Shown here one piece after another: positions 1-64,000 of a stretch of 64,000 bases of DNA; position 1 is the first letter of the stretch; every line of letters begins with the position of its first letter. Source of the stretch: Solirubrobacteraceae bacterium (GTDB taxonomy: Bacteria; Actinomycetota; Thermoleophilia; Solirubrobacterales; Solirubrobacteraceae); NCBI GenBank assembly GCA_025934395.1, contig JAICYC010000008.1, positions 1 through 64,000 of the forward strand. The letters run 5' to 3'. The notes beneath the pieces are model-generated. The model saw only the letters and a list, made by a program, of their open reading frames with translations, was not told the origin of the DNA and did not search any database. The translations under genes were made by a program, and so were the position numbers.

Positions 1-24
1 CACGCGCACATGGCCCGCGCGCCC

Positions 25-1689
25 TCAGGAGAGGAGGTTGCGCTCCGCGGCCCGCGCGACCGCTGCGGCGCGCGATGAGACCCCCAGGCGCGCGTAGATG
101 TTGGCCAGGTGGCGGTGCACCGTGTGCTCGCTGACGACCAGCCGCTCGGCGACCTGCCGATTGGACAGGCCTTCGGCCACGAGCGAGAGGACCTCGATCT
201 CGCGCGGGGTCATCCCGGCGTGCGCCGCGGCGGCGCCGTGACCTCCGAGGCGCGTGACGAGCTTGTCGGCCCTCCCCACCGCGCGCCCGGCGCCCAGCTG
301 CTGGAACTCCGTGCGGGCGTCGCGTGCATGCTCGAGCGCAGCGGTCGGACGGTCCTGGGCAGCGAGCGTGCACGCCAGCTCGAGCCGTGCGTGTGCGAGC
401 TCGTACGGAGCGATGCTCCGCGCGTGCAGGTCGATCGCGTCCTCGAACGCCCGGCGGGCGGAGTCGAGGTCGCGATCGGCGAACGCGATGCGGCCGGCGG
501 CGCCGCGCTCCGCCGCGCGCAGCTGATCGGTGCGCACCGCCTCGGCGATCGCGGCGAGCCGGGTGTGCGCCTCGCGCGCGCCCGACAGATCCCCGAGCGC
601 GATCCGGATCGGCACGAGGAGCTCCAGCGCGGCCGCGCTCTCGATCGGCTGATCGCTGCCGAGCCCCCGCAGGTAGCGCTCGGCGTGCCCGTGCGCGGCC
701 GCCGGATCGTCCTCGTCCAGCGCCAGCTCCGCGGAGACCAGTACCGCCAGCAGATGCGTGCTCTGCTCCAGCAGGGCGCGGGGCTCGCGCCTGGAGCCCT
801 GACGTATCCGCAGCTGGGCGAACCGCGCGCGGGCGTAGCCGGCCAGCGGCGGGCGCAGGATCCCCAGCGCATCCGTGGCCCAGGCGAGCATCTCCTCTGC
901 CTCGGCCCAGTGGCCGCGCATCATCAGGACCGTCCCGTGGTGGGCGCGGCAGAGCGCGAGCAGCGGCCGCTGACCCGTGCGCTCGCAGACGGCGGCGAGC
1001 TGCTCGCACCACTGGCCCGCACGATCGAAGTCGCGCGAGCGCTCGCAGGCGATGATCATGTTGCAGCAGCACGACCCGATCGCGATCGGGTCATGCAGCT
1101 CGCCGGCGATCGCGGCGGCGGTCCCCTCGTCGAGCAACCGGGTGCCCTCCTGCACGCGACCGAGGCTCACGAGCGCGAGGCCCTGCAGCGTCCGCGCCGT
1201 CATCTCGATGTCGATCGCCCCGTGCCGGCTCGCCTCCTCGGCTGCCTCCGTGCTCAGGCGCAGGACGGCGCGTGCGTCCGTGTCGATGTGGAACGAGGCC
1301 TCGATCAGCGGCAGCCAGGCGCGCTCGGCCGCGGGCGGCAGGTCCTCGACCAGGCGGCGTGCGCGCTGCAGCCAGCCGTTCGCGACCGCGTTGGTGCCGC
1401 GGATCGCGCCGTAGTCCCACGCGAGCAGACCGGCGACCCGCGCCGCCTCGACCGTCTGCGCCCGCTCGCGCCGCAGCACGAACGCCCGCTCACGAGCTGC
1501 AATCGCGGCGTCGACGTCGTCCAGCCACCAGCTCGCAACCGCCAGGCCCTCCAACGCGGCTGCGCTCTCTTCCAGGGCGAGCGCGCTCGCGTACAGGCGT
1601 CGGGCCTCCGCCCACGCGCGCCGGCCCAGCGCCGACCCTGCGGACGCCAACGCCTCCGCGGCGTCGATGGAGGTACCCGTGCTCCCCAT
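25..1689 (-). CDS. LuxR-family transcriptional regulator with TPR-like sensor region
   Basis: A 554-residue protein whose last ~65 residues form a LuxR/FixJ-type helix-turn-helix (TPREIEVLSLVAEGLSNRQV, followed by VSEHTVHRHLANIY). The preceding ~480 residues are alanine-rich helical repeats resembling tetratricopeptide repeats. No Walker motif, receiver domain or membrane segment is visible, so it looks like a small relative of MalT/LAL-type regulators without the ATPase. The ligand or partner is unknown. The ATG lies only 7 nt from the 3' end of tRNA-Phe on the same strand, so the gene is either co-transcribed with the tRNA and released by tRNA 3' processing, or the true start is further in. 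No Shine-Dalgarno sequence fits between them. Family call is firm; start and target genes are uncertain. Confidence 0.85.
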   Translation of the reverse strand: MGSTGTSIDAAEALASAGSALGRRAWAEARRLYASALALEESAAALEGLAVASWWLDDVDAAIAARERAFVLRRERAQTVEAARVAGLLAWDYGAIRGTNAVANGWLQRARRLVEDLPPAAERAWLPLIEASFHIDTDARAVLRLSTEAAEEASRHGAIDIEMTARTLQGLALVSLGRVQEGTRLLDEGTAAAIAGELHDPIAIGSCCCNMIIACERSRDFDRAGQWCEQLAAVCERTGQRPLLALCRAHHGTVLMMRGHWAEAEEMLAWATDALGILRPPLAGYARARFAQLRIRQGSRREPRALLEQSTHLLAVLVSAELALDEDDPAAAHGHAERYLRGLGSDQPIESAAALELLVPIRIALGDLSGAREAHTRLAAIAEAVRTDQLRAAERGAAGRIAFADRDLDSARRAFEDAIDLHARSIAPYELAHARLELACTLAAQDRPTAALEHARDARTEFQQLGAGRAVGRADKLVTRLGGHGAAAAHAGMTPREIEVLSLVAEGLSNRQVAERLVVSEHTVHRHLANIYARLGVSSRAAAVARAAERNLLS

Positions 1690-1696
1690 GGCCCGA

Positions 1697-1769
1697 TGGC
1701 GAGACCCGGACTCGAACCGGGGACACCACGATTTTCAGTCGTGTGCTCTACCAACTGAGCTATCTCGCC
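1697..1769 (-). tRNA. tRNA-Phe (GAA)
   Basis: The minus strand folds as a cloverleaf. The acceptor stem pairs GGCGAGA with TCTCGCC and is followed by discriminator A. A TAGCTCAGTTGGTAGAGC D-arm follows. The anticodon stem CACGA/TCGTG closes loop CTGAAAA, giving anticodon GAA. The T-loop is GGTTCGAGTCC. CCA is not encoded: the bases after A73 are TCGGGC. The tRNA lies 51 bp after the M23 peptidase gene and 7 bp before the LuxR-type gene, all on the same strand. Confidence 0.97.
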
Positions 1770-1820
1770 GCGGGCCCGATGGTACCGGCTGCGGATCGGC
1801 CCCCAGCTGCGAGCGGTGCC

Positions 1821-2843
1821 TCAGGCGCCGCGTTCCCAGGCTTCCAGGTAGGGCAGCGGGTCGATCGGGTAACCGCCGGCGGCCTGCCAGGCGCCGACCC
1901 ACACCTCGAGGTGCAGGTGCGGCGCGGTGGCGTCGCCGGTCTGCCCGGCGCTGCACACCGGCGAGCCCGCGGCCACGCCCTGGCCTTCGGCGACGGCGAA
2001 CGAGTGCGCCATGCAGTGGGCGAACATGAAGTCGAGCCCGACACCGGTGTGCTCGACGACGTACCAGCCCGCCCCCCCGGGCTGCACGCTGGTCGACGTG
2101 ATCGTGCCGCCGAGCGGGGCCACCACGGGTGTGCCTTCGGTGGTGAGCACGTCCTGGCCCTGGTGGACGTGGCCTTCGCGAGGGGCTCCGAAGCGATTCG
2201 CCGGCCCGCCGAAGCTGTGCGCGCCGGCGACGGGGAACACCGCGCCGTCGGCGACGGTCTGGGCGGGCGTGGCGACCCCGGCGGGCGTGGGTGCAGGGGC
2301 CGGGGTGACAGGCAGCGGTTTCGGCTTCGGCGGCGGTGCGCTGACGTTGAGCGTGGCGACACCCGAGGCATGCGCGCGACGCAGCAACGGGCTGCCGTGG
2401 GCGTCGTGCGCCTTGACGCTCACGTGATAGCTGCCGCTCGCCAGGCGCGCGTGGCGCGGCCAGCGGACGGTGAGGCGGCGCCCGGTGCGCACCCAGCCCA
2501 GCGCGACGGCGACCACGGGCCGGTGGGTGGCGAGGCTGACGATCGCCACGCGCGCGTTGACGCTGCTGACGCCGTGCTCGTTGATCTGCAGCCGGACGCG
2601 CGGCGGCGCGCCGGGGGTGGCGAGGGCTGGGACGGTGAGCGTGACCACCAGGGGGCGTCCCGCGGTGGGCTTCGCGCCGGCGATCACGCCGTACTCGCTC
2701 CCGCCGGCGGACGCGTCGGACGGCGCGCGGGTCCCCCCGGGGGGGTTTGCGGCGAGCACCAGCTCCGGGCCGGCGAGCACGGCCTGCGCACAGCAGCAGA
2801 CGAGCACGGCGACGAGCGCCGCGACGGCACGGGGGATCCTCAT
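1821..2843 (-). CDS. Exported M23-family metallopeptidase (LytM-like)
   Basis: A 340-residue protein starting at MRIPRAVAALVAVLVCC, an N-terminal Sec signal or lipoprotein-like segment. This ATG has an AGAAGG ribosome site and is preferred over an upstream in-frame ATG at 2879. The middle is a beta-rich Ig-like region and a Pro/Ala linker. The C-terminal ~125 residues form the M23/LytM zinc endopeptidase fold: H-x3-D (HQGQD), a GTPVVAPLGGTI strand, and the terminal HLHLE. These are zinc ligands in lysostaphin-type enzymes, which cut peptidoglycan cross-bridges. Some M23 proteins are inactive activators, but here the ligands look intact. It probably acts on or outside the cell wall. It sits downstream of the epimerase gene on the same strand with ~110 bp between. 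Confidence 0.85.
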   Translation of the reverse strand: MRIPRAVAALVAVLVCCCAQAVLAGPELVLAANPPGGTRAPSDASAGGSEYGVIAGAKPTAGRPLVVTLTVPALATPGAPPRVRLQINEHGVSSVNARVAIVSLATHRPVVAVALGWVRTGRRLTVRWPRHARLASGSYHVSVKAHDAHGSPLLRRAHASGVATLNVSAPPPKPKPLPVTPAPAPTPAGVATPAQTVADGAVFPVAGAHSFGGPANRFGAPREGHVHQGQDVLTTEGTPVVAPLGGTITSTSVQPGGAGWYVVEHTGVGLDFMFAHCMAHSFAVAEGQGVAAGSPVCSAGQTGDATAPHLHLEVWVGAWQAAGGYPIDPLPYLEAWERGA

Positions 2844-2951
2844 ACATCCCTTCTCGGCAGGAGCGGCGATGCTCACCACCCCCAGGGCGCCGTTGCACGC
2901 ATGCTCCCAACGAACACGCGGCGGGCTCCGCGGTTGCGGGCGCGCCCGCGG

Positions 2952-3884
2952 TCAGCTGCTGTGCGCGAATTCCTCGAGCAGCGCTGCGTACGTGGCGCGC
3001 AGGCCCTCGGCGATCGGCATCTGCGGGCGCCAGTCGAGATCGCGTTCGGCGCGCGAGATGTCGAGGCAGCTGTGCTGCAGCTCGCCGGGCCGGAGGTCTG
3101 CCAGCTCCGGCTCGATCTGCTTGCCGGCGGCTGCGCTCAGCTCGCGCCAGACCGTCGCGACGTCGGTCTCGGTGGACGTCGCGATGTTGTAGACGCCCGC
3201 GTTGCCCAGCGCGGCCAGCAGACCGCTGACAACGTCGGCGACGTACACGTAGTCGCGGGTGGGCTTGCCGTGGCCGTACAGGCGCGGGGCCCTGCCGGTG
3301 TAGAGGTGGTTGCTGAAGATCGCGACCACGCCGGCCTCGCCGTGGGGGCTCTGGCGGGGGCCGTACACGTTGCCGAGCCGGCACACGGCGTGGGGAATGC
3401 CGGACGACAGCGACCAGGTGCGCACGTACGCCTCGCCGGCCCACTTCGACGCACCGTAGGGCGCCAGCGGCGCGGGGATCCGGTCCTCGCCGGTGGGCAT
3501 CGGCGCGTCGTCGCCGTACAGCGCGCCGCCCGTGGAGGTGAACACGACCGGAGCGCCGATCTCGCCCGCGGCCTGGACGACGCCGAGCGTGCCCTGGACG
3601 TTCACGGCGCAGTCGCGGGAGGGGTTCTCGACGGACGCGACGACGCTCGCCTGGGCGGCGAGGTGGAAGATCGCGTCGGGCTTGCGCTCTGTCAGCTCGC
3701 GCGCGAGGGCGGCGGTGTCGACGATGTCGAGCTCGACCAGCTCGGCCCCGTCGGGCACGCGCTCGCGCGTGCCCGCGGAGAGGTCGTCGATCACCGTGAC
3801 CGCGTAGCCCTCGGCGAGAAGCGCGTCGGCGAGGTGCGAGCCGATGAAGCCGGCACCGCCGGTGACGATCGCGCTCGAGCCCAC
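2952..3884 (-). CDS. NAD-dependent epimerase/dehydratase (UDP-glucose 4-epimerase-like)
   Basis: 310 residues of the extended short-chain dehydrogenase family. The N-terminal TGGAGFIGSHL dinucleotide motif, a DDLSAG loop, the HLAAQASV strand and a YGASK catalytic Tyr-x3-Lys with an upstream STGGALYG serine/threonine segment match UDP-sugar epimerases and dehydratases. It would interconvert nucleotide sugars for wall or surface polysaccharide. The exact sugar cannot be read from sequence. The GTG start at 3884 is chosen because the Rossmann motif begins nine residues later. A TAGCCT -10-like hexamer lies 8 nt upstream, overlapping the stop codon of the HD-GYP gene. It may therefore be transcribed both with that gene and from its own leaderless promoter. 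Confidence 0.85.
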   Translation of the reverse strand: MGSSAIVTGGAGFIGSHLADALLAEGYAVTVIDDLSAGTRERVPDGAELVELDIVDTAALARELTERKPDAIFHLAAQASVVASVENPSRDCAVNVQGTLGVVQAAGEIGAPVVFTSTGGALYGDDAPMPTGEDRIPAPLAPYGASKWAGEAYVRTWSLSSGIPHAVCRLGNVYGPRQSPHGEAGVVAIFSNHLYTGRAPRLYGHGKPTRDYVYVADVVSGLLAALGNAGVYNIATSTETDVATVWRELSAAAGKQIEPELADLRPGELQHSCLDISRAERDLDWRPQMPIAEGLRATYAALLEEFAHSS

Positions 3885-3892
3885 GCCGCGAA

Positions 3893-3898
3893 AGGCTA
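3893..3898 (-). promoter_or_regulatory. Candidate -10 box (leaderless) for the epimerase gene
   Basis: TAGCCT ends 8 nt before the GTG start at 3884. No ribosome site intervenes. It is part of a pattern seen before several genes in this window. Confidence 0.35.
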
Positions 3899-5674
3899 TC
3901 GGGAGCGGAGCTGGACCGGCGCGGCAGCGGAGGAGGACAGCACGCCCTCGACGGCCTGGACGGTTTCGTCGATCCGCTCGAGCACGCGCATGCCTTCGCG
4001 TTCGCGGGGCACCCCGCCGCCGACGGCGGGGCCGCTGAGCACGATCGGGAGGTCCGGACGCGACCCGTGCAGCTTCTGCAGCGCGGACTCGATCGAGTCG
4101 CCCCCACCGGGGGAGGTTGCGCCGACGACGATCAGGTCGGGGCTCTGGCCCTCGACGAGCGCGAGCAGCTGCTCTGCGGCGACGTCGGTGTCGAACGTGG
4201 TCTTGAAGCCGGCGGCGGCGAGCTGGTCGTGCACCATCTGCAGCCCGAGCGTGTGGTCGTCGCCGGCAACGCCCGCCAGCAGCACGCGCTCGCGCGGGGG
4301 TTCGACCTCGACGGTCATGTAGCGGTAGAGCGTGGCGAGCACGCGGCGGGTGATCGTCGCTGCGCGCCGCTCGCGGTCGGGGTCGATCTCGCCGGCGCCG
4401 GCGAGCACGCTGATGCGCCGCAGCGCGGGCCCGATGACCTCGGCGTGCAGCGTGATCGGGGCGATGCCGTCCTCGATCGCGGTCGCGATCGCCCCCTCGG
4501 CGGTCTCGGCGTCGGCGCGTTCGAGTGCGCCGGCGAACGTCTCGAGCGTGCTCTCGACGAGCTCGGCGGGGTCCGAGCGCATCTGCTCGCGCGCGTCGGG
4601 GCCGGTCTGGCCGAGCACTTCCATGAACGCGTCGAGCAGCACGGGGTCGAAGTGCCGTCCGCGCTGTTCGCGCATCATCTGCACCGCCTCCTCGACCGAG
4701 AACGCCTTGCGGTACACCCGGTCGCTGGTGAGCGCGTCGAACACGTCCGCGACCGCGACGATGCGGCCCTCGATCGGGATCGCCTCGCCCTGCAGGCCGC
4801 GCGGGTACCCGCTGCCGTCCCACTTCTCCTGGTGGCTGAGCGCGATCGTGGCGGCCATGTCGAGGATCCGCGAAGACGAGCCGCGGACGAGGCGGTGCCC
4901 CTCCTCGGCGTGCGTCTCGACGATCGCCCGCTCCTCCTCGGTGAGCGGGCCGGGCTTCAGGAGGATCGCGTCGGGGATGGCGACCTTGCCGACGTCGTGC
5001 AGCGGCGCCGCGTGACCGAGCCGCTCGCAGAACTCCGCGTCCATCCCGATGTGTTCGGCCAGCAGCGTGGAGAACCGCCCGATGCGCTCGATGTGCGCGC
5101 CGGTGTCCTCGTCGCGGAACTCGACCGCCATCGAGAGCCGGCGGACCGTCTCGGCCTGGGCGATCTCGAGCTCGGAGAGCGCGCGTTTGAGCTCGCTCGT
5201 GCGGCCGTCGACCTCCTCTTCGAGCGCCGCGCGGCCGCGGTCGCCGACGTGGTAGCCGAGCGCGGCGGCGGCGAGCGCGATCGCTACGGCTGCCCCGGCG
5301 GCCACGGCCGAGACGCCGGCGAGCACGAGCGCGACGACCGCCGCGGCTCCGAGCACGACGGGCGGGACCGCGGCGAGCGGCGAGCGGCGGCCGCGAGCGT
5401 GGGGCTGGGCGGAGCGAAGCTCCCGGCGCCGTCGGCGCGTGCCCCTGGGCTTGGCGCCGCCGACCCTCGCCCAGCGCTTGCGCCGGCTGCGCGGTGAGGT
5501 GTCTGCGGGCGTGCCGGATCCACCCTCGGCGGGCGGCTGCAGGAGGCTGACTTCGGTTGCACCTTGCACGGAGAGCTCTCGCGTCCTTTGTGGGCTCAGG
5601 ACCGAGTGGGCGGACACGCGTCGCTTCGACCCCCGGCAGGGGGCCCTTGAACGGCCTTGAGCGCGTGTAGACAC
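3896..5674 (-). CDS. Membrane HD-GYP domain protein with C-terminal cobalamin-binding-like domain
   Basis: 592 residues as drawn. The first ~35 look non-conserved, and a GTG at 5569 is a plausible alternative start. Residues ~103-137 form two membrane spans, followed by a short coiled linker. Residues ~175-355 are an HD-GYP domain: HD pair in LHDVGK (H226, D227), later HQEKWDGSGYP with the GYP triad at 289-291, and VADVFDALTSDRVY. This type hydrolyses cyclic di-GMP. Residues ~365-455 are helical and resemble the cap module of B12 proteins. Residues ~462-580 resemble a B12-binding Rossmann domain with D472-x-H474-x2-G477, the histidine-loop motif that coordinates cobalamin cobalt in MetH-type proteins. 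The tryptophan and the EH pair of CarH/MetH caps are absent (ALA and ER instead). The gene lies between a lipoprotein and the epimerase on the same strand. The B12 role is inference. Confidence 0.82.
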   Translation of the reverse strand: MSTRAQGRSRAPCRGSKRRVSAHSVLSPQRTRELSVQGATEVSLLQPPAEGGSGTPADTSPRSRRKRWARVGGAKPRGTRRRRRELRSAQPHARGRRSPLAAVPPVVLGAAAVVALVLAGVSAVAAGAAVAIALAAAALGYHVGDRGRAALEEEVDGRTSELKRALSELEIAQAETVRRLSMAVEFRDEDTGAHIERIGRFSTLLAEHIGMDAEFCERLGHAAPLHDVGKVAIPDAILLKPGPLTEEERAIVETHAEEGHRLVRGSSSRILDMAATIALSHQEKWDGSGYPRGLQGEAIPIEGRIVAVADVFDALTSDRVYRKAFSVEEAVQMMREQRGRHFDPVLLDAFMEVLGQTGPDAREQMRSDPAELVESTLETFAGALERADAETAEGAIATAIEDGIAPITLHAEVIGPALRRISVLAGAGEIDPDRERRAATITRRVLATLYRYMTVEVEPPRERVLLAGVAGDDHTLGLQMVHDQLAAAGFKTTFDTDVAAEQLLALVEGQSPDLIVVGATSPGGGDSIESALQKLHGSRPDLPIVLSGPAVGGGVPREREGMRVLERIDETVQAVEGVLSSSAAAPVQLRSR

Positions 5675-5690
5675 ATTGGTGAGGAGTTGC

Positions 5691-6443
5691 CTAGTGCCCG
5701 CTCTGGAGCTGATTGATGTTGATGGCGTTCGGGGGCGGCGTGAGCGTGACCGGCTCGTTCCAGCGGTCGAACGTGACCTTCCCGCCTTCCTTGCCGGACT
5801 TGGCGATCTGGAGGGGATAGGGCGTGCCCGTGGTGGCGACGAACAGCGTGCCGTCGTGCGCGGAGTCGGTGATGCCGACGGCCTGCTGGCCGCCCACGTT
5901 GGCGGTCTGCCCGCGGGAGAGCTTGCCCGAGTGGGCGGTGAGCGCGTGGTCGAGGAGCCGGCCGAGATCGGTGAGTTCTGCGAGCTGCGCGAATTCGCCG
6001 CTGCTGGTGGGCGCCTTCAGCCACTTGCCCTGCAGGAGCTGCGCTGCGGCGTCGCCGCCGATGTGTTTGTAGAAGGCGGCGCTGCCGTTGAGGTAGAAGG
6101 CTTTTTCGACCTCGATGACATCGATGCCGAGGCCTTCGACGGACAGGTGTCCCTTTGCGCCCTTGCCGGCGACGAGTTCCATATTGAGAGATATCGGCTT
6201 CTTTTCGCTGACAATTGAGCCGTTGACGTGGACGGTGGCGGCACCGTCCGCGGCGGCTTTGGCCGCGGCGACGATCTGCTCGGGAGATTTCGCTGCGACG
6301 CCGTTTCCGGAGCTCCCCTGCGAGGTCGACTTCGAGGAGGACGAGGAGCTTCCGCACCCCGTCAGCGCGAGCAGCAGGAGGGCCGAGACGAGCAGCGCGG
6401 CGGCGATCCGGGCGCGGCGAGGACGTGTGGCGGATGTGTTCAT
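5691..6443 (-). CDS. Putative lipoprotein (LppX/LprG-like)
   Basis: 250 residues with a basic N-terminus, a hydrophobic stretch and the lipobox LLALTGC, followed by a serine-rich spacer (GSSSSSSKSTS). This is a typical exported lipoprotein of Gram-positive bacteria. The mature part is beta-rich with alternating polar residues. It resembles actinobacterial LppX/LprA/F/G-type proteins, which carry lipids in a half-barrel, but that is only a fold-level impression. It is the first gene of the minus-strand run leading to the HD-GYP gene, 16 bp away, and is divergent from the reductase gene at 6500. Confidence 0.7.
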   Translation of the reverse strand: MNTSATRPRRARIAAALLVSALLLLALTGCGSSSSSSKSTSQGSSGNGVAAKSPEQIVAAAKAAADGAATVHVNGSIVSEKKPISLNMELVAGKGAKGHLSVEGLGIDVIEVEKAFYLNGSAAFYKHIGGDAAAQLLQGKWLKAPTSSGEFAQLAELTDLGRLLDHALTAHSGKLSRGQTANVGGQQAVGITDSAHDGTLFVATTGTPYPLQIAKSGKEGGKVTFDRWNEPVTLTPPPNAININQLQSGH

Positions 6444-6485
6444 ATTCCGGCGGACTCTAGCTGGGTCCCCAGTCGCGCCCGGGTG

Positions 6486-6491
6486 TATCGT
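6486..6491 (+). promoter_or_regulatory. Candidate -10 box (leaderless) for the reductase gene
   Basis: TATCGT ends 8 nt before the GTG at 6500, and there is no Shine-Dalgarno sequence. The 56 bp between the divergent genes leave little room for a leader. Confidence 0.4.
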
Positions 6492-6499
6492 GCGCCCCG

Positions 6500-7750
6500 G
6501 TGAGCGAGCGCGACATCGACGTGGTCGTGCTGGGCGCGACGGGGGTGACGGGTCGTCGGGTGGCGGCCTACCTGTCGGAGCGCGCGCCCGCAGCGGGCCG
6601 GACGTGGGCCGCGGCGGCGCGCGATCAGGCGCAGCTCGCGCGGGTGCTCGACGAGGAGGGCGTCACGGGCGCGCACACGCTCCTCGCCGACGTGGCGGAC
6701 CCGGGTTCGCTGTCGGATCTGGCCTCGCGGGCGCGCGTGGTGCTCGACCTCGTGGGCCCCTACACGCTCTACGGCCGCCCCGTGATCGAGGCGTGCGTGG
6801 CGGCGGGCACGCACTACGTGGACCTCTCGGGGGAGATCCCGTTCGTGCGCGCGATCGTGGACGGGTTCGACGCGAGCGCGGCGGCGGCGGGCGTGAAGGT
6901 CGTGCAGGTGTGCGGCTTCGAGGCGCTGCCTCCGGACATGTCTGTGCGGATGGCCGCCGACGCAGCACGCGAGCGCTTCGGCGAGGAGCTCGAGAGCGCG
7001 GACCTCGAGGCGTGGGTGACGGGCCCGCCGGGGCTCCCGCGCGCGTCCGACATGATCTCCGGCGGCACCCTGCAGAGCATCGTGGCGGTGGCGGGCGCGG
7101 ACGGTGCGGACACGGTCTCGGACCCCGCGGCCCTGATCGGTGAGCCCGGCGTCGCGGCGGGTGTCCGCGCTCGCAGCCCGATCACCCTCGCTCCGCGCCG
7201 GGGCCACACGGGAGATGTGATCGCACCGATGGCACCCGCCCCGTTCATCAACCCGGCGGTGATCCACCGCTCGGGCGCGCTGGCCGGCACACCGCCGCTT
7301 CGCTACCGGGAGGGGATCGCCCTGGGCGGTCACGTGGCGACGCTGCCCCTCCGCGTTGCGGGAGCGGGCGCGCTCACCGCGACGCAGGTGGCGCTGCGGG
7401 GTCTGACGCGTGCGGGCGCGGGCCCGCGCAGGCGTGTCGCAGGCGCGCTCGGACGGGCGCTGCCGGGATCGGGCTTCGGGCCCGCGGCGGATCGCCTGCA
7501 CGCGTGGCGCTGGGGAATGCGCACCTACGCGCGCACCACCGGCGGGCACGAGCTGGAGGTGACGGTCGACGGCGAGGCGCACCCGGGCTACCTGGCGACT
7601 GCCCGGATGATCGGCGAGGCGGGGCTGCTGCTGGCGAGCGACGGCGCGACGCCGGAGCGGTTCGGCTGCGTGACGCCGTCGATCGCGCTCGGCTCGGCGA
7701 GCGCGCCGAGCTTCGAGCACGCCGGCGTGCGCTTCAGCGTGTCCGCGTGA
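6500..7750 (+). CDS. Saccharopine dehydrogenase-like reductase (trans-acting enoyl reductase type)
   Basis: 416 residues starting at GTG. The N-terminus has VVVLGATGVTGRRVAAYL, a GxxGxxG nucleotide-binding loop, then LDLVGPYTLYG and GTHYVDLSGE. These match the saccharopine-dehydrogenase-like family that includes mycobacterial trans-acting enoyl reductases. Family members reduce double bonds in lipids or polyketides, or have unknown substrates; lysine metabolism is unlikely here. Its stop overlaps the start of the following acyl-CoA-dehydrogenase-like gene (GTGA), so the two are translationally coupled. With the monooxygenase at 9723 they suggest oxidation and reduction of a lipid, terpenoid or other hydrophobic substrate. 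Confidence 0.8.
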   Translation: MSERDIDVVVLGATGVTGRRVAAYLSERAPAAGRTWAAAARDQAQLARVLDEEGVTGAHTLLADVADPGSLSDLASRARVVLDLVGPYTLYGRPVIEACVAAGTHYVDLSGEIPFVRAIVDGFDASAAAAGVKVVQVCGFEALPPDMSVRMAADAARERFGEELESADLEAWVTGPPGLPRASDMISGGTLQSIVAVAGADGADTVSDPAALIGEPGVAAGVRARSPITLAPRRGHTGDVIAPMAPAPFINPAVIHRSGALAGTPPLRYREGIALGGHVATLPLRVAGAGALTATQVALRGLTRAGAGPRRRVAGALGRALPGSGFGPAADRLHAWRWGMRTYARTTGGHELEVTVDGEAHPGYLATARMIGEAGLLLASDGATPERFGCVTPSIALGSASAPSFEHAGVRFSVSA

Positions 7751-8937
7751 GCGGGAGCCCCCTCGCTCTGCAAGGGCAGGCGGGCGGCGAGGAGCTGCTC
7801 ACGCGCGCGCGCCGCGTGGCGGGCACCGCGGCGCCGCTGGCGGCGGAGATCGAGCGCGAGCGCTCGCTCCCGCCCGCCCTGGTGCGGGAGCTGCTGGAGG
7901 CGGGGATGATGAGCCTCTGCCTGCCCCGCACGCTGGGCGGCGTCGAAGCGGAGCCCCGCGAGTTCGTGCTGGCGCTCCAGGAGCTCGCGCGCGGCGACGG
8001 CGCGACGGGCTGGTGCGCGATGATCGCGTCGACCAGCGGGCTCCTGGGGGCGTACCTGCCGGAGGACGAGGCACGCGCGATCTACGGGGGCGGCGCGACG
8101 ATCAGCGCAGGAGTGTTCGCGCCCCGGGGCCGCGCGGAGCGCTGCGAGGACGGCTACCGGGTGAGCGGGCGCTGGCCGTTCGTGAGCGGGATCGGGCACA
8201 GCGAGTGGCTGATGGGTGGGTGCATCGTCCATGCGGACGGCGCGCCCGAGCTGCACTCCGGCGGGCGCCCCGACGTGCGGCTGATGCTGATGCCCGCAGC
8301 CAGCGTGGAGGTGATCGACACGTGGTCGGTGTCGGGACTGCGCGGGACGGGCAGCCACGACATGGCGGTCGAGGACGAGCTCGTGCCCGAGGCGCGCGGG
8401 GTGTCGCTGCTCAGCGAACCGCCGCGGGCGGCGGGGGCGCTGTACGCGTTCCCGCTGTTCGGGCTGCTGGCGCTCGGGATCGCGTCGGTGGCGCTGGGGA
8501 TCGCCCGGGGCGCGATCGAGGACCTCGTCGAGCTCGCGGCCGGCAAGACGCCGTTGGGCAGCGCGCGTTCGCTCGCACAGCGCGGCACCGTGCAGGCGGA
8601 GGTTGCTCGCTCGGAGGCGGCGCTGCGCGCAGCCTGCGCGCTGATGCTCGACGAGGTGGCGCGCGCGTGGGAGCAGGCGCTCGCCGGGGATGCGATCTCC
8701 ACGGAGCGGCGCATGGGGCTGCGGCTCGCGGCGACCCACGCGACGCGCAGCGCGGCGGACGTGGCGCGGGCGATGTACGAGCTGGGCGGCGGCAGCTCGA
8801 TCTACGAGCAGAGCCCGTTGCAGCGACGCTTCCGCGACGCACACGTGGCGACGCAGCACATGATGGTCGCGCCGTCGACGTGGGAGCTCACGGGGCGCCT
8901 GCTGCTCGGCGTGGAGACGGACGCCACGCAGCTCTAG
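7747..8937 (+). CDS. Acyl-CoA dehydrogenase family flavoprotein (possibly monooxygenase-type)
   Basis: 396 residues beginning at a GTG that overlaps the previous stop codon. An all-alpha N-terminal part (LPPALVRELLEAGMMSLCLP, LGGVEAEP) precedes a beta domain (GDGATGWC, DGYRVSGRWPFVSGI, RGTGSHDMAVED) and a C-terminal helical domain. The WPFVSG and RGTGSHD segments resemble the HsaA/DszC/HpaB-like branch of the family, which uses reduced flavin as a monooxygenase, more than classical fatty-acyl-CoA dehydrogenases. No clear catalytic glutamate can be assigned by eye, which fits that branch. Its stop codon lies in a CTAG shared with the stop of the convergent TetR gene. Substrate unknown. Confidence 0.8.
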   Translation: MSGSPLALQGQAGGEELLTRARRVAGTAAPLAAEIERERSLPPALVRELLEAGMMSLCLPRTLGGVEAEPREFVLALQELARGDGATGWCAMIASTSGLLGAYLPEDEARAIYGGGATISAGVFAPRGRAERCEDGYRVSGRWPFVSGIGHSEWLMGGCIVHADGAPELHSGGRPDVRLMLMPAASVEVIDTWSVSGLRGTGSHDMAVEDELVPEARGVSLLSEPPRAAGALYAFPLFGLLALGIASVALGIARGAIEDLVELAAGKTPLGSARSLAQRGTVQAEVARSEAALRAACALMLDEVARAWEQALAGDAISTERRMGLRLAATHATRSAADVARAMYELGGGSSIYEQSPLQRRFRDAHVATQHMMVAPSTWELTGRLLLGVETDATQL

Positions 8938-9599
8938 CTCGCCGGCCCGCCCGCAGAGGGCGGCTCGGTCGTGCCGTAGATCGCGCGCAGCCACACCTCG
9001 ACCAGCGTGTCGTCGACCGCGCCGTCCTCGATCGCGGGCGGCTCGCCCGCGAGCGTGGCGTGGAACGCGCGCTCGTTCATCAGGTTCAGGGCGGTGGCGA
9101 GGTCGCGGGCGGGGATCCCCGCGGGCGCGGCGCCGCGCGCCCGCTCCGACTCGATCGCGGCGGCGGTCTCCTCCACGAACACCTCCATCACGCGGGCCCA
9201 CAGCTCGCGCAGCGCGGGGCTGGACGCGCGCGCGTCGGCGGCTGCGATCGTCACGACGCGGTGCTCACGGAACGTCCTGTGGACCGAGGCGATCCCGTCC
9301 CTGACGACCCGGGGCGGGTCCTCGGAGAGCAGCGCGAGCTCGATGCCGCTGCGCGCCTCCTCGACGAGCCGGTCCATCAACGCGAGCAGCACCGCCTCCT
9401 TGGAGGCGAAGTAGAAGTAGAAGGTGGGCCGCGAGATGCCGGCGCCGCGGGCGAGGTCGTCGACGGAGATCTCGTGCAGCGGGCGCTCCCCGAGCAGCCG
9501 CTCTGCGGTGGCGAGGATCGCGCGCTCGCGGTCGTCGCCGCTCACGCGCGCGGCGCGCCGCCCGCGCGGGGAACGGGGTGTGGCGGCGGACAGCTCCAT
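8934..9599 (-). CDS. TetR-family transcriptional regulator
   Basis: 221 residues from the ATG at 9599 (MELSAATPRS). An upstream in-frame ATG at 9647 is rejected because it would make the operator region coding. The helix-turn-helix lies at ~20-65 (ILATAERLL, ISVDDLARGAGISRPTFYFYF, ASKEAVLLALMD), typical of TetR. The C-terminal ligand domain is alpha-helical. It is divergent from the flavin monooxygenase at 9723. Two copies of a TCGACA-N3-TGTCGA type palindrome, 21 bp apart, lie between the genes, and the second overlaps the monooxygenase -35 box. It probably represses itself and the monooxygenase, and perhaps the convergent 6500-8937 pair. Inducer unknown. Confidence 0.88.
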   Translation of the reverse strand: MELSAATPRSPRGRRAARVSGDDRERAILATAERLLGERPLHEISVDDLARGAGISRPTFYFYFASKEAVLLALMDRLVEEARSGIELALLSEDPPRVVRDGIASVHRTFREHRVVTIAAADARASSPALRELWARVMEVFVEETAAAIESERARGAAPAGIPARDLATALNLMNERAFHATLAGEPPAIEDGAVDDTLVEVWLRAIYGTTEPPSAGGPAS

Positions 9600-9618
9600 G
9601 GGTCGAGCGTACAGGGTC

Positions 9619-9635
9619 CTCGACAGCTTGTCGAG
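9619..9635. promoter_or_regulatory. TetR operator 1 (perfect palindrome)
   Basis: CTCGACA-gct-TGTCGAG has 7-bp arms and a 3-bp centre at 9627. It lies 20 bp upstream of the TetR start codon, where binding would block the regulator's own transcription. Confidence 0.65.
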
Positions 9636-9640
9636 CATTA

Positions 9641-9655
9641 TCGACATGGTGTTGA
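9641..9655. promoter_or_regulatory. TetR operator 2 (imperfect copy)
   Basis: TCGACA-tgg-TGTTGA differs from operator 1 arms by one base. Its centre at 9648 is 21 bp (two helical turns) from operator 1, so two dimers would sit on the same DNA face. It overlaps the TTGACA -35 box of the monooxygenase promoter. Confidence 0.6.
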
Positions 9656-9681
9656 CAAACCCGTCTCCGTGTCGATAGGCT
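9652..9681 (+). promoter_or_regulatory. Promoter of the flavin monooxygenase gene
   Basis: TTGACA (9652-9657), 18 bp, then TAGGCT (9676-9681). The predicted transcript start is near 9688. A further TGTCGA half-site (9670-9675) lies between the boxes. Operator 2 covers the -35 box. Confidence 0.6.
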
Positions 9682-9722
9682 TTGGGGTGCAGGGGTCGCC
9701 ACTACCTCCGGGAGCGCAGCGA

Positions 9723-11222
9723 GTGTCGCTTGAACATGTAGACGTGCTGATCGTGGGTGCCGGGCTGTCGGGCGTCGGCGCGGCCTGCCACCTGCAGATG
9801 GACTGCCCGGACCGCTCCTACACGATCCTCGAGGCGCGCTCGGCGAGCGGTGGCACATGGGACCTGTTCCGCTACCCGGGTATCCGGTCGGATTCCGACA
9901 TGTTCACGCTGGGCTACCGCTTCAGGCCGTGGCGCGAGAAGAAGTCGATCGCGGACGGCCCCTCGATCCTGCGCTATGTGCGCGAGACGGCCAGCGAGCA
10001 CGGCGTGGACGCCAACATCCGCTACAACCGGCGCGCGATCGCGGCGCGCTTCTCGACGGCGGACGCGCGCTGGACGGTCGACGTGGAAGACACCGAGACG
10101 GGCGCCGTGCAGCAGCTGACGTGCTCGTTCCTGTTCGGCAACACGGGCTACTACCGCTACGACGAAGGCTTCAGCCCGGAGTTCCCCGGCAGCGAGCGCT
10201 TCCAGGGCGAGATCGTGCACCCCCAGCACTGGCCCGAGGATCTCGACTACGCGGGCAAGCGCGTGGTGGTGATCGGCAGCGGCGCGACCGCGGTGACGCT
10301 CGTGCCGGCGATGGCCGAGGACGCCGAGCACGTGACGATGCTCCAGCGCTCGCCGAGCTACGTCCTCTCGCTCCCCGGCAGCGACCCGATCGCGGGCCTG
10401 CTCCGGGACGTGCTCCCGCCGCGGCTGCTCTACCCGCTGATCCGATGGAAGAACGTGACGCTGGCGACCCTGATGTACAAGCTCTGCCGCCGCCGGCCCC
10501 AGCTGATGCGCAACCTGCTGCGCAAGGGCGTCGCGGCGCGCCTGCCGGAGGGCTACGACGTCGACGCGCACTTCAGCCCGTCGTATCTGCCGTGGGATCA
10601 GCGCCTGTGCCTCGTGCCCGACGGCGACCTGTTCACGACGATCTCGCGCGGCGACGCGACGGTCGTCACCGACCGGATCGAGACGTTCACCGAGCGCGGC
10701 ATCCGGCTGGAGTCCGGGCGGGAGCTGGAGGCGGACGTGATCGTGACCGCTACGGGCCTGAACCTGCTGATGCTGGGCGGGATCGAGCTCTCGGTCGACG
10801 GCGCGGCGGTGGCGCCGGGGGAGACGGTGGGCTACAAGGGCATCATGCTCAGCGGCGTCCCCAACATGGCGCTGACGGTGGGCTACACGAACGCGTCGTG
10901 GACGCTGAAGGGCGACCTGGCGGCGGACTACGTCTGCAGGCTGCTGAACCACATGCGCGACCGCGGCTACGCGATCGCAACCCCCACGATGCCCTCGGCG
11001 TCCCTCGCCCGCAGGCCGTTCCTTGACCTCAAATCCGGATACGTGCAGCGCTCGGAGCACCTGATGCCCAAGCAGGTCGACAAGGACCCCTGGCAGCTGC
11101 ACCAGAACTACGTGCGCGACCTGCGCGCGCTGCGCCACGGCCCGCTCGAGGACGAGGGGATCGAGTTCACGCGGGCGCGCCCGGACCGGCGGGACGAGCC
11201 GGTGCTCGCGGCTGCGGCGTAG
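9723..11222 (+). CDS. Flavin-containing monooxygenase, Baeyer-Villiger type
   Basis: 499 residues. FAD-binding motif at the N-terminus (DVLIVGAGLSGVGAACHL) and NADPH-binding motif in the middle (VVVIGSGATAVTLVP). Between them lies FQGEIVHPQHWP, which matches the FxGxxxHxxxWP fingerprint of Baeyer-Villiger and related flavin monooxygenases. It would use NADPH and O2 to insert oxygen into a ketone or oxidise a heteroatom. The DMFTLGYRF and GTWDLFRYPG segments also fit the family. GTG at 9723 is preceded by GGGAG at good spacing. An in-frame GTG at 9687 lies 5 nt after the -10 box and could be a leaderless start adding 12 residues. Divergent from and probably repressed by the TetR gene at 8934-9599. 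Confidence 0.9.
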   Translation: MSLEHVDVLIVGAGLSGVGAACHLQMDCPDRSYTILEARSASGGTWDLFRYPGIRSDSDMFTLGYRFRPWREKKSIADGPSILRYVRETASEHGVDANIRYNRRAIAARFSTADARWTVDVEDTETGAVQQLTCSFLFGNTGYYRYDEGFSPEFPGSERFQGEIVHPQHWPEDLDYAGKRVVVIGSGATAVTLVPAMAEDAEHVTMLQRSPSYVLSLPGSDPIAGLLRDVLPPRLLYPLIRWKNVTLATLMYKLCRRRPQLMRNLLRKGVAARLPEGYDVDAHFSPSYLPWDQRLCLVPDGDLFTTISRGDATVVTDRIETFTERGIRLESGRELEADVIVTATGLNLLMLGGIELSVDGAAVAPGETVGYKGIMLSGVPNMALTVGYTNASWTLKGDLAADYVCRLLNHMRDRGYAIATPTMPSASLARRPFLDLKSGYVQRSEHLMPKQVDKDPWQLHQNYVRDLRALRHGPLEDEGIEFTRARPDRRDEPVLAAAA

Positions 11223-11262
11223 GCCGCGGTGCGTTGAGCGGGTGGCCCCGCGCCGCCCACCG

Positions 11263-13581
11263 TCAGACGACCGCGTTGACCTCCACCTTTTCTTCGCTGG
11301 TCTGAACCTCGGTGAGGAGCAGCCCGGCGGGTTCGAACGGGCCGTCTTCGCCGAAGAACGCGCTCAGCGCCTGTTCGGGTCCGCCTTCGAAGTGGGTGGG
11401 TTTCTGGACCGCTTTGGTCTCGGTGTATTTGATGTTCGCAGCGGTGACCATCGTGTCGTGGGGCACTTCGCCGATCACCGAGCCGTCGACCGCCGCGTGG
11501 GTGCCGGGGCAGCCGAATTCGGCGATCAGTTCGCCGCTCGCGGGTCTCAGGACGAGGCCGATCTTGTTTTTGGCGGATTCGAGGCCTTTGGCGATCAGGC
11601 CGAGGGTCCCGTTCATCGTGACGGTGGAGATTTCCCCTTCGGCGTTGCCGGGGCTCTGGCAGGCGCCTGCAGTCCCGAACGTGCAGCCGGTGAGCGTGAG
11701 CGTGACGTTGGCGACGGTGGTGTTGCTCGCGTATTCGCCCGTGCCGTGCTCGCCGGTGCACGTGACGATGTCTTTGGCGAGCGTTTCGAGCTTCACTTTC
11801 GTGAGCGATTTGGCGACGCTCGTGAAGTGCGTGCGTTCGAGCGGCCGCGCGCTCCCGAACGCGGGGAACCATTCGTAGCTGTTTTTGGTCGTGCTGGAGA
11901 TGCAGGTGCTGCCCGAGAAGTGGCCGGTCCCGGTGGCGACTTTGATGCAGCGCCCGAATTCGGGGCCTTCGAGGTAGGTGTAGTGGTCGGCGGACGACGT
12001 CGCGCTCGTGCCTGCGGCGTCACCGACCGTGACGTCGACGGTCCCGATACCGCCCGGTGCGGTGGCGGTGATCGAGCCGCCCGTGTTGATCGTGAAGCTG
12101 ACCGAGGTGCCGCCGAAGCGCACGGTCGTTGCGCTCGTGAAGCCGCTGCCGCGGATCGTCACGATCGTGCCGCCCCCCGAGGGCCCGGTCGAGGGTTCGA
12201 CCGCGGTGACGGCCGGGACGACCACGCCGGGCAGTTCGTCGGGCGTGCCGATCCCGGTGGGGCCGTCGTAGCCGGCGCGTGCGGCGCAGAAGTATTCGGG
12301 TTCGCCGGTGCACGTGCCGTTGCTGCCGATCGTGTCGTCGAACAGCGACGCGGGGTCCTGGTAGAACGCGTCCGCGCCGAGCGCGCGCTCGGATTCGCTC
12401 AGGTGAGCGAGGATCCCGCCGACGAGCGGCGAGCTCGCGCTCGTTCCGCACAGGTCTTCCCAGCCCCCGAGCGCGGTGACGTACACCGAGACGGGGCTTT
12501 CGCACGCGGCGACGGCGGCGATGTCGTTCTCCATCCGTTTGCCGCACCCCGAGTCGGTCTGCCACGCGGGCTTGCTCTGCCAGCCGCTGCAGCCGCTGCC
12601 CGTGCCGATTTCACGCGCGGGTTCGCCCCACACAGTCTCGCTCCACCCGCGCGCGGTTTTGGACTTGTGCAGCGCGGTGCCGCCGACGGCGATCACGTCC
12701 GGTGACGCCGCGGGGAAGCTCGGCGCGAAGATCCCGGAGTCGTACATGTTGTTGTAGCCCGAGTCGCCGGATGAGGCGACCACCTCCACGCCGGGGTGGT
12801 GGTAGTGGCTCGTGTACGCCGTGCACCCCGTTTTGCCGCACCAGGGTTCGTAGTCCTCGGGGTAGCCGTAGCTGTTGCTGATCACCTGGGCGCCGAGCGC
12901 GGCGGCGGTGTCAACCGCGGCGCCCGTCTGCGCCGGGAGTTCGCCGTTGGCCTCGACGAGCATGATCTTGCATTCCGGGCACGCGGCGGAGACCATGTCG
13001 AGGTCGAGCCCCGACTCCTCCTCCCAGCCCGGTTCGGCCGCGGGGTATTTGCCTTCTTCGCCGACCTGGTTGACCTTCTTGAAGCAGCCGCTCGCTTTGG
13101 TGCAGGCGGGCAACCCGTACTTGCTGCGGTATTTGGCGAGGTCGGATTCGGCGGCGGGGTAGCCGAACGCGTCGACCACCGCAACGGTGATGCCGCTGCC
13201 ACCGGTGGCGGGGATGTCGTAGGCGGACTGCAGGTCCCGGGGGTCGTAGCCGCCGAGTTCGCCGCTGCCTTCGAGCAGGCGGGAGCTGTGCGGCAGCGAG
13301 AAGCCGCGCGATCCCCGCTGGCGCACCGCGCCGGGGGTGACGATCGCTTCGCATGCCCCCGTGGGGCAGGCGTAGTAGGGCTGTGTGGCCGAGGTGGCGA
13401 GCGACACGGCGTTGCTGCTCGCGCCGACGCGGTGGTGCTTGGGGCCGACCGCGCGCGCGTTGGTGCTCGGACGCGCCAGGGCCGTGGCTGCGCCGAAGGT
13501 GAGCGCGAGCGCGACGAGCGTGAGCGCCACGCCCAGCGTGCGCGTGCGAACGGTTGGAGAACCCCCAGCGTGCCCGTACAT
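11263..13581 (-). CDS. Exported sedolisin (S53) serine-carboxyl protease with IPT/TIG and lineage-type C-terminal domain
   Basis: 772 residues. A signal peptide (~12-36, RTRTLGVALTLVALALTF) and a short pro-region precede the peptidase. Catalytic residues match sedolisin: E189 and D193 in EEESGLDLD, D273 in SGDSG, and the nucleophile S381 in GTSAS. Residues ~447-525 are an IPT/TIG immunoglobulin-like domain (SGGGTIVTIRGSGFTSATTV). The last ~230 residues form a beta-rich domain (SYEWFPAF, CTGEHGTGEY, KPTHFEGGPEQAL) of a type I associate with secreted Thermoleophilia proteins. Sedolisins are acid-active endopeptidases. An ordinary acid nutritional protease is the simplest reading. A GAGGGAC ribosome site precedes the ATG. 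The gene uses AAA, GAA and TTT codons more than its cytoplasmic neighbours. Confidence 0.9.
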   Translation of the reverse strand: MYGHAGGSPTVRTRTLGVALTLVALALTFGAATALARPSTNARAVGPKHHRVGASSNAVSLATSATQPYYACPTGACEAIVTPGAVRQRGSRGFSLPHSSRLLEGSGELGGYDPRDLQSAYDIPATGGSGITVAVVDAFGYPAAESDLAKYRSKYGLPACTKASGCFKKVNQVGEEGKYPAAEPGWEEESGLDLDMVSAACPECKIMLVEANGELPAQTGAAVDTAAALGAQVISNSYGYPEDYEPWCGKTGCTAYTSHYHHPGVEVVASSGDSGYNNMYDSGIFAPSFPAASPDVIAVGGTALHKSKTARGWSETVWGEPAREIGTGSGCSGWQSKPAWQTDSGCGKRMENDIAAVAACESPVSVYVTALGGWEDLCGTSASSPLVGGILAHLSESERALGADAFYQDPASLFDDTIGSNGTCTGEPEYFCAARAGYDGPTGIGTPDELPGVVVPAVTAVEPSTGPSGGGTIVTIRGSGFTSATTVRFGGTSVSFTINTGGSITATAPGGIGTVDVTVGDAAGTSATSSADHYTYLEGPEFGRCIKVATGTGHFSGSTCISSTTKNSYEWFPAFGSARPLERTHFTSVAKSLTKVKLETLAKDIVTCTGEHGTGEYASNTTVANVTLTLTGCTFGTAGACQSPGNAEGEISTVTMNGTLGLIAKGLESAKNKIGLVLRPASGELIAEFGCPGTHAAVDGSVIGEVPHDTMVTAANIKYTETKAVQKPTHFEGGPEQALSAFFGEDGPFEPAGLLLTEVQTSEEKVEVNAVV

Positions 13582-13743
13582 GTACTCGTCCCTCGTCGCC
13601 CTCGATCGCGGGAGGGCCGTCCCTGTCCCCCGCGTGTGACGAGGCTAGCGGATAAAAGGCCTGTTGGCGAGCGGTTCGGACGCCCAGCAACGCCTGCTGC
13701 CCGCCCCGCCTCACGACCGCGCGGTGGCCCGCGTTGTACGCGC

Positions 13744-14361
13744 ATGGGGGCTCCCGCCCGCAACCGCGTGACGCCGATGGGCGACCTCGTCGCGGCCCGC
13801 CTGCGCGGCGCCTGGACGGGGAACCGCGGCATCCTGCACGAGGGCCGCGAGGTGGTGCGCTTCCACGCGGGCGACCTGTGGATCACCTGCGCGCTGCGCT
13901 TCAGGGAACGCTGGTCGGAGCAGTGGCGCCCGCACCACTTCACGTGGCTGTACTTCCACGACGAGGCGGTGGCGCTCGCTGCGGGCCATCGCCCATGCGC
14001 GGAGTGCAGGCGCGCGGAGTACCTCGCCTACCGCGACGCGTGGGCGGACGGGCTCGGCGTGCGCACGCCCTCGGCGAAGGACATGAACCGGCGGCTTCAC
14101 GGCGAGCGGATCCACCGGGGCACGCACCGGCGGCGGCTGCACGAGCTCGGCTGGGGCGAGCTGCCTACGGGGGCGTTCGTCCGGATGGAGGACGCGCCCG
14201 CGCTCGTGCTCGATGACGCGCTCGTGCCGTGGAGCCCGTCGGGCTACGGCCTCGCGCGCTCGCGGCCGCGCACCGGGCGCGCCCTCGCGATCACGCCGCC
14301 CGCCTCGATGGCGGTGCTGCGCGCGGGCTATCCGCTGCAGATCGATCCGAGCGCGCGCTAG
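13744..14361 (+). CDS. Uncharacterised protein with Ada-type zinc-site-like motif
   Basis: 205 residues (ATG 13744; an in-frame ATG at 13780 is possible). Not a family I can name. The segment YFHDEAVALAAGHRPCAEC resembles the second half of the Ada N-terminal zinc domain, where an FxS..EAxAAGxRPCxxC pattern provides two zinc cysteines. Upstream, WITCALRF could supply the first cysteine, but the residue equivalent to the fourth ligand is not cysteine. The C-terminal half is basic, with RIHRGTHRRRLHELGWGEL. DNA or RNA binding is conceivable but unproven. It is transcribed towards the DUF2867 gene and overlaps its stop by 4 bp. Confidence 0.6.
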   Translation: MGAPARNRVTPMGDLVAARLRGAWTGNRGILHEGREVVRFHAGDLWITCALRFRERWSEQWRPHHFTWLYFHDEAVALAAGHRPCAECRRAEYLAYRDAWADGLGVRTPSAKDMNRRLHGERIHRGTHRRRLHELGWGELPTGAFVRMEDAPALVLDDALVPWSPSGYGLARSRPRTGRALAITPPASMAVLRAGYPLQIDPSAR

Positions 14362-14957
14362 GCGGCTGCGAGGCGGCCCGGATCGCGCTGCGCCCAGCGG
14401 CGCTCGATCTGGCGCATCATCGCGGGGTAGACGATCAGGTGCCGAAACGGCTGGATCGCAGCCATGTAGGCCTCGCCGAGCGGCCCGTTGGGCTTGACGA
14501 GCACCGCCATCTGGCCGCGGTGGCCACCATCGCCGTCGGCGACCCAGCCGAGGTGCATCACGCCGTGCATCGTGCTGTTGGCGATCTCCGCAGCCCACTC
14601 GTCCTCGAGCAGGTACAGCGGTGTGAACGGGAGCTTCTGGAGCGAGGGCCCCCTCGGGGCCTCGAGGAGGTCGGCGGACATCCGATCGCGCAGCGTGACC
14701 ACGCGCTCGCCGATCCCGGAGCTCTCGTCGTCCCACCCGAACAGCTCGCCGAGCTTCCAGCGCAGCGCCCACAGGACGCGCGCGGGCAGCGACGGCGCCT
14801 CGGAGGTGTCGCCCGAGGCGAAGCCGTCGACGAGGAGCGGGAAGTCGCCGGGCCCTCCCGGTGTGGGCAGGGCCCACACGTCCTCGACCCGGAAGTCTCG
14901 GGTGAGCTCGTGGATCCGCCAGGGGTGCGAGGTGTGCGCGCTGTTCGGGAGCCGCAT
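14358..14957 (-). CDS. DUF2867-family protein
   Basis: 199 residues resembling DUF2867, a family found alone or fused to NAD-dependent epimerase-like domains. WRIHELTRDFRVEDVWALP at the start and a GQMAVLVKPNGPLGEAYMAA segment near the end are the recognisable parts. Function unknown, though the fold is thought to be a lipid/START-like cavity. The ATG is preceded by a GGAGGTT ribosome site. A palindrome matching the operator of the neighbouring TetR gene covers its presumed -10 region (TATAGA), so it is probably in the same small regulon as the DCC-family gene and the TetR gene. Confidence 0.75.
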   Translation of the reverse strand: MRLPNSAHTSHPWRIHELTRDFRVEDVWALPTPGGPGDFPLLVDGFASGDTSEAPSLPARVLWALRWKLGELFGWDDESSGIGERVVTLRDRMSADLLEAPRGPSLQKLPFTPLYLLEDEWAAEIANSTMHGVMHLGWVADGDGGHRGQMAVLVKPNGPLGEAYMAAIQPFRHLIVYPAMMRQIERRWAQRDPGRLAAA

Positions 14958-14972
14958 GGGGAACCTCCATCT

Positions 14973-14986
14973 ATACGGTGGCGTAT
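14973..14986. promoter_or_regulatory. Operator copy A for the TetR gene at 15478
   Basis: ATACG-gtgg-CGTAT, extended on one side to CGTATGG, lies 16 bp upstream of the DUF2867 start and overlaps its TATAGA -10-like box. It has the same arms and 4-bp spacer as the 15427-15444 palindrome. Confidence 0.6.
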
Positions 14987-15017
14987 GGATGGAGCGTAAC
15001 CCCCCGCGGAGCGGATG

Positions 15018-15419
15018 TCAATCGAGCGCGCGTGCGTCGATCCGCCGCGTCGCGGCCGCCTTCACCGCAGCCGGGATCAGCCCGCCGATCACGTCGCGGT
15101 GGCCCGCGACGAGACGGTACGCGCGCTCGCTGAGCGCCGGGCGGGCCCGCAGGCCGCGGCCCACCGCAGCGAAGCCGGGCAGGAGCGTGGCGAGCTCCGC
15201 GAGCGCAGCGCCCGCGGAGCTGGCGTGGCCGTCCGGATGCACGATGTGGACGCTGTCCAAACGCTGCTCCTCGGTCATCCCTCCCAGCAGGCGCGCAGCC
15301 TGCGAGGACTGCACCGCCACCGGCCGGAGCCGCCGCGGCCGGTCGAGGGCCAGAGCGGCGGCGACGATCGTGCGGCACAGGCCGCAGTCACGGTCGTAGA
15401 TCAGAGCGTGCTCGGTCAT
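15018..15419 (-). CDS. DCC-family thiol-disulfide oxidoreductase-like protein (DUF393)
   Basis: 133 residues from the ATG at 15419. The N-terminal YDRDCGLC is the DxxCxxC signature that names the DCC (DUF393) family, a thioredoxin-like fold of uncertain biochemistry. The rest (RLRPVAVQSS, LDSVHIVHPDG) fits that family. No signal peptide or membrane segment is seen. The gene is divergent from the TetR gene at 15478, and a perfect palindrome sits between them, directly upstream of this start. It ends 61 bp from the DUF2867 start, on the same strand, so the two may also be co-transcribed. Confidence 0.85.
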   Translation of the reverse strand: MTEHALIYDRDCGLCRTIVAAALALDRPRRLRPVAVQSSQAARLLGGMTEEQRLDSVHIVHPDGHASSAGAALAELATLLPGFAAVGRGLRARPALSERAYRLVAGHRDVIGGLIPAAVKAAATRRIDARALD

Positions 15420-15426
15420 CGTCTCG

Positions 15427-15444
15427 CCATACGATTGCGTATGG
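15427..15444. promoter_or_regulatory. Operator copy B (perfect palindrome) for the TetR gene
   Basis: CCATACG-attg-CGTATGG has 7-bp arms and a 4-bp spacer. It lies in the 58-bp gap between the divergent DCC and TetR genes. Confidence 0.7.
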
Positions 15445-15477
15445 GAGCGGTCCGTCGCCCCCACCGTCCGCTACCCG

Positions 15478-16026
15478 ATGGCGCCCGCACGAACACCCCG
15501 CAGCAGCTGGATCGAGGAGGGGCTGCGCGCGCTCGCCGCGGGCGGGCCCGACGCGGTGCGGATCGAGCCGCTCGCGAAGGCGCTCGGCGTCACCAAGGGG
15601 GGCTTCTACTGGCACTTCGCCGACCGGGGCGCGCTGCTGAAGGAGATGCTCGACACGTGGGAGCGCGCCGGCGTGGAGGACGTGATCGCTCGGGCGGAGC
15701 GGGAGGGCAGCGACGCGCGGGCGAAGCTGCGCCGGCTCTTCGCCGAGGCATCGGGGAGCGACCGGCTGCTGCGGATCGACCTCGCCGTGCGCGACTGGGC
15801 GCGCCGCGATCGCGCCGTCGCACGGCGGCTGCGACGCGTCGACAACCGCCGGATCGCCTACATGCGCTCGCTGTTCGGGGAGATCTGCGATGACCCGGAG
15901 GAGGTCGAGTCGCGTTGCCTGGTGTCCTTCTCGCTGTGGATCGGCGTCCACTTCATCGCCGCGGACTTCGACGGGCGCTCTCGGGATGAGGTGATGGGGG
16001 CGGTTGTGGCGCAGCTGGTGGCCTAG
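15478..16026 (+). CDS. TetR-family transcriptional regulator
   Basis: 182 residues. The N-terminal helix-turn-helix covers ~8-50 (SWIEEGLRALAAGGPDAVRI, LAKALGVTKGGFYWHFADRG), clearly TetR. The small ligand domain ends with a hydrophobic helix (CLVSFSLWIGVHFIAADF). Palindromes CCATACG-N4-CGTATGG immediately upstream and before the DUF2867 gene give a likely regulon of three genes: itself, the DCC gene and DUF2867. Nothing in the sequence indicates the inducer. It is convergent with the succinate-semialdehyde dehydrogenase gene, with only 2 bp between stop codons. Confidence 0.88.
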   Translation: MAPARTPRSSWIEEGLRALAAGGPDAVRIEPLAKALGVTKGGFYWHFADRGALLKEMLDTWERAGVEDVIARAEREGSDARAKLRRLFAEASGSDRLLRIDLAVRDWARRDRAVARRLRRVDNRRIAYMRSLFGEICDDPEEVESRCLVSFSLWIGVHFIAADFDGRSRDEVMGAVVAQLVA

Positions 16027-16028
16027 CG

Positions 16029-17492
16029 CTAGAGCGCCACGGCCACGTACTTCGTCTCCAGGTACTCCTCGATCCCCTCGAAGCCGCCCTCGCGCCCGAA
16101 CCCGCTCTGCTTCATCCCCCCGAAGGGCGCGGCGGGATTGCTCACGACCCCCTGGTTGAGCCCGACCATCCCGGTCTCGATCCCCTCGCAGACGCGCAGC
16201 GCGCGCTCCAGGTCGCGCGTGTACACGTATGCCACGAGCCCGTACTCCGTGCGGTTCGCAGCGGCGATCGCCTGCTCGTCGGTGCGGAACGTCGCCACGG
16301 GCGCCACCGGGCCGAAGATCTCCTCGCTGAGCATGCGCGCGTCCTCGGGCACGTCCGCGAGGACAGTCGGCTCGTAGAAGTAGCCGGGGCCGTCGCCCGC
16401 GGCGCCGCCGGTGAGCACGCGCGCTCCGCGTCCCTCGGCGTCCTGCACGAGCTCTGCGACCTTGTCGCGCTGCGCGCCGTCGATCAGCGGCCCCACGTCC
16501 ACGCCGTCCTCCGTGCCGCGCCCGAGCTTCAGCGCGCCCATCCGCTCGGCGAGCCGGGCGGCGAACTCCTCCGCGAGCGACTCGTGCACGTGGAAGCGGT
16601 TCGCGGCGGTGCACGCCTCCCCCACGTTGCGCATCTTCGCGAGCATCGCCCCGTCGAGCGCCGCGTCGAGGTCGGCGTCCTCGAACACGAGGAACGGCGC
16701 GTTGCCGCCGAGCTCCATCGACACGCGCAGGATCTGCTCGGCGGACTGCCCGATCAGCGTGCGGCCCACCTCGGTGGATCCGGTGAACGACAGCTTGCGC
16801 GTGCGCGCGTCGTTGAGCAGCGGTTCGATCACCGCGCCCGAGCGCTTTGCGGTGATCACGTTCAGCACGCCGCCCGGCAGCCCCGCCTCCTCGAGGATCT
16901 TCGCCAGGGCGAGCATCGACAGCGGCGTCTGCTGCGCGGGCTTGACCACCATCGTGCAGCCCGCGGCGATCGCGGGCGCGAGCTTGCGCGTGCCCATCGC
17001 GGTGGGGAAGTTCCACGGCGTCACGAACACGCAGGGCCCCACCGGCTGGCGCATCGTGAGGATCCGGCCCTTGCCGGTGGTGTTGACCATGTAGCGGCCG
17101 TGTATGCGCACCGCCTCCTCCGAGAACCAGCGGAAGAACTCGGCCGCGTAGGAGATCTCCGCACGGCTCTCCGCGAGCGCCTTGCCCATCTCGAGCGTCA
17201 TCACGAGCGCGAGCTCGTCGGTGCGCTCCACGATCGTCTCGTACGCGCGGCGCAGGATCTCGCCGCGCTCGCGCGGCGGGTGCGCAGCCCAATCCGCGCG
17301 CGCCTGGTCCGCAGCCGCGAGCGCCGCGAGCGCGTCCTGCGGCTCCGCGTCGGCGACCTCCACGAGCGCCTGCCCGGTCGCGGGGTCCTCGACGGCGAGC
17401 GTCCCGCCGCCGCTCGCATCGCGCCACTCGCCGCCGATGAGCAGCTGCTTGGGTACGCGGTCGAGCGCGGACCGCTCGGTCTCGGCAGTCAT
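16029..17492 (-). CDS. gabD: Succinate-semialdehyde dehydrogenase (NADP+)-type aldehyde dehydrogenase
   Basis: 487 residues, the usual GabD length. All aldehyde dehydrogenase landmarks are present: the catalytic Asn in TPWNFPTAM, KPAQQTPLS, cofactor loop FTGSTEVG, general base Glu in MELGGNAP, and catalytic Cys in GEACTAANRF. EEIFGPVAPV and PFGGMKQSGFGREGG follow near the end. The GEACTAANR and PFGGMKQSG stretches are characteristic of succinate-semialdehyde dehydrogenases, which feed GABA-derived carbon into the TCA cycle. The family also covers related short-chain semialdehydes. No GABA transaminase gene is adjacent. The ATG at 17492 starts the protein; upstream in-frame sequence is not ALDH-like. 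Confidence 0.88.
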   Translation of the reverse strand: MTAETERSALDRVPKQLLIGGEWRDASGGGTLAVEDPATGQALVEVADAEPQDALAALAAADQARADWAAHPPRERGEILRRAYETIVERTDELALVMTLEMGKALAESRAEISYAAEFFRWFSEEAVRIHGRYMVNTTGKGRILTMRQPVGPCVFVTPWNFPTAMGTRKLAPAIAAGCTMVVKPAQQTPLSMLALAKILEEAGLPGGVLNVITAKRSGAVIEPLLNDARTRKLSFTGSTEVGRTLIGQSAEQILRVSMELGGNAPFLVFEDADLDAALDGAMLAKMRNVGEACTAANRFHVHESLAEEFAARLAERMGALKLGRGTEDGVDVGPLIDGAQRDKVAELVQDAEGRGARVLTGGAAGDGPGYFYEPTVLADVPEDARMLSEEIFGPVAPVATFRTDEQAIAAANRTEYGLVAYVYTRDLERALRVCEGIETGMVGLNQGVVSNPAAPFGGMKQSGFGREGGFEGIEEYLETKYVAVAL

Positions 17493-17594
17493 CGTGCAGC
17501 GCTCACGGGGGATCTGCGGTCGCCCGACCGGGTAGGTGTGGGAGCGCCCCTCCTCCACCGCGACCGTGGCCGCCTGCGGGTGTTTCCTGCACGA

Positions 17595-18695
17595 GTGCCT
17601 CCCACGCATCCAACCTATCACCGGCTTCCGGCCGTCCTCGGGCCTGCCGTCGCGGCACTCGGCCGGCGCCGCAGCGTGCTCGCCTGCGGGCTCGCGTGCG
17701 CGGCAGCAGCAGCCGCCGCACCCGTCCCTGCCGGGGCGACGTCGCTCGTGATCGAAGGCGCCGGCGAAGGCCACGGCGTGGGCATGAGCCAGGACGGCGC
17801 GCTCGGCCTCGCGCGACACGGCTACACCTGCGCGCAGATCCTCACCCACTACTACACGGGCACCGCACTCGGGCAGGCGCCGCCCAAGACGATCGTGAAG
17901 GTGCTGGTGGGCGCGCACGTCAAGCGCGTCCCGCTCGAGCGCTACGTGCGCGGCGTGGTCTCCGGGGAGGTGCCCTCCAGCTGGCCCGCCGCAGCGCTGC
18001 AGGCCCAGGCGGTCGCCGCGCGCACATACGCGATCACCTCCCACGCGGGCGGCTCGCGCTTCGACGTGTACGCCGACACGCGCTCGCAGGTGTATCTCGG
18101 CGCCGCCGGCGAAACCGCCACCACCAACGCTGCCGTGGCGGCCACCGCCGGGCAGGTCGTCACGTACGCGGGCAAGCCGGTCGCCACGTACTACTTCGCG
18201 AGCTCCGGCGGGATGACCGAGAGCATCCAGAACGCGTTCGTCGGCGCCGAACCGGAGCCGTGGCTCGTCGGCGTCGCCGACCCCTATGAATCCAACTCGC
18301 GGTGGCGCGTGTCGGTCACGTTCGGCACCGCCGCCTCGCGCCTGCGGGGCGTCTTCAAAGGCAAATTCGCAGGGATCGAGGTGCTCGCGCGCGGCGTCTC
18401 GCCGCGGATCCTCAGCGCGCTCGTGCTCGGCACGAAGGGCAACGGGAAGATCAGCGGCCCCGCCCTCGCGGGGCGCCTGGGCCTGAACAGCACGTGGGCG
18501 TTCTTCAGCGTGCGCCATGCCGGGCACACCCTCGCCGAGCCCGACCGCAGCGGCGCCTCGCCCACGCAGCTCCCCGGCGGCACGCCCACCACACCCACAG
18601 CGCCCCCGAGCGCGCCCCCCACGGCGCAGGGCGGCTCGCGCGCGCCGAGCGCCCCCGTCAACACCAGGCACACGGGCGGCGCGCCAGCCGGGTGA
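17595..18695 (+). CDS. Exported SpoIID/LytB-domain protein
   Basis: About 366 residues if the GTG at 17595 is used. Other in-frame GTGs (17580, 17676) are possible and none has a good ribosome site, so the start is uncertain. An arginine-containing hydrophobic signal segment ends near VPAGATS. The domain has AGEGHGVGMSQDGALGLA, then VPLERYVRGVVSGEVPSSWP and LQAQAVAARTYAI, the hallmark of SpoIID/LytB. SpoIID of Bacillus is a lytic transglycosylase acting on denuded glycan. Here there are no sporulation genes nearby, so a general peptidoglycan-remodelling role is likelier. The C-terminus is a Pro/Ser/Thr-rich tail. It is divergent from gabD. Confidence 0.82.
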   Translation: MPPTHPTYHRLPAVLGPAVAALGRRRSVLACGLACAAAAAAAPVPAGATSLVIEGAGEGHGVGMSQDGALGLARHGYTCAQILTHYYTGTALGQAPPKTIVKVLVGAHVKRVPLERYVRGVVSGEVPSSWPAAALQAQAVAARTYAITSHAGGSRFDVYADTRSQVYLGAAGETATTNAAVAATAGQVVTYAGKPVATYYFASSGGMTESIQNAFVGAEPEPWLVGVADPYESNSRWRVSVTFGTAASRLRGVFKGKFAGIEVLARGVSPRILSALVLGTKGNGKISGPALAGRLGLNSTWAFFSVRHAGHTLAEPDRSGASPTQLPGGTPTTPTAPPSAPPTAQGGSRAPSAPVNTRHTGGAPAG

Positions 18696-18719
18696 CGGCA
18701 GCGAGCGCGCCGCTGCGCA

Positions 18720-18725
18720 TACCCT
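18720..18725 (+). promoter_or_regulatory. Candidate -10 box (leaderless) for the exonuclease gene
   Basis: TACCCT ends 6 nt before the GTG at 18732, with no ribosome site in between. Confidence 0.4.
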
Positions 18726-18731
18726 GCGCGC

Positions 18732-19628
18732 GTGCCCGCCCCGCTGCTCGCCGCGGACGTTCCCTGGCTGCTCTACCGCTCGTTCTTCGGCCTGCCCAAA
18801 TCGATCACGGGGACGGGCGGCCGGCCGGTCAACGCGCTGCTCGGCACCGTCAACGCGATCCTCACGCTGATCGACGGGGTTCCCGCCGGGGAGGTGCCGC
18901 GGGCGGTGGTGGCGTGCATGGGAGCCGAGAACGCCGCCTACCGCGTGGAGCTCTACGAGCCCTACCACGCGCACCGCGACCCGATGCCGCCGGAGCTGCG
19001 CGAGCAGTGGGAGCGCGCCGGCGAGCTGCTGTCGAGCCTCGGCTGGCTCTACGTCCCCCACGACCAGCTCGAGGCGGACGACGTGATGTTCTCCTACGCC
19101 CGCGCCGAGACCGCCGCGGGCGGCACAGCGTGGGTGATGACGGGGGACCGCGACCTGTACGGCGCCGTGGATGAGCGCACGTCGTTCGTGGAGCTGCGCA
19201 AGGGCGGCGAGCGCGGCCTGCTCGGCCCCGCAGAGGTGCGCGAGCGCTACGGCGTCGAGCCCGGGCAGGTGCCCGACCTGATCGCGCTGCGCGGCGACCC
19301 CTCCGACGGGCTGCCCGGCGCGCCCGGCGTGGGCGCCAAGACCGCAGCGGAGCTGCTGCGCGCCCACGGGTCGCTGGAGGGCGTGATAGCGGCGGCCGCA
19401 CATCCGCTCGCGGCCGAGCCGCGCATGCGCCCGCGGATCGTGAGCGCCGTCGCGGACAACGCGGACCTGCTGCGCGCCTTCAAGCAGATCGCCACGCTCC
19501 AGACGATCGAGGTGCAGCGCCCACCCGACACGCCCACCGACTTCGCAGCGGGAGCGCAGGCCGCGCGCGCGTTCGGGATGCGACGCCTCGCGACCCGCCT
19601 CGACGGCCTCGCCGCCGCTACGGCGTGA
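18732..19628 (+). CDS. 5'-3' exonuclease (PolI N-terminal / flap endonuclease family)
   Basis: 298 residues. Acidic metal ligands of the 5' nuclease family can be followed in order: ADVPWLLYRSF at the start, LEADDVMF, TGDRDLYG, then the helix-hairpin-helix LRGDPSDGLPGAPGVGAKTA. Length and arrangement match stand-alone exonucleases related to the N-terminal domain of DNA polymerase I, which remove RNA primers and flaps. The first acidic residue is in LLAADVPW where PolI has a DGxxLLYR-type motif. The gene converges on ychF and their 3' ends overlap by 11 bp. Confidence 0.9.
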   Translation: MPAPLLAADVPWLLYRSFFGLPKSITGTGGRPVNALLGTVNAILTLIDGVPAGEVPRAVVACMGAENAAYRVELYEPYHAHRDPMPPELREQWERAGELLSSLGWLYVPHDQLEADDVMFSYARAETAAGGTAWVMTGDRDLYGAVDERTSFVELRKGGERGLLGPAEVRERYGVEPGQVPDLIALRGDPSDGLPGAPGVGAKTAAELLRAHGSLEGVIAAAAHPLAAEPRMRPRIVSAVADNADLLRAFKQIATLQTIEVQRPPDTPTDFAAGAQAARAFGMRRLATRLDGLAAATA

Positions 19629-20703
19629 ACTTCACCGAGATCACGTCGCCGTCGGACATGGTGTAGTCGCGGCCCTCGATCCGCAGGGTGCCGCGGTCGC
19701 GCGCGGCCGCGTAGCCGCCCGCATCCACCAGCTCGCTCCAGCCGATCACCTCCGCGCGCACGAAGCCCTTCTGGATGTCCGTGTGGATCTCGCCCGCCGC
19801 GTGCCACGCTGTCAGCCCGTCGCGCAGGTGCCACGACTGCGCGGGCTTCGCCTCGCCCGCGGTGAAGAAAGCGATCAGGCGCAGCAGCGTGAACGCCTCG
19901 CGCACCACGCGTGCCAGCCCCGACTCGCTCACGCCGAGCTCGCCGCGCATCGCGGCCGCGTCCTCGTCGTCGAGCTCCGCCAGTTCCGCCTCGATCCGTG
20001 AGGAGATCGCCACCGCGCGCGCGCCGTGGCTCGCTGCGTGCTCCGCCACCGCTGTGGGCACCTCGTCGGAGCCCTCGTCCACGTTCGCCACGAACAGCAC
20101 CGGCTTCGCCGTCAGCGAGCCGAGGTCGCGCGCCGCCCCGGGCGCCTCCTCCGGCACCACCACGCCGCGCGCCGGGCGCCCCGCCTGCAGCTCTGCGATC
20201 ACCTCGCGCAGCCAGCGCTCCTCCGCCACCGCCGCACGCTCGCCGCTGCGCGCCTGGCGCGCCACGCGGTCCATCCGCCGCTCGGCCTGCTCGAGGTCCG
20301 CCAGCACGAGCTCCGTCTCGATCGTCTCGATGTCCGCCAGCGGGTCCACGCGCCCCTCCGGGTGCACGACCCCGTCGTCGTGGTGCGCGCGCACCACGTG
20401 CACGATCGCGTGTGTCTCGCGGATGTTCGCGAGGAACTTGTTGCCCAGCCCCTCGCCCGAGTGCGCGCCCGCCACGAGCCCCGCGATGTCGTGGAAGTCG
20501 ATCGTGTCCCACACGATCTCCGACGCTCCCACGACCGCCGCGACCTGCTCCAGGCGCTCGTCGCGCACCGGCACCACCGCCACGTTCGGCTCGATCGTGG
20601 TGAACGGGTAGTTCGCGGCCTCCGCGCCCGCCTTCGTGAGCGCGTTGAACAGCGACGACTTGCCGGCGTTGGGCATCCCCACGATCCCGATGCGCGTGCT
20701 CAC
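19618..20703 (-). CDS. ychF: Redox-regulated ATPase/GTPase YchF (OLA1 family)
   Basis: 361 residues, the standard YchF length. P-loop IVGMPNAGKSSLFNAL, switch region NYPFTTIEPN, and DIAGLVAGAHSGEGLGNKFL are near-universal in YchF. The G4 position reads NVDE rather than NKxD, the change that makes YchF/OLA1 prefer ATP. The C-terminal TGS domain (EIHTDIQKGFVRAEVI) and the final SVKF are present. YchF associates with ribosomes and the proteasome or stress responses in other organisms. The GTG start overlaps the stop of the PAP2 gene by 4 bp (GTGA), indicating coupled translation. Confidence 0.97.
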   Translation of the reverse strand: MSTRIGIVGMPNAGKSSLFNALTKAGAEAANYPFTTIEPNVAVVPVRDERLEQVAAVVGASEIVWDTIDFHDIAGLVAGAHSGEGLGNKFLANIRETHAIVHVVRAHHDDGVVHPEGRVDPLADIETIETELVLADLEQAERRMDRVARQARSGERAAVAEERWLREVIAELQAGRPARGVVVPEEAPGAARDLGSLTAKPVLFVANVDEGSDEVPTAVAEHAASHGARAVAISSRIEAELAELDDEDAAAMRGELGVSESGLARVVREAFTLLRLIAFFTAGEAKPAQSWHLRDGLTAWHAAGEIHTDIQKGFVRAEVIGWSELVDAGGYAAARDRGTLRIEGRDYTMSDGDVISVKFTP

Positions 20704-21188
20704 CGCGGAGCCCTCTTCCCCGACCCGCCCGTCACGGTGCCGAGCGCCGCGCCCGCGAGCACGTCGGAGGGCCAGTGCACGCCGAGGAACAGGCGCGAGA
20801 GCGACAGGCCCGCCGCGAGTGCGTACAGCGGACCCGCCGGCAGGCCCAGCCGCGAGTACGCGCGCGCACCCGCGAACGACGTCGACGCGTGCGCGCTCGG
20901 GAAGCTCAGCGTCGTGGGCGTCGCCACCAGCGGCCGCAGCCCATCGAGGTCGGGCCGGCGCCGGCGCACCACCACCTTCAGCGCGGTGTTCAGCGCGTAG
21001 GTCCCGAGCACCGCCTTCAGCGCCCCCGCCCACCGCGGGCGCCGCCGCGCATCGACCGCGTAGCCCACGCTCCCGATCGCAAGCCACACGCCCGCGTGCT
21101 CCCCCAGCAGGGTGAACCGCGCCACCGCGCGCTCGGACCCCTCGCTGTGCCCCAGGGTCCGCGCCAACCGAAGCAACCTCTCATCCAT
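20700..21188 (-). CDS. PAP2-superfamily membrane phosphatase
   Basis: 162 residues from the ATG at 21188 (a second in-frame ATG at 21215 is possible). The three phosphatase motifs are in order: K-x6-RP in KVVVRRRRP, PSAH in SFPSAHAST, and SR-x5-H in SLSRLFLGVHWPSD. Several hydrophobic helices surround them. Such enzymes dephosphorylate undecaprenyl pyrophosphate or other lipid phosphates. The length suits a compact UppP/PgpB-like enzyme. It precedes ychF with a 4-bp overlap. Directly upstream lies a large inverted-repeat element. Confidence 0.85.
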   Translation of the reverse strand: MDERLLRLARTLGHSEGSERAVARFTLLGEHAGVWLAIGSVGYAVDARRRPRWAGALKAVLGTYALNTALKVVVRRRRPDLDGLRPLVATPTTLSFPSAHASTSFAGARAYSRLGLPAGPLYALAAGLSLSRLFLGVHWPSDVLAGAALGTVTGGSGKRAPR

Positions 21189-21213
21189 TTTGAAGATCTG
21201 CGATGACGAGGGC

Positions 21214-21315
21214 AAGACGGTCGTTGGTCAAGCGAGGCAAGGACGCAGGGAGCGAGATGTGCAGAGGCACATGAGCGACCGAGGACGCCGCATCGCGCAG
21301 GCCAACGGCCGTCTT
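21214..21315. other. Structured intergenic element (long inverted repeat with internal hairpin), candidate ncRNA
   Basis: Outer arms AAGACGGTCGTTGG (21214-21227) and CCAACGGCCGTCTT (21302-21315) pair over 14 positions with one mismatch, which becomes a G-U wobble only if the plus strand is transcribed. Two more pairs extend the stem inward, one of them also a plus-strand wobble. Inside lies a perfect hairpin ATGTGC-AGAG-GCACAT (21257-21272). GGACGC occurs once on each side of that hairpin. No T-tract follows on either strand, so an ordinary terminator is unlikely. It lies between the small protein gene (stop at 21316) and the PAP2 gene. Function unknown. Confidence 0.5.
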
Positions 21316-21537
21316 TCAGCCGAAGCCCACGTGGGCCTCGTCTGCCTCGGCGCTCACATAGACGACCTGCGCCAGGTAGATCCGGACGGGCCCGTCCTCC
21401 GCCTCGATCACGTGCCAGCCGCCCTTCTCGAGCGCCTCGTAGAGCTTTTCCAGCGGCTTGTCGGCGAGACGCAGCGCGAGCACCTGCCCGCCCTGGAAGC
21501 CGATGCTCACGCGCCGCGCGCCGCCGCCCGCGGGCAT
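21316..21537 (-). CDS. Small conserved-type protein linked to methylmalonyl-CoA epimerase
   Basis: 73 residues (MPAGGGARRVSIGFQGGQV start). Its ATG overlaps the epimerase stop by 4 bp, so it is translationally coupled and very probably real despite its size. The sequence alternates beta strands and one helix (LADKPLEKLYEALEKGGWHV), then GPVRIYLAQVVYV. This suggests a small alpha/beta fold. I do not recognise a family with known function. The tight coupling suggests a partner or regulator of the epimerase, which is inference. Confidence 0.6.
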   Translation of the reverse strand: MPAGGGARRVSIGFQGGQVLALRLADKPLEKLYEALEKGGWHVIEAEDGPVRIYLAQVVYVSAEADEAHVGFG

Positions 21538-21947
21538 CAGTGGGCCCCGGCGGGTTGGACGATCTCGGTGAGCACGCCCCCGGTGGCGCGGGGATGCAGG
21601 AACGCAACGCGCGATGAGCGGATGCCCGTGCGGGGCTGCTCGTCGATCAGCCGCAGGCCCGCGTCGCGGCACGCCTGCAGCGCTGCGTCGATGTCGTCGA
21701 CCTGGTAGGCCACGTGGTGCAGGCCCGGTCCGTTCTTCGCGAGGAACCTGCCAACCGGCGTGTCGGGGCCGAGCGGCGCGAGCAGCTCCACGTGGTTCTC
21801 GCCCACGTCGAGCAGCACCGCCTCCACGCCCTGCTCCTCCACGACCTCGCGGTGGGCCTCGGCGAGCTGGAGGTCGCCGCCGTAGAGAGCGATCGCGGGC
21901 TCGATCTCCTGCACCGCCACGCCCACGTGGTCGATCCGCTTGAACAC
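21537..21947 (-). CDS. mce: Methylmalonyl-CoA epimerase
   Basis: 136 residues with the vicinal-oxygen-chelate fold in two halves. Metal ligands are visible: His in IDHVGVAV, NHVELLAPLG, His in LHHVAYQVDDID, and Glu near the end in LTEIVQP. Length and motif order match methylmalonyl-CoA epimerases, which convert the S to the R epimer for the mutase in propionate and branched-chain degradation. No mutase genes are in the window. A GTG start is assumed because the domain begins at FKRIDHV. A TAGACT hexamer lies 7 nt upstream, suggesting leaderless transcription. Confidence 0.88.
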   Translation of the reverse strand: MFKRIDHVGVAVQEIEPAIALYGGDLQLAEAHREVVEEQGVEAVLLDVGENHVELLAPLGPDTPVGRFLAKNGPGLHHVAYQVDDIDAALQACRDAGLRLIDEQPRTGIRSSRVAFLHPRATGGVLTEIVQPAGAH

Positions 21948-21954
21948 GCGCGGG

Positions 21955-21960
21955 AGTCTA
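21955..21960 (-). promoter_or_regulatory. Candidate -10 box (leaderless) for mce
   Basis: TAGACT on the minus strand ends 7 nt before the GTG at 21947. No Shine-Dalgarno sequence is present. Confidence 0.4.
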
Positions 21961-22023
21961 GCGACGGGGCCACAGGGCGCCGCGGGGCGCGCGGCGGGCG
22001 GGTAGGGGCGGCGGGGCGCGCGC

Positions 22024-23793
<1,770 letters not shown>

Positions 23794-23851
23794 CTCACGA
23801 TCCTCCGCACCACACCACCGTCCTTGGCATCCGTTCCATTATGGCCCTGTT

Positions 23852-25192
23852 TCAAGCAACGCGCGGAGGGCCACCCAACGTTCGCGTAGCGAGCGAGCGG
23901 TAGAGATCTTGCGCGAGCGCCAGATCACGCACGTCGATGCGCTCGTCGGCGCCGTGCACGAGCGGCGCGCTCTCCAGCAGCGTCTGATGGCGATGCGGGA
24001 AGAACCCGTACGCCACGCACTCCGGGAACGCGAGGCGGAAGTGACGCGAGTCGGTGAAGCCGGGGAGCACCACCGGGACCACCGCGGCGCCGGGGTCGGC
24101 CTCGCCGACCCAGGTCTCGATCGCGTCCATCAGGGTGGACTCCACCGGTGATCCGTTGCCGGTGACCTGCTCGGTGAACTCGATCTCCCAGCCGCCGTCC
24201 GGCTCGCCCAGCACCTCGGAGATACCGCGCAGCACCTCCGCCTCGCCGAGCCCGGGCGGGACCCTGCAGTCCACCCGCAGCTCCGCCCGGCTGGGGATCA
24301 CGTTGATCTTCTCCGACGCGCTGATCCGGGTCGGCGTGAACGTCACGCCGAGCATCGGCTCGAACATCACCGCCAGGCGCGGATCGGCTGCGCGCAGGCG
24401 CTCCAGGGCCTCCGCGGGGTCCTCCGGCGACTCGCCGATCCCCGTCAGGAAGGCGCGCGCCTCCCGCGTCAGCTCGCGCTCGGGCTGGCGCCCACCGAGG
24501 CGCTCCAGCAGCGGCGCCATCTTCAGCAGCGCGTTCTCTCCCATCGCCGGCATCGACGCGTGCCCCGCCACCCCGTTGGTGCGGACGGTGAAGCGGAACA
24601 CTCCCTTCTCCGCACAGCACACGCCGTAGCAGCGGCGCCCGCCGTATTCGAACACCGCCCCCCCGCCCTCGTTGACGAGCAGGTCGCAGCGCACCTTCTC
24701 GGGGTGCTCGCTCGTGATCCACTGCGCGCCGAGCTCCCCGCCCGTCTCCTCGTCCACGACCGCCACGATCAGCAGCTCTCCCCGCTCCGGGCGCCAGCCC
24801 GAGCGGGCGAGCGACAGCGCAGCAGCGACCTCCGCGGCCACCTGGGACTTCATGTCGAGCGCCCCGCGGCCCCACAGGAAGCCGTCCGCAACGTCACCCG
24901 ACCATGGATCGTGCGTCCACTCGGAGGCGTCCGCGAGGACCGTGTCCACGTGGCCGAGGTAGCACAGCGTCGGCCCCTGTTCGCGCGCGTCGCCGGGCGC
25001 CGGCAGCCTTGCAACGAGGTTCGGGCGCCCCTCCTGGGCTCCCAGCAGCTCGCACTCGAAGCCCGCCTGCGCGAGCAGGCCCGCGAGGTACTCCTGCGCG
25101 GGTCGCTCGTCGCCGGGGGGGTTGACCGTGTTGAAGCGGATCAGACGGGCGAGGATCTCCTGGGCCTCCCCGCCCGGCGAGTCGTTCGTCAT
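23852..25192 (-). CDS. M20-family metallopeptidase (ArgE/DapE/CPG2 type)
   Basis: 446 residues. The metal site is readable: [22 protein letters not shown] with the bridging Asp, then [11 protein letters not shown] with the catalytic Glu-Glu pair. [13 protein letters not shown] supplies a further acidic ligand region. A dimerisation insert ([16 protein letters not shown]) follows. Members cleave terminal amino acids from dipeptides or deacylate N-acyl amino acids. No signal peptide, so cytoplasmic. Its start overlaps the stop of the peptide transporter ATPase gene (ATGA), making it the last gene of the uptake operon. The simplest reading is hydrolysis of imported di- or oligopeptides. Confidence 0.88.
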
Positions 25193-26208
25193 CCCGCGGA
25201 TCGTACGCCCATCTGGGCGAGCTCCCCTTCGGTGAGCGGGAAGTGGCAGGCCACCTCCGTGCGGCCGCCCTCCGGCACGCGCAGCAGCGGTTCCTCGACC
25301 GAGCAGCGCTCCTGCGCCTTCGGGCAGCGCGTGTGGAAGCGGCACGCTTTGGGCGGGTTCGCGGGGCTCGGCACGTCGCCCGTCAGCAGCCGCCGCTCGG
25401 TGTGGTGGCGCGCGGGGTCCGGCACGGGGACCGCCGCCAGCAGCGCACCCGTGTAGGGGTGCTGGGGCGCGCCGTAGAGCGCGTCGCCGCCGCCCAGCTC
25501 GACGACCTTGCCGAGGTACATCACCGCCACGCGGTCGCACATGTGCCGCACCACCGAGAGGTCGTGGGCGATGAACACCACCGTCAGGCCGAACCGGCGC
25601 TGCAGGTCGCGCAGGAGGTTCAGCACCTGGGCCTGGATCGACACGTCGAGCGCCGAGACGGGCTCGTCGGCGATCAAGAGCTTCGGCTTCAGCGCGAGCG
25701 CGCGCGCCACGCCGATCCGCTGGCGCTGGCCGCCGGAGAACTCGTGCGGGAAGCGGTTGTAGTGCTCCGGGTTGAGCCCCACCGTCTCCATCAGCTCCTG
25801 CACGGCCAGCTTGCGCGCCGCCTTGTCGGACTCGACGCGGTGGATGATGAACGGCTCGGAGATGATCGAGCCGACCGTCTTGCGCGGGTTCAGCGAGGAG
25901 TAGGGGTCCTGGAAGATCATCTGCATGTCGCGCCGGATCGCCTTCAGCTCGGCGCCCTTGACCCGCGTGATGTCGCGCCCCTCGTACTTGATGCTCCCCG
26001 AGGTGGACTCCAGCAGCCGCATGATCAGGCGCGCGGTGGTGCTCTTGCCGCACCCCGTCTCACCGACGATCCCGAGCGTCTCGCCGCGCTCGATGTCGAA
26101 GCTCACGCCGTCCACCGCCTTGACCTCGCCGAAGCGGCGCTGCAGGACGATCCCGCGCGTGAGCGGGAAGTGCTTGACCAGGTCGCGGACCTCCACCAGC
26201 GCGCTCAC
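25189..26208 (-). CDS. Peptide ABC transporter ATP-binding protein (DppF/OppF type)
   Basis: 339 residues. Walker [11 protein letters not shown]-loop [11 protein letters not shown], signature [14 protein letters not shown], Walker [13 protein letters not shown] and the switch His in AHDLS are all present. The C-terminal oligopeptide/dipeptide extension contains [14 protein letters not shown], cysteines that in related ATPases can bind an Fe-S cluster. [13 protein letters not shown] before Walker A is typical of OppF/DppF. GTG start overlaps the upstream ATPase stop (GTGA). Works with the partner ATPase at 26205-27293. Confidence 0.93.
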
Positions 26209-27293
26209 GCGCCGCCCTCCTGCAGCCCCACCGTCTCGATCGCCTCGTGCGGGGTGCGGCCCTCCTGGAGCGCGTGCCACAGGCCGCGCCGCTCCTCGGG
26301 CGAGAGCAGGCACGCCACGTGGTGGTCGGGCTCGCCGGGCACCTGCTCCAGGTGCGGGTCCACGACCTTGTGCTCAGGCTGCACGTAGGCGCAGCGGGGG
26401 TGGAAGTGGCAGCCCCGCGGCCGCGAGATGAGGCTCGGCGGCGAGCCGGGGATCGGCACGAGCTCCCGCTCGCGCGAGCCCTCCAGCGACGGGATCGACT
26501 TCAGCAGCCCCCAGGTGTAGGGGTGCTGCGGGGACTCGAACAGCCGCTCTGCGGAGGTCGTCTCCACGATCCGCCCCGCGTACATCACCGCGATGTCGTC
26601 CGCCAGCTCCGCCACCACGCCGAGGTCGTGCGTGATGATCACGATCGCCATCCCCAGCTCGCGCTGCAGGCGTTCCATCAGCGCGAGGATCTGCGCCTGC
26701 ACGGTCACGTCGAGCGCCGTCGTGGGCTCGTCCGCGATCAGGAGCTTCGGCTCGTTCGCGAGCGCCATCGCGATCATCGCGCGCTGGCGCATCCCGCCCG
26801 AGAACTCGTGCGGGTAGTCATCTATGCGGCGCGCCGGGTCCGGGATCCCCACGAGCCCCAGCAGATCCACCGCGCGCTCGCGCGCGGTCGACTTCGACAC
26901 GTCGTTGTGCGCCCGCACCGCCTCGATCAGCTGGGCGCCCACCTTGTAGAAGGGGTGCAGCGAGGACAGCGGATCCTGGAAGACCATCGCGATGTCGTTG
27001 CCGCGGATCTTGCGCATCTCCGCGTCCGACAGCGTCACGAGGTCGCGGCCCTCGAACAGGATCCGTCCGGAGATGTGCGCGCCCTGCGGACGCGTGAGCC
27101 CCATCGTCGTGAGCGAGGAGACCGTCTTGCCCGAGCCCGACTCCCCCACGATCCCCAGCGTTCCGCCGGGGAGCACCTGGTAGGTGATCCCGTCCACCGC
27201 ATGCACGACGCCGTCTTCGGTGTGGAACTCCACGTGGAGGTCCTCCACGCGCAGCAGCGGCTCGCTTGTGCCCGCCAGGGTGCGGGAGCTCAC
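26205..27293 (-). CDS. Peptide ABC transporter ATP-binding protein (DppD/OppD type)
   Basis: 362 residues. Walker [25 protein letters not shown], signature [14 protein letters not shown], Walker [13 protein letters not shown] and THDLGVVAE are intact. C-terminal [14 protein letters not shown] is the cysteine motif of OppD/DppD. The GTG start overlaps the permease stop by 4 bp. Together with the DppF-type protein it forms the ATPase heterodimer of a peptide importer. Substrate range cannot be read from the ATPases. Confidence 0.93.
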
Positions 27294-28252
27294 GAGTACC
27301 GCACCCGCGGATCGAGGTACGCGTAGGCGATGTCCACCACGATGTTCGCGCACACGATGAACAGCGCCGCCGCGAGCACGGTCCCCTGGACGATCGGGAA
27401 GTCCGCGTGCGTGATCGCGTCGTAGTTCAGCCGGCCGATCCCCGGGATGTTGAAGACCGTTTCCACCAGGATCGCGCTGCCCAGCAACACGCCGATGTCG
27501 AGGCCGAAGATCGTCACGATCGGGTTGATCGCAGAGCGGACGCCGTGGCGGACGATCACCCTGCGCTCGCGAAGGCCCTTGGCGCGGGCGGTGCGGATGT
27601 AGTCTTCGCCCATCACGTCGATCAGGCTGCCGCGCATCAGGCGCGCGTAGATCGCGGCGTTGCTCGCCGCCACCACCAGCCACGGCAGGATCAGCGAGGT
27701 GAACCATTTCCCGGGGTCGCTGGAGAGCCCCACGTAGGTCCCGGCGCCCGGGAAGACGTGCACTTTGCCGATGTCCGCCGCAAAGAAGTAGAGCGCGATC
27801 AGGCCGAGCCAGTATTCGGGCGCGGACACCAGCACGAGCGCAGTGCCCATGCTCGCGCGGTCGAGCACCGTGCGGCGGCGGATCGCGGAGATGATCCCCA
27901 CGGTAACGCCCGACAGCAGCCAGATCAGCGCGCCGCCCGCGACCAGCGAGATCGTCGCGGGAAGACGGTTTTTGATCAGTTCCGTCACCGGCGCGGAGCT
28001 GTAGTAGCTGTATCCGAGTTTGAAGTGCAGGAACAGTTCCTTCATGAACTCCCAGAACTGCGTGAGCAGCGGCTTGTCGAGGCCGAGGTCGTGGCGGATC
28101 TCGGAGAGCAGCTTCGCGCTCGCCGTGCGGCCGGCCCGCAGTTTGGCCGGATCGCCCGTGGGCAGGATCCGGAAGAACACGAACATCAGCGCGGCAACGA
28201 CGATCAGCAGGAGCACGCCCCACAGGATGCGCCTGACTATGTATCTCCCCAT
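27290..28252 (-). CDS. Peptide ABC transporter permease (DppB/OppB type)
   Basis: 320 residues with the N-terminal YIVRRILWGVLLLIVV signature of DppB permeases and about six membrane helices. The cytoplasmic EAA-like loop reads DYIRTARAKGLRERRVIVRHG. LDIGVLLGSAILVETVF and the DPRVRY ending are typical. It is separated from the binding-protein gene by ~90 bp carrying a strong hairpin, whereas all downstream genes overlap. Confidence 0.93.
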   Translation of the reverse strand: MGRYIVRRILWGVLLLIVVAALMFVFFRILPTGDPAKLRAGRTASAKLLSEIRHDLGLDKPLLTQFWEFMKELFLHFKLGYSYYSSAPVTELIKNRLPATISLVAGGALIWLLSGVTVGIISAIRRRTVLDRASMGTALVLVSAPEYWLGLIALYFFAADIGKVHVFPGAGTYVGLSSDPGKWFTSLILPWLVVAASNAAIYARLMRGSLIDVMGEDYIRTARAKGLRERRVIVRHGVRSAINPIVTIFGLDIGVLLGSAILVETVFNIPGIGRLNYDAITHADFPIVQGTVLAAALFIVCANIVVDIAYAYLDPRVRYS

Positions 28253-28279
28253 CTCGTCGTCTCCCGCGATTCGGCGGTA

Positions 28280-28310
28280 GAGGGCGGGCGCCGCGCCGGC
28301 GCCCGCCCTC
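28280..28310. terminator. Strong GC hairpin after the binding-protein gene (attenuator or mRNA-stabilising stem)
   Basis: GAGGGCGGGCGCC and GGCGCCCGCCCTC form a perfect 13-bp stem with a 5-nt loop. No T-run follows in the minus direction, so full termination is doubtful. Such stems after binding-protein genes commonly protect the 5' mRNA part or reduce read-through to the permease. Confidence 0.6.
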
Positions 28311-28344
28311 GCTGCCCGATCTCTAGGTCAGCTCCTTCCCCTGG

Positions 28345-30138
28345 CTACTTCAGCGAGGTGAAGTTGTAGTCCCACGAACCGATGTTCCAGAGGTCGCCGA
28401 CTCCGTCGACGTTCTTGGACTCGATCAAGGGCTGCTTGTCCCAGTCGTACGGGATCGCTGCGGCCTGTTCGACCAGTTCGCGGTCGATCTTGGCCCATGC
28501 GGTCGCACGCGCGGCCTTGCCCACGACCTTGGAGGCCGCTTCCATCGCCGCGTTGATTTTCGGGTCGTTGACCTGTCCCCAGTTGGAGTTGGTGCCGTTG
28601 GTGATGATCAGCTTCCCGTTGAACGGCACGTTCAGCACCGCCTCCGGGTCACCGAAGTCGGCGATCCAACCACCGCTCGGGCAGACGTCGATCTCTTCTG
28701 CGACGTTGCCGCAGTACTTCGAGTACATCGTCGCCTGATCGACGAGGTTCAGGTGGGTTTTGAACCCGAGGCTCTTGAGCGTCTGGTTCGTGATTTCGGC
28801 GTCTTCCGGTGCGGGCGCGCCGGTCGACCCGACGATCTGAACCGTCTGGGAACCGGTGTACTTGCCGCTGGGGAAGCCCGCAGCCTTCATGTACTTTTCC
28901 GCGACCGCCATGTCGCCCTGCGGGTGTTCGTTGAAGTCCACCTTCGGACCTTCCAGACCGCCCGCCTCTTCGAACCCGGGGATTTCCGGATAGATGAAGT
29001 GGGTCATGACGTTGGTCACGAGCGCACCGCCTCGCGCCTTGTCCATCGCTTCGCGGTCGAGCGCCGCCCAGAAGGCACGACGCAGGTTCACGTTTTTGAA
29101 CGGCCCGTGGGCGTTGTTCACCGCGATGTAGTGATCACCCGCGCCAGGCGAGATCTCCAGCTGCGAACGGTAGTGCTGGTACGCGAGCTTGACGATCGCG
29201 TTGGAGGGCGTGTCGTTCTGGACCTGGCTCGATCCTTCGAGCACCTGGCGACCGATCACGTTCGTGTCGCCGCCGATCTGGATGTTGATCTGGTCCAGGT
29301 AGGCCGGCCGGAAGTCGGTCGACGCGCTCCAGTTGGGGTTGCGCACCAGCGTCGCGGACTTGCCGGGCTGGTAGCCGATCCCCAGCACTTTGCCTTCTGC
29401 GTTGTTCTTGAACATGTATGGCCCGGTCGCGACCTGGTAGTTGCCGTATTCGGTCGGTTTCTTGGCGTCGTACTTCTTGGCGTATTCCTCCGGGACCGCG
29501 GCGCTCACGGGGAGCACCAGCGCGGCCGCCACGATCGGCGCCTGCGGTTCGGTGAGTTTGAACTTGATCGTGTACTTGTCCGGCGTGGTGATGCCCGGGA
29601 TCGGGCCGCCCGTCGCCTTCGCAGCGCCTTCGACCGATTCGAAGTATCCGAGGAAGTAGGGGTTCGCCACGTTCGGGTTCATCCCGCGGTCGAGCGCGTA
29701 GGCCACGTCGGCTGAGGTGACTTCGCGGTTCACGGGCGGGCTGAACTTCACGCCGTGCCGGATGTGCACCGTGACTTCCTTCTTGTCAGCGGAGATTTCC
29801 GGCGCGCTTTCGGCCATGTCCGGCGAGGGTTCGCCGAACGTGTTCGGCTTGTAGGAGTAGAGCGGCCGCTGCGTGGCGTACACCGCCTCGTAGTCGATCG
29901 CGAAGTACGAGGAGCCCGGGTCGATGTGTTCGAAGTCCTCGTGGTTCAGGACCGTGAGCGTCCCGCCTTTCTTGCCGCCGGTGAGCGACTCCGTCGCAGG
30001 CGTCAGGATTCCCGCAGCAACCTTGATGCCCTTGCCGCCGGATCCGGAGTTGCTGCTGCTGGAGCCGCAGGCCACCAGGCCCACTGCGGCGATGCCCGCG
30101 AGCAATCCCGGGGCGAGCCTTCTGAATAACGCGACCAT
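28345..30138 (-). CDS. Peptide ABC transporter substrate-binding lipoprotein (DppA/OppA family)
   Basis: 597 residues from the ATG at 30138, which has an AGGAGG ribosome site six bases upstream; an upstream ATG at 30219 is rejected. Lipobox AAVGLVACGS marks a lipoprotein anchored outside the membrane. The SBP family 5 pattern is present: YEAVYATQRPLYSYKPNTF, PDMAESAPEISADKKEVTV, LRRAFWAALDREAMDK, and MYSKYCGNVAEEIDVCPSG. Class-C binding proteins of this type bind di- to oligopeptides or other small ligands. It lies between one permease gene and the hairpin plus second permease gene. This is a slightly unusual order (C-A-B-D-F). Confidence 0.92.
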   Translation of the reverse strand: MVALFRRLAPGLLAGIAAVGLVACGSSSSNSGSGGKGIKVAAGILTPATESLTGGKKGGTLTVLNHEDFEHIDPGSSYFAIDYEAVYATQRPLYSYKPNTFGEPSPDMAESAPEISADKKEVTVHIRHGVKFSPPVNREVTSADVAYALDRGMNPNVANPYFLGYFESVEGAAKATGGPIPGITTPDKYTIKFKLTEPQAPIVAAALVLPVSAAVPEEYAKKYDAKKPTEYGNYQVATGPYMFKNNAEGKVLGIGYQPGKSATLVRNPNWSASTDFRPAYLDQINIQIGGDTNVIGRQVLEGSSQVQNDTPSNAIVKLAYQHYRSQLEISPGAGDHYIAVNNAHGPFKNVNLRRAFWAALDREAMDKARGGALVTNVMTHFIYPEIPGFEEAGGLEGPKVDFNEHPQGDMAVAEKYMKAAGFPSGKYTGSQTVQIVGSTGAPAPEDAEITNQTLKSLGFKTHLNLVDQATMYSKYCGNVAEEIDVCPSGGWIADFGDPEAVLNVPFNGKLIITNGTNSNWGQVNDPKINAAMEAASKVVGKAARATAWAKIDRELVEQAAAIPYDWDKQPLIESKNVDGVGDLWNIGSWDYNFTSLK

Positions 30139-30190
30139 TACGGCCTCCTGTCGTTGTCTAACCATGGAGCACACGTGTCCATGAGCTGGT

Positions 30191-31171
30191 TCACCTCGCA
30201 TAGCGAGGGTTGAGCGCATCCTGCAGACCGTCGCCGAGCAGGTTGAAGGCCAGCACGGTCAGCAGAAGCGCGACGCCCGGGAACGTCATGTACCACCAGG
30301 CGGTGTTGAAGATGGGTGTTGCCGCAGCGATCATCTGGCCCCAGCTCGCGGTCGGCGGGCGCACGCCCACGCCGAGGAACGAGAGCGCCGCCTCGAAGAG
30401 GATGTTCTGCGGGATCAGCAGGGACGAGTAGACGATGATCGGCGCCACGAGGTTGGGCAGGATCTCCCTGAACATGATCCGCGCGTCCGAGGCCCCGAGC
30501 GCGCGCGAGGCCTCTACGAACTCCCGCTCGCGCAGCGACAGCACGAGCCCGCGCACGATCCGGTAGACGTACGTCCAGTTCGCGAGCGCGATCAGGAAGA
30601 TGATCACGCCGAGGCCCGGCTGGATCAGCCCGCTCGCGCAGCCGCGCACCGCGCACGCCGCGCCGATTCCCAGGCCGAGCAGCAGCAGCGGGATCGAGAG
30701 CACCACGTCGGCGATGCGCGAGAAGATCGTGTCCACCCAGCCGCGGTAGAAGCCCGCGAGCACGCCCAGCGTGACGCCGATGGACGTGGAGATCGCGGTT
30801 CCCACGATCCCCACCTCGAGCGAGACGCGCGTCCCGTAGATCACGCGCGACATCACGTCCTGCCCGAGAGGGTCCACGCCGAACGGGTGCCCGCCGCTCG
30901 GGCCGAGAGGCGCGCCGAATTCGTCGGTGAGGTTCGGGTTCAGGACGTTCGGCCCCGGCAGGCCGAAGAGTTTCACGAACAGGGGCGCTGCGAGCGCGAT
31001 GATGACCAGCAGGACGATGAAGCCCAGGGAGGCGAGCGCAACGCGGTCCTGGCGGAAGCGGCGCCAGAACAGCTGCAGGGGCGAGCGTGCCGCTATCTCC
31101 CCGCCCGCCTCGAGGAACTCGAGGTTGTCGCCCGAGGAGGAGGGGAGCGCGCCCGCGACGTTGACGCTCAT
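30191..31171 (-). CDS. Peptide ABC transporter permease (DppC/OppC type)
   Basis: 326 residues. A cytoplasmic N-terminus is followed by the first span (ALASLGFIVLLVIIALAAP). GGHPFGVDPLGQDVMSRVIY is the DppC signature. The EAA loop reads EFVEASRALGASDARIMFREI, followed by hydrophobic helices. The final FNLLGDGLQDALNPR is characteristic. First gene of the uptake operon, divergent from rarA. GGAGG lies 11 nt before the ATG. Confidence 0.93.
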   Translation of the reverse strand: MSVNVAGALPSSSGDNLEFLEAGGEIAARSPLQLFWRRFRQDRVALASLGFIVLLVIIALAAPLFVKLFGLPGPNVLNPNLTDEFGAPLGPSGGHPFGVDPLGQDVMSRVIYGTRVSLEVGIVGTAISTSIGVTLGVLAGFYRGWVDTIFSRIADVVLSIPLLLLGLGIGAACAVRGCASGLIQPGLGVIIFLIALANWTYVYRIVRGLVLSLREREFVEASRALGASDARIMFREILPNLVAPIIVYSSLLIPQNILFEAALSFLGVGVRPPTASWGQMIAAATPIFNTAWWYMTFPGVALLLTVLAFNLLGDGLQDALNPRYAR

Positions 31172-31296
31172 CCGGCGGACGTCCTCCGCGCCGGGCGCTC
31201 AGATCTGGGGTAGTTGGTCACGGGGCGTACTGATTCGACGCTTGATGTCTCTCGCCCTCCCCGCCCCCCGGCACCGGGGATGACGTTTTCTAAAGC

Positions 31297-31302
31297 GATA
31301 CT
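31297..31302 (+). promoter_or_regulatory. Candidate -10 box for rarA
   Basis: GATACT ends 6 nt before the GTG at 31309 and no ribosome site is seen. The same hexamer and spacing occur before the antisense gene at 52378. Confidence 0.35.
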
Positions 31303-31308
31303 AAGGGT

Positions 31309-32715
31309 GTGGATACCCTCTTTGACAACAGCTCGGACATGCGTTCGGTGCGGTCAGGCGGGAAAGGCCCGCAAAACGGACCAAACGAGGATCCGAACGA
31401 CGGACCGAAAAGCCCTCTCGCGGCGCGCCTGCGGCCGTCGCAGATCGCGGGGTTCGTAGGCCAGCAGCAGCTTCTGGCGCCCGGATCGGCGCTCGCCACC
31501 GCGCTCGAGCTGGGCCGTCCGCACTCGATGATCCTCTACGGGCCGCCCGGCAGCGGCAAGACCACGCTGGCGCGAATCCTCGCCCAGCGCGCCGCTTCGG
31601 CCTACGAGGAGCTGAGCGCGGTCGCCGCCGGCCGGCCCGAGATCCGCGCGGTGCTCGAGCGCGCCCAGCATCGCCGGGCCACCTCCGGCCAGGCCACGGT
31701 GCTGTTCCTCGACGAGATCCACCGCTTCAACAAGGTCCAGCAGGACGCGCTGCTCCCCGCCGTCGAGGACGGGCTCCTCACGCTGATCGGAGCCACCACC
31801 GAGAACCCCGCTTTCGAGGTCATCGGCGCGCTCCTCTCGCGCGTGCGCGTATATGCGCTGGAGGCGCTCGCCCCCGCCGACATCGAGACGATCCTGCGCC
31901 GCGGCGCCGAGGAGCTCGGCGCCGACGCGGCGCCCGAGGCGATCGAGTTCCTCGCGAGCCACAGCGAAGGCGACGCGCGCACGGCGCTCAACGCGCTCGA
32001 GCTCGCCGCACAGACGGCTGCGCGCAACGGCGACGGTCACGTGGACATGGAGCGCGCGCAAGATGCGTTGCAGCGTCGCGCGGTGCTCTACGACAAGCAG
32101 GGCGATCGCCACTACGACTACATCTCCGCCTGGATCAAGGCGACGCGCGCCTCGGATCCGGACGCGTCGCTCTACTACCTCGCGGTGATGCTCGAGGGCG
32201 GCGAGGACCCGCGCTTCATCGCGCGCCGGATGGTGATCCTCGCCTCCGAGGACATCGGCAACGCAGACCCCGCAGCGCTCCCGCTGGCCACCGCTGCCGC
32301 CGCGGCCGTTGAACGTGTGGGGCTGCCGGAGGCGCGATACGCGCTCGCGCAGGCAGCCATCTACCTGTCGCTCGCCCCGAAGTCCAACGCCGCCGGCCGC
32401 GCCCTCGGGGCCGCGCAGCGCCACGTGCGCGAGCACGGTGCGCTGCCGATCCGCGCGTCGCTGCGCATCGGGCCGCGGCCGGGGGTCGAGGCGGCCGAGT
32501 ACGACAACCCCCATTCCCATCCCGGACACATCGGGCCGCAGCCGGTCGCGCCCGAGGCGCTCGGCGGGGAGCGCTTCTACGCTCCCGACGACGCCGAGGC
32601 AGCGCTCGCCGAGCGCCTTGCCGCGATCCGCGCCGCGCGGGCGAGCACCGACACTGGCACCCTCGCCGAGCAAGGGCAGGCAGGCACTGACAGCAGCACA
32701 AGCGAGCAGCGATAA
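31309..32715 (+). CDS. rarA: Replication-associated recombination protein A (AAA+ ATPase)
   Basis: 468 residues. Walker [17 protein letters not shown], Walker [19 protein letters not shown], sensor 1 [10 protein letters not shown], and arginine-finger region [16 protein letters not shown] match RarA/MgsA/WRNIP1. The tetramerisation domain ([39 protein letters not shown]) is intact. RarA acts at stalled replication forks and on single-stranded DNA. The N-terminal ~35 residues are polar and may contain an SSB-like binding tail. GTG start, apparently leaderless. A C-terminal ~25-residue Thr/Ser-rich tail is extra. Confidence 0.95.
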
Positions 32716-32716
32716 T
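32711..32716 (+). promoter_or_regulatory. Candidate -10 box for the ALDH-like gene
   Basis: GATAAT overlaps the rarA stop region and ends 9 nt before the ATG at 32726. Confidence 0.3.
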
Positions 32717-32725
32717 CGCCGTTCG

Positions 32726-34318
32726 ATGGACGTGCAAGTCGGCGACCTGCAGGCTCCCGAGGTGCTGATCGCCCGAGACCCCGCCACCGGCGTGGAGATC
32801 GGCAGCGTGGCGAGCACCGCGGTCGCACAGGTCGACGAGGTGGTGGGCGCCGTGGCGAAGGTCCAGCCGCTGTGGGCCCTGCTGCAGGTGCGCGACCGCG
32901 CGCGCTACATGCGCCGCATGGCGCAGGCGGTGATCGACGACTTCGACCAGCTGCGCGAGCTGCTCGCGCGCGAGCAGGGACGACCGCGCCCGGAGGTCGC
33001 CGCGCTGGAGCTGCTCCCCGCGATCGACGCGCTCGTGTGGATCGCAGAAGAGGGCGAGCGGGCGCTCGGGGGGCGCGCGGTGCGCACGAGCCGCTCGATG
33101 GCAGCAGCGCGGCGCGCCCGGATCGTGTACGAGCCCTACGGCGTGGTGGGCGTGATCGGCGCGGGCTCAGCGCCGTTCGCCCAGCCGCTCGGCCAGATCG
33201 CGGGCGCGCTGCTCGCGGGCAACGGCGTCGTGTACAAGCCTGCTGCCCGCGCGAGCCTCGCGGGCGAGCGGATCGCCGCGGTGCTCGCGCGCGCGGGCCT
33301 GCCGGAGGGGCTCGTGCAGCTCGCGCAGGGGGGCGCCGACGTGGGCATCGCGCTCGCCCGGTCGCCGGTGGCGAAGGTGCTGTTCACGGGGTCGCCCGTG
33401 ACCGGCCGGCTCGTGGCGCGCGAGTGTGTATCGCGCGAGAAGGAGGTCACCGTAGAGCTCGGCGGCAAGGACGCGATGCTCGTGCTCGGCGACGCGCTGA
33501 TGCCGCGCGCGGTGGCCGGTGCGCTGTGGGCGGGCTGCGCGGGCGCCGGCCAGGCGCGGGGGTCGGTGGAGCGTGTCTACGTCGCCCACGACGCGTACGA
33601 GCGCTTCACGATGGCGCTCGTCGGCGGCGCGCGCGAGATGCTCGTGGGCGACCCCGCCGACCCGCGCGTGCAGGTCGGCCCGCTGGCGTCCGCGCGGCGC
33701 CTCGCGCACGTGCAGGAGCTCGTCTCCGAGGCCGTCGCCGACGGCGCGCAGCTGCGCTGCGGCGGCCCGGTCACGCCGAGCGGGTGCTCGGGCGCGTTCT
33801 ACGCGCCCGCGGTGCTGACCGACGTGAACCCCTCGATGCGGATCATGCGCGAGCCGATCGACGGGCCCGTGCTGTGCGTCACACCCGTCGACACGATCGA
33901 GCACGCGATCGCGCTCGCCAACGACAGCGACTACGGCCTCGGCGCCTCCGTGTGGACCGACGACCGCTATCGCGCGATGCGGATCGCGCGCGAGCTGCGC
34001 GCGGGGATGGTGTGGCTCAACGACCACCTCCCCGTCCCGATGGTCTCGCGCGGCCCGTGGGGCGCCGCCGCGGGCGCCGGCCTCGGCCGCACGCTCGGCC
34101 GCGCAGGGCTCGGCGCGTGCGCGCAGGAGAAGCTCATCACGTGGGACCCGCCCCGAATCCGCGGGCTCTGGTGGTCGCCGTACGACGACACCACCTCGCA
34201 GGCCGCGCGCACGATCGCGAAGATGCGCTCGCTGCGCGAGGCCGACCGCGAGAGCGCCTGGCGCGAGGGCGCCGTCGCGCTCACGCGCCTCGGCGCGCGG
34301 GTGTTCGGGCGCAGCTAG
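32726..34318 (+). CDS. Aldehyde-dehydrogenase-fold protein lacking catalytic Asn and Cys (probable pseudoenzyme)
   Basis: 530 residues aligned over its whole length with the aldehyde dehydrogenase superfamily: [11 protein letters not shown] start, [21 protein letters not shown] cofactor loop, general base E244 in [10 protein letters not shown], and [12 protein letters not shown]. But the oxyanion-hole Asn of PWNFP is replaced (AGSAP, Ser148), and the catalytic Cys position reads [10 protein letters not shown] (Arg278, codon CGG at 33557-33559). A cysteine at 271 is seven residues upstream and out of register. Without these residues the usual thioester chemistry should not work. It may bind NAD(P) or an aldehyde-like ligand in a non-catalytic role, or have altered chemistry. 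The flanking motifs are clear, so misalignment is unlikely. The reading frame is intact, so it is not a decayed gene. Confidence 0.85.
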
Positions 34319-34319
34319 C

Positions 34320-34325
34320 TACGCT
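34320..34325 (+). promoter_or_regulatory. Candidate -10 box (leaderless) for the tetrapyrrole/ccm operon
   Basis: TACGCT ends 7 nt before the ATG at 34333; no ribosome site is present. This supports the ATG that keeps the Cys-rich N-terminus. Confidence 0.4.
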
Positions 34326-34332
34326 TTCAAAC

Positions 34333-35097
34333 ATGCCCGCCCAGGCCTATGCCGGCAAGGAGTGCGTGTGCCAGCTGCGCAGGGGGATCTGCGACCAGAG
34401 CTGCGTGCAGGGGATGCTCGACACGCCCTTCTACATCGCCTGCCTGCGCCTCTCCTCGCGGCGCTGCGTGGTCGTCGGGGGCGGCGAGATCGGCCTGGAG
34501 AAGGTCGAGGGGCTGCTCGCGTGCGACGCGGACGTGACGCTGATCGCGCCAGAGGCCCACGAGCAGCTGCACGGCTACGCGGATGAGGGCTCGATCCGCT
34601 GGGAGCAGCGGCCCTACGGGGGCGCTGCGGACCTGGAGGGCGTGTTCATGGTGATCGCCGCCACCAACGACACCGACGTGAACATCGCCGTGTTCGACGA
34701 CGCGGAGCGCCGCGCGATGCTGGTGAACATCGTTGACGTACCGCCGCTGTGCAACTTCATCCTCCCCGCGATCGTGCGCAGCGGGCCGCTGGCGATCGCG
34801 ATCTCCACCGCCGGCGCCTCGCCGGCGCTGGCGAAGCGGATGAAGCGCGAGATCGAAGCGCAGTTCGGCGAGCACTACGCGCGGCTTGCGGTGATGCTCA
34901 ACGACGCGCGCGGCTGGGCGAAGGCGACGCTGCCCACCTACCAGGATCGCAAGGAGTTCTTCGAGGGGATCGTGGGCGGCACGCCCGATCCGATCGCGCT
35001 GCTGGCGGCGGGCGAAGAGCAGGCGGTCCGCGACCTGATCGCGGCGGCGCGGGACGCGCACGCGCGCCAGGTCGCGTCCGTGCAGACCACCGCCTAG
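34333..35097 (+). CDS. Precorrin-2 dehydrogenase / sirohydrochlorin ferrochelatase-like (Met8/CysG-N)
   Basis: 254 residues. After a 27-residue N-terminal extension the protein reads [20 protein letters not shown] and [20 protein letters not shown], the NAD-binding core of siroheme synthases. [20 protein letters not shown] and [18 protein letters not shown] follow. It oxidises precorrin-2 to sirohydrochlorin and in Met8-like proteins also inserts iron. The extension has four cysteines ([14 protein letters not shown]), unusual for this family. The start is supported by a -10 box 7 nt upstream, though the internal ATG at residue 28 is the family's usual start. First gene of the operon that also encodes CobA-HemD, which supplies precorrin-2. 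Confidence 0.88.
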
Positions 35098-35100
35098 GCC

Positions 35101-35792
<692 letters not shown>

Positions 35793-35796
<4 letters not shown>

Positions 35797-36566
35797 GCGC
35801 CTCCGCGGGCGCGACGGGCACCGCCGCGGGCGCGACCCCGCGCGGGACCGAGCTGCAGCGCGCAGCGAACGCCCCCCGTCCACAGGTGCCCGTGCTGCGC
35901 ACGGTGGGCGCGCTGATGCGCAAGGAGCTGCTGGTGGAGCTGCGCACGCTGGAGTCCGTGCCGGCGATGTCGCTGTTCTCGCTGACGACGTTCGTGGTGT
36001 TCCACTTCGCGCTCAACCGCAACGTCGTAGAAGGCGACCTCGCTGCGGGCATCCTGTGGGTGACGCTGCTGTTCGCGGCGCTCCTCGGCATGAACAGGCT
36101 GTTCGTGGCGGACGCCGACCAGGGCGGGTTCGACGCGTTCCTGCTCGCGCCCGTGGACCGCAGCGCGATGATGCTCGCGAAGGCGCTCACGCTGCTCGCG
36201 TACCTGGTGGTGTTCGAGCTGGTGGCCGTGCCCGCGTTCGGGCTGCTGCTGCTCGGCCCATCGCTCGGGCACGCGCTCCCGGACCTGATCGGCGTGCTCC
36301 TGCTGGGCGACGTCGGGGTGGCAGCGATCGGCACGCTCGTAGGCGCGATCGCGGTGCGCACGCGCGCGCGGGACCTGCTCGGGCCGCTGCTCGCGCTGCC
36401 GCTGTTCGTGCCGCTGGTGATCGGCGGCGCCCGCGCCAGCTCGCCCCTGTTCGGTGGCGGCCATGCAGGAGCCCCTGCTGCGCGCTGGCTGCTGACGATG
36501 GGCCTCTATGATCTGGTGTTCGGGCTGATCGCCTACGCCCTGTTCGAGTTCCTCCTGGAGGATTGA
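35793..36566 (+). CDS. ccmB: Heme exporter permease CcmB
   Basis: 257 residues. A ~40-residue Ala/Thr-rich N-terminus precedes ALMRKELLVELRTLESVPAM, the cytoplasmic start typical of CcmB. Then come six membrane helices (SLFSLTTFVVFHFAL, GILWVTLLFAALLGMNR, and others). DGFDAFLL-type segment appears as QGGFDAFLLAPVDRSAMMLAK. Translationally coupled to ccmA (4-bp overlap) and ccmC (TGATG). Confidence 0.88.
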
Positions 36567-37336
36567 TGCACCCGATGTACGGCAAGGGCCTGCGTGTGCT
36601 GAGCATCGCAACGGTGGCCACCATGAGCGTGGGGCTCGCGCTCGTGTTCTTCTACGCGCCGCTCGAAGAGGAACAGGGCTTCCTCCAGAAGATCTTCTAC
36701 GTGCACGTGCCCCTCGCGATCGTCTCGCTGGCGGGGTTCATCGTGGGCGGGCTGTTCGCGATCGCGCACCTGCGCACCCGCGACCAGCGCTGGGACATGC
36801 GCTCCTACGTCGCGATCCACATGAGCCTGATCTTCGGCGTGGGAACGCTGATCACGGGCTCGATCTGGGCGAAGGGCTCCTGGGGGCACTGGTGGGTGTG
36901 GGACGAGCCCACGCTCGTGTCCTACCTGATCGTGTTCCTGCTGTACGTCACCTACCAGCCGCTGCGCTTCGCGATCGAGGACCCCGAGCGCCAGGCGCGC
37001 TACGCGTCGGTGTTCGCGATCACCGCGGGCGCGTTCGTGCCGCTGAACTTCATCGCGGTGCGCCTGTCGACGGCGTACGTGCACCCGCGCGTGCTCGGCA
37101 GCACCTCGAACCTGCCGGGCCCGATGGCGCTCACGTTCCTGGTGTGCCTGGCGGCGATCGCGCTGCTGTACACGACGCTCTGCAAATACGAGCTGACCGC
37201 GAAGCACGCGCGCGCGCAGGTGCGCGCGCTCCGCAGGCAGCTGTCGGGCGAGCGCGAGCGTGCACCGGAACGCACCCGCACGGCCGCACCGCGCCTCACC
37301 GCGCCCCACCCGAGCGTGGGCGGAGGGCACAGCTGA
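36566..37336 (+). CDS. ccmC: Heme transporter CcmC (WWD-domain protein)
   Basis: 256 residues with six predicted spans. The tryptophan-rich heme-handling motif is WGHWWVWDEP (WWD domain), flanked by histidines in IFYVHVPLA and AYVHPRVLG that ligate heme in CcmC. The C-terminal ~40 residues are a basic, proline-containing tail. CcmC presents heme to CcmE on the outer face. The start ATG overlaps the ccmB stop by one base and has GGAGG upstream. Its stop overlaps the next gene by one base. Confidence 0.92.
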   Translation: MHPMYGKGLRVLSIATVATMSVGLALVFFYAPLEEEQGFLQKIFYVHVPLAIVSLAGFIVGGLFAIAHLRTRDQRWDMRSYVAIHMSLIFGVGTLITGSIWAKGSWGHWWVWDEPTLVSYLIVFLLYVTYQPLRFAIEDPERQARYASVFAITAGAFVPLNFIAVRLSTAYVHPRVLGSTSNLPGPMALTFLVCLAAIALLYTTLCKYELTAKHARAQVRALRRQLSGERERAPERTRTAAPRLTAPHPSVGGGHS

Positions 37337-37548
37337 TGCGCGGGCTCCTGGCGGTGAGCCCCGCGCTGCCGCTCCACACCGCGGGCAGATACGTCGCGGG
37401 CGCCTACGTGGTGCTGTTCGCGCTCGTGCTGATCTACGTTGCGATCATGGCGATCCGGATGAGCAGGATCGAGCGCGAGCTGGGCGAGCTGCTGAGCGAG
37501 GCCGGGCGGCGCGAGGACGACGCCGAGACGAAGGAGCCGGTCGCGTGA
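37336..37548 (+). CDS. CcmD-like small membrane protein
   Basis: 70 residues: one membrane helix (GAYVVLFALVLIYVAIMAIRM) and a charged cytoplasmic tail (SRIERELGELLSEAG). Size, single span and position directly after ccmC fit CcmD, which helps release heme-loaded CcmE from CcmABC. Sequence conservation in this family is low, so the call relies on context. It overlaps ccmC by one base and hemA by 4 bp. Confidence 0.75.
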   Translation: MRGLLAVSPALPLHTAGRYVAGAYVVLFALVLIYVAIMAIRMSRIERELGELLSEAGRREDDAETKEPVA

Positions 37549-38888
37549 GCGAGCTGCTGGCGCTCGGGATCTCGCACAAGACCGCGCCGGTGGCGCTGCG
37601 CGAGCGCCTCGCCTTCACCGAGGGCGAGGCGAGCGAGTTCGCGCGTGAGCTGGTCGGGACGGCGGAGGTGCGCGAGGCGGTTGTGATCTCCACCTGCAAC
37701 CGCACGGAGGTCTACCTGGTGGTGGGCGACGCGGTTGCGGCGGAGTCGGACGTGCTGGGCCTGCTCGCGGGTCGCGCGCGGATCAGGCCGACGGAGCTCG
37801 CCGAAGCGATCTACTCGCCGCGAAACTGCGACACGGCGCGCCACCTGTACCGCGTCACCGCGGGTCTCGACTCGATGATCGTGGGCGAGGCGGAGATCCA
37901 GGGCCAGGTGCGGCGCGCGCACGAAGGCGCGATGGCGCAGGGCGCCACCGGACCGCTCACGAACCGGCTGTTCTCGGCGGCGCTCACCACGGGCAAGCGG
38001 GTGCGGTCCGAGACCTCGATCGGCGCGAGCCGCGTGAGCGTGCCGTCGGTCGCGGTGGACCTCGCGCAGGGCGTGCTCGGCGACCTCGCGCAGCGCCACG
38101 TGGTGATCCTCGGCGCGGGCGAGACGAGCGAGCTGACGGCGAAGGCGCTGTCGGCCCAGGGTGCGGGCACGATCTTCCTCGCCAACCGCCACGCAGACCG
38201 CGCGCTGAGCCTCGCGGAGCGCTTCGGCGGCTCCGTGGTGAGCCTCGACGAGCTGCCCGAGCAGCTCCTACGGGCGGACATCGTGCTGTGCTCGACGTCC
38301 TCGCCGCATCCGATCGTGGGGCGCGAGGAGCTCGAGATGGTGATGACCGCGCGCGAGCACCGCCCGCTGCTGCTGATCGATATCGCGGTGCCGCGCGACG
38401 TGGACCCCGCGTGCGCGGAGCTCGACGGCGTGAGCCTGTACGACATCGACGACCTGCAGGCGAACGTGGCGCGCAACCTCAGCAGTCGCGAGGAGGAGCT
38501 GCCCGCGGCACTGGAGATCGTCGAGCAGGAGATCCACCGCTTCGCGCGCTGGCTCGGCCAGCTCGACGCGCTGCCCACGGTGAGCGCGCTGCGCGAGCAC
38601 GGCGACGAGCTCGTCGAACAGGTGCTCGCTGAGAACGCCGGCCGCTGGGAGTCGGCCTCGCCGCGCGACATCGCGCGGGTGGAGGCGATCGCGCGGGCGG
38701 TGATGGGGCGCCTGCTGCACGAGCCGACGATTCGCCTGCGCAGCCTGAGCAGCGATCGCGGCCACGCGAGCCTCGAGATCGTGCGCGAGCTGTTCGGGCT
38801 GCGCGAGGACGCGCCGCTCGAGAACGAGCAGCCGGCGGAGCTGGCCGAGGTGCACGACCTGCAGGTGCGCCAGCGACGCGAGCGCTGA
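37545..38888 (+). CDS. hemA: Glutamyl-tRNA reductase
   Basis: 447 residues. The N-terminal LLALGISHKTAPVALRERL, catalytic Cys in ISTCNRTEVYLV, and the substrate/NADPH regions AGLDSMIVGEAEIQGQVRRA and VVILGAGETSELTAKAL are all conserved. DIAVPRDVDP follows. The C-terminal dimerisation helix ends at LFGL. It makes glutamate-1-semialdehyde, the first committed step of the C5 tetrapyrrole route. GTG start overlaps the previous stop (GTGA). Its stop overlaps hemC (TGATG). Confidence 0.97.
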   Translation: MSELLALGISHKTAPVALRERLAFTEGEASEFARELVGTAEVREAVVISTCNRTEVYLVVGDAVAAESDVLGLLAGRARIRPTELAEAIYSPRNCDTARHLYRVTAGLDSMIVGEAEIQGQVRRAHEGAMAQGATGPLTNRLFSAALTTGKRVRSETSIGASRVSVPSVAVDLAQGVLGDLAQRHVVILGAGETSELTAKALSAQGAGTIFLANRHADRALSLAERFGGSVVSLDELPEQLLRADIVLCSTSSPHPIVGREELEMVMTAREHRPLLLIDIAVPRDVDPACAELDGVSLYDIDDLQANVARNLSSREEELPAALEIVEQEIHRFARWLGQLDALPTVSALREHGDELVEQVLAENAGRWESASPRDIARVEAIARAVMGRLLHEPTIRLRSLSSDRGHASLEIVRELFGLREDAPLENEQPAELAEVHDLQVRQRRER

Positions 38889-39796
38889 TGCGGCTCGGCA
38901 CGCGGCGCAGCGCGCTCGCGCTCGCGCAGGCCGAGCAGGTCGCAGCGATGCTGAGGGAGGCGGGCGAGGAGGTCGAGGTGGTCCCGCTGGCCACGAGCGG
39001 CGACGGCGGCGCGCCCGCCACAGACAAGACCCGCTGGGTGGACGCGCTCGAGGAGGCGCTCCTCGACGATGCGATCGACCTCGCCGTGCACTCGGCCAAG
39101 GACGTGCCGGGCGCGCTCGCGGCGGGGCTCGCGCTGCTCGGCGCGCCCGCTCGCGCCACGATCGGGGACGCGCTCTGCGGGGCGCGCGGGATCGACGATC
39201 TCGAGCCCCACGCGCGGGTGGGCACGAGCAGCCTGCGCCGGATCGCGCAGCTGCGCGCTGCGCGCGAGGATCTCGACGTGGTCTCGCTGCGCGGCAACGT
39301 CGACACGCGCCTGCGACGGTTGCGCGAACACCATGACGGGGTGACGGCGATCGTCCTCGCCCGCGCGGGCCTCGACCGCCTCGGGCGCGGCGAGGAGGCA
39401 ACGGGCGCGCTGGACCCCGAGCGGTTCGTGCCCGCGCCCGGCCAGGGCGCGCTCGCGCTGCAGGGCCGGGCCGAGGACGCGGACGCGCGGCGTGCGGCTG
39501 CTGCGATCGGCGAGGAGCAGACGCTCACCTGCCTGCTCGCCGAGCGAGCGCTCGCGCGCGCGCTCGGTGCGAGCTGCCACACGCCCCTCGGCGCGCACGC
39601 GCGTGCGTCGGGCGACGGGCTCCGGCTGCGCGCGTGGGTCGGGCTGCCCGACGGATCGGAGTGGATCGCCGACGAGGTGCGCGGGGCCGCCACCGAACCC
39701 GACGCGCTCGGGGCACTCGGCGCCGAGCGCCTCGCCGCGGTTGGCGCGCGCGAGCTGCTCTCCCGCGCGGAGGAGATGGCGGTCGCGGGTGCCTGA
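38888..39796 (+). CDS. hemC: Hydroxymethylbilane synthase (porphobilinogen deaminase)
   Basis: 302 residues. MRLGTRRSALALAQAEQV start, HSAKDVPG, VGTSSLRRIAQLRAAR, and LRGNVDTRL are the conserved blocks. The dipyrromethane-cofactor cysteine is in LGASCHTPLG. Converts porphobilinogen to hydroxymethylbilane for the HemD domain of the next gene. One-base overlap with hemA, 8-bp overlap with the CobA-HemD gene. Confidence 0.97.
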   Translation: MRLGTRRSALALAQAEQVAAMLREAGEEVEVVPLATSGDGGAPATDKTRWVDALEEALLDDAIDLAVHSAKDVPGALAAGLALLGAPARATIGDALCGARGIDDLEPHARVGTSSLRRIAQLRAAREDLDVVSLRGNVDTRLRRLREHHDGVTAIVLARAGLDRLGRGEEATGALDPERFVPAPGQGALALQGRAEDADARRAAAAIGEEQTLTCLLAERALARALGASCHTPLGAHARASGDGLRLRAWVGLPDGSEWIADEVRGAATEPDALGALGAERLAAVGARELLSRAEEMAVAGA

Positions 39797-41321
39797 GGCC
39801 CCGCAGGGGTCCGGCGTGGTGCACCTCGTGGGGGCGGGGCCGGGAGACCCGTCGCTGATGACCCGCCGCGCGCTCGAGCTGATCGCCCGGGCGGACGTGA
39901 TCGTCTACGACCGCCTGATCCCCGACGAGGCCCTCGCGGGCGCTCGCGCGGACGCCGAGCTGCTGTACGTGGGCAAGGAGGGCGGCGGCGACTCCGTTCC
40001 CCAGGAGCACACCGAGCGGCTGCTGCTGGAGCGCGCGCGAGCGGGCGCGACGGTGGTGCGGTTGAAGGGCGGCGACCCGTTCGTGTTCGGGCGCGGCGGC
40101 GAGGAGGCCCTCGCCCTGCGTGCGGCGGGCATCCGCTACGAGGTGGTGCCCGGCGTGACCGCGGGCGTGGCGGCGAGCGCGTACGCGGGCATCCCCGTGA
40201 CCCACCGCGGGCTCGCCGGAGCGGTTGCGCTGGTGACGGGGCGCAGCCGCGACGACGCGCCCGGGTCGCTCGACTGGGCTGCGCTGGCCGGGTTCCCGGG
40301 GACGCTCGTGTTCTACATGGGCGTCTCGAGCCTGCCGCAGATCGCGAGCGGGCTGATCGGCGCGGGACGCGACGCCCACGAGCCGGCCGCGATCGTCGAA
40401 GCTGGCACGCTGCCGCAGCAGCGAACTGTGCTCGGCTCGCTCGCGACGATCGCCCAGGAGGCCGAGCGGGCGCGGGTGCGCGCACCGTCGATCACGATCG
40501 TGGGCGCGGTCGCGGGCCTCGCCGAGGAGCTCGCGTGGCTGCGAGGAGGGCCGCTTGCGGGCACGACCGTGGCGGTGACGCGTGCGCGTGCGCAGGCGAG
40601 CGGGCTCGCGCGCCGCCTGCAGGAGCTGGGCGCGCGGGTGATCCAGGCGCCCGTGATCAGGATCGAGCCGTTGCCGCTCCAGCCGCTGGACCCGAGCGGC
40701 TACGACCTGGTGTGCGTGACGAGCGCGAATGCCGCAGAGATCCTCTACGAGCGCCTCGTTGCGGGCGGGCGTGACGCCCGCTCGCTCGCAGGCGCGAAGC
40801 TCGCGGCCGTGGGCCCCGCGACGGCGGAGGCACTCGCGCGGCGCGGGCTGCGCGCCGATGTCACCGGCGAGCGCGCGGTGGCGGAGTCGCTCCTCGACGC
40901 GCTCGCGGACGTGCCGGTCACACGCGCGCTCGTCGCTCGCGCGCGAGAGGCGCGCGACGTGGTGCCCGACGGGCTGCGCGCGCGGGGCGCGGCGGTGGAC
41001 GTGCTCGAGCTCTACCGGACGGTCGCCGAGCCGCTGGGCGAGCGCGAGCGCGAGCACGCCGCTGCAGCGGACTACGTCACGTTCACCTCGTCCTCCACGG
41101 TGCGCCACTTCCTCAGCGCGATCGGCTCGGCGCAGGCGCTCTCGCCCGGCACGCGGCTGGTGTCGATCGGCCCCGTCACGAGCTCGACGCTGCGCGAGCA
41201 CGGCCTGGAGGCGCACGTCGAGGCCGAGCGCCACGACGTGGACGGCGTGGTCGCCGCGCTCCTCGCCGACGTGGCCGGTGCCGGGACGGCCCGTGCGTCC
41301 TCGGGGGGAACGCGCACGTGA
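39789..41321 (+). CDS. Uroporphyrinogen-III C-methyltransferase / uroporphyrinogen-III synthase fusion (CobA-HemD)
   Basis: 510 residues in two parts. Residues 1-~255 are the SAM-dependent methyltransferase: VHLVGAGPGDPSLMTRRALE, VVRLKGGDPFVFGRGGEEA, VVPGVTAGVAASAYAGIPVT. Residues ~258-510 are uroporphyrinogen-III synthase: GTTVAVTRARAQASGLARRL, VTSANAAEILYERL, and FTSSSTVRHFLSAIG. The fusion closes the ring to uroporphyrinogen III and methylates it to precorrin-2, substrate of the Met8-like protein at the operon start. So the operon can supply both heme and siroheme branches. GTG start overlapping hemC; stop overlaps birA. Confidence 0.95.
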   Translation: MPEAPQGSGVVHLVGAGPGDPSLMTRRALELIARADVIVYDRLIPDEALAGARADAELLYVGKEGGGDSVPQEHTERLLLERARAGATVVRLKGGDPFVFGRGGEEALALRAAGIRYEVVPGVTAGVAASAYAGIPVTHRGLAGAVALVTGRSRDDAPGSLDWAALAGFPGTLVFYMGVSSLPQIASGLIGAGRDAHEPAAIVEAGTLPQQRTVLGSLATIAQEAERARVRAPSITIVGAVAGLAEELAWLRGGPLAGTTVAVTRARAQASGLARRLQELGARVIQAPVIRIEPLPLQPLDPSGYDLVCVTSANAAEILYERLVAGGRDARSLAGAKLAAVGPATAEALARRGLRADVTGERAVAESLLDALADVPVTRALVARAREARDVVPDGLRARGAAVDVLELYRTVAEPLGEREREHAAAADYVTFTSSSTVRHFLSAIGSAQALSPGTRLVSIGPVTSSTLREHGLEAHVEAERHDVDGVVAALLADVAGAGTARASSGGTRT

Positions 41322-42082
41322 GCGCGCCGCTCGGCGCGCCCCGCATCCACCTGCGCGTGACCGACTCCACGAACGAGCGCGCGCGAGCGCTCGCGGCGGC
41401 GGGGGCCGCCGGCGGCACGCTGGTGACGGCTTCGGAGCAGACCGCGGGGCGCGGGCGCCAGGGACGGCGCTGGTCGGCGCCGCGCGGGAGCGCGCTGCTG
41501 ATGTCGGTCGTCCTGCGCGATGCGCCCGCGCTGCTGCCGCTGATGTCCGCGCTCGCGGTGTGCGACGTCGTGGGCGCCGACGCGTCGATCAAGTGGCCCA
41601 ACGACGTGCTGCTTCCCCGCGAGGACACGCCCGTGGGGCTGGCGAAGGTGGCCGGCATCCTCGCGGAGGGGCGCCCGCGCGAGGGCTGGATCGTGCTGGG
41701 GATCGGCGTGAACGTGGCGGTGGCGCTCGAGGAGCTCCCGGCGGAGCTCAGCGCGGGGGAGCCCGGCCGTCTCCCGGCGGCGACCCTCGCCCGCCCCCGC
41801 ACGGACGTGGAGGTCGTGCTCGCGGAGCTGCTGGGCGCGCTGGAGGGCCGGCTGGGCGCGAGCGCGGAGCAGACGCTCGCGGCTTGGCGCGAGCGCGACG
41901 CGCTCCACGGCCGCGAGATCTCCTGGACCGCGACACCGGGTGGCGCGGCGCGTTGCGGGATCGCGGAAGGGATCGACGGCGAGGGCCGGCTCGTGGTGGC
42001 GCTCGGGGACGGGGGCCGCACGGCGCTCGGCGCGGGCGAGGTCCACCTCGGCCCGCTGGTGCCGCGGCAGGTGCCCGGCTAG
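41318..42082 (+). CDS. birA: Biotin--[acetyl-CoA-carboxylase] ligase, short form
   Basis: 254 residues. The ATP/biotin site SEQTAGRGRQGRRW, RGSALLMSVVLR, IKWPNDVLL and VAGILAE are intact, and a small C-terminal SH3-like domain follows. There is no N-terminal helix-turn-helix, so it attaches biotin to carboxylases but is not a BirA-type repressor. It is coupled to cobA-hemD by a 4-bp overlap, an unusual end to a tetrapyrrole operon. GTG start. Convergent with the helicase gene, 4 bp apart. Confidence 0.93.
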   Translation: MSAPLGAPRIHLRVTDSTNERARALAAAGAAGGTLVTASEQTAGRGRQGRRWSAPRGSALLMSVVLRDAPALLPLMSALAVCDVVGADASIKWPNDVLLPREDTPVGLAKVAGILAEGRPREGWIVLGIGVNVAVALEELPAELSAGEPGRLPAATLARPRTDVEVVLAELLGALEGRLGASAEQTLAAWRERDALHGREISWTATPGGAARCGIAEGIDGEGRLVVALGDGGRTALGAGEVHLGPLVPRQVPG

Positions 42083-42086
42083 GGCG

Positions 42087-44900
42087 TCAGTCGAGCTGCT
42101 CTGCAGGGGCGGGCGCCGATGCGCGGCGGCCTGCAGGCCGGCCCGCGTCGCGACCGGAGCGCTCGGCGGAGTCGCCGTTCTCCCCCGGCCGGTTGCCGTT
42201 GGCGCGCGAGGGATCGAGAGCCTCGGCGACGATCTCCTGGCCGGGCGTGCGCGCTCCGCCGTTGCCGGCGGCCTGCTTGGCCTTGCGCCGCCGGCGCGCG
42301 TTGCGCGCGCGGCGCTTGGGGAAGTTGCGCAGCAGCTCGCGCGCGAGCGCGGGCGGCTTGCGCGCCATCCGCGTGCGGGCGCCGCGCAGCGCCTCCTCCG
42401 CCTCGGGCGTGTGGGCGAGCGCGGCTGCGAGCAGCGCGGCTGCGAGACGCCGGTCCTGCTTGCGCGCGGCGTGGATCAGCCGGCGCGCGTTGCGCGCGTG
42501 GGCGCCGCCGGCCGAGTTGACGAGCAGCCCCAGCAGACGCTTGGTCTCGGGCCAGCGCTGCACGGCGTACTCCTCGTGCACGTCGCGTGTGTACTCGGCG
42601 AGTCGCCAGATCCACGCGTTGGCCTGGTCGCGCCGGCCGATGCGGCGCTCGACGAGCGCGCGCAGCATGATCTTGGTGGCCTCCTTGCGCTCGTCGCGAG
42701 GCCAGCCGCCGATGATGTCGATCGCGGTGTCGAACGCGTCGGGGTCGCGCAGCGCGGCGATGTCGGCGAGCGCGCGCAGCCGCAGCTGCGCGTTCTTGTT
42801 GCGCTGCACCGCTGTGATCAGGAAGCGGCCCTTGAGCTCGCCAGTGCGGTCGAAGTGGAGCATCGCCCGCGCGCGCCGCCAGCCGTTGGGCGCGACCCGC
42901 GCCCCGGCGAGCGCTGCCCAGACGTGCTGCTCGCCGTAGTCCAGGTGCTCGACGGCGATCCGCCACAGCTCGCGCTCGAAGACGGCGAACCGCCGCTCCT
43001 CCTCGGCGCAGACGGGGAGCACACGCCGCTCCACGCGCATCCGCCGCCCGCGGCCCCGGCGGACGGGCCCGACGACGATCGCGCCGCCCCGGTACACGTC
43101 GCGGTCGAGCAGCGAGTGCAGCGTGACCACGGGGTCGTCGTGCTTGGTGGCGGGGTGCACGAAGTCGACGACGAGGCCGGCCTCCTTGCCGGGATGACGT
43201 CGGGTGACCCGCCCCACGCGCTGCTGGTAGATGCGCTTGGATGCGGTGGGCGCGAGATGCACGCACACGGTGGCGCGCGGGCTGTTCCATCCCTCGGCGA
43301 GCAGCTGCGCGTTGATCAGCACGTCCACGTCGCCGCGCTCGTAGCGCGCGAGGATCTCTACGAGCTCGCGCTTGGGAGTCTCGCCGGAGACCGCCTGCGC
43401 CTTGATGTTCTCGGCGCGAAATGCTTCGGCGAGGTTGTAGGCGTGACGCACGCCCGCGGCGTAGACGACGCCGGGGACGCCGTTGAAGCGGGTCTTGTAC
43501 AGGTTCGCCACGGCAAGGTTGAACGGCTGCTGGTCGAGGAGTTTGGCGAGCTCGTCCTGGTCGAACTCGGTGTCCACCTCGCCGCGGCGCAGCGGCACCT
43601 TGGCGATCGTCCGCACCCCCACGCCGGGCGAGATGCGCACGCACCGCAATGGCGCGATCACACCGCGACGAGCGGCCTGCGCAAGGTCGAAGCGCGAGGT
43701 CTGCGTGGGGAACAGATCCGTGACGTGGCGCGCGATCAACGCGCCCGTTGCGGTCATGCCGATGAAGATCGGGCCGGTCCAGTTGCGGATCGCGGCGCTC
43801 GTCTTCTCGCCGAGCGCGGTGTGCGCCTCGTCGCAGATCACGATCGTGTAGGCGCTCGAGATCTTGCCGGCGTTGCGCACGAACCACTGGTAGGTCTCGA
43901 CCGTCACAGGTCCGCGGCCACCCACCTTCGAGGAGTCCTCGCCCTTGAGCAGCGGCCGGCTGATGCGCTTGGCGTACCCGCGGTCGCGCAGCTCGCCGTT
44001 GAACTGGTCGACGAGGTTCCGCCGGTGGGTGAGGATCAGCACGCCCCCGGTCTGCGAGGCCTCCACGAAGCCGAGCGCGGCGACGGTCTTGCCGGCACCG
44101 GTGGCGTGCTCGAACCAGAAGCGCTTGGCGGCGTTCGGGTCCTCGGGCAGCTCGCCGAGCTGCTCCTCCTCGTCCTCGTCCTCGATCCAGTCGCGCGGCT
44201 CCTCGTCGGACTCGGCCTCGGCCTCGGGCTCCTCGTCCTCGTCCTCGTCGGTCTCGCCGTCGAGGCCCTCGTCGAGATCGTCCTCGTCGTCCTCGTCCTC
44301 GTCCTCGTCGGGGGCCGCACGCGCGACCGGGCCGAGCTCGTCGTCGTCGTCGAACTCGTCGTCGTCCTCGTCCTCGTCGGGCTCCTCGTCCTCCTCGTCG
44401 TCCTCGGCGACGGGCTCGTCCTCCGAGAGGGTCGCGGGCGCAGCGTCAGCTCGCTCGTCCCCCTCGTCGTCGGGGCCGAGGATGTCTGCGCTCGCGAGCA
44501 GCGCGGGCGAGGCGGCGCTGCCACCGTCGCCGTTGCTGCTGCGCTGCGCCTCGGCGAGCAGCGCGGTGAGCGTGCCCGACAGCGCGTCGACCTGGTGGGC
44601 GGACAGGACGGTGCCGTCGACGAGCGTCGGCTCCTCCTCGGACATCAGCCGTTCCAGGCCGAGGAGCAGCGAGAACTCGCGCCGCCATGCGGTGGAGGGG
44701 ATCTTCGCCTTGGGGTCCTCGGCGAGCTCGGCGAGCGCGCGGTCGAGCGCGCGCCTGCGCGGCGTGCCGGCGGCGAGCACCACGGCAGCGTCCTCGCCGT
44801 CGTGCAGGAAGCTCTCGCGCACGAGCTTCTCAGCCCGCGTGATTTCAGCGGAGTTCGGAATGGACGCGGCCCCGAGGGCCACTTGAGTGGACTCGGCCAT
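42087..44900 (-). CDS. Superfamily 2 DNA/RNA helicase with large acidic insertion
   Basis: 937 residues from the ATG at 44900 (in-frame ATGs reach 45050 but would overlap the divergent gene's leader). Helicase motifs: I ATGAGKTVAAL, Ia LTHRRNLVDQF, II ICDEAHTAL, III GMTATG, V INAQLLAEGWNSPRA, VI QQRVGRVTRR, with both RecA domains present. A helicase-like LSAHQVDALSGTLTALL lies ~110 residues before motif I. Between them sits an Asp/Glu tract (44165-44430). The C-terminal ~350 residues are basic and helical, ending RRRRKAKQ. Acidic insertion and basic tail could interact. Exact role (repair, RNA remodelling, defence) is not readable. Type III restriction-like helicases share the motifs, but no methylase is nearby. 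Confidence 0.85.
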   Translation of the reverse strand: MAESTQVALGAASIPNSAEITRAEKLVRESFLHDGEDAAVVLAAGTPRRRALDRALAELAEDPKAKIPSTAWRREFSLLLGLERLMSEEEPTLVDGTVLSAHQVDALSGTLTALLAEAQRSSNGDGGSAASPALLASADILGPDDEGDERADAAPATLSEDEPVAEDDEEDEEPDEDEDDDEFDDDDELGPVARAAPDEDEDEDDEDDLDEGLDGETDEDEDEEPEAEAESDEEPRDWIEDEDEEEQLGELPEDPNAAKRFWFEHATGAGKTVAALGFVEASQTGGVLILTHRRNLVDQFNGELRDRGYAKRISRPLLKGEDSSKVGGRGPVTVETYQWFVRNAGKISSAYTIVICDEAHTALGEKTSAAIRNWTGPIFIGMTATGALIARHVTDLFPTQTSRFDLAQAARRGVIAPLRCVRISPGVGVRTIAKVPLRRGEVDTEFDQDELAKLLDQQPFNLAVANLYKTRFNGVPGVVYAAGVRHAYNLAEAFRAENIKAQAVSGETPKRELVEILARYERGDVDVLINAQLLAEGWNSPRATVCVHLAPTASKRIYQQRVGRVTRRHPGKEAGLVVDFVHPATKHDDPVVTLHSLLDRDVYRGGAIVVGPVRRGRGRRMRVERRVLPVCAEEERRFAVFERELWRIAVEHLDYGEQHVWAALAGARVAPNGWRRARAMLHFDRTGELKGRFLITAVQRNKNAQLRLRALADIAALRDPDAFDTAIDIIGGWPRDERKEATKIMLRALVERRIGRRDQANAWIWRLAEYTRDVHEEYAVQRWPETKRLLGLLVNSAGGAHARNARRLIHAARKQDRRLAAALLAAALAHTPEAEEALRGARTRMARKPPALARELLRNFPKRRARNARRRRKAKQAAGNGGARTPGQEIVAEALDPSRANGNRPGENGDSAERSGRDAGRPAGRRASAPAPAEQLD
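44165..44430 (-). repeat. Low-complexity Asp/Glu-coding tract
   Basis: Degenerate GAC/GAG triplet repeats (seen as gtc/ctc on the plus strand) encode runs such as EDDEEDEEPDEDEDDDEFDD. The tract lies inside the helicase gene and may vary in length between strains by replication slippage. Confidence 0.8.
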
Positions 44901-45097
44901 GAAGGCTCTGGACTTCGAGACAAAGCCGCTGAGCAAAGGCTCTCGATTGGCGGCTTGGATGAGGCTGGCGCCCGATTGGCGCTGACCGCCGGGCACCAAC
45001 GCGGCCCGGCTCCCTTCGTAGACCCAGGATATAGCACGTGCACGTCGCATTGAAGGGCGTGCGATCCACGATGGAGCTATCTGCGACGCTTAGCGCG

Positions 45098-45685
45098 ATG
45101 ACGCCAGCGCGCCTGTTGATCGCAGCGGCCGCCCTGGGGTTGCTGGCGCTGCTGGTGGTGGGGCTGACCGAGCTGCACAGCTCCCCGTCGAGCAGCCCCG
45201 AGAAGCTCACGCGGGCGCAGACGCGCGAACGCCTGCGGGGCTCCCCCGCTGAGCTCGCTGCGCTGCACGACCAAGCGGGCGAGCTGCTCGGCGGCGGGCT
45301 GAACGCGCTGCGAGCGCGGCTGCGCGCGCTGCGCGGCGAGCCGGTGGTGCTGAACAAGTGGGCGTCGTGGTGCGGGCCGTGCCGCGCCGAGTTCGGCGCG
45401 TTCCAGCGCGCGTCGGTGGCGATGGGGCGCAGGGTGGCGTTCGTGGGCGTGGACTCGGGCGACACGAGCCGCGCGGACGCGAGCGCGTTCCTGCGCAGCT
45501 TCCCGGTGAGCTACCCGAGCTACTACGACCAGAGCGGTCGGGCGGGGCTGGCGCTCACCGACTCCACGTTCACGCCCGTGACGGTGTTCTACAACCGCGC
45601 TGGTGCGCGCTACATCCACCAGGGCCCCTACCCGAGCGCGGCGAAGCTCGAAGCGGACGTGCACCGCTACGCGCTGGCGGGGTAG
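45098..45685 (+). CDS. Membrane-anchored TlpA/ResA-type thioredoxin
   Basis: 195 residues from ATG 45098 (another in-frame ATG at 45071 possible). An N-terminal signal-anchor (LLIAAAALGLLALLVVGL) precedes a Ser-rich linker. The thioredoxin domain has VVLNKWASWCGPCRAEF with a CxxC active site and the cis-Pro in TFTPVTVFYN. TlpA/ResA-like proteins reduce apocytochrome c or other exported thiols, which fits the ccm operon ~8 kb away. VGVDSGDTSRADASAFLRSF is typical of the family. GACGCT ends 7 nt before the chosen ATG. Confidence 0.88.
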   Translation: MTPARLLIAAAALGLLALLVVGLTELHSSPSSSPEKLTRAQTRERLRGSPAELAALHDQAGELLGGGLNALRARLRALRGEPVVLNKWASWCGPCRAEFGAFQRASVAMGRRVAFVGVDSGDTSRADASAFLRSFPVSYPSYYDQSGRAGLALTDSTFTPVTVFYNRAGARYIHQGPYPSAAKLEADVHRYALAG

Positions 45686-45687
45686 CG

Positions 45688-46680
45688 GTGCCCGAGCTGC
45701 GGATCGACCCCCTGAGCGGGCATCGCACGATCGTGGCGGGCGAGCGCTCGCGCAGGCCGGGCGGCGCGCCGACGTGCGCCCCGCCCGAGGCGATCGATCC
45801 CGGGACGGACCCGTTCGCCGAGGGCCACGAGGACCGCACGCCTCCCGAGCTGTACGCGGTCCGCGCGAACGGCGGCGTGCCGAACTCGGGGGGCTGGAAG
45901 GTGCGGGTGGTGCCGAACCTGTACCCGGCGCTCGACCCGGCCGACGACGCTGCGCCCGCGCCGGAGCAGGCGCGCGGAGAGAACCTGTTCGCGTCGCTGC
46001 CCGCAACGGGCGCTCACGAGGTGATCATCAACGGGCCGCAGTCGGTGCTGTCGCTGGCGGAGCTGCCGGTCGAGCAGGTGCAGGCGGCGCTGGAGGTGTG
46101 GCGCGAGCGGATGCGCGTGCACCGCGCGCAGAGCCCGTATGTGCAGCTGATCGTCAACGAGCGGCGGGAGGCGGGCGCGTCGCTGCCGCACACGCACGCG
46201 CAGCTCTACGCGCTGTCGTTCGTGCCCGCGTCGGTCGCGCGCGAGCGCGAGCGCGCGGGCGCCTACGCGACGCGCACGATGGGCCAGGACCTGCTCGGGG
46301 ACCTCGTCGCCGAGGAGGTGCGCCGGCGCGAGCGGGTGGTGGCGATCGACGATGAGGCGGTGCTGCTGGCTCCCTACGCCTCGCGTCTGCCCTACCAGCT
46401 GATGCTCGTGCCGCGCGTGCCGCGAGCGCGCTTCGAGGACCCCGGCGCGACCGGTGCGACGCTCCTGCACGACGGGCTGCGGCGCCTCGCCCGGCACCTC
46501 GGCTCGAGCCCCCCGCTGAACATGTGGGTGCGCACCGCGCCTGCGGGCGCTGAGGCGTTCTGCTGGCGGATCGACGTGATGCCACGGCTGACCCACCTGG
46601 CGGGGCTCGAGCTCTCCACGGAGCTGAACCTGAACATCGTGGCGCCCGAGGACGCCGCGTCGGCGTTGAGGGAGGCGTGA
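45688..46680 (+). CDS. galT: Galactose-1-phosphate uridylyltransferase-like HIT-superfamily protein
   Basis: 330 residues. N-terminal ELRIDPLSGHRTIVAGER and GWKVRVVPNLYPAL, then the nucleotidyl-transfer site in GASLPHTHAQLYAL. GalT classically has HPHGQ; here HTHAQ keeps the nucleophilic second His. The C-terminal half (YASRLPYQLMLVP, LNMWVRTAP, FCWRIDVMPRLTHLAG) also fits. Cysteines for the structural zinc are partly absent. It may use galactose-1-phosphate or another sugar phosphate. GTG start two bases after the thioredoxin stop. Confidence 0.8.
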   Translation: MPELRIDPLSGHRTIVAGERSRRPGGAPTCAPPEAIDPGTDPFAEGHEDRTPPELYAVRANGGVPNSGGWKVRVVPNLYPALDPADDAAPAPEQARGENLFASLPATGAHEVIINGPQSVLSLAELPVEQVQAALEVWRERMRVHRAQSPYVQLIVNERREAGASLPHTHAQLYALSFVPASVARERERAGAYATRTMGQDLLGDLVAEEVRRRERVVAIDDEAVLLAPYASRLPYQLMLVPRVPRARFEDPGATGATLLHDGLRRLARHLGSSPPLNMWVRTAPAGAEAFCWRIDVMPRLTHLAGLELSTELNLNIVAPEDAASALREA

Positions 46681-47321
46681 GCACGATGGGCCCCGAGGAA
46701 CGAGTGGTGCCGCGCTTCGCAGCGGAGCCCCCGCAGGAGGAGCTCCCGTACGGGCGCTGGGCGGAGCGGCTCGCGCGCGAGCTGCTGGCGGCGGCGGACG
46801 CGCTCGACACCGAAGGAGAGGACCTCGGCGAGGTGCGTGCCGTGACCTGGTACCCGGATCGCAGCTGGCACGGGTGGACGTACGTGCCGGCCACGGCGGC
46901 CACCTCCAACGGCTATGAGCTGTTCGGCTACGTGCGGTTCCAGCGCGGTGCGGAGGAGGAGGCGGCGGCCTTCTCTGCGCACGTGGACTTCACGCAGGAG
47001 ACGGCCGAGCGCAACCCCGACTGGCAGCTGGACATCTGCGAGGAGGTGATCGGCAGCTGGCACGGCGAGGGCGGCGCAGAGGCGGCGGTGACGCTCGTGT
47101 GGGGCCGCCCGCTGGTGCCCGACGGCATCGTGGCCACCGCGGAGCTCGCAGACCTGACGGTCGACCAGTGCATCGTGATCGAGCAGCGCTTCACGCTGAT
47201 CGCACCGGACGACTACCGCGGCGACCTGCTCGAGATCAAGCTGTACGACGAGCGCGGCGGAGAGCTGGCGCGCGAGTCGCTCTACGCGGGCGAGGACGAG
47301 GAGGAGTCCCCGCCCGCCTGA
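46677..47321 (+). CDS. Uncharacterised acidic protein coupled to galT
   Basis: 214 residues, acidic at both ends. No family recognised. A beta-rich centre (AVTWYPDRSWHGWTYVPA, ELFGYVRFQ) suggests a soluble cytoplasmic protein, with no signal peptide. GTG start overlaps the galT stop (GTGA), so it is co-translated with it. An ATG at 46686 is an alternative. Function cannot be assigned. Confidence 0.65.
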   Translation: MSTMGPEERVVPRFAAEPPQEELPYGRWAERLARELLAAADALDTEGEDLGEVRAVTWYPDRSWHGWTYVPATAATSNGYELFGYVRFQRGAEEEAAAFSAHVDFTQETAERNPDWQLDICEEVIGSWHGEGGAEAAVTLVWGRPLVPDGIVATAELADLTVDQCIVIEQRFTLIAPDDYRGDLLEIKLYDERGGELARESLYAGEDEEESPPA

Positions 47322-47330
47322 CCGCGGGCC

Positions 47331-47741
47331 CTACGGTTTCCTGCAGGCCTGGAGCGCCTGTTCGCGCGCGGGGCCCGCCGGGATCGCGGATTTGTTGATG
47401 ACTTCTTCGCAGATCGCTTTGGCGGCCTGCCTGATTTCGGCTTCGTTGCCGTTGGCGGCTTTCGCGCAGAGGCCTTCGAGTTTGTGCTTGTCGTCGGAGC
47501 TGAGCGTGGTCTGCGCCTGGATCGCCTGTTTGCAGGCGGCTACGGCGGCGGCGCCGTTGGCCGAACCGGCACCGGACGTGCTCGTCGGGGTGGACTGGGC
47601 GCCTGTGGCCTGCGCGGGCGCGGGCGTGCTCGTTGCGCTCGTGGTGCTCGATTTGGAGCTGCTGCCGCAGCCGAGCAGCGACGTGCCTGCGGCCGCCAGA
47701 GCGGCACAGGCGAGCAGCGACGACCTGGCTGTGCGTCTCAA
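47331..47741 (-). CDS. Small putative lipoprotein
   Basis: 136 residues with a TTG start preceded by GGGGGGAAC. Basic N-terminus, hydrophobic stretch and lipobox TSLLGC mark a lipoprotein. A Thr/Ser/Ala-rich linker leads to a small helical domain with four cysteines (VAACKQAI, LEGLCAKAA, KAICEEVI, ALQACRKP), possibly two disulfides. Function unknown. It uses AAA and GAA codons often. Convergent with the preceding gene, 9 bp apart. Confidence 0.7.
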   Translation of the reverse strand: MRRTARSSLLACAALAAAGTSLLGCGSSSKSSTTSATSTPAPAQATGAQSTPTSTSGAGSANGAAAVAACKQAIQAQTTLSSDDKHKLEGLCAKAANGNEAEIRQAAKAICEEVINKSAIPAGPAREQALQACRKP

Positions 47742-47832
47742 CGTTCCCCCCGATTCGTTGTGGGGCGCGCGTGAGCCACGGCGCGCGAAGGCTTCGTGAC
47801 CGTAGCCGGCGCCGCGGACGCGGGCGGGGCCC

Positions 47833-48198
47833 TCAGCCCTCGCGCAACGCGGCGGCGCCGAGCCCGACGGCGGACAGCGCGGTGGCGCTGACGAGCGTGC
47901 TTGCGACCTTGGGGAGGTAGCCGCGGCGCCCGGCGGCAACCCCGGCGGCGGTGTCGGCGAGGTCGCAGGCGAGCCCGGCGAGCAGCCAGCGGCGCTGGCT
48001 CTCTCCTTCGCTGCTGAGAGCGCCCCAGGCGAGCGCGACGTCACGCGCGCCGAACAGGCGCGCGAGGTACGGCGACTGCGGGTTGGCGCGCGCGTCGAGG
48101 CCGAAGAGCTTGCCCGCAAGGCGCGGGGCGACCCACGCGCCGACGCCGACGGCGAGCCGCACGGCGGCGAGGTTCCTGACTGCGGTGCGTTGGTCCAT
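47833..48198 (-). CDS. Small membrane-associated protein (DUF4267-like)
   Basis: 121 residues. AVRLAVGVGAWVAPRLAGKLFG and YLARLFGARDVALAWGAL resemble DUF4267-type small membrane proteins of actinobacteria, with two or three weak hydrophobic helices. Function unknown. TAGAGT lies 8 nt upstream of the ATG, suggesting a leaderless transcript. Confidence 0.6.
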   Translation of the reverse strand: MDQRTAVRNLAAVRLAVGVGAWVAPRLAGKLFGLDARANPQSPYLARLFGARDVALAWGALSSEGESQRRWLLAGLACDLADTAAGVAAGRRGYLPKVASTLVSATALSAVGLGAAALREG

Positions 48199-48206
48199 GG
48201 GACGCG

Positions 48207-48212
48207 ACTCTA
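48207..48212 (-). promoter_or_regulatory. Candidate -10 box (leaderless) for the DUF4267-like gene
   Basis: TAGAGT on the minus strand ends 8 nt before the ATG at 48198. Confidence 0.4.
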
Positions 48213-48367
48213 CCTGGGACGCGGTGGGTTTGCGGACCGCTTCCGCGGGTACCGATCCGGGGTCCGGTGACAGAAACAGGATCTTCACCTGTTGACAGCA
48301 CCGGCGGGGGATGTGCAACGGAGCGACCCAGCGCTCCGGTGGGCCATACGACTGGAGGGACTCTCCC

Positions 48368-49774
48368 GTGAGCAAAGTTCCGGACCTAGGCGGACCTCTG
48401 ACGAGGCGCTCGTTCCTGCGCGCGGGCGGCGCGGCGGCGGCGGCGGTCGCCGCGGGATCCGGCGGCGGCCTGCTCGACCCCGCCCGGGCGCTCGCGCGCA
48501 CGACGCGCCAGCCGGACAGCCTGCCCGACCCGCGCCGCGCGGCGGGCACGGCGACGGCGGTGCTGCCGTTCGACCACCTGATCGTGGTGATGATGGAGAA
48601 CCACTCGTTCGACAATCTCCTGGGCGCGCTGCCGGTGTCGGGCCAGCCGCTCGCACACGGACTCCACTTCAACACGCTCGGTCAGGCGACGAACAGCAAC
48701 CCGGACGCGACGGGCCACCGCGTGAGGGCGTTCCCGTTCCCGAGCACCGAACAGGGCCCGGACGTCTCGCAGTCGTGGAACGCGACCCACGAGCAGATCG
48801 ACGGCGGGCGCATGGACGGCTTCGTGCGCTCCGTGAACAACGTCCAGCCGATGGGCTACTACCCGCCGGCGGTGGTCCCGTTCGCGTACTCGCTGGCGAC
48901 CACGTTCTGCGTGGGCAACCGCTGGTTCTGCTCGGCGCCCTGCCAGACGTACCCGAACCGCCGCTTCCTGATGGCGGGCACGGCGTACGGGAACATCTCG
49001 ACCGACAACGAAAGCCTGTTCGACGCGCCGCCGCCGAACGGCACGATCTTCGACCGGCTGAACACGTACGGGGTCAGCTGGAAGAACTACTTCACGGATC
49101 TCCCGCAGACGGGGATCATCCCCTCGATCATCGAGAAATACCCTGCGAACCTCGCGCCGATCGCGCAGTTCTACGCGGACTGCGCGACGGGCACGCTGCC
49201 GGAGGTGAGCTACGTGGACCCGGAGTTCGGCGTGCTCTCCGACGTGGGCGGCCCGCTGTCGGGCGTCCCGGGCATCGAAGCGATCACCGGCAAGCTCAAC
49301 ACGACGGGCGGAGACGAGGAGAACCCGCAGGACCTCGCCTACGGCGAGAACTGGGCGTACACGATCCTGAACGCGGTTCTCCACTCACCGGCCTGGACGC
49401 GCACGCTCCTCGTCTACACCTACGACGAGCACGGCGGCTACTACGACCACGTCAAACCGCCGCCCGCGATCGCACCCGACTCGATCGCGCCGGCGCTGAA
49501 GGAAGGCGACGTGCCGGGCGGCTACGACATCTACGGCCCGCGCGTGCCCGCGGTCGTGGTCTCGCCCTACTCGAAGCGCAACGGGGTGACGAACGTGCTC
49601 CACGACCACACATCCGTGCTGGCGACGATCGAGGCGAAGTGGAACCTGCCGGCGATGACCTACCGCGACGCGAACGCGACGACGGTGGCGGACTTCCTGA
49701 ACATCGGCGAAGCGGCGTTCCTGAGCCCGCCGATGCTCACCGCTCCGCCGGCGCCACCCGTTCTCGCCGCCTGA
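48368..49774 (+). CDS. Tat-exported phosphoesterase (phospholipase C / acid phosphatase family)
   Basis: 468 residues from a GTG with GGAGGGA upstream. The N-terminus LTRRSFLRAGGAAAAAVAAG is a twin-arginine signal. The core DHLIVVMMENHSFDNLLG, YPNRRFLMAGTA, TYDEHGGYYDHVKPP and VVVSPYSKRNGVT match the phosphoesterase family that includes phospholipase C and acid phosphatase AcpA. The nucleophile region is ENHSFD. It would act outside the cell on phospholipids or phosphate esters, possibly for phosphate scavenging. The 5' region holds a hairpin (GGAGCG/CGCTCC). Followed 11 bp later by a second phosphoesterase. Confidence 0.9.
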   Translation: MSKVPDLGGPLTRRSFLRAGGAAAAAVAAGSGGGLLDPARALARTTRQPDSLPDPRRAAGTATAVLPFDHLIVVMMENHSFDNLLGALPVSGQPLAHGLHFNTLGQATNSNPDATGHRVRAFPFPSTEQGPDVSQSWNATHEQIDGGRMDGFVRSVNNVQPMGYYPPAVVPFAYSLATTFCVGNRWFCSAPCQTYPNRRFLMAGTAYGNISTDNESLFDAPPPNGTIFDRLNTYGVSWKNYFTDLPQTGIIPSIIEKYPANLAPIAQFYADCATGTLPEVSYVDPEFGVLSDVGGPLSGVPGIEAITGKLNTTGGDEENPQDLAYGENWAYTILNAVLHSPAWTRTLLVYTYDEHGGYYDHVKPPPAIAPDSIAPALKEGDVPGGYDIYGPRVPAVVVSPYSKRNGVTNVLHDHTSVLATIEAKWNLPAMTYRDANATTVADFLNIGEAAFLSPPMLTAPPAPPVLAA

Positions 49775-49785
49775 GGAGGAAGAAG

Positions 49786-50991
49786 ATGAAGATGATGATC
49801 GGGACGTTCGTGCGGCGTGGGCACAGGCCCGCGGCCCCGCGTTGGACGGTTGGGGCGTTGCTCGCGACGACGTTGGTGGTGCTGGGCTGCTTGGCCCCCG
49901 GCGCGGGTGCGACGACGTTCAAACCGCCGCGGATCAGACACATCTTCGTGATCGTGCTCGAGAACGGGAGCTACGAAACGACGTTCGGCTCCCCGGAAGC
50001 GGATCCGTACCTGGCGGCGACGCTGCCCTCGGAGGGTGCGTTGCTGACGAACTACTACGCGACGGGCCACGAGAGCAACGACAACTACATCTCGCTCGTC
50101 TCGGGGCAGCCGCCGAACGCGGAGAACCAGGCGGACTGCCAGATCTTCGACGAAGTCACGCCCGCGCTGATGGGTCCGGAAGGCGTGGAGTCGGGGGCGG
50201 GTTGCGTGTACCCGGCCGCGGTGGAGAACATCGGCACCCAGCTGACGGCGTTCAAACACAACTGGAAGGCCTACCAGGAGGACATGGGGAACATCCCGAG
50301 CCGCGAGTCGGCCGCCTGCGGGCACCCCGCGCTGAACGCCAGAGACGAAACGCAGAGCGCCGTGCCGGGGGACGGCTACGCGACGCGCCACGACCCGTTC
50401 GTGTACTTCCGGTCGGTGATCGGAGAACAGGCCTACTGCAACAAGCACGTGGTGGCGCTGGGCTCACCGACCGGGCAGATGCCGGCGTCGGCGCTGCGCG
50501 GCGAGCGCGGCCTGGCAACCGACCTCCTGAAGGCGGGCACGACGCCGGTGCTTTCGTTCATCACACCGAACCTCTGCAACGACGGGCACGACTTCCCGTG
50601 CACGAGCCAGACCGGCGGCGCCTCGGCGCTGGCGGACATCGACTCGTTCCTGGAAACGTGGGTGCCGAAGATCACCTCCTCGCCGGCCTACCTCCAGGAC
50701 GGCCTGCTGGAGATCACGTTCGACGAGTCGGAGGGCCCGCAGTCGGACTCGACGTCGTGCTGCAACGAGCAGCCGGGGCCCGGCTCGCCGCTGCCGGGGA
50801 TCACCGGCCCGGGCGGCGGGCGCGTGGGAGCGGTGCTGCTCTCGCCGCACATCGCGCCGGGGACGGTGTCGAGCACCCCCTACAACCACTACTCCTCGCT
50901 GGGCAGCTGGGAGTCGCTGCTGGGCATGCCCCGGCTGGCGGACGCGTCGTTCGTGCCGGCGGTGTTCGGAGCGGACGTGTTCAACCGCTGA
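49786..50991 (+). CDS. Exported phosphoesterase (acid phosphatase-like), second copy
   Basis: 401 residues with GAGGAGGA before the ATG. Sec-type signal (VGALLATTLVVLGCLAPGAGA). The core RHIFVIVLENGSYETTFG, HESNDNYISLVSGQ, AFKHNWKAYQEDMG, LEITFDESEG and VGAVLLSPHIAPGTVS belongs to the same phosphoesterase family but a different branch from its neighbour, with Gly-Ser-Tyr instead of His-Ser-Phe in the nucleophile region. Six or more cysteines suggest disulfides. The two are probably co-transcribed and may act on different phosphate esters. Confidence 0.88.
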   Translation: MKMMIGTFVRRGHRPAAPRWTVGALLATTLVVLGCLAPGAGATTFKPPRIRHIFVIVLENGSYETTFGSPEADPYLAATLPSEGALLTNYYATGHESNDNYISLVSGQPPNAENQADCQIFDEVTPALMGPEGVESGAGCVYPAAVENIGTQLTAFKHNWKAYQEDMGNIPSRESAACGHPALNARDETQSAVPGDGYATRHDPFVYFRSVIGEQAYCNKHVVALGSPTGQMPASALRGERGLATDLLKAGTTPVLSFITPNLCNDGHDFPCTSQTGGASALADIDSFLETWVPKITSSPAYLQDGLLEITFDESEGPQSDSTSCCNEQPGPGSPLPGITGPGGGRVGAVLLSPHIAPGTVSSTPYNHYSSLGSWESLLGMPRLADASFVPAVFGADVFNR

Positions 50992-51274
50992 GAGTCGGAA
51001 ACAAGCGCGCGGTTTGCTAGGGCGCGCGCCCGGCCGATGGTAGCTTCGCGACGCCTGGGCGCTGGACGGTCCGCGCCCGCGGCGGGTCAGGGCGCGCGGC
51101 TCCCCTCGGCGTGTCCCCAGCCGGCGGCGCGACATCTCGTCCCCTCGTGAGATGGCGTGCCGCCGGCATCCGTGCCGCAACGCCGCGGGCCCGTCGCGCG
51201 CTCCGGCTCTTGCCGCACATTGCCGGATTCGCCGCTCCGCCCGACGGGCCCGTTTGCAAGTGTGGGCGCCGCCG

Positions 51275-52204
51275 ATGCCCCGACCCACGCGCGACCGCCA
51301 CCGCCCCGCCCACGCTGCGGGCGGGCCCGGCGGGGTCCAGATCGCCACCCGGAGGCCCGGCGGGGGGCATCACGGGCGAGCCATCGCCATCAAGTACGCG
51401 CTCGAGCGGGTGATCGCCCTGCTGGCGCTCCTCGCCCTGGCGCCGGTGTTCCTCGTGCTGGCCGCGGCGGTGCGGCTCACCTCCCCCGGCCCCGCCTTCT
51501 ATCGCCAACGGCGCGTGGGGCTCGAAGGCAGGGTGTTCGAGATGCTCAAGTTCCGCTCGATGACGGGCAGCGCGAGCGGCGGGGTGCGCGCGATCGAACC
51601 GGGTCTGGCTCCGGGCGGCGTGGAAGGCGAGGACCGGCGCACACGGGTGGGCCGATGTCTGCGAGCCATGTCGCTGGACGAGCTCCCCCAGCTGCTCAAC
51701 GTGGTGCGGGGCGAGATGGCGCTCGTCGGCCCTCGCCCCGAGCGACCGGGCTATGTCCTGCAGTACGCACGCTGCGTTCCCGGTTACGCGGAACGCCACC
51801 GCGTCAAGCCGGGGATCACGGGCTGGGCGCAGGTCAACGGGCTACGCGGCCGCACCCCGATCGACGAGCGGGTCCGCTGCGACAACGACTACATCGAGCA
51901 CTGGTCGGTGCTGCTCGAGGGGCGGATACTCGCGCTGACCCTCGTCGAGGTACTGCGCATGCGCGACCGCGACGGTGGGTCAGCGGCGGGGCTTGCGCCA
52001 CGCGCCGCGGCGCGAGAACGTCGTCGGCGGACCGCTGCCGAGGGCCTCGTAGTAGGTGTCCGCCTCCGCCCACCGAGCCTCGGCGTCCCGCGCACCGGCG
52101 TCGAGGCCGGGTCTGCCGACGGAGGCCTCGTCGGCGGCCTCGGCACCCGCGCGCCCGCGCGCGTCGGCGAGGAGCTTGGCGGCGACCTCTGGCGCGACCT
52201 GTAG
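51275..52204 (+). CDS. Undecaprenyl-phosphate sugar-1-phosphate transferase (PglC/WcaJ C-domain type)
   Basis: 309 residues if ATG 51275 is used; start uncertain. One N-terminal re-entrant hydrophobic helix (VIALLALLALAPVFLVLAAA), then LTSPGPAFYRQRRVGL, FEMLKFRSM, the signature RCLRAMSLDELPQLLNVVRG, MALVGPRPERPGYV and VKPGITGWAQVNG. This is a complete polyprenyl-phosphate glycosyl-1-phosphate transferase core, initiating polysaccharide or glycan assembly. The normal family end is near LTLVEVLRMRDRDG; the last ~75 residues are unlike the family and lie opposite the minus-strand gene at 51980-52378. The tail may be read-through after loss of a stop. Confidence 0.85.
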   Translation: MPRPTRDRHRPAHAAGGPGGVQIATRRPGGGHHGRAIAIKYALERVIALLALLALAPVFLVLAAAVRLTSPGPAFYRQRRVGLEGRVFEMLKFRSMTGSASGGVRAIEPGLAPGGVEGEDRRTRVGRCLRAMSLDELPQLLNVVRGEMALVGPRPERPGYVLQYARCVPGYAERHRVKPGITGWAQVNGLRGRTPIDERVRCDNDYIEHWSVLLEGRILALTLVEVLRMRDRDGGSAAGLAPRAAARERRRRTAAEGLVVGVRLRPPSLGVPRTGVEAGSADGGLVGGLGTRAPARVGEELGGDLWRDL

Positions 52205-52378
52205 GGACGCGGCGAGGCCCTGCTCGCCGCCGTGGCGCGCGAGGGCGATCAGCAGAGCGTCGCGCTCCCTGCGCAGCTCCCGCTTCTGACGTTCCAGCGC
52301 GGCATACCGGGCGGCCCTCGCGCCGCGCGCTTCCGACAGCATCTTCGGGTCGTATCGAGCCTCGGAGCGATCGTCCAT
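51980..52378 (-). CDS. Small charged helical protein, antisense-overlapping the sugar transferase 3' end
   Basis: 132 residues (ATG 52378). It begins MDDRSEARYDPKMLSEARGA and continues with strongly charged helices (QKRELRRERDALLIALARHG) and EQGLAASLQVAPEVAAKLLA, which could be a helix-turn-helix. GATACT lies 6 nt upstream of the ATG. No family recognised. It overlaps the last 225 bp of the plus-strand transferase. Its codon pattern and composition look genuine, more so than the overlapping tail. Confidence 0.6.
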   Translation of the reverse strand: MDDRSEARYDPKMLSEARGARAARYAALERQKRELRRERDALLIALARHGGEQGLAASLQVAPEVAAKLLADARGRAGAEAADEASVGRPGLDAGARDAEARWAEADTYYEALGSGPPTTFSRRGAWRKPRR

Positions 52379-52384
52379 CTCGGG

Positions 52385-52390
52385 AGTATC
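52385..52390 (-). promoter_or_regulatory. Candidate -10 box for the 132-residue antisense gene
   Basis: GATACT on the minus strand ends 6 nt before the ATG at 52378. Confidence 0.35.
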
Positions 52391-52467
52391 GCCCACGGCG
52401 CGGAGACCCGGCGCGGAAACCTCGCTCTTTGGCGACTATTCGGCGCCGTTGGGCGCCGAGGCGGTCC

Positions 52468-53790
52468 TCAGGGGATCGGCGTGAGCGGGTTGCCCGGCGC
52501 GATCTGCGAGCAGTCCTGCGGAGCGGGCTTGCCTTCGAAGCGTTCGGTCAGCCACGGCACCGTCGTGGCGCTCCACGGGGCCGCGGTTTCGATGTGCGCG
52601 AGCGGGGAGTATTCGTCGTACTGCACCGTGACGTGCCGTTCGCAGTACTCGCGCGCGAGCGTGCGCACGTCGCCGGCGACCATCACCCCGTCCCCGGGGC
52701 CGATGCCTTCCCTGGAGCCGCTGGTGCCCTCCAGTTCTCCGCCCGCGCCTTGGGCGATCAGCAGCGGGACCTTGGGTGTGCCGCCCGTTCCCATGATGAG
52801 CTTGTTGACCGTTTCCACGTAGATGGGGACGCTCTCCGGGGTGGCGTATTCCGGCTTGGCGAGCTGTGCCCACGTGAGGCCCGGGTAGCGCCCGAGCACT
52901 TCGGAGATCGTGGCCTTCTGAAGTTCGTTGTAGAGCTTCAGCCCGTATTCGCTGAGGTAGGGCGTGAGGTCGATGTGGTAAGCCCGCGACACCCCGATCA
53001 CGGCCATCGGGATCACCCCCGCCCACACCAGGCTGCCGTCGACGTAGTGGAGGTTGTGCGCGGGGTCGGCGAGCACGCCCCCGAAGGACGCGCCGACGAG
53101 GCGTTTCGACACCGCTGCCGCGTACGTGCGGGCGAGCTCGGCGGCCCACTCCGTGGCGATCGCGCCGCCGGAGTAGCCGATCATGGCCACCTTCGCTGTG
53201 GCGGGGATGCCCGTGGCGGGCGAGGCGAGCGCGGCGCGCAGCGAGTCGAGCGTGTTCATGCCGTACTCCGGGCCCGCTGCGAAGTCGGCGGCCTCGCCCT
53301 CGGTGTCTGCGATCACGATCGCGTTGCCGGCGAGCAGCTCGGTCGCGAACAGCCCCGACTCGAAGTCGGGGATCGCGCCGCCGAAGGTCGTGCCGCCCGA
53401 GATCGCATACGACGGCTCGTCGTCGGGGTTGAGCGAGTCGTAGAAGGACTGGTAGGCGACCACGTTGGCGGCGCTCGCCCGGCCAGGAGGCTGCAGCACG
53501 GAGGTCACGTTCACGGTTGGCTGGCCGACGGCACCGGTCGAGCGGTAGAGCAGCTGCACGACGTTCACGGGCAGCGGCAGACCGGCGACGTGCCATGTGA
53601 GCGTCCGTGTCTTCAGGACCTTGCCGCGCGCGACTTTGGCGAGCGGGGTTTTGCCCGTGTAGGTGTAGAACGGGTCTTCCTCGGGCGTGGGCACCGCCGC
53701 GCCGGCAGCCGTGGCGAACGCGGCCGCGAGCAGCAGGGTGAGCGCGAGCGCGGCCAGCACGCTGCGCTTGTTGACAGTTGATCGCGGCAC
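52468..53790 (-). CDS. Exported lipase (LIP / secretory lipase family)
   Basis: 440 residues. GTG at 53790 is preceded by AGAGGG. Signal peptide SVLAALALTLLLAAAFATAA ends near GAAVPTP. The alpha/beta-hydrolase core follows the Candida lipase A-like family: LLYRSTGAVGQPTVNVTSVL, DTEGEAADFAAGPEYG, nucleophile elbow MIGYSGGAIATEWAA with catalytic Ser, and late acidic and His residues (EYSPLAHIETA). These secreted lipases cleave triacylglycerols or other esters. It is convergent with the small antisense gene. Confidence 0.87.
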   Translation of the reverse strand: MPRSTVNKRSVLAALALTLLLAAAFATAAGAAVPTPEEDPFYTYTGKTPLAKVARGKVLKTRTLTWHVAGLPLPVNVVQLLYRSTGAVGQPTVNVTSVLQPPGRASAANVVAYQSFYDSLNPDDEPSYAISGGTTFGGAIPDFESGLFATELLAGNAIVIADTEGEAADFAAGPEYGMNTLDSLRAALASPATGIPATAKVAMIGYSGGAIATEWAAELARTYAAAVSKRLVGASFGGVLADPAHNLHYVDGSLVWAGVIPMAVIGVSRAYHIDLTPYLSEYGLKLYNELQKATISEVLGRYPGLTWAQLAKPEYATPESVPIYVETVNKLIMGTGGTPKVPLLIAQGAGGELEGTSGSREGIGPGDGVMVAGDVRTLAREYCERHVTVQYDEYSPLAHIETAAPWSATTVPWLTERFEGKPAPQDCSQIAPGNPLTPIP

Positions 53791-53940
53791 GCGCGGCCCT
53801 CTTACCCGCGATGCCTGCGGTTCAACCCCCCGCATCCGGGCGAAGCGTCCGCGGCGTCGCACGACCGCGGAAGGATCGGGCGCGTGCAGCGTCGTGAGTA
53901 GTGCGGGGGAGACCCGACAACGAACACGAGGAGGTGTCAC

Positions 53941-54408
53941 ATGACACTGCTCGTCACACGGCGCCTAGGCGCCCTGTCCCTGCTCGCGGTGGGGGCGGTG
54001 CATCTCCAGCAGTACCTCGGAGCGGGCTACAGCTCGATCCCCACGATCGGATGGCTGTTCCTGCTCAATGCGATCGGATCGGCCCTCGTGGCCGCGGCGC
54101 TGCTCGCGCCGTTGGAGCGCGCCGGAAGGCGCGGCGAGCTCGCTGCGAGCCTCACGTCCGCCATCGGGGTGACGATCGCGGTGGGATCGCTGATCGCGCT
54201 GTTCGTCAGCGAGAGCGGGCCGCTGTTCGGGTTCCAGGAGACCGGCTACCGGGCGGCGATCGTGGTCGCGATCGCGGCCGAGGCGGTCACGGCGATCCTC
54301 CTGACCGCGGCGGCGCTCGGGCACCTGTCGCGCTCGCGCGGCGGCGAGCGCGACTGGCGCGCACGGTCGCGGTGGCACCCCGGCCCGGGACGGCCACACG
54401 GGGCGTGA
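53941..54408 (+). CDS. Small integral membrane protein, four spans
   Basis: 155 residues with a GAGGAGG ribosome site. Four hydrophobic helices (LGALSLLAVGAVHLQQYL, IGWLFLLNAIGSALVAAAL, IGVTIAVGSLIALFV, AAIVVAIAAEAVTAILLTAA) and a basic tail. The HLQQY and FGFQETGYR segments recur in small actinobacterial membrane proteins of unknown function. Divergent from the lipase gene, 150 bp apart. Confidence 0.7.
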   Translation: MTLLVTRRLGALSLLAVGAVHLQQYLGAGYSSIPTIGWLFLLNAIGSALVAAALLAPLERAGRRGELAASLTSAIGVTIAVGSLIALFVSESGPLFGFQETGYRAAIVVAIAAEAVTAILLTAAALGHLSRSRGGERDWRARSRWHPGPGRPHGA

Positions 54409-54436
54409 GCAGGCGGGCGCGGGGCGTGGTGCGAGA

Positions 54437-56005
54437 TCAGACGACCAGGCCGTGCCTGGTGGTGTTCTCGCACACTACCCGCGCGCGGCAGAACTCGAGC
54501 AGGTAGTCGGGGCCGCCGGCCTTCGCGCCCGTCCCCGACATGCGGTTGCCGCCGAACGGCTGGCGGCCGACCATCGCGCCGGTGATCTCGCGGTTGACGT
54601 ACAGGTTCCCGACGGGCGATCGCCCCACCACGTGCCTCACGGTGGCGGGGTTGCGGCTGAACAGGCCGCCGGTGAGGCCGAACGGGAGGCCGTCGACGAT
54701 GTCACACGCAGCGGCGATGTCGGCGACCGGCTCGACGGTGAGCACGGGTCCGAAGATCTCCTCGTTGAGCAGCGGCGAGGCGGCGGGAAGCTCGCCGAGG
54801 AGCGTTGGCGGTGCGAAGAACCCTCCCCCCGCGCCCGGGTGGGAGGCGACCTGCGCGCGGACGGCGCCTTCGCGGGCGCCCCGCTCGATGTAGGAGGCGA
54901 CGCGTTGCTGGGCCTCGGCGTCGATCAGCGGGGGAACGTCGACGCCCAGCTCCTGCGCCTGCCCGACGCGCAGCGTGCCCACCGCCCCCGCGAGCCGGCT
55001 CGCCAGCGCGTCGAAGACCTGCTCGTGTGCCAGCACCCGCGCGGCTGCGGAGCACTTCTGACCGGCGTACACGAACGCCGAGCGCACGATCGCGGGCACG
55101 GCCTCGTCGAGGTCGGCGTCGCTGTCGACGATCACGCAGTTCTTGCCGCCCATCTCCGCGACGACGCGCTTGACGTGCGAGGCCCCCGTGGGGGTCTCGG
55201 CGGCGGCGCGCACGATCTCCGACCCGGCCTTCGCCGATCCGGTGAACGCGATCGCCTCGACGCCCGGGTGGCGCACGAGCGCAGCGCCGGGCTGGTCGCC
55301 GCCGGGCAGGAGCGCGAGCGCTGCCGCCGGCACCCCCGCCTGGAGGAGCGCGGAGACGACCGCGTGCGCGCATGCGGGAGCCTGTGGCGCGGGCTTGAGG
55401 ATCACGGCGTTCCCGGGCGCGAGCGCACCCGCGACCATGCCGGTGGGGATCGCGAGCGGGAAGTTCCACGGCGCGATCACCGCCACCATGCCGCGCGGGA
55501 GGTAGCGCATCGTGTTGCGCTCGCCGGGCGGCTGGCCGAGCATGCCGTCGCGATCGAGCTCGAGCGCGCGCCTGGCGTAGTACTCGAGGAAGTCGATCGC
55601 CTCGCACACGTCGGCGTCCGCCTCGGCCCACGGCTTGGCGCACTCGTAGGACGCCAGCGCGGCGAGCTCCAGGCGCCGTTCGCGCAGTAGCGCGGCCGCC
55701 CCACGCAGCACGCGAGCCCGCTCGACGGGGGTCCGCTCGGCCCACTCGCTGCGCCCGGCTGCCGCGGCCGCCACCGCAGCGTCCACGTCGGCTTCGGTGG
55801 CGGACGGCGCGAGCGCCACGATCCGCGCGGGCAGCCCCGGATCGACGGAGACGAGCTCCTGCCCGTGGCGCGCATCGCCCCCGACGAGGATCGGGACGCG
55901 CTGCGGCAGCGCCTCGCGCAGCGCCTCGCCCGCTGCCAGCAGCGCGTCGCGCACGTCCGCCCGGCGCAGCTCGAGATGCTGCTCGTTGACGAAGTCGTCG
56001 CTCAT
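54437..56005 (-). CDS. Delta-1-pyrroline-5-carboxylate dehydrogenase
   Basis: 522 residues, RocA/PruA type. APWNFPLAIPTGMVAGALAP, KPAPQAPACA, FTGSAKAGSEIV, VAEMGGKNCVIVDSDADLDE, catalytic Cys in VYAGQKCSAAARV, EEIFGPVLTVEP and GGNRMSGTGAKAGG all fit P5C dehydrogenases; the MGGKN and AGQKCSA blocks are diagnostic. Oxidises glutamate semialdehyde to glutamate. It follows proline dehydrogenase with an ATGA overlap, giving a two-protein equivalent of PutA. Confidence 0.94.
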   Translation of the reverse strand: MSDDFVNEQHLELRRADVRDALLAAGEALREALPQRVPILVGGDARHGQELVSVDPGLPARIVALAPSATEADVDAAVAAAAAGRSEWAERTPVERARVLRGAAALLRERRLELAALASYECAKPWAEADADVCEAIDFLEYYARRALELDRDGMLGQPPGERNTMRYLPRGMVAVIAPWNFPLAIPTGMVAGALAPGNAVILKPAPQAPACAHAVVSALLQAGVPAAALALLPGGDQPGAALVRHPGVEAIAFTGSAKAGSEIVRAAAETPTGASHVKRVVAEMGGKNCVIVDSDADLDEAVPAIVRSAFVYAGQKCSAAARVLAHEQVFDALASRLAGAVGTLRVGQAQELGVDVPPLIDAEAQQRVASYIERGAREGAVRAQVASHPGAGGGFFAPPTLLGELPAASPLLNEEIFGPVLTVEPVADIAAACDIVDGLPFGLTGGLFSRNPATVRHVVGRSPVGNLYVNREITGAMVGRQPFGGNRMSGTGAKAGGPDYLLEFCRARVVCENTTRHGLVV

Positions 56006-57330
56006 GGCGCCGCGAGCAGCTCCTCCAGCGGCGCGCCCCGCGAGCGGGCCGCGAGGAACGAGTCGTTGGCTGTGTTCTCGAGCATTCGCCGCACCAGGTA
56101 GGCCATACCCTCGAGCAGGTCGCCCACGGGCGAGTAGACGCGCACGCGCAGGCCCATGCGGGCGAGTGCGTGCGCAAGGTCGTCACCGAGCCCCCGCAGC
56201 ACCTGCAGCTCCAGGTCGCGCTCCTGCAGGCCGCGCGCGCGCACGCACGCGATACCGTGCGCGATCGAGCGCAGGTTGTGCGAGCCGAGCGCGAGGCGCA
56301 CCCGCGGGTGCGCCTGCACCAGCGTCCGCGTGAGCCCCTCGAAGTTGCGGTCGCACTCGCCGCGGTCGGTGAACACCGGCGGCTCCCAGCCGTGCTGGCG
56401 CGCCTCGATCACCTCGTGGTCCCAGTAGGCGCCCTTGACGAGGCGGATCGTCAGCGGCACCCGGCGTTCGTGCTCGTCCACCCACGAGAGGATCTGATCG
56501 AGCTCGGCCGGCGAGTCGCGCAGGTAGGCCTGGAGCACGAGTCCCGCAGACGGGCCGTCCCGGAACTCCGGCTCGGAGAGCACCTCGAGCACCAGCCCCA
56601 GCACCGTCTCGCGGGAGTCGAGCGTCTCCATGTCCACGTGCACGTGCGCGCCGAGCCGGTGCCCGAGACGCAGCAGGTGCCGCAGCCGCTCCAGCGCGTC
56701 CTCGATCCCCCGGCGCGGCTCCTCGACGCGGATCTCAGGCGTGAGCGCGGTGACCTTCACCGACAGGTTCGCCCGCGGCAGGGGACCGAGCGAGTCCGCT
56801 TCGAGCACGGGGCGCGCGGGCCAGCTCGCCGACCCCGACGCGAGCGCATGCAGCGCCTCCGCACAACGTCCGACGTAGGCCTCCGCCTCCTCGTCGCTGA
56901 CGCTCGCCTCGCCGAGGAGGTCGACGGACGCTGCAACCCCCGCATCCCAGGAGCGTGCGAGCGCGGGGAGCGCGCGATCGACACTCCGCCCGATGATGAA
57001 CCGATGCGCGAGGCGCTGCACGCCCCCGCCCGCGCCGAGCGCGGCGAGCGGCCTCGTTGCACGTGGACGCGCGAGCGCGAGCATCGCTCGTCCCATCCGG
57101 CTCGCGGGCGAGGCGTCCTCGAGCAGCGTCACGAGGTGCTGGCCGAGATCGGCCACGCTCGTGCAGGCGGGTCGCACGTCGGTGAAGCGGAACAGCGCGG
57201 CACGGAGCGCGGGATCACCCGCGACGATCTGGAGGAGGCGCGCGTCCACGCGCTCGCCAGGGGAGGCCGAGCGCGGGAGGTTCCCCGCGAGCTGCCGTCC
57301 GATCGCGAGGATCTGGTCCTCCGCCGACAT
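56002..57330 (-). CDS. Proline dehydrogenase (PutA-like, stand-alone)
   Basis: 442 residues. The FAD barrel is recognisable by LSVKVTALTP, GAHVHVDMETLDSRETVL, LTIRLVKGAYWDHEVIEARQ, LALGSHNLRSIAHGIA, and the substrate-binding RRMLENTANDSFL near the end. Longer than minimal PRODH (~300 residues) because of an N-terminal helical region of the kind found before the barrel in PutA. It oxidises proline to P5C, passed to the coupled dehydrogenase at 54437-56005. First gene of the pair. Confidence 0.94.
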   Translation of the reverse strand: MSAEDQILAIGRQLAGNLPRSASPGERVDARLLQIVAGDPALRAALFRFTDVRPACTSVADLGQHLVTLLEDASPASRMGRAMLALARPRATRPLAALGAGGGVQRLAHRFIIGRSVDRALPALARSWDAGVAASVDLLGEASVSDEEAEAYVGRCAEALHALASGSASWPARPVLEADSLGPLPRANLSVKVTALTPEIRVEEPRRGIEDALERLRHLLRLGHRLGAHVHVDMETLDSRETVLGLVLEVLSEPEFRDGPSAGLVLQAYLRDSPAELDQILSWVDEHERRVPLTIRLVKGAYWDHEVIEARQHGWEPPVFTDRGECDRNFEGLTRTLVQAHPRVRLALGSHNLRSIAHGIACVRARGLQERDLELQVLRGLGDDLAHALARMGLRVRVYSPVGDLLEGMAYLVRRMLENTANDSFLAARSRGAPLEELLAAP

Positions 57331-57359
57331 GCACCAATGATGCCCGCGGGCGGCGGCGT

Positions 57360-58199
57360 CTACCGCTCGGAGGCCGGCGCATCCGCGCTCGGCTCATCCT
57401 GCCAGTGCACCTCGTAGTGCTCGATCGGCTCGCTGAACCCCTTCATCTCGATCGCTCCGCGAGCGCCGAAGCGGATCTCCTTGCCGCGGCAGAGGTCGTA
57501 CACGCCGGAGGAGACCACGATGCAGTCCGGTTGCGCGCACTGGCACAGGCGCGCTGCCTGCTGCACGGCCGCACCGAAGAGGTCGTCGTTCTCGGTGACG
57601 GGTTCGCCCGCGGCCACGCCGATGCGCACGTGCACGCGGCGCTCGCCCGCACCGCCGGCCTCGTGCATCGCGCGCTGGATCTGGATCGCCGCGCCGATCG
57701 CACGCGAGGCCGAGTCGAACGCGCCCATGATCCCGTCACCGGTGTGCTTGACCTCGCTGCCGCCGAACCGCGAGAGCGCAGAGCGGACCACCTCGTCGTG
57801 CCCCCGCAGCAGCTTCATCGCGGCGAGGTCCCCGAGCTCCTGCGTCAGGCGTGTGGAGTCGACGATGTCGGTGAACAGGATCGCGCGGAAGGCGCTCTCG
57901 GTGTACGGCTCGCCGGGCGGATGCGTGTTCAGACGGCCGAAGAAGCCGCGCACCAGGGTCTCGTCCACCTCGATGACCTGCGACGGCATCAGCCCGTGGG
58001 CCTCGCGATGGGCGGCTTCGATCGTCTCCTGGTCGGGCCCCTCCATCAGGCAGAAGCCGAGGCCGGCGTGGTCCTCGAACCAGTAGGTGACGAACTTGAC
58101 GCCGTACTTGTCCTGGACCCCCAGATCCTGCACGTGCGCAGCGGCGATGTCCGCGGCCGTTGCGCCGGCGATCTCGTGACGGTCCATGAACAGCCCCAT
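57360..58199 (-). CDS. DUF4242 - class III adenylate/guanylate cyclase fusion
   Basis: 279 residues from ATG 58199 (MGLFMDRHEIAGATAADIAA). Residues 1-~90 resemble DUF4242, a small ferredoxin-like domain known in Streptomyces as a nickel-binding protein. Residues ~105-270 are a class III nucleotide cyclase: metal Asps in AILFTDIVDST and KHTGDGIMGAF, and substrate Lys in EVKHTGDG. The position usually occupied by the transition-state Asn in VNxAARL reads VQQAARL (Gln), so activity may be altered. The DUF4242 part would be the sensor, perhaps of metal or a small ligand. TACAGT 8 nt upstream suggests leaderless transcription. Confidence 0.85.
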   Translation of the reverse strand: MGLFMDRHEIAGATAADIAAAHVQDLGVQDKYGVKFVTYWFEDHAGLGFCLMEGPDQETIEAAHREAHGLMPSQVIEVDETLVRGFFGRLNTHPPGEPYTESAFRAILFTDIVDSTRLTQELGDLAAMKLLRGHDEVVRSALSRFGGSEVKHTGDGIMGAFDSASRAIGAAIQIQRAMHEAGGAGERRVHVRIGVAAGEPVTENDDLFGAAVQQAARLCQCAQPDCIVVSSGVYDLCRGKEIRFGARGAIEMKGFSEPIEHYEVHWQDEPSADAPASER

Positions 58200-58207
58200 C
58201 GCAGCGA

Positions 58208-58213
58208 ACTGTA
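58208..58213 (-). promoter_or_regulatory. Candidate -10 box (leaderless) for the DUF4242-cyclase gene
   Basis: TACAGT on the minus strand ends 8 nt before the ATG at 58199, and supports that start over upstream codons. Confidence 0.45.
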
Positions 58214-58283
58214 GCCGTGCAGCCTCGCCGCCGGGCGTGACGGTGGGCACAGTCGGGTCGCCGATCCGACGGCGGCCCCACCA

Positions 58284-59282
58284 TCAGGCGCCCGGCAGCA
58301 GCCGCTCGCCCCATCCGGCCGCGAACAGCGACGGTCCGCCGCCCGTGTGCCAGAACACGACGGGCCCGTCGATGTGACCGGCGCGGGCGTCTGCGATCAG
58401 CCCCGCCATGCCCTTGGCGCTGTAGACAGGATCCAGGGCAACGCCCTCGGTCCGCGCAAGCAGGTCGATCGCCTCGATGCCGGCGTCCGTGAACGCTCCG
58501 TAGCCGTCGCCGAGCTGGGACAGGTCGAGATGGGCATCGTGCTCGGTCAGGGTCACGTCTGCACCCAGCAGCGCACCGGCCTCGTTGGCCAGCCACGCGG
58601 TGAGCGCGGGGCCGTCCGGCACGATCCGCCCCACGTCGAAGCCGAAGGCCGCGGGCCCGCCGCCGGCCAGTGCGTGCCCGAGCATCAGCCCCGCGTGGGT
58701 CCCGCCCGAGGTCGATGCGTGATAGACGCGTTGAGGGCGGACGTCCTCGGAGGAGAGCTGGCCGAGCAGCTCCGCGTACGCGGCCGCGAACCCGAGCGCC
58801 CCCACCGGCGAGGAACCACCGGCGGGCAGCGGGTAGGCGTTGACGCGGTCCTCCGTAGCGGCCTCGACGGTCGCCGCGAGCTGCGCCCAATCGTCGGTGC
58901 CGGCGTAGAGGAGCTCGGCGCCGAACAGGGCATCGAGCAGCAGGTTCCCCGTGGGTGGGCCTGCGGGCTGCTCGCCGCCCATCACGAGCACCGCGTGCAG
59001 CCCGACCTTCGCAGCAGCGCAGGCCGTTGCCCGCGCGTGGTTGGACTGCGGCGCGCCGAGCGTGACCACCGTCACCGCGCCGCGGGCGAGAGCCTCGCCG
59101 AGCGTGAACTCCAGCTTGCGCACCTTGTTGCCCATGAGACCCAACGACCCGACGTCGTCGCGCTTCAGCCAGATCTCGACCCCGAGCTCGGCGCTCAGAC
59201 GGGGGGCGCGTTCCAGCGGGGTGGGCAGCGTCGCCAACGCGACGCGCGGACGATCGCGGAGCGCAGCGAACGGATCGGGCAC
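58284..59282 (-). CDS. PLP-dependent D-cysteine desulfhydrase / ACC deaminase family enzyme
   Basis: 332 residues. PTPLERAPRLSAELGVEIWL opens the fold; the PLP lysine is in LMGNKVRKLEF; the phosphate/ammonium region is TLGAPQSNHARAT; STSGGTHAGLMLG is the glycine-rich PLP-phosphate loop. This matches the D-cysteine desulfhydrase/1-aminocyclopropane-1-carboxylate deaminase group. The distinction between the two activities needs finer residues than I can assign, but D-cysteine desulfhydrase-like is likelier in a free-living actinobacterium. GTG start, divergent from the glycine-rich protein gene. Confidence 0.88.
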   Translation of the reverse strand: MPDPFAALRDRPRVALATLPTPLERAPRLSAELGVEIWLKRDDVGSLGLMGNKVRKLEFTLGEALARGAVTVVTLGAPQSNHARATACAAAKVGLHAVLVMGGEQPAGPPTGNLLLDALFGAELLYAGTDDWAQLAATVEAATEDRVNAYPLPAGGSSPVGALGFAAAYAELLGQLSSEDVRPQRVYHASTSGGTHAGLMLGHALAGGGPAAFGFDVGRIVPDGPALTAWLANEAGALLGADVTLTEHDAHLDLSQLGDGYGAFTDAGIEAIDLLARTEGVALDPVYSAKGMAGLIADARAGHIDGPVVFWHTGGGPSLFAAGWGERLLPGA

Positions 59283-59327
59283 CGCGCGATCATCTCATCG
59301 GTCGGCGGGAGCGCGATGCGCGATGCG

Positions 59328-59356
59328 TTGCCGCAGAGGCCCGGCAGGTATATATT
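59328..59356 (+). promoter_or_regulatory. Promoter of the glycine-rich protein gene
   Basis: TTGCCG (59328-59333), 17 bp, TATATT (59351-59356). Predicted transcript start near 59363, giving a ~60-nt leader that ends in an AGGGGGA ribosome site. Confidence 0.65.
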
Positions 59357-59423
59357 CCGCGCAGGGATCACGGGGTCGGGCAGGCTGATGGATGGGGGCC
59401 CTGTCCGAGAAGGGGGATTGGAT

Positions 59424-61412
59424 ATGGCGCCGCCGATGCAGCGCCTTCAACGCTTTTCTGCACGCGCGATGGCCGCTCGCGTTCGCTTGGCGCTGGGCGC
59501 CTTGGCCCTCCTCACCGTGTTGCTGCTGCCCACGGGCGCGAGCGGGACGGCGGCGGCAGCAGGCGTGTGCCCGACGGGCTGGAAAGCCGTGGAACATGAA
59601 GAAGCGCCCACGACCTGCAGCTATGGCCTCCCCGCTCCGGGCAGCTTCGTCCTGGAAGTTCCCGAAGGTGTGACCGAACTCAGGGCGGCGGTTGCCGGCG
59701 GCAACGGCGGCTCGTGGGGGAAGACGTTCGGCAAGGGCCCCGCATGTGAGGGGACGGGTGGCGGAGCCGGCGGCATCGTCGACGGGACGCTCGCGGTGAA
59801 GGCGGGCGAAGTGCTGAGCGTCGTGGTGGGGGGCGAAGGCACCGAACCGAACGCAGGCGCGGGAGCTCCCGGCGGCACGCCCGGCGGAGGAGGCGCGGGC
59901 GGTGGCCCGTGCAACTCGGGCGGCGGCGGCGGCTCGTTCGTCTCCGGCGGGAGGGGCTTGCTCCTGGCTGCCGGCGGCGGGGGCGGCGGCGGCTTCCGGG
60001 GCGGGACCGCGGAGGGCGGAACGCTCGAAGAAGACTGGACCGAAGGGCTCCCGACCAAGTCCGGCGAGTTCAGCGCGACGGGGGATGACTTCTACTGCGG
60101 CGGCAGGAACACCGAAGAATGCGAACGCGATCACATTCCTCCCCAGCAGGGCGACGCGTGCAGCGAGACCAGCAGCACCGGCCCAAAACTTGAAACGATC
60201 GAAACACCCGAGCAGTTCTACGGTCTTGGCGCGACCAGGACAGGGGGCGGCAAAGGCGGCAAGAACACGGTGGACGGTGACAACGGGCAGGACGGCAGCG
60301 GCCCTGCGTCCTCCGGGAGCGCTCCGGGCGTTGGGGGAGTCGGCGGAGCGGCCGGCATCGTTGGACCTCCCGAAGAAGAAACCGAATCTCCCGGCGGCGG
60401 CGGCGGGGGTGGCGGCTACTACGGCGGCGGGGGCGGCTCGAACGGCTGCGGCGGCGGCGCCGGAAGCGATTACTGGAGCCCGGAAGTGATCTCGCCCCAC
60501 TACCCCGAATTCCCGACGCGCGACGTTTACGAAACGGGCCACGTCTCGTTCAGCTTCACGCCGGGTGCGGCGACCGAAGAAGCAGCACGCAGAGAACGCG
60601 AAGCCCGCGAACGGGCTGAACGGGAAGCCAGGGAAAGAGAAGCGAAAGCGAAAGCCGAAGCAGAAGCGAAAGCGAAAGCCGAAGCAGAAGCGAAAGCAAA
60701 AGCCGAAGCAGAAGCGAAAGCCAAACAGAACGAACTTCCGGTGACGATCTGCACGACGGCGTCATCCTCTCGCGTTGTTGCGATCGCTGCGGGGCAGCCG
60801 CCGCACTACGTCTGGTGTCCGATCAAGGAGGCCGTCAAGACGAAGGCGGCGGCCGAAGTCGAACACTACGAACACGAAATCGAAGACCTCAACCGCGAAT
60901 TCTCCGCCATCTGCACGACGAACTTCGATCGCGAGACCACCCTGATGTGCTCCGCTTACCACATCAGGAGGGGCAACGATCTGGCCAAACAGATGGACGC
61001 GCAGGCGATCGTCGATGACCCACCCGACCGCCACTACAGGACGGTCGCTGCCCCGCCGCCGGTCCACGTCAAAGCGGTCAAGGCCAAGCGCTTCGCGGCG
61101 TTCAACGCGCTGATGCACGACGTTGCGCTCGTGGGCGCCTACCAACACGCGGTCTGGATCGCCGCCGACCGGGCGACCGGCGCGCACGACGCCGGCAAGG
61201 CGAGATACGTGAAGCTGCAGAAACGCGCGATCAGCATCGATGCGCGTCACATCCTCAAGCTGCTTCCGGCCATCACCAGGCTGATACGGCCGGCGGGCGT
61301 GCCCTTCGAACACCTGCCGAAGACGTTCCCCAAGCCGCAGTCACCGCTCGGCTTCGCGTCGCTCGCGGCGGCGGATCGACTGCTCGCGGCGGAGATGCAC
61401 GAACTCGCCTGA
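59424..61412 (+). CDS. Large exported glycine-rich protein with coiled-coil region
   Basis: 662 residues with a good promoter and AGGGGGA ribosome site. Signal peptide ~15-45 (LALGALALLTVLLLPTGASG). Residues ~50-370 are very glycine-rich (GGGGGGGG runs, VVVGGEGTEPN) with scattered cysteines, resembling the Gly_rich receptor/adhesin-type domain that starts GSFVLEVPEGVTELRAAVAG. Residues ~385-435 are a charged coiled coil containing AEAEAKAK repeats from a 24-bp DNA repeat. The last ~220 residues are helical with paired cysteines (ITICTTASS-like, AICTTNF, LMCSAYH). No enzyme motif. A cell-surface or matrix structural protein is likeliest; function unproven. Unlike its neighbours it uses GAA and AAA codons heavily. 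Confidence 0.8.
   Translation: MAPPMQRLQRFSARAMAARVRLALGALALLTVLLLPTGASGTAAAAGVCPTGWKAVEHEEAPTTCSYGLPAPGSFVLEVPEGVTELRAAVAGGNGGSWGKTFGKGPACEGTGGGAGGIVDGTLAVKAGEVLSVVVGGEGTEPNAGAGAPGGTPGGGGAGGGPCNSGGGGGSFVSGGRGLLLAAGGGGGGGFRGGTAEGGTLEEDWTEGLPTKSGEFSATGDDFYCGGRNTEECERDHIPPQQGDACSETSSTGPKLETIETPEQFYGLGATRTGGGKGGKNTVDGDNGQDGSGPASSGSAPGVGGVGGAAGIVGPPEEETESPGGGGGGGGYYGGGGGSNGCGGGAGSDYWSPEVISPHYPEFPTRDVYETGHVSFSFTPGAATEEAARREREARERAEREAREREAKAKAEAEAKAKAEAEAKAKAEAEAKAKQNELPVTICTTASSSRVVAIAAGQPPHYVWCPIKEAVKTKAAAEVEHYEHEIEDLNREFSAICTTNFDRETTLMCSAYHIRRGNDLAKQMDAQAIVDDPPDRHYRTVAAPPPVHVKAVKAKRFAAFNALMHDVALVGAYQHAVWIAADRATGAHDAGKARYVKLQKRAISIDARHILKLLPAITRLIRPAGVPFEHLPKTFPKPQSPLGFASLAAADRLLAAEMHELA
60639..60722 (+). 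repeat. 24-bp tandem repeat, 3.5 copies
   Basis: Units at 60639, 60663 and 60687 plus a half unit at 60711, each reading GAAGCGAAAGCGAAAGCCGA then AGCA, with one base changed in the third copy. They encode (EAKAKAEA) in the coiled coil of the glycine-rich protein. Confidence 0.92.
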
Positions 61413-61539
61413 ACGCCGCGGGTCGTTTCCTGCAGCCCGCTCTGGCAGCAGCGGCTCGAGTCGGCGATCACGGCTCGTGGCGCTCGACCGTCGAGGAACA
61501 GTCGAGCAGGTGCTCGGCGCTGCGTCGAGGTAGCTGCTG

Positions 61540-61812
61540 CTAGAGCAGCCGGAAGCTCTTGGTGACAGGAGCGGACCGCAGCCCGGCGGCGTTGCGCGCT
61601 GCCAGCCGGAGCACCTAGCCACCACGGCGGAGCTTCGCGCTGCGGATGCGGCCGGTGAAGCGCAGGCGGTTGGCGCCGACGGTGTCGCTGTGGGTGAAGG
61701 TCCCCACGGCGACCAGCAGGCGACAGCGCTTGGAGCCGCGCTGGGGGTGCGCCGGCGCGCGGCCGCACCTGCCGCCGCGCCGCACGCCTGACACGGACCG
61801 GAGAACGGTGAA
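61540..61812 (-). pseudogene. Remnant of a secreted-protein C-terminal domain with in-frame stop
   Basis: The minus frame reads FTVLRSVSGVRRGGRCG, then RCRLLVAVGTFTHSDTVGAN, RLRFTGRIRSAKLRRGG, a TAG stop (61615-61617), and in the same frame VLRLAARNAAGLRSAPVTKS followed by FRLL and a TAG stop (61540-61542). The TAG stands where related domains have a Tyr before a V/R-L-R-L strand, so a Tyr codon probably mutated. The pattern (RRVGGRC, ANRxRFTGR, LRxGxYxLxxxARDAAG, RSAP) is one I associate with C-termini of secreted Thermoleophilia proteins. The upstream part of the gene is missing, so it is a decayed fragment. The remaining bases 61413-61539 and 61813-61886 show nothing I can identify. Confidence 0.65.
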
Positions 61813-61886
61813 CTGCCCTCGTGGATCTCGGGGCGCGCGCGACCGCCGTGAGGGCCCGACAATTTCTCGGGCCCCCACGGCTCGCG

Positions 61887-63032
61887 TCAGACGCGCGCGA
61901 GCGAGGCGGCGGGGACGGTCTGCTCGTCCGGATCGATCACGCCCAGCTGCTTGATCGTGCCGACGGCGCCGCCCTGGACCTGTCCGATGAACATGTTCAT
62001 CCGCACGTGATGCTGACCGGGCACCATCTCCGCAGGCCCGCCCGGACCGACGGCGATCTTGGCGTGGTCGAGCGCGTCGATGACCTCGCCCTGCTCCAGC
62101 GAGCCGGCCTCCCGGACAGCGGCCTCCCACAGCCTCATGCCGCGGTACATGCCCGAGCATGCGCCGCCGCCCGTGAACATCGCGCCGCCGGGGTAACGGC
62201 TGTCGTAGCGATCGAGCAGCTCGCGGCTGAACGGGTCCTGTGCGTCCCGGTAGTAGTCGAGGCAGCTGTACAGGCCCTCGACCTGCTCCGCCGGGACCAG
62301 GTTCAGGCAGTTCTCGTCGAAGTAGGTGCAGACGAGATGCCCGCCGCGCCGGCCGAAGCCCGCGTCGTGCAGCTGTTGGAAGAACGGCACGACGGCGGGC
62401 GGCACGATCGTGTTGAACACCACCTCCGCGCCGCCGGACATGATCTTCTCGATCGCGTCCCCGTAGTCGGTGTGGTCGAGCGGGTAGTAGTCCTCCTCGA
62501 CGATCTCCCCGCCGGCGGCGGTGACGATCTGGCGGACCTTCTCGTTCATGATCCGCGGCCAGATGTAGTCGGCCGAAGGCAGCGCGAAGCGCTTGGCGCC
62601 GGTGGTCTCGATCAGCCAGGGGATCAGCGGGTCGACCTGCTGCGCCGGCACGGGGCCGGTGCAGAAGATCAGCGGGTCGCACTCCTGCCCCTCGTACTGC
62701 TCGGGATAGACGTACAGGGTCCTGCCCTCTGTGACCGCGGCAGCCTTGATCGCCTGCCGCGTCGAGCTGAGGATCCCGCCGAAGATGACGTCGACCTGCA
62801 CGTCCTGCACGAGCTTGGCGGCGGCGGCCTCGGCGGCCTCCTCGGTCGTCTCGCTGTCCTCGATGTGCAGCTCGATCGGCTGACCGAGCAGACCGCCGGC
62901 CGCGTTGATGTCGTCGACCACCATCCGCGCGACGTTGGCGTCGGCGATGCCCATGAACGACATCGGGCCGGTCAGATCGTTGATCGCTCCCACCTTGATG
63001 GGTCGCCCGGGTGAAGTTGTTGAAGTTCCCAT
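61887..63032 (-). CDS. AmiC/urea-type periplasmic-binding-fold protein without signal peptide
   Basis: 381 residues with AAAGGA before the ATG. The Leu/Ile/Val/amide-binding fold begins immediately: PIKVGAINDLTGPMSFMGIA, ARMVVDDINAAGGLLGQPIE, IFGGILSSTRQA, and LYVYPEQYEGQECDPLIFCT. The YPEQYEGQE and GAKRFALPSADYIWPR segments are like the AmiC/FmdD/UrtA amide and urea binders. There is no signal peptide or lipobox, so the protein should be cytoplasmic, like AmiC, the amide sensor of Pseudomonas amidase operons. No permease or ATPase genes follow. Adjacent on the same strand are a small barrel-like protein and an HD-GYP-like/LuxR regulator. Confidence 0.85.
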   Translation of the reverse strand: MGTSTTSPGRPIKVGAINDLTGPMSFMGIADANVARMVVDDINAAGGLLGQPIELHIEDSETTEEAAEAAAAKLVQDVQVDVIFGGILSSTRQAIKAAAVTEGRTLYVYPEQYEGQECDPLIFCTGPVPAQQVDPLIPWLIETTGAKRFALPSADYIWPRIMNEKVRQIVTAAGGEIVEEDYYPLDHTDYGDAIEKIMSGGAEVVFNTIVPPAVVPFFQQLHDAGFGRRGGHLVCTYFDENCLNLVPAEQVEGLYSCLDYYRDAQDPFSRELLDRYDSRYPGGAMFTGGGACSGMYRGMRLWEAAVREAGSLEQGEVIDALDHAKIAVGPGGPAEMVPGQHHVRMNMFIGQVQGGAVGTIKQLGVIDPDEQTVPAASLARV

Positions 63033-63068
63033 GACGGTTCCTTTCCTGATCGTTTGGCTTCTCGCCCG

Positions 63069-63341
63069 CTAGGCGTCGAAGCTGCCGCCGCGCTCGGCGA
63101 CCTGGGGACGGCTCTTGTGCCCGGCCTGCTGCAGGATCGGCGGGACCTCGGGGTCGGACGCGAACTTCTCCCAGCCCTCGGCGTCCCAGTCGAACAACAC
63201 CCAGACGCGGCTCTGGTCGTTGGGGTCGCGGAACACCTGCGCTCCCTTGGAGCCGTGCTGGCGGCGCTTGTCGGCGCCCGTTGTGGAGAACACCCGCTCG
63301 AAGCGCTCGAAGTCCTCGACGGTGGTGGTGGCCAGGAACAT
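63069..63341 (-). CDS. Small dimeric alpha/beta-barrel-like protein
   Basis: 90 residues with AGGGGG before the ATG. LATTTVEDFERFERVFSTTG, AQVFRDPNDQSRVWVLFDWD and AEGWEKFASDP resemble the single-domain ferredoxin-like proteins of the antibiotic-biosynthesis-monooxygenase/DUF family. No catalytic residue can be assigned. It lies 36 bp upstream of the binding-protein gene and is probably co-transcribed with it. Confidence 0.65.
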   Translation of the reverse strand: MFLATTTVEDFERFERVFSTTGADKRRQHGSKGAQVFRDPNDQSRVWVLFDWDAEGWEKFASDPEVPPILQQAGHKSRPQVAERGGSFDA

Positions 63342-63435
63342 CTCTACCCCCTGTTGATGCTCGGCCCCGCGGCTCGGCGCCGATGTCGAGGCGAGTATCC
63401 GGCGCGAGCCGGGGACGGCACATCGGGCGAATGCC

Positions 63436-64000
63436 CTATGCGGCGTGCACGAGCTCCTGCTCGAAGGCCCACAGCGTGGCGGCTGCGCGGCTGCGCACTC
63501 CGGCCTTCTCGTAGATGTGCTGGACGTGATGCCCGACGGTCTTCACCGAGATGCCGAGGGTGTTGCCGATCGCCTGGTTGGAGTCGCCGTGGACGAGCGC
63601 GAGCAGGACCTCCAGCTCGCGTGGCGTGAGGCCCGCGGGCAGCTCGCGGCGGCGCTCAGAGACCTGATGGCCGGCCGCGGCGAGCACGGCGGCGACGGCA
63701 TCGGGGGCGAGCCTGCCCTCGCTCGCGTCGCGCAGCAGTTCGGCCTCGGCGGCCTCTGCGTCGAGCGCCGGGCGATGTGGACGGGCTTCGCGCATCGCGA
63801 CGTAGCAGTCGGCCGCAGCGAGGATGCAGATCGCCAGGTCGAGGTCGGGTGTGCGCACCCCGCGGTGATAGCCGGACCCGTCGCAGCGCTCGTGGTGTGC
63901 GCCGGCAACCTTGCCGATCGGTGCGAGCGCCGGGGACTGTGCGAAGGCGCGCTCGGTGAAGTGCGCATGCAGGCGAACGCGCTCCCACTCGCCGAACCCG
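63436..64000 (-). CDS. HD-GYP-like domain / LuxR HTH fusion regulator (5' end outside window)
   Basis: The reading frame is open from the window edge to the stop at 63436; 188 residues are visible. Before the ORF's first possible GTG (63858) it reads VRLHAHFTERAFAQSPAL then VAGAHHERCDGSGYHRGV, the end of an HD-GYP-type domain (HHERxDGSGY, with His in place of Pro of GYP). A helical linker (LAICILAAADCYVAMREARP, the DxYxAxxxxRPHRPAL pattern) leads to a C-terminal LuxR HTH: GLTPREELE-type start, NQAIGNTLGISVKTVGHHVQ, HIYEKAGVRSRAAATLWAFE. So an HD-family phosphodiesterase fold is joined to a DNA-binding domain. Ligand and activity unknown. Confidence 0.83.
   Translation of the reverse strand, partial: GFGEWERVRLHAHFTERAFAQSPALAPIGKVAGAHHERCDGSGYHRGVRTPDLDLAICILAAADCYVAMREARPHRPALDAEAAEAELLRDASEGRLAPDAVAAVLAAAGHQVSERRRELPAGLTPRELEVLLALVHGDSNQAIGNTLGISVKTVGHHVQHIYEKAGVRSRAAATLWAFEQELVHAA

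Follow-up and report, generated by a model that had tools for sequence, protein, structure and literature searches.

What is the folded sequence between a small protein gene and a PAP2-like gene on contig JAICYC010000008.1 of a Solirubrobacteraceae bacterium, and what keeps it folded? An earlier note on this 64,000-nucleotide stretch (here called the window) had described a structure at 21214-21315 and suspected selection on a plus-strand RNA. Our analysis puts a probability of roughly 0.8 on its being one copy, resident at this site, of a MITE/REP-like palindromic element of the Thermoleophilia, which is dispersed, non-autonomous and moved in trans.

The element and its fold

The whole palindromic element occupies 21211-21318 of the plus strand; at 108 bases it is slightly longer than had been described. 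It is the sole strong covariance-model match within the window (106 bits, 21211-21317). For the plus strand the fold has -60.0 kcal/mol (z = -6.95), a value that none of 200 shuffles equalled; the minus strand folds more weakly, at -46.4 kcal/mol (z = -3.2). The outer stem of about 16 bp reported by the earlier note is present (P1; 5' arm AAGACGGTCGTTGGTC at 21214-21229, paired in the fold with the 3' arm GGCCAACGGCCGTCTT at 21300-21315). It consists of 14 Watson-Crick and two T.G pairs, both of which agree with the claim that the differences in this stem are wobbles on the plus strand only. The perfect hairpin within it was likewise recovered (P3, ATGTGC AGAG GCACAT, 21257-21272), as were the two GGACGC copies at 21241-21246 and 21283-21288. 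These copies lie in the two strands of a conserved core, AAGGACGCAGGGAGCG at 21239-21254 and GAGCGACCGAGGACGCC at 21273-21289. Additional to the structure described before is a 7-bp middle stem, P2, in which GCGAGGC (21232-21238) pairs with GCATCGC (21290-21296), with one mismatch in this copy; P2 and P3 are both defined by the fold and by covariation across copies.

Both neighbouring genes lie on the minus strand. The stop codon of the small protein gene (gene call and open reading frame list, 21316-21537) reads TCA on the plus strand at 21316-21318 and directly adjoins the outer 3' arm, a detail that the earlier note had not given, and the putative PAP2-like gene (20700-21190, start codon approximate) begins just beyond its other end, so that the element sits just upstream of that start. 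PAP2 orthologues occur in 23 of 24 genus genomes, and the small gene lies beside PAP2 in 23.

A strong hairpin directly after a stop codon, in a family found in both convergent and tandem positions, might be read as an ordinary intrinsic terminator between two genes. The earlier note had denied this for want of a T-tract, whose absence is borne out by the sequence; moreover, a sequence and structure family of 106 positions is common to dozens of genomes, and the better-folding strand is biased antisense. We regard a terminator as very improbable.

Copy number and distribution

BLAST within the source genome, a check that the earlier note had proposed, gave 27 matches, and the covariance model found 29 copies. 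In a Solirubrobacterales-level set, 45 of the 61 genomes of the order carry the element, with 0-44 copies per genome among the 60 relatives; several genomes of the source genus lack it despite good assemblies. The genome FR_37 holds at least 135 copies, in which the element is about 165 bp long as against about 106 bp in the source genome. The 29 dispersed copies and the patchy occurrence among relatives support a mobile element of MITE or REP type.

Genome contigs were also scanned with a pattern derived from the element family itself. At least 120 stretches matched, and the named records among the matches listed were all Actinomycetota. Those with finer names were Thermoleophilia, Solirubrobacterales, Gaiellaceae, Candidatus Gaiellasilicea, Thermoleophilaceae or Conexibacter, while a few of the matches listed are titled just 'Actinomycetes bacterium' and many just 'Actinomycetota bacterium' and were not placed further. 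So far, the family is confined to records compatible with the class Thermoleophilia. The earlier impression of similar sequences in unrelated genomes was right in that such sequences exist and wrong in their spread, since the matches are compatible with this one class as far as searched. Exact-pattern or nucleotide searches found no viral, plasmid or phage carriage. Rfam gave no match at or above the gathering score and relaxed searches gave nothing credible, so a known Rfam RNA family was ruled out; the family is apparently uncatalogued.

Movement and an insertion-sequence partner

Throughout, the element is short (about 106-165 bp), multicopy and devoid of open reading frames. In genome G053, 19 copies are nearly identical, end sharply and lie at unrelated places. 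The left end of this subfamily is exclusive to the 19 short copies, save two 3-mismatch matches elsewhere, and no autonomous parent was found for it. Elements are also nested in elements, between P2 and GGACGC, a fixed position in the core. Both the sharp-ended copies and the nesting argue for mobility. The tandem arrays of the genus, with a left copy truncated on its 3' side and a complete right copy, would be consistent with replication slippage. Just one copy pair in the source genome shares an outer stem with different flanks, so recent movement there is weakly shown.

Terminal inverted repeats that match a resident insertion sequence were found in FR_37 only. Many copies there begin with CAGGCTG... 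directly after CTAR and end with ...CAGCCT[CG] directly before CTAR; CTAR thus stands on both sides of many copies, often decayed on the left. The resident insertion sequence (13 copies, about 1430 bp) has CAGGCTGCTGA at its ends, and 11 of the 13 copies show identical YTAR flanks. Its transposase lies in two frames in the one copy examined, and both parts match DUF772, DDE_Tnp_1, IS5 and IS1182 models, at scores below the curated whole-protein cut-offs. The match of element ends and CTAR flanks to an insertion sequence with IS5/IS1182-type transposase domains supports the MITE/REP reading, and we take the element to move in FR_37 as a MITE served in trans by this IS5-type insertion sequence with its YTAR target duplications. 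Through its ends and its target, an extragenic palindrome is here linked to one specific insertion sequence. This link is relevant to a question left open in earlier work (PMC3733652), namely how repeats come to move when they have no dedicated transposase.

Two observations in FR_37 concern altered copies. At L430 (1394-1463, plus strand) and L432 (1727-1796, minus strand), a group II intron end (Rfam RF00029) lies directly against the core, after GGACG, and the element seems to serve as a group II intron target. L414 and L420 are 68-bp derivatives that retain the terminal repeats without the core, apparently lost by deletion between CCAG repeats.

The other genomes searched offered no such partner. 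The Y1 transposase (PF01797) is absent from the copy-rich genomes G000, G014, G053 and G054 (28-44 copies each), and a RAYT-type REP was rejected on this ground; no DUF772 transposase partner was found in G000, G014 or G053. Among the findings against the MITE/REP reading for the source element, neither a Y1 nor a DUF772 transposase was found in the source genome, and element ends in its genus form complementary pairs (CTGA...TCAG, CTAG...CTAG) instead of simple direct repeats, CTGA...TCAG not being a YTAR duplication. The copies in the source genome may be older, moved by another enzyme than that of FR_37.

Gene context

Gene context was counted for a mixed set of 83 copies with a simple gene caller written for this analysis. 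A minus-strand gene lies on the right side of 72. Tandem arrangements are antisense in 43 and sense in 9, the remainder being convergent (29) or divergent (2); the corresponding antisense and sense counts are 14 and 1 in G053 and, for part of the FR_37 copies, 24 and 8. In many copies the outer 3' arm contains the stop codon of the gene on the right, so that element and gene overlap; where a copy has an extra outer stem, this codon stands 28-30 bases further out.

The tetramer CTAG is strongly avoided in the window (18 observed, 162 expected from base composition), and 10 of the 18 sites are at stop codons. Because CTAG is rare and concentrated there, a YTAR-targeting element would tend to land at stop codons, and such targeting explains the stop-codon overlap in FR_37; insertion would in this way place the element at gene 3' ends. 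For the CTGA...TCAG ends of the source genus, YTAR targeting is not a sufficient explanation. Copies in the source genome might be retained at those 3' ends that tolerate a strong hairpin or benefit from one, possible uses being protection of mRNA 3' ends and damping of read-through.

The site between the small gene and the PAP2-like gene carries a full element, in the same orientation, in 4 of the 23 genus genomes with the gene pair, and the outer stems of these four have diverged yet remain paired. Two other genomes have remnant-like sequence at the site and the rest have no element. This pattern fits old residence with repeated loss, and repeated insertion at a hot spot may also give it. 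The position at gene 3' ends, the clustering of CTAG at stop codons and the variable presence at this orthologous site all support the MITE/REP reading.

At one such site without the element (L238, in G002), a bare perfect hairpin (GTTAGGACGCCC AGC GGGCGTCCTAAC) lies over the stop codon. This hairpin notwithstanding, we do not accept as a general rule that the outer stem is a pre-existing terminator invaded by the core: the stem shows a consensus of its own and moves together with the element.

Comparison with known repeats

ERIC, Correia/NEMIS, RUP and RPE are palindromic intergenic repeats of 100-170 bp that fold when transcribed and whose movement is in trans or unclear. They belong to other bacteria; to our knowledge none of them has a tandem G.A core. 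The bacterial MITEs derived from insertion sequences with an IS5 partner are likewise short, non-coding and palindromic, and the FR_37 element shares its terminal repeats and 4-bp YTAR flanks with a resident IS5-type insertion sequence. The Thermoleophilia element differs from them: its interior shows high conservation and the covariation of a structured RNA, its core recurs with different ends, and the source genome has no IS5-type partner that we found.

REPs with GTAG or CGTC tags are units of 20-40 bp with a terminal tag, the GTAG types being tied to Y1 (RAYT) transposases (PMC3733652). They adjoin gene 3' ends between convergent or unidirectional genes, and GTAG termini often supply stop codons (PMC3733652); position at a gene end and supply of a stop codon are therefore not new by themselves. 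Our element resembles these REPs as a dispersed extragenic palindrome next to 3' ends, yet is about 106 bp long, has internal GGACGC copies and lacks a CCA tail. CGTC REPs have stems of 8-9 bp that begin with AT, and a CCA tail; on inspection, the copies did not agree with that description of a 20-40 bp unit with CGTC tag, AT stem and CCA tail (PMC3733652), and a CGTC REP was rejected. Taken together, the copies make up a large and apparently uncatalogued family of structured mobile repeats from a bacterial class that has been little studied.

Covariation and the conserved core

In a plain MAFFT alignment of 30 copies (A1), with a structure of 34 pairs, 92% of structure cells are paired and 27 pairs show changes on both sides. 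The covariation check proposed in the earlier note was strongly positive: double-change cells number 214 in the alignment; shuffled alignments average 66, with none of 500 reaching 214, and slid controls give 23-51. Every stem covaries strongly. Double changes fall in 15 of the 17 P1 pairs, P1 being 17 bp in most copies with pairing that drops sharply at position 18.

Mutual information over 115 model-aligned copies recovered the same stems together with pair 34-72, which is absent from the model and is C-G in 81 copies, A-T in 31 and G-C in 2. It lies inside the core, both strands of which are (nearly) invariant in these copies; around it, model positions G31-C75, G32.A74, A33.G73, G35.A71, C36 and A37.G70 are (nearly) invariant. 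Judged from sequence, two tandem G.A modules, the second of which has a bulged C, would flank a single Watson-Crick pair in the core. The same core was found with different ends in other lineages. A conserved, covarying noncanonical core common to elements with different ends is unusual, and would be unexpected of a plain MITE.

We suppose that a protein probably recognises this invariant core in the form of either RNA or single-stranded DNA. A tentative extension, which we hold to be possible but unlikely, is that the core functions independently as a strand-specific structure, in RNA or in single-stranded DNA, that a conserved factor of the Thermoleophilia recognises, and that two or more transposition systems have carried it through the class. 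If true, the signal that the mobile repeats spread would be regulatory or linked to replication; it would face against genes and, in one genome at least, against replication forks.

Strand asymmetry and replication

Among imperfect stem cells read on the plus strand, G.T exceeds A.C in P1 (99 vs 21), P2 (19 vs 3) and P3 (37 vs 12), and in all stems of 79 non-redundant copies (104 vs 35); p-values for this excess overstate the evidence, because the copies are related and the model-based alignment mildly favours G.U. The excess is strongest in copies whose plus strand is antisense to both neighbours (P1, 52 vs 7). This asymmetry would run opposite to the expectation from cytosine deamination on coding or leading strands. 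Selection on the plus-strand fold, whether this acts as RNA or as single-stranded DNA, is supported by the comparison of copies. Of the RNA suspected by the earlier note, the homologues, the strong covariation and the plus-strand selection over many copies have stood, while the notion of a singular RNA has given way to a dispersed mobile repeat with 29 genome copies. An invariant covarying core with a preference for one strand makes the choice between a selfish repeat and a carried RNA or DNA signal directly testable.

The element could be a functional RNA first and mobile second, its plus strand transcribed (antisense or by read-through) and its tandem G.A core binding a host protein that controls 3'-end termination or stability. 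Strong covariation in every stem, the invariant noncanonical core, the excess of G.U over A.C on the plus strand, the position at gene 3' ends and the diverged but paired stems at the orthologous site in four genomes all point this way. However, the plus strand showed neither a promoter nor a constant flank, left flanks differ, the plus strand is antisense to both neighbours in 43 of the 83 mixed-set copies, just where the G.T excess peaks, and several relatives have no copies; we hold this reading as a doubtful alternative.

Single-stranded DNA would explain a strand preference without sense transcription: the plus strand would act in that form, during transposition or at replication forks, with the core as a strand-specific DNA hairpin for an enzyme. 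In G053, where dnaA lies at the contig start, 26 of 28 copies oppose the fork, a stronger skew than the gene bias, which 20 sampled stretches put at about 62% (p 3e-4), and nested insertion at a fixed core position would also suit such a hairpin. In FR_37, however, the orientation is not significant (77 vs 58), and replication orientation was dropped as a general rule; further, the copy-rich genomes lack the Y1 transposase, and the ends of the FR_37 copies agree with a DDE-type insertion sequence, for which a fold of this kind is unnecessary. We consider this explanation unlikely.

Pairing might also be kept mainly by templated quasi-palindrome correction during replication and not by selection on the fold. 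Among the recently spread G053 copies, P2 stems are swapped as whole covarying blocks, and in G017 the 5' arm is complementary to the last codon of the neighbouring gene as well, both as such templating could produce. Yet templated correction should neither favour G.T over A.C on one strand nor spare identical core mismatches in 115 copies, and as the main cause it seems quite unlikely. Returning to the mobile element moved in trans, we suggest that the stems of resident copies stay paired through selection on the plus-strand fold, perhaps aided by such correction.

Some copies vary within this conserved plan. At several loci of the source genome (L009, L015, L019 and L020) the core is of a variant form, with a small additional hairpin (GGACGTACCCATnnCTGGGC...GGCAG) in its 5' part. 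In two copies of G000 (L014 and L021, on contigs C150 and C4) the apical loop is interrupted by a further palindrome, ACACTCGCT..GCTCGCATCCCCGAACCGG, which the two have in common.
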